From: a bacterium
Lineage (GTDB): Bacteria > UBP15 > UBA6099 > DSWB01
Direction: 5' to 3'
DNA length: 26,652 bases
Assembly (NCBI GenBank): GCA_020061125.1
Contig: JAGUYV010000335.1
Location: 1 to 26,652 of the forward strand
Below, piece by piece: positions 1 to 26,652 of the stretch (position 1 is its first letter; each line of letters starts with the position of its first letter). The position numbers and the translations under genes were made by a program. A model generated the notes under the pieces. That model searched no databases. It had not been told where the DNA came from and worked only from the letters and a program-made list of their open reading frames with translations.

Positions 1-1
1 C

Positions 2-457
2 TCATCTGCTTGCTCGGGGAACATAGCATTCTCTTATCTCCTGCCGTTTTTCTTCTATTATACCACCTGCGGCAGGTGCGACTTTTTCAGAGATCTCAAC
101 AAATCTATCTACACCTATCAAGTATACTTGTCCGCCTGCGCTTTTTTTAATTGATATATTAATTTGATCGCCATTTGAAAGAAAAATGCGCATATCAGCT
201 TTAGATTTTGTTGTACCACCTAATACTGAAGTAATGTTGGTTTCTCTTAATCCTCCGAAATCCATGTTAGCTATTCCAGCACCATCACGGTGCGCTATGC
301 GTAAAATATTCTCTTTGATATGTTTGTTGGAATTTACCAATTCAAATAGTAATTTTTCATTTTCATGCCCGGATATTTTGGCATGTTGCCAACCACTTGC
401 TCTGTTCCTCTGTTCCTTCATATTCCCTGTTCCCCAATCCGTCTTCAATTTGGACAT
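2..457 (-). CDS. Short PD-(D/E)XK-like nuclease homologue, possibly truncated
   Basis: This is a 151-residue protein from the ATG at 457 to a TGA at 2-4. A second ATG at 421 is also possible and has a GGGA just upstream. Residues 22-34 (GWQHAKISGHENE) and the stretch with D88, then S102-I-K104-K, followed by GGQVYLIGVDRF at 108-119, look to me like the core of a type II restriction endonuclease. The D-x13-S-x-K spacing would fit a PD-(D/E)XK-type core with a changed acidic residue. This is recognition from memory, not a database hit. The protein is shorter than typical restriction enzymes, and its tail after residue 120 looks unlike a fold continuation, so it may be the N-terminal remnant of a longer gene. 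It is AT-rich compared with the gene beside it, which suggests transfer. No methyltransferase is visible in the window. Confidence 0.6.
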   Translation of the reverse strand: MSKLKTDWGTGNMKEQRNRASGWQHAKISGHENEKLLFELVNSNKHIKENILRIAHRDGAGIANMDFGGLRETNITSVLGGTTKSKADMRIFLSNGDQINISIKKSAGGQVYLIGVDRFVEISEKVAPAAGGIIEEKRQEIRECYVPRASR

Positions 458-484
458 GTCCGATTTGCATTGTTTCTTTGATAT

Positions 485-490
485 ATTATA
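485..490 (-). promoter_or_regulatory. Extended -10 promoter element for the nuclease-like gene
   Basis: On the minus strand this reads TGGTATAAT, a perfect extended -10 (TGn plus TATAAT). Transcription would start near 478, about 20 nt before the ATG at 457. No good -35 hexamer sits at the usual distance, as expected for extended -10 promoters. This placement argues against the longer open frame that begins upstream at 655. Confidence 0.55.
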
Positions 491-560
491 CCACAAATCG
501 CATGCCGTTTGGCCTTGAATAAATATTCCATATCGTGGTGCAGACTTGCATGGCGCCGGG

Positions 561-1598
561 CTATTCGGTCCGGGTTGTGGCGCTGACGATGGCTTCGCGG
601 GTCTGGCCGTTTTCGAGAATTCTGGCGGTAACATACATGCGGTAGCGGCCGTCATGCAGACGCACTACGAAGGGGTCGTGCAGGGAGTAGACATCGAGGT
701 CCGTGAAGTCCAGTGGGGCCAGACGCACGCCCGGCTCCTGCGTGAAGGTTTCACCGTCATCTTCGGAGATCCAGGAATAGATGCTGCAGCAGCGGGACAC
801 GCCGGGGCGCGCCGGGCCGCCGCCAACCATGGTGAACAGGCGGATGCGGCCGCCGGGCAGACGGATGTGTTTCTGGTCCACATGGTTCTGCTTCTGCCGC
901 ACCAGATGGCAGTCGCCCAGGACATTGCCGCGGTCGAAGGAGAAAGATTCGCCGTTGTCGCGGGACACGGCGCGGCGCACGCTGTCGTAAGGCCCCCTGT
1001 TGTCTCCGAGGTACAGCAGTACGATGTCGCCCCTTCGGTTGCGGAAGAAATCGGTGATGCCGATGGAGTTGTTGTCCTCTTCGCAGGGGTCGCCGCTGTG
1101 GTTGCCCCTGTAGCGGATGCCGGGGTCGCGCTTGAAATGCCGCCCGTCGCGCGAGGACATGCTGACAATGGCCTCTTCGCGCATGTCCCATTGGAACTGC
1201 TTGTAAGTGCCGTCGGGCATTTTCATGACATGGGGGTTGAGGCGCATGTCGTAGCGCGAGTCTCCCCAGGGCGCGTGGTTTTTGAACGAAAGGCCGTCGC
1301 GGGACCAGGACATCATGCGCTCGTGGCGCGAAACCATGCTCTGGCCGTGCATGGCGGGAATCTGTTCGCCGGTGTGTTTGCTGTAAAACAGGTACACCAG
1401 TCCGTCGTCTCCCACGGACGGGGCCACATTGGAAGCGTTGTCAATGCGCAGTCCGGGGTCGGGGAAAAAAACCAGGTCCGGTTCGAGCGCAGCCCCGCGG
1501 ACGGGAAATGACAGGGCGAAGAATGCGCACGCCAGAGCGCATGCCAGAACCATGGTCGCGGCCGCTCTTTTTCTTTCAATGGGCGTGGTGTGCATCAT
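561..1598 (-). CDS. Secreted sialidase-like Asp-box beta-propeller protein
   Basis: This is a 345-residue protein. The ATG at 1598 is preferred because GGAGG lies 8 nt upstream. Residues 1-36 form a signal peptide: basic ERKR, a hydrophobic VLACALACAFFALSF core, and a likely cut after VRGA. Four Asp-box motifs (S-x-D-x-G-x-x-F type) are visible: SWSRDGLSF near 97, SSRDGRHF near 148, SRDNGESF near 212 and SEDDGETF near 278. Such repeats mark sialidase/BNR propellers. Near the C-terminus, SLHDPFVVRLHDGRYRMYVT resembles the blade motif of glycosidase propellers. The likely role is hydrolysis or binding of glycans outside the cytoplasm. The substrate is unknown, and I did not locate a full catalytic Arg triad, so exo-sialidase activity is not established. 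The gene is divergent from nuo. Confidence 0.75.
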   Translation of the reverse strand: MMHTTPIERKRAAATMVLACALACAFFALSFPVRGAALEPDLVFFPDPGLRIDNASNVAPSVGDDGLVYLFYSKHTGEQIPAMHGQSMVSRHERMMSWSRDGLSFKNHAPWGDSRYDMRLNPHVMKMPDGTYKQFQWDMREEAIVSMSSRDGRHFKRDPGIRYRGNHSGDPCEEDNNSIGITDFFRNRRGDIVLLYLGDNRGPYDSVRRAVSRDNGESFSFDRGNVLGDCHLVRQKQNHVDQKHIRLPGGRIRLFTMVGGGPARPGVSRCCSIYSWISEDDGETFTQEPGVRLAPLDFTDLDVYSLHDPFVVRLHDGRYRMYVTARILENGQTREAIVSATTRTE

Positions 1599-1702
1599 GC
1601 GCGCGGCCTCCGGGATTCGGACGGTCAAAACATTCGGGTTTTGCGGATTGGACGCAAGCGGGGCCGCCGGGGTTAAAGAGGGGCAGGAAATATGCAACAC
1701 AT

Positions 1703-1722
1703 ATACACTTTTCATAGTGTAT
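1703..1722. promoter_or_regulatory. Operator-like perfect inverted repeat upstream of the sialidase-like gene
   Basis: ATACACT and AGTGTAT are perfect 7-bp arms separated by 6 bp. The site lies about 105 bp upstream of the sialidase-like start and about 90 bp upstream of the nuo -35. Its size and symmetry suit a dimeric repressor or activator. No promoter hexamers could be assigned with confidence next to it. Confidence 0.35.
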
Positions 1723-1809
1723 TTGCGCCCATACGCCAGACGGTGCGAAGACAGGGGAAACCTGCAAATTTCTAATGACAAAACAATTTGGGGATCATAT
1801 ACTGAATCC

Positions 1810-1838
1810 TTGACAAAAGGTTTTGCGGCGTGTTAGAT
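1810..1838 (+). promoter_or_regulatory. Sigma70-type promoter of the nuo operon
   Basis: A consensus -35 TTGACA (1810-1815) is followed after exactly 17 bp by TTAGAT (1833-1838, four of six matches to TATAAT). Transcription would start near 1845, giving a leader of about 47 nt before the GTG of nuoA. No other convincing promoter precedes the operon. Confidence 0.7.
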
Positions 1839-1852
1839 TGATGCGTGCTCGA

Positions 1853-1870
1853 TTGTGAGCCTTTTCACAA
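1853..1870 (+). promoter_or_regulatory. CRP/FNR-type operator in the nuo leader
   Basis: TTGTGA, then GCCTTT, then TCACAA form a perfect palindrome containing TGTGA-N6-TCACA, the established half-site arrangement of CRP-type regulators. It lies about 8-25 bp downstream of the predicted start of transcription and just before the ribosome binding site (GAGG at 1879-1882). In that position a bound regulator would be expected to repress. The regulator is not in this window. Confidence 0.5.
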
Positions 1871-1891
1871 CGCCGCGCGAGGTAAAAGCAA

Positions 1892-2260
1892 GTGCCTGCT
1901 GACTACCTTCCGATTCTGATCCACATTCTGGCCCTGGCCGGAGTGGCGGTTCTGATCATTGTTCTCTCGGCCCTGTTCGGCCCCAATAAGCCCTCTCCGG
2001 ACAAACTCGATGTGTACGAGTGCGGCGTGCCGCCTCTGGCGGGGTCGCGCGTGCGCATGTCGGTCAAGTTCTATGTGATCGCCGTGCTTTTCGTGCTGTT
2101 CGATGTGGAAGTGATCTTCATGTACCCGTGGGCGGTGATCTTCAAGCGGTTCCTTACACAAGCGCCGGTGGCCATCGCCCTGGCCATGGGGTTCTTCCTT
2201 TTCATTCTGGTGGTGGGCCTGTTGTTCGAGTGGAAGCGGGGTGCGCTGGAATGGGATTAG
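1892..2260 (+). CDS. nuoA: NADH-quinone oxidoreductase subunit A
   Basis: This 122-residue membrane subunit belongs to complex I. It helps seal the junction between the hydrophilic arm and the membrane arm near the quinone site. The start is GTG at 1892 with GAGG 9 nt upstream. The family signatures YECGVPP (residues 43-49) and [11 protein letters not shown] (70-80) are present. Three hydrophobic helices lie near 7-29, 58-78 and 92-114. Length is normal for the family. It is the first gene of the nuo operon, and its end overlaps nuoB by 10 nt, so the two are probably translationally coupled. Confidence 0.97.
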
Positions 2261-2745
2261 AGACATCCTTCGGGGATTCCTTCCTGACCACGACGCTTGA
2301 CGCGGCCATCAACTGGTGCCGCAAGTATTCGCTATGGCCCATGCCGTTCGGCGTGGCGTGCTGCGGCATCGAGATGATGTCCACCCTGGCCAGCCGCTAC
2401 GACATGGCGCGGTTCGGCGCGGAAGCCATCCGGTTCTCGCCCCGGCAGGCGGATATGCTGCTGGTGGCCGGCACCATCACTTACAAGATGGCCCCGGTTC
2501 TCAAGAAAATCTACACGCAGATGAGCGAGCCGAAGTGGGTCGTGGCCATGGGCGCGTGCGCGTCCTGCGGCGGCGTGTTCGACACTTATTCGACCCTGCA
2601 GGGCATTGACAAGATTATCCCGGTGGATGTGTACATTCCGGGGTGCCCGCCGCGGCCCGAGGGCGTTCTCCAGGCGCTCACCATTTTGCAGAACAAGATC
2701 ACCAATGACTCCGTGCTCAATGAAAGGTACAAAAACCACCCGTGA
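2251..2745 (+). CDS. nuoB: NADH-quinone oxidoreductase subunit B
   Basis: This 164-residue hydrophilic subunit carries cluster N2, the last iron-sulfur centre before quinone. The ligands are in place: tandem C37-C38, C103 and C132, in the contexts [19 protein letters not shown] and [10 protein letters not shown]. The reading frame is open well upstream, but the ATG at 2251 gives the normal family N-terminus ([10 protein letters not shown]...). It overlaps the end of nuoA by 10 nt and shares a GTGA junction with nuoC. Nothing about it departs from the family. Confidence 0.97.
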
Positions 2746-3287
2746 GCGGCGAGCATAAGACAGAACAGGAACCGCGGGAACCCAAACCGCCGGCCATCGC
2801 AGCCGAGCTGGTGGAGAAATTCGGCGCCGCGGACGAAGGCTTTTTCCGGGGAGACGCCACGGTGCGAGTGCCCGGGGACAAGCTGATCTCTGTGTTCGCG
2901 TATCTGAAGCGCGAGCGCAAACCCGCGTTCGCCATGCTTGTGGATGTCACGGCCATTGATCTTCTGGGCCTGCGCGAGCCGCGCTTTGATGTGGTGTACC
3001 ATTTCCTCAACATCCTGTCCCGCGAGCGCATCTGCATCAAGGTTGCGGTGGCCGAGGGCAAACAGATTCCCAGCGCCACGGCGTTCTGGAACAGCGCGAA
3101 CTGGGCCGAGCGCGAGTGCTACGACATGTACGGCATCGAATTCCGCGGACACCCTTATATGAAAAGACTCCTTATGTGGGAAGGCTTCGACGGTTGGCCC
3201 CTGCGCAAGGATTTCCCGCTCAAGGGCAAGGTGCCGCCCGATGAAAAATACGCCTTAAACGATGTGAGCCGGTTGAGACGGCTCTGA
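2742..3287 (+). CDS. nuoC: NADH-quinone oxidoreductase subunit C
   Basis: This 181-residue protein is the 30-kDa-type subunit of the peripheral arm of complex I. The family signature lies in its C-terminal half: [16 protein letters not shown], then [17 protein letters not shown]. It is separate from NuoD, unlike the fused NuoCD of Escherichia coli. The start is a GTG overlapping the nuoB stop (GTGA), which suggests translational coupling. The first 15 or so residues are charged ([16 protein letters not shown]) and probably disordered. A 49-nt spacer with a GC-rich hairpin separates it from nuoD. Confidence 0.96.
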
Positions 3288-3299
3288 TACACAGGAGCG

Positions 3300-3321
3300 C
3301 CGGGCCGGAACGAGGCCCCGG
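3300..3321 (+). other. Intercistronic hairpin between nuoC and nuoD
   Basis: CCGGGCC pairs with GGCCCCGG across a 7-nt loop, with one bulged C. There is no following T run, so it is not an intrinsic terminator. It could affect mRNA processing or stability between nuoC and nuoD. Smaller stems of the same kind lie before nuoH (GCGCC/GGCGC, 7972-7987) and nuoK (CGCGCC/GGCGCG, 10901-10923). Confidence 0.35.
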
Positions 3322-3336
3322 AAGCAGGACACACAC

Positions 3337-4527
3337 ATGCCGGAAAACGGACTGCGCACAGAGACCATGGTTCTGAACTTCGGGCCGTCGCACCCGGCGA
3401 CCCACGGAATCATCCATCTCAAACTCGAGCTCGACGGCGAGACCGTGGTCGGCTTCGTGGAAGAACCCACCATAGGCTATCTGCACCGCGGCATGGAAAA
3501 ACTGGCGGAGAACATGACCTTCCACCAGTGGATCACCATGACCGACCGTATGAACTATGTGTCCGCGCCTCTGAACAACATCGGCTACACCCTGGCCGTG
3601 GAAAAGCTGCTGGGCGTGGAAGCGCCCAAACGCGCGCAGTACATCCGGGTCATCCTGTCCGAGCTGTCGCGCATTGCGGACCACCTGGTGTGCGTGGGCA
3701 TCAACGCCGTGGACCTGGGCGCGTTCACCCCGTTCCTGTGGGGCTTCCAGCAGCGCGAAATGATCTACGACATCTTCGAGAAATACATCGGCGCGCGCCT
3801 CACCACCACCATCAGCCGCATCGGTGAGATGCGATACGATTTCGACAAAGACATCATTTATATGATCAAGTGCGTTCTGGATGAACTGGAGCCGGTGATC
3901 GCAGAATGGGATCAACTGCTGACCCGCAACCGGATCTGGATTGACAGGACGCGCGATGTGGGCGTGATTTCCAAAGAAGACGCCCTGGACTGGGGCTTCA
4001 CCGGTCCGTGCCTGCGCGCCGCGGGCGTGCCCTGGGACCTGCGCATCGAAGAGCCGTACCTGGTTTACAACGAGCTGGATTTCGACATCCCGGTCGGCAC
4101 CCAGGGCGATGTGTACGACCGCTACCTGGTGCGCGTGGAAGAGATCCGGCAGAGCATGAAAATCGTGCGCCAGGCCCTGGAAAAAATGCCCGAAGGCCCG
4201 ATCCGCATCGAGGACAGCACGGTGGTGCTGCCCAAACACGAAGAGATATACAACAAGATGGAATCCATGATCGCGGACTTCAAGTTCGTGATGCACGGCA
4301 TCCGCGCGCCCGAGGGCGAAGTGTACGGGCGCACCGAGGCCGCCAACGGCGAACTCGGGTTCTACATCGTGCACAAGGGCGGCCGAAGCCCGTACAAGAT
4401 CCATGTGCGCCCGCCGTGCTTCTACCTGTACAGCGCATTCGAGAAACTGATCAAGGGCCGCATGATCGCGGATGTGATTTCGGTCATGGGCAGCCTCAAT
4501 ATCATCGCCGGAGAACTGGACCGCTGA
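3337..4527 (+). CDS. nuoD: NADH-quinone oxidoreductase subunit D
   Basis: This 396-residue subunit is the 49-kDa-type protein, evolutionarily related to the large subunit of NiFe hydrogenases, and forms the quinone pocket with NuoB. Visible signatures include NFGPSHPATHGIIHLKLELDG near the start, the quinone-site HP motif within it, GYLHRGMEKLAE near residues 47-58, and SDISVMG-like RMIADVISVMGSLNIIAGELDR at the end. The ATG at 3337 has AGGA about 8 nt upstream. Length is normal. Its stop codon overlaps the nuoE start by one base (TGATG). Confidence 0.97.
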   Translation: MPENGLRTETMVLNFGPSHPATHGIIHLKLELDGETVVGFVEEPTIGYLHRGMEKLAENMTFHQWITMTDRMNYVSAPLNNIGYTLAVEKLLGVEAPKRAQYIRVILSELSRIADHLVCVGINAVDLGAFTPFLWGFQQREMIYDIFEKYIGARLTTTISRIGEMRYDFDKDIIYMIKCVLDELEPVIAEWDQLLTRNRIWIDRTRDVGVISKEDALDWGFTGPCLRAAGVPWDLRIEEPYLVYNELDFDIPVGTQGDVYDRYLVRVEEIRQSMKIVRQALEKMPEGPIRIEDSTVVLPKHEEIYNKMESMIADFKFVMHGIRAPEGEVYGRTEAANGELGFYIVHKGGRSPYKIHVRPPCFYLYSAFEKLIKGRMIADVISVMGSLNIIAGELDR

Positions 4528-4994
4528 TGGAATTTTCGCCGGAAGCCATGAAGGAAGTCGAGAAGCTGCTGTCGCGCTATCCGATCAAGGAAGCGGCGCT
4601 GCTGCCTCTGCTTCACATCGCCCAGCGCGAGTTCGGCCATGTTTCTCTCGAAGCCGAGGCCTATGTGGCGTCACTGCTGGACCTGCCCGCGCCCCGCGTG
4701 CACGGCGTGTCCACCTTCTACACCATGTACAACAAAAAGCCTGTGGGCAAGTACCATGTGCAGGTGTGCACCAACATCTCCTGCTCGCTCATGGGCGCGG
4801 AACATATTGTGAAATGCCTGGAAAAGAAACTCGGAATCAAGCCGGGGCAGACCACGGCGGACGGCAAATTCACCTTGAGCGAGGTGGAATGCCTGGGATC
4901 CTGCGGCACGGCCCCGGTCATGCAGATAAACGACGATTACTACGAAGATTTGACCGAAGCGAAAATTGATCAAATCCTGGGCGGACTCAAGTAA
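4527..4994 (+). CDS. nuoE: NADH-quinone oxidoreductase subunit E
   Basis: This 155-residue thioredoxin-fold [2Fe-2S] subunit belongs to the NADH dehydrogenase module. The N1a cluster ligands are C81 and C86 (CTNISC) and C122 and C126 (CLGSC). The ATG at 4527 overlaps the nuoD stop by one base. The open frame extends far upstream inside nuoD, but the normal family N-terminus begins at this ATG. With NuoF and NuoG it shows that this complex is the NADH-oxidising form and not the 11-subunit ferredoxin or F420 type. Confidence 0.96.
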   Translation: MEFSPEAMKEVEKLLSRYPIKEAALLPLLHIAQREFGHVSLEAEAYVASLLDLPAPRVHGVSTFYTMYNKKPVGKYHVQVCTNISCSLMGAEHIVKCLEKKLGIKPGQTTADGKFTLSEVECLGSCGTAPVMQINDDYYEDLTEAKIDQILGGLK

Positions 4995-5019
4995 GACGCC
5001 CTTGCGGAGCAGGCAGCAC

Positions 5020-6336
<1,317 letters not shown>

Positions 6337-6387
6337 ATACGAGCGGACCGCCTCGGCCAGAGCGCCGCGGCAAGGAAAGATCGAGCC

Positions 6388-7956
6388 ATGCCGAAAATCA
6401 CAATTGACGGCATTGAATGCGAAGTGGCGGACGGCCTCAATGTCATCGAGGCGGCCAAGACCATCGGCATCCATATCCCCCATTTCTGCTACCACCCGGC
6501 CTTGAGCCTCGTGGGCCAGTGCCGCATGTGCCTCATCGAACTGGACCCCATCCCCAAGCTCCAGACCGCTTGCTCCACTTTTGTCAAAGACGGCATGGTC
6601 ATCCGCACCAACACCGAAAAAGTCATCAAGGCCCGCAAGGCCATCATGGAGTTCCTGCTCATCAACCATCCCCTGGACTGCCCCGAGTGCGACCAGGCCG
6701 GCGAGTGCGACCTCCAGAATAATTCGTTCGAGTTCGGCCAGGGCTTCAGCCGGTTCGAGGAGCAGAAACGCACCTACAGCCGCGACATTCCCGTGGGCGA
6801 AAAACTCGTGCGCATCCAGGACCGCTGCATCCACTGCACGCGCTGCATCCGGTTCTTCCGCGAAATTGTCCAAAACGAAGTTATGACCTACCAGTGGCGC
6901 GGCAACAACACGGCCATGACCCCGCTCGAACAAGACGGCCGCCGCCTGGACACCAATTACTCGGGCAACATGCACGAACTCTGCCCCTGCGGCGCGCTCA
7001 CCCTCAAGGACTTCCGTTTCAAGACACGGCCCTGGAACCTTGCCAATACCGAAAGCGTATGCCCGCTGTGCAGCACGGGCTGCAACATTTTCATTGACCA
7101 CAAGCAGCGCAAGATTTTCCGCATCCGCCCCCGCGTGAACATGGATGTAAACACATGGTGGATCTGCGATTTCGGCCGCATTGATTTCGGATACGCGCAC
7201 AGCGAAACCCGCATCGCCGGGCCGCGCGTCAAGGGCGCGGACGCGGACTGGAAAACCGCGCTGGACACCGCCGCCGGGCTGCTCAAAACCACAGGCGCCA
7301 GCGCCACCGCCATCCTGTGCTCCGCGGACGCCACCAACGAGGAAGCCCTGCTCGTGAAGAAACTCGCGGCGGCCCTGGGCTGCTCCGCGGCCTCCCTGCC
7401 CGCTCCGGGCGTGGATCCGCTGGAAATGGAAGACCACCTGCTGCTGCGCGCGGACAAGGCCGCCAACACGCAGGGCCTCAAGGCTCTGGGCATCGTCCCG
7501 GACCCCGCGCTCGCGGACAAACTCTCCGGCGGCGCCATCAAAACCCTGCTGCTGATTAATCCTTTCAATAAACAGCTCGCCGCGGCGCTCGATGGCGTCC
7601 GTGACGCGGTTGCGAAAATCCCGAACCTCGTAGTTCTGGACCACAACGAAACGGACTTTTCCAAAGCCGCGGCCGTGGTTCTGCCGGGCGCGGTGTGGGC
7701 CGAGAAGAACGGCACCTTCACCAATTACAAGGGCCTGGTGCAGCGCATCAACCAGGCGTTCGCCCCGGCGGGCAAGGCGCGCGGGGACTTCGACATCCTG
7801 CTTGCTCTGGCCCAGGGCGCGGGCGCGGACATTGCCTGTAAAACCCACATTGACGCTTACAACGAAATCAGGGATGATCTGCTCAAGCTCGAAGCGCAGA
7901 TTAAAAAAGATATCGAAGCATTACAGAAAGCCGCCGCCGAGGCGGAAAAGGCATGA
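6388..7956 (+). CDS. nuoG: NADH-quinone oxidoreductase subunit G, short form
   Basis: This 522-residue subunit is the iron-sulfur wire of the NADH module. All cluster ligands can be seen: N1b (C34, C45, C48, C62), N5 (H94, C98, C101, C107), N4 (C147, C150, C153, C199) and the off-pathway N7 (C225, C228, C232, C260). The molybdopterin-oxidoreductase-like part that follows is much reduced, about 220 residues. It ends in an amphipathic tail (LLKLEAQIKKDIEALQKAAA) that could form a coiled coil. Full-length NuoG proteins are often 700-900 residues. A family-typical segment, AEKNGTFTNYKGLVQRINQAF (438-458), shows the shortening is by loss of internal domain parts and not by a simple stop. Confidence 0.95.
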   Translation: MPKITIDGIECEVADGLNVIEAAKTIGIHIPHFCYHPALSLVGQCRMCLIELDPIPKLQTACSTFVKDGMVIRTNTEKVIKARKAIMEFLLINHPLDCPECDQAGECDLQNNSFEFGQGFSRFEEQKRTYSRDIPVGEKLVRIQDRCIHCTRCIRFFREIVQNEVMTYQWRGNNTAMTPLEQDGRRLDTNYSGNMHELCPCGALTLKDFRFKTRPWNLANTESVCPLCSTGCNIFIDHKQRKIFRIRPRVNMDVNTWWICDFGRIDFGYAHSETRIAGPRVKGADADWKTALDTAAGLLKTTGASATAILCSADATNEEALLVKKLAAALGCSAASLPAPGVDPLEMEDHLLLRADKAANTQGLKALGIVPDPALADKLSGGAIKTLLLINPFNKQLAAALDGVRDAVAKIPNLVVLDHNETDFSKAAAVVLPGAVWAEKNGTFTNYKGLVQRINQAFAPAGKARGDFDILLALAQGAGADIACKTHIDAYNEIRDDLLKLEAQIKKDIEALQKAAAEAEKA

Positions 7957-8018
7957 CTGAAAATTAAAGGAGCGCCCGCGGAGGCGCGGCACACGCGGTT
8001 CCGCACAGAGGATAAAGC

Positions 8019-9116
8019 ATGGACAGCGCCGTTCTGGCAACCGTAATTCTTGCACTCATCAAAATCGCGCTCATTCTAGCGGTTCTCTTCACGGGCGTGG
8101 CTTATTATTCCCTGGCCGAGCGCAAGTTCAGCGCGTTCATGCAGGACCGGATCGGCCCCAACAGGTGCGGCCCATTCGCCCTGCTCCAGCCACTGGCCGA
8201 CGGCGTCAAGTTCTTCCTCAAGGAAGATGTGATCCCGCACCATGTGGACAAGGTTCTGTACCTTGCGGCCCCGGCCATGGCCATGATTCCCGCCATGGCG
8301 ACCATCGCCGTGGTCCCGTTCGCGGACCCCATCCCAGCGCCCGCTTCCGGGCTGTTCGCGTCCCTGGGCCAGATCCAGTTCCAGCTCGCGGACATCAATG
8401 TGGGCATGCTGTACATCTTCGCCGTGTCCGGCCTGGCCGTGTACGGCGTGGTGATCGCGGGCTGGGCGAGCAACAACAAATACGCCCTGCTCGGCTCCCT
8501 GCGCGCATCCGCGCAGATGATTTCCTATGAACTCACCCTGGGCTTGAGCGTGCTGGGCGTTTTCATGGTGTATGAAACCCTGCAGCTCGACGCCATCGTG
8601 GCCGCGCAGACCAGCTTCATTTCGTTCCTGCCCGTGGCCATCCCCAAGTGGGGCATCGTGGTGCAGCCGCTCGGGTTCCTGCTGTTTCTGATCGCAACCT
8701 TCGCGGAAACCAGCCGCCTGCCGTTCGACCTGCCCGAGGGCGAGGCCGAAATCGTGGCCGGTTATCATGTGGAATACGGCTCCATGAAATTCATGCTGTT
8801 CATGCTGGCCGAGTACTCGCACATGATCATCGCCAGCGCGGTGATCACCTGCCTGTTCCTGGGCGGCTGGAACCTGCCATGGGTGGACATGAGCAGCCTG
8901 CCTGCGGTTCAGCGCGTGGCCGCGCAACTGGCCGTGTTCACGGCCAAGGCCGGGTTCTTCGCGTTCCTGTTCATCTGGGTGCGCTGGACCCTGCCCCGGT
9001 TCCGCTACGACCAGCTCATGCGCCTGGGGTGGAAAGTGCTGCTGCCCCTGGCCATCGCCAACCTCGTGGCCACGGGCGCATTCTATGTTGTCAAGTACAC
9101 GGTTGGCATCGGCTGA
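8019..9116 (+). CDS. nuoH: NADH-quinone oxidoreductase subunit H
   Basis: This 365-residue membrane subunit links the quinone cavity to the proton-pumping arm. It has about eight hydrophobic helices. Signatures include AERKFSAFMQDRIGPNR near residues 34-50 and the acidic quinone-proximal loop ETSRLPFDLPEGEAEIVAGY near 231-250. The ATG at 8019 has a clear ribosome site (GAGGA with 6 nt spacing). The 62-nt gap after nuoG contains a short hairpin and no terminator, so transcription should continue. Confidence 0.97.
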   Translation: MDSAVLATVILALIKIALILAVLFTGVAYYSLAERKFSAFMQDRIGPNRCGPFALLQPLADGVKFFLKEDVIPHHVDKVLYLAAPAMAMIPAMATIAVVPFADPIPAPASGLFASLGQIQFQLADINVGMLYIFAVSGLAVYGVVIAGWASNNKYALLGSLRASAQMISYELTLGLSVLGVFMVYETLQLDAIVAAQTSFISFLPVAIPKWGIVVQPLGFLLFLIATFAETSRLPFDLPEGEAEIVAGYHVEYGSMKFMLFMLAEYSHMIIASAVITCLFLGGWNLPWVDMSSLPAVQRVAAQLAVFTAKAGFFAFLFIWVRWTLPRFRYDQLMRLGWKVLLPLAIANLVATGAFYVVKYTVGIG

Positions 9117-9151
9117 AACCGGCGAAGTCCGGGACTTCTGAAGGAAGCATT

Positions 9152-9664
9152 ATGGCGATTATCGTAAAAAAACCCGCGCCGCTGACTTTCTGGGAGCGCA
9201 TCTACCTGCCCGCCATTCTCAAGGGCCTGGGCATGACCATGCGCCACATGATTAAGACCCTTGCCGGCGGCGGCGTGACCATCCGCTATCCCGAGCAGCA
9301 CAAGCGCGTACCCAACAACTATCGCGCCCTGCATGTCATGCCCACATGGGAAGACGGCCACATCAAATGCGTGGCGTGCGAAATGTGCTCCACAGTGTGC
9401 CCGGCGAACGCCATCACGGTTCACGCCGAGGAAGACGAAAATCCCGAAATCGAAAAGCGCGCGGCTTTTTATGAAATTGACGAACTGCGGTGCATCTTCT
9501 GCGGGTTCTGCGAGGAAGTCTGCCCGCGCGACGCCATTCATCTGACCAAGAATTACGAGTTTGTGACCGATAACCGCGAAGGGTTCCTGTATGGCATGGA
9601 CCGGCTGACCAAGACAGGGCGGCTGGTGAGCGAACTGGAAGCCAAGGAGAACAAAGACAGGTAA
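9152..9664 (+). CDS. nuoI: NADH-quinone oxidoreductase subunit I
   Basis: This 170-residue ferredoxin-like subunit holds two [4Fe-4S] clusters, N6a and N6b, and passes electrons to NuoB. Ligand sets are C73/C76/C79 with C83 and its partner set C114/C117/C120 with C124 (CVACEMCSTVCP and CIFCGFCEEVCP). An amphipathic N-terminal helix, residues 11-36, probably lies on the membrane. The ATG at 9152 has AAGGA 6-7 nt upstream. The open frame continues upstream through nuoH in another frame and is not coding there. Confidence 0.97.
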   Translation: MAIIVKKPAPLTFWERIYLPAILKGLGMTMRHMIKTLAGGGVTIRYPEQHKRVPNNYRALHVMPTWEDGHIKCVACEMCSTVCPANAITVHAEEDENPEIEKRAAFYEIDELRCIFCGFCEEVCPRDAIHLTKNYEFVTDNREGFLYGMDRLTKTGRLVSELEAKENKDR

Positions 9665-9667
9665 TCC

Positions 9668-10900
9668 ATGGATATTTCGCTGATGCAGATCATCTTCTGG
9701 GCGCTCGCCGCGTGCGCGGTGGTTGCGGCGCTGGGCGTGGTACTGTCCCGCAACGCCATTTACAGCGCCCTGTGCCTGGTGGGAACCATGTTCTGCCTGG
9801 CGGGCCTTTTCGTGCTGCTCAACGCGCAGTTCCTGGCCGCGGCCCAGGTCATCGTTTACGCGGGCGCGGTCATGGTCCTATTCCTGTTCGCCATCATGCT
9901 GCTGCAGGCCGGGCAGGCGCCGGGCGAGGAACGCTTCACGGTTCAGGCCCTTCTGGGCTGGCTCTTCGGCATCATCCTGGCCGTGCAGATCGGCGCCCTG
10001 GTGTTCGTGGCATTCAAGGGCCAGTCCGCCGCGCACACAAGCAAAACCGGCGGCCCGGTCCTGTCCGCTTCCCAGGCCATCGTGCCGGGCGCAAGCGCAA
10101 CCGTCACCCTCAAGGACTCTTACAAGAACGCGGACTCCAAAGTCAAAGATACCGTTGAAATCGAATTCATCGCCGGTCCAACCAATGAGGCCGAAACCAT
10201 AACCCTCACCGAAACCGGGCCGGACACCGCGGTGTTCGCCGGAACTGCGGCCACACTGGCCGACGCCCTTCCCGGAAAGCCCGAGGACGGCGCATTCCAT
10301 GTGCAGCCCGGATACAAAATCACCGCCAATTACGAGGATACGCGCACGGGCAACTACCGCACCGCGGTTATCCGCGTGCGCGACCATGTTATTGAAATGC
10401 CCGCAGCCGTGACGCCCGATGCGGACCTGAATGTCTCCGTGAGTTCGCACGCGGCCAACACCGGCCCGGCGGCGGACACAGTCAAAATCGTGGTGACCAA
10501 CAAGCCGTCCGGCGAACGCGAGGCTGTGGTTCTGACCGAAACCGGACCGGCCACGGGCGTGTTCACCGGAGCGCTCAAAACCAAACACGGCACAGTGCCC
10601 GGCAGGAACAACGACGGCGTCATGATCGCCCGGGGCGGCGATACGCTCACGGCCCTGTACCAGCCCGGAGACGGGGACAAAATCGAGGCCGCGCTCACGG
10701 ACGGCGAACTGGGCGAGGACGAGCAGATCCCCGAGGCCGCAGCCAGCGCGGAAGTCGCGTTCGGCAACACCGAATCCGTGGCCCTGGCCCTGTTCGCCAA
10801 ATACCTGTATCCCTTCGAAGCCATAGCGGTGCTGCTGCTGATCGCCATGATCGGCGCGGTGCTGATTGCAAAAAAGAAACTGAAGAAGGCAAACGACTGA
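9668..10900 (+). CDS. nuoJ: NADH-quinone oxidoreductase subunit J with two inserted beta-repeat domains
   Basis: This membrane subunit has 410 residues, about 240 more than is usual. Helices 1-4 (about 5-25, 28-51, 55-79, 93-115) and the last helix (about 372-400, with the family motif LYPFEAIAVLLLIAMIGAVLIA) are normal NuoJ. Between helices 4 and 5 lies a hydrophilic insert, about residues 118-367. It contains two copies of a beta-rich repeat, about 138-240 and 247-338. Both carry TETGPxTxVFxG (181-192 and 290-301), preceded by a DTVxI strand and followed by an aromatic YxxxxxG-type strand. Known NuoJ topology puts this loop on the outer (periplasmic) side, and the basic C-terminus (AKKKLKKAND) agrees. 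The reading frame is continuous with no frameshift. The insert's function is unknown. Confidence 0.95.
   Translation: MDISLMQIIFWALAACAVVAALGVVLSRNAIYSALCLVGTMFCLAGLFVLLNAQFLAAAQVIVYAGAVMVLFLFAIMLLQAGQAPGEERFTVQALLGWLFGIILAVQIGALVFVAFKGQSAAHTSKTGGPVLSASQAIVPGASATVTLKDSYKNADSKVKDTVEIEFIAGPTNEAETITLTETGPDTAVFAGTAATLADALPGKPEDGAFHVQPGYKITANYEDTRTGNYRTAVIRVRDHVIEMPAAVTPDADLNVSVSSHAANTGPAADTVKIVVTNKPSGEREAVVLTETGPATGVFTGALKTKHGTVPGRNNDGVMIARGGDTLTALYQPGDGDKIEAALTDGELGEDEQIPEAAASAEVAFGNTESVALALFAKYLYPFEAIAVLLLIAMIGAVLIAKKKLKKAND
10079..10681 (+). repeat. Two-copy Ig-like repeat inside nuoJ
   Basis: Copy 1 is encoded by about 10079-10387 and copy 2 by about 10406-10681. The TETGP motifs are 109 codons apart. 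The two copies match best around CTGACCGAAACCGG-like bases at 10208 and 10535. The copies have diverged, so this is an old duplication or the arrival of a two-domain unit. Repeats of this look occur in large bacterial and archaeal surface proteins. Confidence 0.75.
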
Positions 10901-10933
10901 CGCGCCCGGAACCGCAAGGCGCGGGAGACTGAC

Positions 10934-11236
10934 ATGATCGGTGTATCACACTATCTGGCGTTGAGCGCCATCCTGTTCAGCATCGGCGTGGCGGGCGTGC
11001 TCACGCGCCGCAACGCGCTCATTATTTTCATGTCCATCGAACTGATGCTCAACGCCGTGAACCTGTCGTTCATCGCATTCTCGCGCCATCTCGGGGATGT
11101 GGACGGGCAGGTGTTCGTGCTGTTCGTCATGGCCGTGGCCGCCGCGGAAGTGGCCGTGGGCCTGGCCATCATCATTTCCATTTACAGGAAACGCGGCACC
11201 GCGAACATTGATAAAGTCAACATCATGAAATGGTGA
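10934..11236 (+). CDS. nuoK: NADH-quinone oxidoreductase subunit K
   Basis: This 100-residue, three-helix subunit lies in the proton path between NuoJ and NuoN. The family motif [13 protein letters not shown] carries the conserved membrane glutamate near residue 36. A second one lies in [12 protein letters not shown] near residue 72. The ATG at 10934 has GGGAG about 6 nt upstream. Length is typical. A small GC-rich hairpin lies in the gap after nuoJ. Confidence 0.96.
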
Positions 11237-11240
11237 CGAT

Positions 11241-13283
11241 TTGAAACAGTACATCTGGCTCATACCGCTCATTCCGCTGCTCGGGGTCATTTTCAACGGC
11301 CTGTTCGGGCGCGCGTTCGACAAGTCCACCCGCTCCGTGGGCGGCCTGTTCGCCTGCGGCACGGTGCTGGCCAGTTTTCTGATGTCCCTCAAGGCCGTCG
11401 TCGAGCTGTCGCAGATGCCCGAAGGCGCGCGCCTCATCGTGAACCGCGTGTTCCCGTGGATCGTGGCCGGGAATTTCGAGGTCTGGTTCTCGGTGGCGCT
11501 CGACCCGCTGTCCGCGGTCATGATTCTTGTGGTCACGGGCGTGGGCTTTCTCATTCATGTCTACTCTCTGGGCTACATGTCCCATGACGAAGGCTACACC
11601 CGCTTTTTCGCATACCTGAACCTGTTCATGTTCTCCATGCTGACCCTGGTGCTGGCGGACAGCTTCCTGCTGCTGTTCGTGGGCTGGGAGCTTGTGGGCC
11701 TGTGCTCGTACCTGCTCATCGGGTTCTGGCTGCACAAGGACAGCGCGGCCAACGCGGGCAAGAAAGCGTTCATCGTGAACCGCGTGGGCGACTTCGGCGT
11801 GCTGTGCGCCATGTTCGCCATCTTCGGCGTGTTCGGCACTCTGGATTTCCAGAAAATCATCGCTATGGTCGAGCACAACGCCACGGTCACGCCGTGGTTC
11901 CTGGGCAAGGCGCTGCCCGTGCTGGATGTGCTGCACACAGCCACGCCCCTGTTCGGCATTACTTTGATTACAGTAATTTGCCTGGCCCTGTTCCTGGGCG
12001 CAACCGGCAAATCCGCGCAGATTCCGCTGTATGTGTGGCTGCCCGACGCCATGGAAGGCCCCACGCCGGTGAGCGCGCTCATCCACGCCGCCACCATGGT
12101 CACCGCGGGCGTGTACATGGTCTGCCGAACCAGCGTGCTGTTCGCTCTGGCGCCCCAGGCGCTCATGGTGGTCGCGATCGTGGGCTGCGCCACCGCCATT
12201 TTCTCCGCCACCATCGGCGTGGCGCAATACGACATCAAGCGCGTGCTGGCCTACTCCACGGTGAGCCAGCTCGGGTTCATGTTCCTGGCCTGCGGCGTGG
12301 GCGCATACGCAGTGGCTGTATTCCACCTGGCCACGCACGCTTTCTTCAAGGCCCTGCTCTTCCTCGGGTCCGGCTCGGTGATTCACGGCATGCACGAGGA
12401 GCAGGACATGCGCCACATGGGCGGGCTGGCCGGCAAGATGAAAATCACCTTCGCCACCATGCTTATCGGCACCCTGGCCATCGCGGGCATCCCGTTCTTC
12501 GCCGGGTTCTTTTCCAAGGACGAAATTCTGTGGAAGGCGTTCAGCACGCCGCTTGGCGAGCAGTTCGGCAGGACCCTGTGGATGGTCGGCACCGCGGCCG
12601 CGTTCCTCACCGCCTTCTACATGTTCCGCCTTATTTACATGACTTTCTCGGGCAAGCCGCGCTGGCATGAGCACACGCACCCGCACGAATCCCCGTTGAG
12701 CATGACCGGACCGCTCATGATTCTGGCCCTGTTCTCCATCATCGGCGGATGGATCGGCACGCCCCCGGCCTGGCCCGTGTGGCAGAACCATTCCTTCTAT
12801 GAATGGCTGCACCCCATGTTCTCGCAGGCCGAGCACATTCTGACCACCATGTCCCTGGCGCACCCGCACCACATTGACCACCATGCGGCGCACGCGCTCG
12901 AAACGCAGCTCATGTGGGGTTCCGTGGTCGTGGCCCTGGCCGGCATCGCCATCGCCACTGTCTTCTACTTCCGCACAAACCGCCACGAAGCCGTGCGCCG
13001 CATCCTCGCGCCCGTGCATTTCGTGCTGAACCGCAAATACTTCGTGGACGAAATTTACACCTGGACCATCGTGGAGCCGGGCAAGTGGTTCTCGTCCCTG
13101 TTCCTGTGGAAAATCGCGGACGCGGGCATCATTGACGGATTCGTCAACGCCCTGGCCGGGCTTACCGGCGCCGTGGGCGGCGTGGTGCGCCGCATCCAGA
13201 CCGGCGTGGTTCTGAACTACGCCCTCGTGTTCGTGCTCGGCGTCATCGCCATTCTCTACTTCGTGGTGTGGTCAGGAGTGTAA
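11241..13283 (+). CDS. nuoL: NADH-quinone oxidoreductase subunit L
   Basis: This 680-residue antiporter-like subunit is the distal proton pump. The core signature GWELVGLCSYLLIGFW (about residues 148-163) contains the key glutamate, and LPDAMEGPTPVSALIHAATMV follows near 266-286. The C-terminal region after about 480 contains the segment expected to form the long lateral helix and the last transmembrane helix. The start is TTG at 11241, supported by GGTGA directly upstream, overlapping the nuoK stop. The next in-frame ATG is deep inside the protein, so the TTG is needed for a normal N-terminus (MKQYIWLIPLIPLLG). Confidence 0.96.
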   Translation: MKQYIWLIPLIPLLGVIFNGLFGRAFDKSTRSVGGLFACGTVLASFLMSLKAVVELSQMPEGARLIVNRVFPWIVAGNFEVWFSVALDPLSAVMILVVTGVGFLIHVYSLGYMSHDEGYTRFFAYLNLFMFSMLTLVLADSFLLLFVGWELVGLCSYLLIGFWLHKDSAANAGKKAFIVNRVGDFGVLCAMFAIFGVFGTLDFQKIIAMVEHNATVTPWFLGKALPVLDVLHTATPLFGITLITVICLALFLGATGKSAQIPLYVWLPDAMEGPTPVSALIHAATMVTAGVYMVCRTSVLFALAPQALMVVAIVGCATAIFSATIGVAQYDIKRVLAYSTVSQLGFMFLACGVGAYAVAVFHLATHAFFKALLFLGSGSVIHGMHEEQDMRHMGGLAGKMKITFATMLIGTLAIAGIPFFAGFFSKDEILWKAFSTPLGEQFGRTLWMVGTAAAFLTAFYMFRLIYMTFSGKPRWHEHTHPHESPLSMTGPLMILALFSIIGGWIGTPPAWPVWQNHSFYEWLHPMFSQAEHILTTMSLAHPHHIDHHAAHALETQLMWGSVVVALAGIAIATVFYFRTNRHEAVRRILAPVHFVLNRKYFVDEIYTWTIVEPGKWFSSLFLWKIADAGIIDGFVNALAGLTGAVGGVVRRIQTGVVLNYALVFVLGVIAILYFVVWSGV

Positions 13284-13287
13284 TGCT

Positions 13288-14889
13288 TTGAATCAACTGA
13301 ACCTGCCGATTCTCTCGCTGCTCATTTTCTCGCCGCTCATCGGCGTGCTGTTCATCCTGTTCTGCGGACGCAAGAGCCACACCATGATCCGCAACATCGC
13401 CATGGCGTCGTCCCTGGGCACCCTGGTCATTTCCTGCGTCATTCTCTACACCTTCAAATCGCACACATCCCTGATGCAGTTCGAGGAAAATGTGCCGTGG
13501 ATCGCCCAGTGGGGCGTGAACTACCACCTTGGCCTGGACGGCATCAGCGTGCTCCTGGTGTTCCTCACCGCCCTGCTCACCCCAATCTGTATCTTGAGTT
13601 CCTGGAACTACATCTCCAAACGTGTCAAGGAATTCCACATCTTCTTCCTCATGCTCGAAACCGCCATGCTCGGGGCGTTTCTGGCCCTGGACCTGGTTCT
13701 GTTCTATGTGTTTTGGGAAGCCATGCTCATCCCCATGTACTTCATCATCGGCGTGTGGGGCGGGCCGCGGCGCATCTATGCGGCCATCAAGTTCTTCCTG
13801 TTCACATTCGTGGGCAGCGTGTTCATGCTGCTCGCCATCATGACCCTGTACTTCATCCACAAAGACATAACCGGCGTGGCCTCCTTCGATCTCATGGAGA
13901 TCAGCAAGATCATCGTGGCGCCGCACCTGCAGATGTGGCTGTTCGCGGCCTTCGGCCTGGCGTTCGCCATCAAGGTGCCCATGTTCCCGTTCCACACATG
14001 GCTGCCGGATGCGCATGTGGAAGCGCCCACCCCCGGATCGGTGATCCTGGCCGGCGTGCTCCTGAAAATGGGCACTTACGGGTTCATGCGCTTCGCCATG
14101 CCCCTGTTCCCGTACGCGGTCATGGAGTACATGCCCTACATCAGCGCCCTGGCCGTGATTGGCATCATCTACGGCGCGCTGGTGGCCATGGTGCAGCCGG
14201 ACATGAAGAAACTCGTGGCCTACTCGTCCGTGTCCCACCTGGGTTTCGTGATGCTGGGCCTGTTCGCGCTCAACGCCCAGGGCGTGCAGGGCGCGCTGCT
14301 GCAGATGATCAACCACGGCTTCAGCACGGGCGCGCTGTTCCTCATCGTGGGCATGCTCTATGAACGCCGCCACACGCGCATGATCGCCGACTACGGCGGC
14401 ATCGCAAAAGTCACGCCCATGCTGTTCGTGTTCTTCCTCGTGGTCACGCTCTCGTCCATCGGGCTGCCGGGCCTGAACGGGTTCGTGGGCGAAGTGCTCA
14501 TCATGGTGGGCGCGTGGTCCAACCAGTTCATGGACCGCTCCATTTATTTCACCATCGCAGCCGCCACGGGGGTGATCCTCGCGGCCATCTACATGCTCTG
14601 GATGTTCCAGCGCGTGATGTACGGCCCGGTCAAGAACGAGAAAAATCAGAATCTCGAAGATCTTTCACCCCGCGAAATTGCGGTGCTCGCGCCCATGATC
14701 CTGTTCATCGTCTGGATCGGCGTGTATTCGCAGCCGTTCATGAAAACCATGGAAGCCTCGGTGCGCGACTTCAATGTGCAGATCGAGGCCCGTTTCAAGG
14801 CGTCTCTAACGGTTCCCAAAGGCGTCAAGGCAATAGTCATTTCTGCGCCGCAGCAGCAACTTCCGGCAGAGGAGAAGGTCACAGAGTAA
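13288..14889 (+). CDS. nuoM: NADH-quinone oxidoreductase subunit M
   Basis: This 533-residue antiporter-like proton-pumping subunit has about 14 hydrophobic helices. Conserved segments are FYVFWEAMLIPMYFIIGVWGG (glutamate of the pump near residue 144), FPFHTWLPDAHVEAPTPGSV and YSSVSHLGFVMLG. The start is TTG at 13288 with AGGAG 9 nt upstream. An ATG between them (13283-13285) is followed by only one codon before a TGA that overlaps the TTG, so it cannot be the start. Its end overlaps nuoN by one base (TAATG). Confidence 0.96.
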   Translation: MNQLNLPILSLLIFSPLIGVLFILFCGRKSHTMIRNIAMASSLGTLVISCVILYTFKSHTSLMQFEENVPWIAQWGVNYHLGLDGISVLLVFLTALLTPICILSSWNYISKRVKEFHIFFLMLETAMLGAFLALDLVLFYVFWEAMLIPMYFIIGVWGGPRRIYAAIKFFLFTFVGSVFMLLAIMTLYFIHKDITGVASFDLMEISKIIVAPHLQMWLFAAFGLAFAIKVPMFPFHTWLPDAHVEAPTPGSVILAGVLLKMGTYGFMRFAMPLFPYAVMEYMPYISALAVIGIIYGALVAMVQPDMKKLVAYSSVSHLGFVMLGLFALNAQGVQGALLQMINHGFSTGALFLIVGMLYERRHTRMIADYGGIAKVTPMLFVFFLVVTLSSIGLPGLNGFVGEVLIMVGAWSNQFMDRSIYFTIAAATGVILAAIYMLWMFQRVMYGPVKNEKNQNLEDLSPREIAVLAPMILFIVWIGVYSQPFMKTMEASVRDFNVQIEARFKASLTVPKGVKAIVISAPQQQLPAEEKVTE

Positions 14890-16376
14890 TGCCCAGCCTG
14901 TCCGACATACAATTCTACCTGCCCGTGAGCATGGATTTCGTGATGATCATCCCGCAGTTGGCGATCCTCGCTTTCATGCTCGGCATCCTGCTTCTGGACC
15001 TGCTGTTCAGCGACGACGAAACGCGCTCCACCGCGGCCATCGCCGTGCTGGGCCTGGCCTGCGCCGGGTTCTACTCTCTGCGCGTGCTCTGGGGATCTTC
15101 AAGCTACGCCTTCAACCATCTGCTTCTCATTGACAATTACGGGTTGTTCTTCAACGCCCTGTTCTGCGGCGGCGCGATTCTGGCCGTGCTCATCAGCGCG
15201 CGCTATATCGAGCGCGAAGGCATGGCCCTGGGCGAGTACTATGTAATTCTTCTGGGCGCTGTTCTGGGCATGATGATCATGGCCTCGGCCGGCAGCCTCA
15301 TCACCGTGTTCGTGGGCATCGAAACCCTGTCCATTTCCCTGTACGCCCTGGCCGGATTCAACCGCGAAAAACCAGTGTCTGGCGAAGCCGCCATCAAGTA
15401 CCTGCTGCTCGGGTCGTTCGCCACCGGGTTCCTGCTCTACGGCATCGCGCTGATTTACGGAACCACGGGCAGTTTCGACATCATCACCATCGGCGACCAC
15501 ATCAAGGCGCACGGCGGGCCGGACAAGGTTATGCTGCTCGGCGCCGTGCTCATCCTCATCGGGTTCTCGTTCAAGGCGTCCCTGGCCCCGTTCCACATGT
15601 GGGCGCCGGATGTGTACCAGGGCGCGCCCACGCCCATCGCGGGCTTCATGTCCACGGCCGCCAAGGCTGCGGCCTTCGCCGTGCTGTTCCGCGTGCTGTC
15701 CATCGCCATGCCCGGCCTGCACAAGCACTGGCACGCCCTGCTTTATGTCATCGCCATCATCACCATGATCATCGGCAACTTGAGCGCGCTCGGCCAGGGC
15801 AACATCAAGCGCATGCTGGCCTATTCGAGCATCGCGCACGCGGGCTATCTGGTCATCGCCATCCTGGCCGCGGGCCGGGGCGAAGCGCTCGGCGCGCAAA
15901 GCATCCTGTTCTATCTCATCGCCTACACGCTCATGAACATGGGCGCATTCGGTGTGCTCTCCGCGCTGGCGCGCCGCAACCAGAACAATGAAACCGTGGA
16001 CAGCTTCGCGGGCATCGGATACCGCCATCCCGCTTACGCCGCGGCCATGACCCTGTTCCTGGTGTCCCTGGCCGGCGTGCCCCCCACCGCGGGATTCTTC
16101 GGCAAGTTCTACATCTTCCTGTCGGCCGTGCGCGCGGACATGATTCCGCTGGCCATCATCGGCGTGCTGAACGCCGTGGTCTCGGTGTTCTACTATCTGC
16201 GCGTTGTCGTGGCCATGTACATGCAGGAACCGGGCGAGGAAATCGAGCGCGACAAAATCCTGTGGTGGCCCGCGGCCCTGGCCATCGGCATTTCCGCGGC
16301 GGGCATCATCGCCATGGGCCTGCTCCCCGGCCGGTTCATCAACCTGGCCGCAAGCGCCATCCTCTCCGGCATCTGA
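14889..16376 (+). CDS. nuoN: NADH-quinone oxidoreductase subunit N
   Basis: This 495-residue antiporter-like proton-pumping subunit sits next to NuoK. Conserved segments include GIETLSISLYALAGF (pump glutamate), FKASLAPFHMWAPDVYQGAPTP and YSSIAHAGYLVIA. The ATG at 14889 overlaps the nuoM stop by one base. It is the last gene of the operon. The next gene is convergent, and no clear intrinsic terminator with a T run was found in the 59-bp gap. Confidence 0.96.
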   Translation: MPSLSDIQFYLPVSMDFVMIIPQLAILAFMLGILLLDLLFSDDETRSTAAIAVLGLACAGFYSLRVLWGSSSYAFNHLLLIDNYGLFFNALFCGGAILAVLISARYIEREGMALGEYYVILLGAVLGMMIMASAGSLITVFVGIETLSISLYALAGFNREKPVSGEAAIKYLLLGSFATGFLLYGIALIYGTTGSFDIITIGDHIKAHGGPDKVMLLGAVLILIGFSFKASLAPFHMWAPDVYQGAPTPIAGFMSTAAKAAAFAVLFRVLSIAMPGLHKHWHALLYVIAIITMIIGNLSALGQGNIKRMLAYSSIAHAGYLVIAILAAGRGEALGAQSILFYLIAYTLMNMGAFGVLSALARRNQNNETVDSFAGIGYRHPAYAAAMTLFLVSLAGVPPTAGFFGKFYIFLSAVRADMIPLAIIGVLNAVVSVFYYLRVVVAMYMQEPGEEIERDKILWWPAALAIGISAAGIIAMGLLPGRFINLAASAILSGI

Positions 16377-16435
16377 AATTCAAATTTCCGTCTAATTGAT
16401 ATGCATGGAATTTGTTATGCTTCGGCTGCGCTGTG

Positions 16436-16795
16436 TTAAAAAATCAGCGGCAGGCCCATGGGCGTGCGGGAATCCAGAAGAAGATGGGTCATGTAAGCGA
16501 GCATGGCGGATCGCGCCGCGGCCTTGACTCCGGAGCGGAAATCCTCGCGGCGCTCAATGCGATCGAGCACCAGAACGGCGGCCGCAAGTGTGGCGGCGCT
16601 GTGAAAAAACTTTCTGTGATATCGGTTCGTGGGCGGTTCGAGGATGTCGGGCATGGCGCCGTAGAGCGCGCCCAGCAGAGCGGTGTGCCCCAGCCGCTCG
16701 GTGTCCACCGGCTCATTGTTCGCTGCGCGGTCCGCGGCGTATGCGGCGGCCGCGGCCGCGGCGCCCACTCCGGCGTGCAGAATTGTCAGCGGCAT
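16436..16795 (-). CDS. YdjM/DUF457-like small membrane-associated putative metal-dependent hydrolase
   Basis: This 119-residue protein begins at the ATG at 16795, with GGGAG 7 nt upstream. Motifs that match the YdjM-type family as I know it are the acidic PD at 49-50, HRKFFHS at 60-66, and THLLLDSRTPMGLPL at 103-117. These supply His and Asp residues that could bind a metal. Hydrophobic stretches at 8-23, 67-78 and 97-107 suggest membrane association. The reaction is unknown for this family. It is shorter than most relatives. It lies 96 nt downstream of the hybrid kinase on the same strand and may be co-transcribed, but a possible separate promoter lies in the gap. Confidence 0.65.
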   Translation of the reverse strand: MPLTILHAGVGAAAAAAAYAADRAANNEPVDTERLGHTALLGALYGAMPDILEPPTNRYHRKFFHSAATLAAAVLVLDRIERREDFRSGVKAAARSAMLAYMTHLLLDSRTPMGLPLIF

Positions 16796-16836
16796 GTCGA
16801 ATCTCCCAGTGCGTCAAAATCTTGGCGCGCATTCAA

Positions 16837-16842
16837 ATTATA
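16837..16842 (-). promoter_or_regulatory. Possible -10 element for the YdjM-like gene
   Basis: The minus strand reads TATAAT. The hexamer 17 bp upstream is TGGATG, a poor -35. A start near 16830 would give a leader of about 35 nt to the ATG at 16795. The call rests mainly on the perfect -10. Confidence 0.4.
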
Positions 16843-16891
16843 GAAATGGAATCCACGGGCATCCAGAATGTTCCTGGGCCGGGCCGGGCGA

Positions 16892-18925
16892 TCACGCATT
16901 GTCGAGAAATGGCGAGGCGATCGAAAGGAGTTCGTCTATGAGAAAGGGTTTGTTCAGAAACACGGGCGCAAGGGGATCGGCGTCAGCGGGTTCGGGGGCG
17001 GGTGCGTTGTCGCCGGACATGATGATCACGCCGCAGCGCGGGAATTGCAGTTTGATTTTGAGAGCGAGATCCGCGCCCTGCATGTCGGGCAGATGCCTGT
17101 CAATAACCGCCAGGGCCAGGCGCAGGCCGTTGTCTCGGAAAATCTCCAGCGCGCCCTCGCCGTTTTTTGCGGTGAGAACTTCGCAATTCTTTTCGCCGAG
17201 CACTTCGGCCACAAAATCGAGAACATCCGGCTCGTCGTCCACAACGAGCGCGGCGGGCCGCGCAAGCTCGCCCTTGTCTGTCGGCTGCGCATTCGCGGCG
17301 GCAGACCCGGTCTCGGCGAAAGGAAGATAAACGGTCACGGACGCGCCGCGGCCGGGCTGGCTGGCCAGGGCCAGGCGTCCGCCATGGCCCGTGATGATGC
17401 CGTGGGTCACGGCCATGCCCAGGCCCGTGCCGCGGCCCATGGGCTTGGTGGTGAAAAACGGTTCGCAAACCTTGTTGAGAACTTCGGGGGGCATGCCCGG
17501 CCCGTCGTCCGTGAAACGCGCCAGGCACCAGCGGCCCGCGGGCAACCCGTCGGGACCGGTCCCGCCGGGCGCCACCGTGACTTCGCCCGTCTCGATGGTG
17601 AGCGTTCCCGCGCCGTCCATGGCGTCGCGCGCGTTGGTGCAGATGTTGATGAACGCCTGCAGCAACTGGTTCACATCCCCGCGCACGGGGTCCAGGTTCC
17701 GGTTCAATATCGTGGACACGCGCACAGACGGCGGCATGCTGCGTTCGATCATGGGCAAAAGTTCCCGCTCGATGATCGTGTTCAGCGGCAGGGTTCGTTC
17801 CGAGAGTTTTTCCTTGCGCGCGAAGGTAAGCATTTTCATGGTGAGATCGCGCGCGCGCTGCGAGGCTTTATAAATCTGGCGCAATTCGTGGTGCGGGGCT
17901 TCCCCCGGCAGCAGGTTCATGAGCGCGATCTCCGCGTTGCCCATGATTACAGTGAGCAAATTGTTGAAATCGTGGGCGATGCCGCCGGCCATGGTGCCGA
18001 TGGCTTCCATTTTCTGCGAGTGCAGCAGTTGTTCCTGGAGCGCGTCTTTCTGCCGCTGGGCGATGCCTCGCTCCCTGATCTCATTTTCCAGGGCGATATT
18101 GTACGCGCGCACGCTGTGGTAATGCCGTATGCTGCCGCGAAGCCCGCGCAGGGCCACGATTGCGAACGCCAGGATGCCCGCCGTGACCAGCGCCGCGCAC
18201 AGCACGGCCATGCTCCGGCGTTCGAAATGGCCGTACTGGCGCAGTATTTTCTCCTGCTCCGCATACATGGTCATGTAAGCGGTCTTCTCGCCGATGGCAA
18301 GCGCTCCTGTGGTGAACATTGCGGGCTGGCCCGCCACGGTTGCGACCTCGCTGAACTGGCCCTTTGCTCCCGGCGATTTTTCCACGGCGAGGCGGTGCCG
18401 GTCCAGAAGCCGCTGCAAATCCCGGTCGCGGGTCGAGAGAGCGCCGCCGCTGCCCTTGAACTCGCTCTCGAGATATCCCATGACCTGGCGCGGATGGCCT
18501 TCATACACCAGAATGAAATTGCCGTACGCCAGGGACTCGCCCGGCCCGGGCTTGTTTGCGCCGTTGATACGCTTCTTAAGGTCATCGGCGATGGCGCCGC
18601 TGGTGATGTAGTCATCAATCATGCCCGTGGCGTAATCGCCCACGGACATGCCCAGCACATTGACGCCCTGCAGATGCTCCAGGGCGATGTCCAGCAAATC
18701 GCCCGTGTAATTCATGATGGTGCGCTGGCGTCCCATGTACATGTCCATCACGAGATGCCGGTCATAAGTGTTGTAAAAATGGAAAGCGATCCACACGCCC
18801 GCGGCAAGACACAGGGATACGGCGATCACTGCGGCCTGCATGGCCCTGAACCCGCGCGGGTTCAGCGGCGGCGGATCGGGGACGGCTGCCGTGGCGGTGT
18901 GTTCTATGTGCTGTTGTCGCGTCAT
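16892..18925 (-). CDS. Hybrid sensor histidine kinase with C-terminal receiver domain
   Basis: This 677-residue protein has transmembrane helices near 29-50 and 237-260 that enclose an extracytoplasmic sensor domain of about 185 residues with no recognised fold. A linker helix near 270-305 follows. The phosphoacceptor H318 lies in GGIAHDFNNLLTVIMGN. The ATPase domain shows the N-box near 426-435, DDGPGMP, FFTTKPMGRGTGLGMA and a C-terminal LPF. The receiver at about 558-677 has acidic VVDDEPD, phosphoacceptor D609 (VIDRHLP) and K659 (LNKP). The ATG at 18925 is preferred over a GTG at 18970, because the predicted transcript starts about at that GTG. AAGG lies 10 nt upstream of the ATG. No separate DNA-binding response regulator is adjacent, so its output is unknown. 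Confidence 0.9.
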   Translation of the reverse strand: MTRQQHIEHTATAAVPDPPPLNPRGFRAMQAAVIAVSLCLAAGVWIAFHFYNTYDRHLVMDMYMGRQRTIMNYTGDLLDIALEHLQGVNVLGMSVGDYATGMIDDYITSGAIADDLKKRINGANKPGPGESLAYGNFILVYEGHPRQVMGYLESEFKGSGGALSTRDRDLQRLLDRHRLAVEKSPGAKGQFSEVATVAGQPAMFTTGALAIGEKTAYMTMYAEQEKILRQYGHFERRSMAVLCAALVTAGILAFAIVALRGLRGSIRHYHSVRAYNIALENEIRERGIAQRQKDALQEQLLHSQKMEAIGTMAGGIAHDFNNLLTVIMGNAEIALMNLLPGEAPHHELRQIYKASQRARDLTMKMLTFARKEKLSERTLPLNTIIERELLPMIERSMPPSVRVSTILNRNLDPVRGDVNQLLQAFINICTNARDAMDGAGTLTIETGEVTVAPGGTGPDGLPAGRWCLARFTDDGPGMPPEVLNKVCEPFFTTKPMGRGTGLGMAVTHGIITGHGGRLALASQPGRGASVTVYLPFAETGSAAANAQPTDKGELARPAALVVDDEPDVLDFVAEVLGEKNCEVLTAKNGEGALEIFRDNGLRLALAVIDRHLPDMQGADLALKIKLQFPRCGVIIMSGDNAPAPEPADADPLAPVFLNKPFLIDELLSIASPFLDNA

Positions 18926-18976
18926 CGCAGCAGAGCCTTGCGCAAAGGGGAAATCCGGGCCAGAAGGCACAGGCGC

Positions 18977-19005
18977 ATTATGACAAATAACAGCGTTTAT
19001 GTCAA
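18977..19005 (-). promoter_or_regulatory. Sigma70-type promoter of the hybrid kinase gene
   Basis: On the minus strand TTGACA (19005-19000) is followed after 17 bp by CATAAT (18982-18977). Transcription would begin near 18970, leaving a leader of about 45 nt to the ATG at 18925. This decides the start of the kinase gene. Confidence 0.65.
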
Positions 19006-19244
19006 AAGCGCGTGCCCCGCTTGAAGCCCCTGGGGGCAGGGCCTCTGTATCATGATAAGATGCGCCAAAAACAATTCAATAAAAACGCCGCTAAATATCA
19101 AAAACGACACGAATACGGCCGGAAATCATACGGATTATGACTTGCAAGTGCAATGCGCGTGCGCTGCAAGGGAAATGCTGACAAAATGGCCGCCGGTGGA
19201 AACGGGTGTGTGGAAGAACCAGTGGCCGGCGCGATATTTGAGGA

Positions 19245-19261
19245 AAAACGCGGGGCGTTTT
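19245..19261 (-). terminator. Terminator of the 23S-5S transcript
   Basis: On the minus strand AAAACGC and GCGTTTT form a 7-bp stem with a CCC loop, ending in TTTTT. It starts about 14 nt after the 5S end, which is the expected place for an rRNA terminator. Confidence 0.55.
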
Positions 19262-19274
19262 CAGGCATGAAAAA

Positions 19275-19392
<118 letters not shown>

Positions 19393-19445
19393 AAAAAAGC
19401 AAAGGATGTAAAGGTACAGGGCGATGCGGCCGGAAAGGGCCGACC

Positions 19446-19503
19446 CCTGAAAAGTGCACAGTGTGTTGTATGCGAAACGCGCGGTTTCGAACGAGCAATT
19501 GGT
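19446..19503 (-). other. 3' half of the pre-23S processing stem
   Basis: This trailer segment is complementary to the leader segment at 22564-22618. On the plus strand it reads CTGAAAAGTGCACAGTGTG..., and the 23S leader on the minus strand reads CTTGAAAAGTGCATAGTGTG.... In the transcript the two pair into a long stem that brings the 23S ends together, the standard substrate for RNase III. Confidence 0.75.
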
Positions 19504-19516
19504 ATTAAGTCAAAAT

Positions 19517-22536
<3,020 letters not shown>

Positions 22537-22563
22537 ATAAAATGTCAACTATGAAGAGATCTT

Positions 22564-22618
22564 GAAATTGCTCGCGCGTTATTCGCGTTTCGCTTTACAC
22601 ACTATGCACTTTTCAAGG
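22564..22618 (-). other. 5' half of the pre-23S processing stem
   Basis: This leader segment pairs with the trailer at 19446-19503 (see that entry). Matching blocks by eye include GAAAAGTGCA, AGTGTG, GCGAAACGCG and CGAGCAATT, with small gaps. It shows that this 23S is processed from a precursor that does not include 16S at this locus. Confidence 0.75.
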
Positions 22619-22657
22619 TTCGGCGGCCTGGCCGCGGTCCCGCGGTTCCGGCCCATC

Positions 22658-22684
22658 AAAAAGCCCCGGCAGAGTGCCCGGGGC
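22658..22684 (-). terminator. Terminator-like hairpin in the 23S leader
   Basis: On the minus strand GCCCCGG, an 8-nt loop and CCGGGGC are followed by TTTTT (22662-22658). This is a good intrinsic terminator by sequence. It lies between the predicted rRNA promoter (about 100 nt upstream) and the 23S processing stem, so it could attenuate the rRNA transcript unless antitermination acts. Confidence 0.6.
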
Positions 22685-22795
22685 GCAGGATTCCATCTTG
22701 GAGTCGCGCTCCGTGCTATTCCTTCAGGACTTGTGTGTCAGTCAGTTTGTAGACTTTCAATGCTCCAAACTTTTTACAAGTTTCGACAACAGTGT

Positions 22796-22850
22796 ATTAT
22801 AAACACCTGCCATCGGCCCTGTCAAGTTAAATTTCAAACTTTTTTCAAGA
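22796..22850 (-). promoter_or_regulatory. Strong promoter of the 23S-5S unit with AT-rich upstream element
   Basis: The minus strand has consensus TTGACA (22825-22820), an 18-bp spacer and consensus TATAAT (22801-22796). Directly upstream (22850-22826) is an A- and T-rich tract (TTGAAAAAAGTTTGAAATTT) typical of the UP elements of rRNA promoters. The transcript would start near 22789, giving a 23S leader of about 250 nt. A perfect hairpin (CCCGGC/GCCGGG, 22855-22870) marks the upstream edge. Confidence 0.8.
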
Positions 22851-22929
22851 ACCTCCCGGCACTCGCCGGGTGCAAATAACAGTATAAGGGTTTCCGCCGT
22901 TTGATCAACAACTATTTCGAGATTTTTTG

Positions 22930-22964
22930 TGAAGCGTGTAGCGGGTAGCGAGTAGCGTGTAGGG
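22930..22964. repeat. Heptamer tandem repeat (TGTAGCG type)
   Basis: Four seven-base units can be read: TGTAGCG, GGTAGCG, AGTAGCG and TGTAGGG, preceded by a partial GAAGCG. It lies in the gene-free stretch upstream of the rRNA promoter. No function is evident. Confidence 0.6.
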
Positions 22965-23090
22965 AAAATCAAAATCAAAGCCGGAACAGCGCCCGAGTCG
23001 GGAGCGGCAGAGCGCGGCGGGGGGCAGTTGAAAAACAACCAAAGCTGCGCAGGGGCGCAAGCGCAGTAAAAAAATCGGGACTGGGGCCGT

Positions 23091-23250
23091 GGGGCTGTTG
23101 AACAACTCGTTATTTGCTTTCTTGGCATTGTTTCAAAGTACCGCAAATGAGCAAAAGTGAGGAAAAACACCGGGACTGGGTGCGTTTTGCGACAGCAAAA
23201 CCTTGCCTGTCCCGCGTTTTTTCCGACGCAGGGACTTTTTCAACGGCCCC
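23091..23250. mobile_element. MITE-like element, copy 1
   Basis: This 160-bp element has terminal inverted repeats (GGGCTGTTGAACAA at the left, TTTTTCAACGGCCC at the right). It is flanked by GCCGT on the left and ACCGT on the right, a 5-bp target duplication with one mismatch. It matches copy 2 at all but about 8 positions over 158 bases by my count. It has no transposase gene. Short open frames inside it on both strands are not credible genes. Confidence 0.75.
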
Positions 23251-23388
23251 ACCGTGGCGTTTTTCCGCGTGCCTGTACCTGATTTTACGGCCGCCTGACT
23301 CTTTCAACAGCCCCGCTGCGTAGCTCCCCCTCGCCTATCGAGGATGTGACTCATACATTCGCAAGGCTGCGAAAAAACCGGGGACTGG

Positions 23389-23548
23389 CGGGCTGTTGAA
23401 AAACTCGTTATTTGCTTTCTTGGCATTGTATCCAGGTACCGCAAATGAGCAAAAGTAAGGAAAAACACCGGGACTGGGTGCGTTTTGCGACAGCAAAACC
23501 TTGCCTGTCCCGCGTTTTTTCCGGCGCCGGGACTTTTTCAACAGCCCC
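23389..23548. mobile_element. MITE-like element, copy 2
   Basis: This 160-bp element has a perfect 14-bp inverted repeat (GGGCTGTTGAAAAA) at its ends and a perfect 5-bp direct duplication, ACTGG, immediately outside (23384-23388 and 23549-23553). Inside is a nested hairpin: CGGGAC/GTCCCG (23469-23474, 23507-23512) around GTTTTGC/GCAAAAC (23482-23499), followed by TTTTTT at 23515-23520. The element could therefore act as a plus-strand terminator. It is non-autonomous; any mobilising transposase must lie elsewhere. Confidence 0.8.
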
Positions 23549-23553
23549 ACTGG

Positions 23554-24012
23554 GCCACTTTCCGCAAGGGAAACCAAGCCTGCACCCAGGTTTTTTCTCC
23601 CCCGCACTTTTCATCAGCCCCCCTGTATCTGTTTTCATGGCCGCCGGACTTCCCCCCGCCCCCTGAAGCACCTATATATAAGGATATTAAAGTAACACGG
23701 CCTCTCGCGCCGGGCGGCGCATTCGCCGCGCGGAATTGTTGTATTGATGAAAGCGAACTGACACGAACGCAATGCACGGCCATGGCCCGCGCCCCCGGCC
23801 GCCCGCGTGGATTTCCCTTGCAGATACGCGCTGCGGTCAGAACACAGCGTGTTTCTCCATGATCATGCTGTTGTCGTTGTGAAAGGTTTTTGGTAGCTAT
23901 ACATTAGTTTAGTATGATGTCCCCGAAATTCCATGTTGATGCCAAGTTCAGGGAGACTTGAAGCGGGAGAAGAGTGTTGGGCGTGATGAATTGATCAATA
24001 CAAATACGGGAC
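23554..24012. other. Gene-free stretch between the second MITE and the nuclease cassette
   Basis: No credible gene was found in these 459 bases. It holds a fragment resembling a MITE right end (ACTTTTCATCAGCCCCCC, about 23604-23622) and a GC-rich hairpin (GCGGCG/CGCCGC, 23714-23729) without a T run. The base composition changes to AT-rich at about 23860. Confidence 0.5.
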
Positions 24013-25104
24013 TCAATTGAGTCTGTCTAAAATTGACCTCATGAAAAGAACTACTTCATCTTTATATGTGTAAATTTCTGGATATTTCACCGCAGCCGCT
24101 TCTTTACCTTTTCCCAAACTATTTACTCCCACAATGTTTTGTAACTTCGTTCGAAAATTATCCATGAATCCAAGTTTCTCAAAATTTTTAAAATTGAAAT
24201 ATACAGAAGTATTTTCAAGCCCAAACAGCGCCATGGATTTTTTACTATCACAGATTTGAAGTGATTTAGTTTTGAATACCAGTTTGCATTTCCCTTGCGC
24301 CTCGTACTCCTTTGCTATTCTGAGCAACTCTAACCGTAAAGACCTATCTGGTTCTTGAACAACCAAATCAACCCAATCATCTTTTTGAAGTATTTGCCTT
24401 TGCTGAGAAGAAAAGGTTGTGAGCAAACATGCTGCTCTAACTGTTCCTGTTATAAATGTGGCTGACGAAACCTTGCCATCAGTATTGGATTTTGCTTTGA
24501 ATCGTGAAAACTCAACACATGCTATCGGGAATTTGTTTTTGCCTTTAGAGCGAATCGTTCTAAGATAATCCGTTAGGATAAGTGCGCGTTGCTCTAAATT
24601 GTCTCCAGCAATCACCAATAGATAGTCGTTCAGAGAAAATTCGATTTTCTTTTTTAAGGAATCAAGTGTTAGCTCAACATGATCTCCCTTTGGAGCTTGT
24701 TTTTTTAACTTTCTGTTGAATATTTTGACAATCTCATTTTCATTATCCGTCTGATAGTAATTAAGATATGCATCTCTAATGTCCTCATATCCCCACTGTT
24801 GGACTCGTGATGCATATTCCATTACCTGAGCACAAACTTCACGTCTTGCTTGAGGATTTTCAACCAATTTACATTCGACTATGATTAGTTTCCCTGTATC
24901 ATCAAGGAAAAGGAGGTCTATGTTGCCTATTTCCGTTTTTACTTCACGACCTATCGGAATTGCCAAACATGCTTTTGGGTTCAATTCTGAAATGGGAAAA
25001 GATTCGGGATGTTGTTCGATACAGGTCTGCAAATCATATTCGTTTTCGAATTTGTCTATTTCAATTTGTATATCACCCTTGATGTCAGTGGTAAAGAGAT
25101 TCAT
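24013..25104 (-). CDS. PD-(D/E)XK nuclease-like protein (DUF91/NucS-like look)
   Basis: This 363-residue protein begins at the ATG at 25104, with GAGGAG 5 nt upstream. Residues 53-103 carry a nuclease core: TEIGNIDLLFLDD with D63, a hairpin, then LIIVECKLV with E77 and K79, and Q93 in a helix (CAQVMEYASRV). The D-x13-E-x-K spacing fits the PD-(D/E)XK superfamily, and the opening helix (DLQTCIEQHPESF) is typical of predicted nucleases of this type. The C-terminal 220 residues are unrecognised and may bind a target. It is the last gene of an AT-rich three-gene unit, 2 nt after the zinc-binding gene. A role in defence against foreign DNA is possible but not shown. Confidence 0.7.
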   Translation of the reverse strand: MNLFTTDIKGDIQIEIDKFENEYDLQTCIEQHPESFPISELNPKACLAIPIGREVKTEIGNIDLLFLDDTGKLIIVECKLVENPQARREVCAQVMEYASRVQQWGYEDIRDAYLNYYQTDNENEIVKIFNRKLKKQAPKGDHVELTLDSLKKKIEFSLNDYLLVIAGDNLEQRALILTDYLRTIRSKGKNKFPIACVEFSRFKAKSNTDGKVSSATFITGTVRAACLLTTFSSQQRQILQKDDWVDLVVQEPDRSLRLELLRIAKEYEAQGKCKLVFKTKSLQICDSKKSMALFGLENTSVYFNFKNFEKLGFMDNFRTKLQNIVGVNSLGKGKEAAAVKYPEIYTYKDEVVLFMRSILDRLN

Positions 25105-25106
25105 TT

Positions 25107-25583
25107 TTACTCCTCGCCCCCATAAGATGGGAAAAGTGATTTGATTTCAGCAAATATCCTATAATCTGCATTTACATCACATGTTGCACATCGGCAATCA
25201 ATTATCATGGTTGACAAATTCGCTTGGTATTCTTTATCGAACCAATCATTCTTCTCTCCTTGCAGAAATCGAAGTGACCCTGTAAATGATACATCAACAT
25301 TGTACTGCATATTTCCACACTCACACGCAATAGGCTCAACTTCAAAGCTTGTACCATTTGAGGGCAAGAAATGTCGCCCCATTGACTCAATGACTTCAGT
25401 GGGTGCCTTTTCGCCGCATTCCACACAAGTCATTTGGACTTGAAATCGCTTCTGCGTAACCTTGTCGACGCGTTCTTGCTCTGTTGGACTGAAAACCATG
25501 TTCATGGTTATAGACCCATTTATGGTACCACGAAATTCCCGACCGCCACAGGAACAAAGGTATGGTTTGTAATCAGTATCCAT
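25107..25583 (-). CDS. Duplicated zinc-binding protein of unknown function
   Basis: This 158-residue protein begins at the ATG at 25583, chosen for AAGGA 6 nt upstream. An earlier in-frame ATG at 25643 would overlap the upstream gene. Cysteines form two similar halves: C10-x-C12 with C53-x2-C56, and C87-x-C89 with C132-x2-C135 (plus C130). Each half runs CxCG, then a strand-rich stretch with I/V-x-x-S-x-T spacing, then CxxC, so the protein looks like two zinc-ribbon-like domains in tandem. It is not recognised as a named family. Its place between an unknown protein and a nuclease suggests a shared task. Confidence 0.7.
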   Translation of the reverse strand: MDTDYKPYLCSCGGREFRGTINGSITMNMVFSPTEQERVDKVTQKRFQVQMTCVECGEKAPTEVIESMGRHFLPSNGTSFEVEPIACECGNMQYNVDVSFTGSLRFLQGEKNDWFDKEYQANLSTMIIDCRCATCDVNADYRIFAEIKSLFPSYGGEE

Positions 25584-25608
25584 CAGTATTCCTTTGCATG
25601 TATTGATT

Positions 25609-26238
25609 TCACATTCCTGGTCGTTCCTTTTTCTTCTGTTCAATCAGTTTTTCAAGCTCATGCATAAAATCATCTGAAGCCCCTTCGTTTCTTAACATCT
25701 CAACATTGGACTCGATAGTCTGTATCAACCTTTCTCTGGATTCTTTACAAGGGTCGTCTGGAAGACGGATTTCCTTGCCGTTGATTTCATTGATTTTTTC
25801 AAGAAGAGAGTCATCACTGGCACTGAAAGGGTCATATTTATTTTTTAATTGCTCGTTTTCCCCATTGAGCGGTTGTTCTGAAAATATGTTGTCTGATTGC
25901 ATTTTCAGCATTCCGGACTGGATGAGGCTATAGGTCATCTTGTCTGCAAAGTGGCCGACAATCCACTTATCCCGGTCATCAGGGTCGAAAATCAAATTGA
26001 AATCCTGCTCGCTGAATATTTCCATACACTCTTCAAGCTCATCCCCAGGACTCATCTGATAGGATTTATCATCTTGTTGGATTTTGAGGGAATACTGGTA
26101 TGCATTCAACCTTTCCGAATCGAAGTTGCCTGAAAACAATGGCAGCACAAGGTCAATATCATCTTCAGGGCAACACAGGAAGGCAATTTCGTAAAGTCCC
26201 GGTTTCTGACATTTCATTTCGAGCATCTGGCATATCAT
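25609..26238 (-). CDS. Acidic protein of unknown function, first gene of the nuclease cassette
   Basis: This 209-residue protein begins at the ATG at 26238, with GGGAG 7 nt upstream. It is acidic, with Asp/Glu clusters at 25-29, 65-73 and 85-90, and has a charged helical C-terminal region (about 140-205, ending EKLIEQKKKERPGM). No signal peptide or membrane helix is seen. I do not recognise a family. It is followed after 25 nt by the zinc-binding gene and lies in the same AT-rich transcription unit. Confidence 0.7.
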   Translation of the reverse strand: MICQMLEMKCQKPGLYEIAFLCCPEDDIDLVLPLFSGNFDSERLNAYQYSLKIQQDDKSYQMSPGDELEECMEIFSEQDFNLIFDPDDRDKWIVGHFADKMTYSLIQSGMLKMQSDNIFSEQPLNGENEQLKNKYDPFSASDDSLLEKINEINGKEIRLPDDPCKESRERLIQTIESNVEMLRNEGASDDFMHELEKLIEQKKKERPGM

Positions 26239-26322
26239 GTTTTATCTCCCTTTTCGCCTATTTAATAAACCGAGAAATCGTGATTTTGTAACCAGTGTTT
26301 GAAAATAAATATATCCCTGTGT

Positions 26323-26350
26323 TTAATAGAATAATTACCTGATGGTGCAA
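26323..26350 (-). promoter_or_regulatory. Possible promoter of the three-gene cassette
   Basis: On the minus strand TTGCAC (26350-26345) is followed after 16 bp by TATTAA (26328-26323), four or five matches per hexamer. Transcription would start about 80 nt before the first gene. The region is AT-rich, so chance matches are likely. Confidence 0.35.
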
Positions 26351-26477
26351 GAATTTGCGCAATTTTGAATATATATCGCCGGAGAGTTCTGGGGACAATG
26401 CTTAATCAAGATTCCTTTTGTTCAATCCACTTATTTGCGTAATTTGTGCTTGTTTTTTTGTTTTGCGCCTTTGCTTT

Positions 26478-26505
26478 GCCGGGAGCCGGGCGCCGGGCGC
26501 CGGAT
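26478..26505. repeat. Heptamer tandem repeat (GCCGGGC type)
   Basis: Four units can be read: GCCGGGA, GCCGGGC, GCCGGGC and GCCGGAT. They lie just after the stop codon of the gene entering from the right edge. They mark the border between GC-rich DNA and the AT-rich cassette. Confidence 0.5.
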
Positions 26506-26513
26506 CCCCGGCC

Positions 26514-26652
26514 TCATTCGCTTTTCATGGGCATGGGGCTGTAGCCGGACTTGGCTTTGTCGTGCGATTCGCTGCCTACATGAACATTGAGCGGCACCAC
26601 GCGCTCGGGCGTGAACCCCGGGCGCGCACGGGTGGCCGCGGCGGGCACAGGC
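26514..26652 (-). CDS. C-terminal end of an unidentified GC-rich gene, cut by the right edge
   Basis: Only the last 45 codons are inside the window, ending in TGA at 26516-26514. The visible residues include ARPGFTPERVVPLNVHVGSE and end YSPMPMKSE. Its GC-rich codons contrast with the AT-rich cassette beside it and match the nuo genes, so it probably belongs to the host backbone. The start lies outside the window and I do not recognise the family. It is called by frame and composition only. Confidence 0.5.
   Translation of the reverse strand, partial: PVPAAATRARPGFTPERVVPLNVHVGSESHDKAKSGYSPMPMKSE

Follow-up and report, generated by a model that had tools for sequence, protein, structure and literature searches.

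A NuoJ subunit of bacterial complex I carrying two predicted Ig-like repeats related to surface proteins

Few membrane proteins are more conserved than the core subunits of complex I, which in bacteria are described as exposing short loops and hairpins on their outer side. The NuoJ encoded in the window (the whole stretch of DNA analysed, 26,652 nucleotides) departs from this pattern, with an insert of about 250 residues that is predicted to fold as two Ig-like domains. By predicted structure and by sequence, the nearest solved relatives of the insert are domains 8-9 of the S-layer protein of Nitrosopumilus maritimus (NmSLP), and giant secreted proteins of the window genome carry the same repeat. 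As far as we found, a NuoJ with two surface-protein Ig domains is undescribed in the literature searched, and no description of any periplasmic domain on NuoJ was found there.

The nuoJ gene and the extent of its insert

The nuoJ frame occupies 9668-10900 on the forward strand, 410 codons from an ATG start without interruption, which confirms the intact 410-residue frame of the preliminary description. The translated frame matched PF00499 well above the cut-off (135 bits against 33.2; overall E=1.9e-39), its product has five transmembrane (TM) helices followed by a basic inner C-terminus (KKKLKKAND), and the gene is flanked by nuoI upstream and nuoK downstream in a complete nuoA-N cluster. Judged from its sequence, the gene is a real nuoJ. 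Hydropathy placed the five TM segments at residues 8-26, 33-51, 61-79, 98-116 and 383-401, and AlphaFold2 (AF2) placed helices at 5-26, 30-50, 55-81 and 93-117.

In a six-frame search the PF00499 match fell into two pieces, profile positions 2-103 at 9728-10030 and positions 102-146 at 10733-10867, because about 250 residues split it at the TM4-TM5 loop. This agrees with the insertion first proposed between TM4 and TM5 and places it at residues 118-367. The protein is collinear with the NuoJ of G001, a relative from the same phylum, until TM4 ends, and the collinearity resumes at AFGNTES and extends into TM5. The TM3 and TM5 motifs of the window NuoJ are 312 residues apart; among 80 measurable NuoJ the median spacing was 76, the upper quartile 80 and the runner-up 224. 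The features are as follows:

1892-16376 (+): nuoA-N cluster, containing nuoJ; from open reading frames, Pfam matches for NuoA, B, G and I, and homology of NuoE, F and H-N to relatives
9668-10900 (+): nuoJ, complete open reading frame between nuoI and nuoK; PF00499 in two stretches, E=1.9e-39
9668-10021 (+): TM helices 1-4, residues 1-118, with the conserved TM3 motif VYAGAVMVLF; from hydropathy, PF00499 positions 2-103 and AF2
10019-10768 (+): insert in the TM4-TM5 loop, residues 118-367; missing from the 174-aa NuoJ of G001, where the loop has about 13 residues
10046-10384 (+): predicted Ig-like domain 1, residues 127-239; AF2 pLDDT about 81-94 from residue 131, VIA-align Z 12.8 to NmSLP
10208-10243 (+): motif TETGPDTAVFAG in domain 1; from sequence
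10385-10705 (+): predicted Ig-like domain 2, residues 240-346; repeat profile, AF2 pLDDT about 83-94 to residue 330, then lower
10535-10570 (+): motif TETGPATGVFTG in domain 2; from sequence
10706-10768 (+): acidic linker to the membrane, residues 347-367; AF2 pLDDT about 55-72
10769-10897 (+): TM5 and basic cytoplasmic C-terminus; PF00499 positions 102-146, hydropathy 383-401

The insert consists of two tandem repeats of about 108 residues each (HMM envelopes at residues 134-239 and 244-346), 34% identical to each other (E=3e-16). Both carry the TETGPxTxVFxG pattern noted for the two domains in the preliminary description, as TETGPDTAVFAG and TETGPATGVFTG. Each repeat also retains 17 of the 25 positions that show at least 75% conservation across the remaining repeats. 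The bacterial repeats have an acidic D-x-D-x-N motif, of which the first D and the N survive in repeat 1 and the N only in repeat 2. Metal binding via this DxDLN motif was rejected, as the motif is mostly lost in both NuoJ repeats. Pfam recognised no domain in the insert, and neither Pfam nor NCBIfam gave anything credible; a catalytic or ligand-binding domain was rejected on that ground.

Other features of the window were recorded in passing. NuoG (6388-7956), at 522 aa, is short, and its molybdopterin-type domain is truncated. Genes for 23S and 5S rRNA lie at 19275-22536 on the reverse strand; the 4.1 kb upstream of them, which reach the window end, gave no 16S match, and the window has no tRNA, so that the rRNA genes look unlinked. 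Also on the reverse strand are a BNR-repeat (sialidase-like) protein at 561-1781, its Pfam match weak and below the cut-off, and three adjacent or overlapping genes at 24013-26238, the first weakly NucS-like (a nuclease) and the other two without a Pfam family.

Predicted fold and relatives of the repeats

The AlphaFold2 model of full NuoJ, based on an alignment of 36 rows, had a mean pLDDT of 78.6; both insert domains reached about 81-94, and TM4 and the linkers were poorly resolved. Predicted alone, the insert gave a pLDDT of 85.4 and a pTM of 0.76, with the same top matches (Z 12.0-12.3). The best PDB match of the NuoJ model by Foldseek was 8c8k (E=7.4e-13). By VIA-align, domain 1 superposed on NmSLP residues 1364-1498 with Z 12.8 and rmsd 2.5 Å over 110 residues; the two domains together gave Z 12.4 over 212-214 residues at an rmsd of about 11.5-12 Å, so the domains match NmSLP singly and the angle between them differs. 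The top NmSLP chains scored Z 12.0-12.8, the next unrelated Ig chains at most 9.5. TM1-3 matched solved NuoJ/NdhG chains (Z about 10).

A profile of 36 repeats, both NuoJ repeats included, had one convincing match among solved proteins, again NmSLP (8c8k, E=2.9e-11), a protein described as an array of ten Ig-like domains (PMC11153153). Domains 8 and 9 of NmSLP (8c8k-8c8r) share with the NuoJ insert the Ig-like fold, the TETG motifs and the tandem layout; NmSLP, however, is an archaeal surface lattice protein, whereas the NuoJ repeats sit inside an inner-membrane respiratory subunit. We claim kinship in fold and sequence; we claim no function of the D-x-D-x-N motif, nor do we claim that NuoJ is an S-layer protein. 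Two of the checks suggested at the outset, structure prediction of NuoJ alone and a profile search of the insert, gave a confidently predicted pair of Ig domains and matches both to NmSLP and to giant secreted proteins of the same genome. These predictions support the idea that the loop holds a folded beta module of some size with kin among surface proteins.

The repeat profile found 16 matches in the window genome, two in NuoJ and 14 in large open reading frames. Contig C244 has six of these copies, in a 2984-aa protein; C321 has two, in a 1647-aa protein cut by the contig end; and C401 has two. The remaining four, all weak, lie in a 3643-codon open frame on C476. All carriers readable from their start (C244, C321 and C401) open with a signal-peptide-like segment and have DUF11, Big or SdrD-type domains; among the repeat carriers found, NuoJ alone has NuoJ-type membrane helices. 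The repeats of the giant proteins belong to the same family as those of NuoJ, with up to 45% identity to them; in NuoJ, unlike in the giant proteins, the DxDLN motif is mostly gone. The C244 protein (L114, 4430-13381) carries six TETGP repeats with Big_13, Big_6, DUF11 and SdrD_B domains, and its C-terminus ends in phenylalanine, possibly that of an outer-membrane barrel. A 2967-aa protein matching it is encoded in G005, a relative from the same order; this counterpart (L115) belongs to another family of the order.

Membrane side of the insert

Five TM segments and a basic C-terminal tail put the TM4-TM5 loop on the outer side. In solved complex I the TM3-4 loop of ND6 lies between the peripheral and membrane arms on the inner side (PMC10212512), which puts the TM4-5 loop outside. 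An Omp85/BamA-type protein (E=4.8e-41), a diderm marker, is encoded in the genome, so a periplasm is expected. The insert is thus likely to lie in the periplasm of a diderm cell; hydropathy, the basic C-terminus and the ND6 topology all agree with the periplasmic facing that had been proposed from the known topology of NuoJ.

Occurrence and age of the insert

The window protein shares with the NuoJ/ND6/Nqo10 family (PF00499) its five TM helices, the conserved TM3 and its position in the nuo cluster; it differs in having about 250 more residues, predicted to be folded, in the periplasmic TM4-TM5 loop. Seven genomes made up the phylum survey (G000, G001 with its short NuoJ, and five from one family). 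The five of one family gave no PF00499 match, and G001 was the sole sampled phylum relative with nuoJ; its protein, 174 aa with a TM4-TM5 loop of about 13 residues, has no insert. No other frame matching both NuoJ and the insert was found among 386 genomes; the PF00499 side of this survey rests on the matches listed, which a very divergent long-loop NuoJ could escape, and the genomes compared all lie outside the window's own family. A whole-NuoJ query against named genomes found no relative, and searches in other phyla, with two to three genomes each, gave no insert matches. One Gemmataceae NuoJ, among 98 distinct NuoJ from fetched loci, also has a large insert in the TM4-TM5 loop, but this consists of about 140 charged residues, does not match the Ig repeats and is unrelated. 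That protein (L089, 6741-7922; 394 aa) has an N-terminal extension as well. The nuo cluster of G001 (L118, 6075-15421) holds E, F, H and J-N, with nuoG and nuoI not in place; its NuoL is 764 aa, as against 680 in the window, with a low-complexity segment in its later part.

In a tree of 36 repeats, both NuoJ repeats clustered with repeats from their own order (support 81/92, at an open fork). Their branches are long, 2.08 and 1.18 changes per site against a tree median of 0.23, and their exact placement is unsure. In-place duplication of a single repeat was rejected because the two are not sisters in the tree, with the reservation that these long rows are placed unsurely. The long branches, the 17 of 25 conserved positions kept and the lack of a stop codon together indicate long retention of a foldable domain. 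The sequences favour an ancient capture with altered constraint over a recent accident, and the donor of the repeats may be missing from the incomplete assembly. The preliminary description named as a refutation that relatives lack the insert and that it is a one-off chimera: G001 does lack it and no second case appeared among the 386 genomes (for PF00499, the matches listed), but repeats that have diverged for so long speak against a chimera of recent origin, and a recent chimera or an assembly error is unlikely.

Proposed role and alternatives

We propose that two tandem Ig-like repeats of surface-protein type, like those in the giant secreted proteins of this lineage, were captured at the TM4-TM5 loop, a permissive site facing the periplasm. 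The pair would fold outside the membrane arm, on the periplasmic sole of complex I, and act there as a structural module without catalytic function. It would most likely contact proteins, bracing the junction of NuoJ, NuoH, NuoA and NuoK or the heel of the membrane arm, or docking a periplasmic partner. We give about an even chance to the captured repeats now serving as such a bracing or docking module. Among the grounds for this reading are that both halves of NuoJ are recognised within a nuo cluster and that the insert is predicted with confidence to fold; we infer that full-length NuoJ is present in assembled complex I, that the insert contributes positively there and that it makes these contacts. 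Against it, no second NuoJ with the insert is known from the genomes searched, most NuoJ, that of G001 included, do without one, TM4 and the linkers are poorly modelled, and staying folded would also be required of a harmless passenger.

Mitochondrial complex I offers a comparison. The TMH4-5 loop of ND6 adjoins NDUFA1; NDUFA1, NDUFS5 and NDUFA13 touch ND6 on that side, and NDUFA1 joins two assembly modules (PMC8762328). These eukaryotic accessory proteins of the intermembrane-space side, like the NuoJ insert, add outer-side mass at the same spot of the complex (PMC8762328), but they are separate subunits and not Ig domains, and the likeness is positional only.

The close rival to a structural module is a neutral passenger: repeats that landed in an insertion-accepting loop and are useless, merely soluble enough for NuoJ to fold. 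We consider this somewhat less probable. The loop is variable in length, as the unrelated Gemmataceae insert illustrates, and relaxed constraint is consistent with the long branches and with the lost acidic D-x-D motif. Paracoccus complex I shows variation in the TMH4-5 loop, and 44 residues are disordered in a periplasmic insertion of its ND5 (PMC11522691); added outer mass is tolerated there without obvious need, and the passenger reading therefore stays strong. Weighing the other way, about 250 residues have stayed open across a very long divergence with core conserved positions retained in both repeats, and deletion could trim so large a useless insert from a core subunit.

A third possibility is that complex I is fixed or clustered in the envelope by the Ig pair, through binding to peptidoglycan, an outer-membrane protein or the cell's own giant Ig proteins. 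That related repeats belong to S-layer and giant surface proteins favours such a tether, but the insert has no known wall-binding domain (Pfam is silent), Ig repeats are commonly spacers, and the connection between NuoJ and the giant proteins is one of shared descent alone; we regard it as improbable. The broader claim that complex I is attached through the Ig domains of NuoJ to the wall, the outer membrane, giant surface proteins or another respiratory complex is a little less improbable, though still doubtful. Finally, an artefact in which assembly or binning joined nuoJ to a surface-protein gene is scarcely credible: although the assembly is fragmented (513 contigs, 79% complete), both junctions are in frame within one expected loop, with nuoI upstream and nuoK downstream; the longest exact match between the insert region and the tested repeat contigs is 19 bases, too short for a repeat-driven misjoin; and the GC3 of the insert (0.78) is inside the range of the nuo genes (0.74-0.88), while also close to that of the C244 repeats (0.795).

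Significance

The position of TM4 differs between mammalian and other complex I structures, and TM4 moves in the mammalian deactive state; the TM4-TM5 loop is thus a plausible handle for bracing or tethering the complex. Attachment through NuoJ, if true, would mean a respiratory enzyme positioned by one of its core subunits, of which we found no description in the literature searched. The insert is real and well delimited, and the surprise is moderate, since a single genome among those searched shows it. A folded two-domain module from the surface-protein repertoire at this site would show that the TM4-TM5 loop of NuoJ tolerates large folded cargo, and the insert would be a concrete case of complex I acquiring accessory mass by domain capture, not by new subunits.
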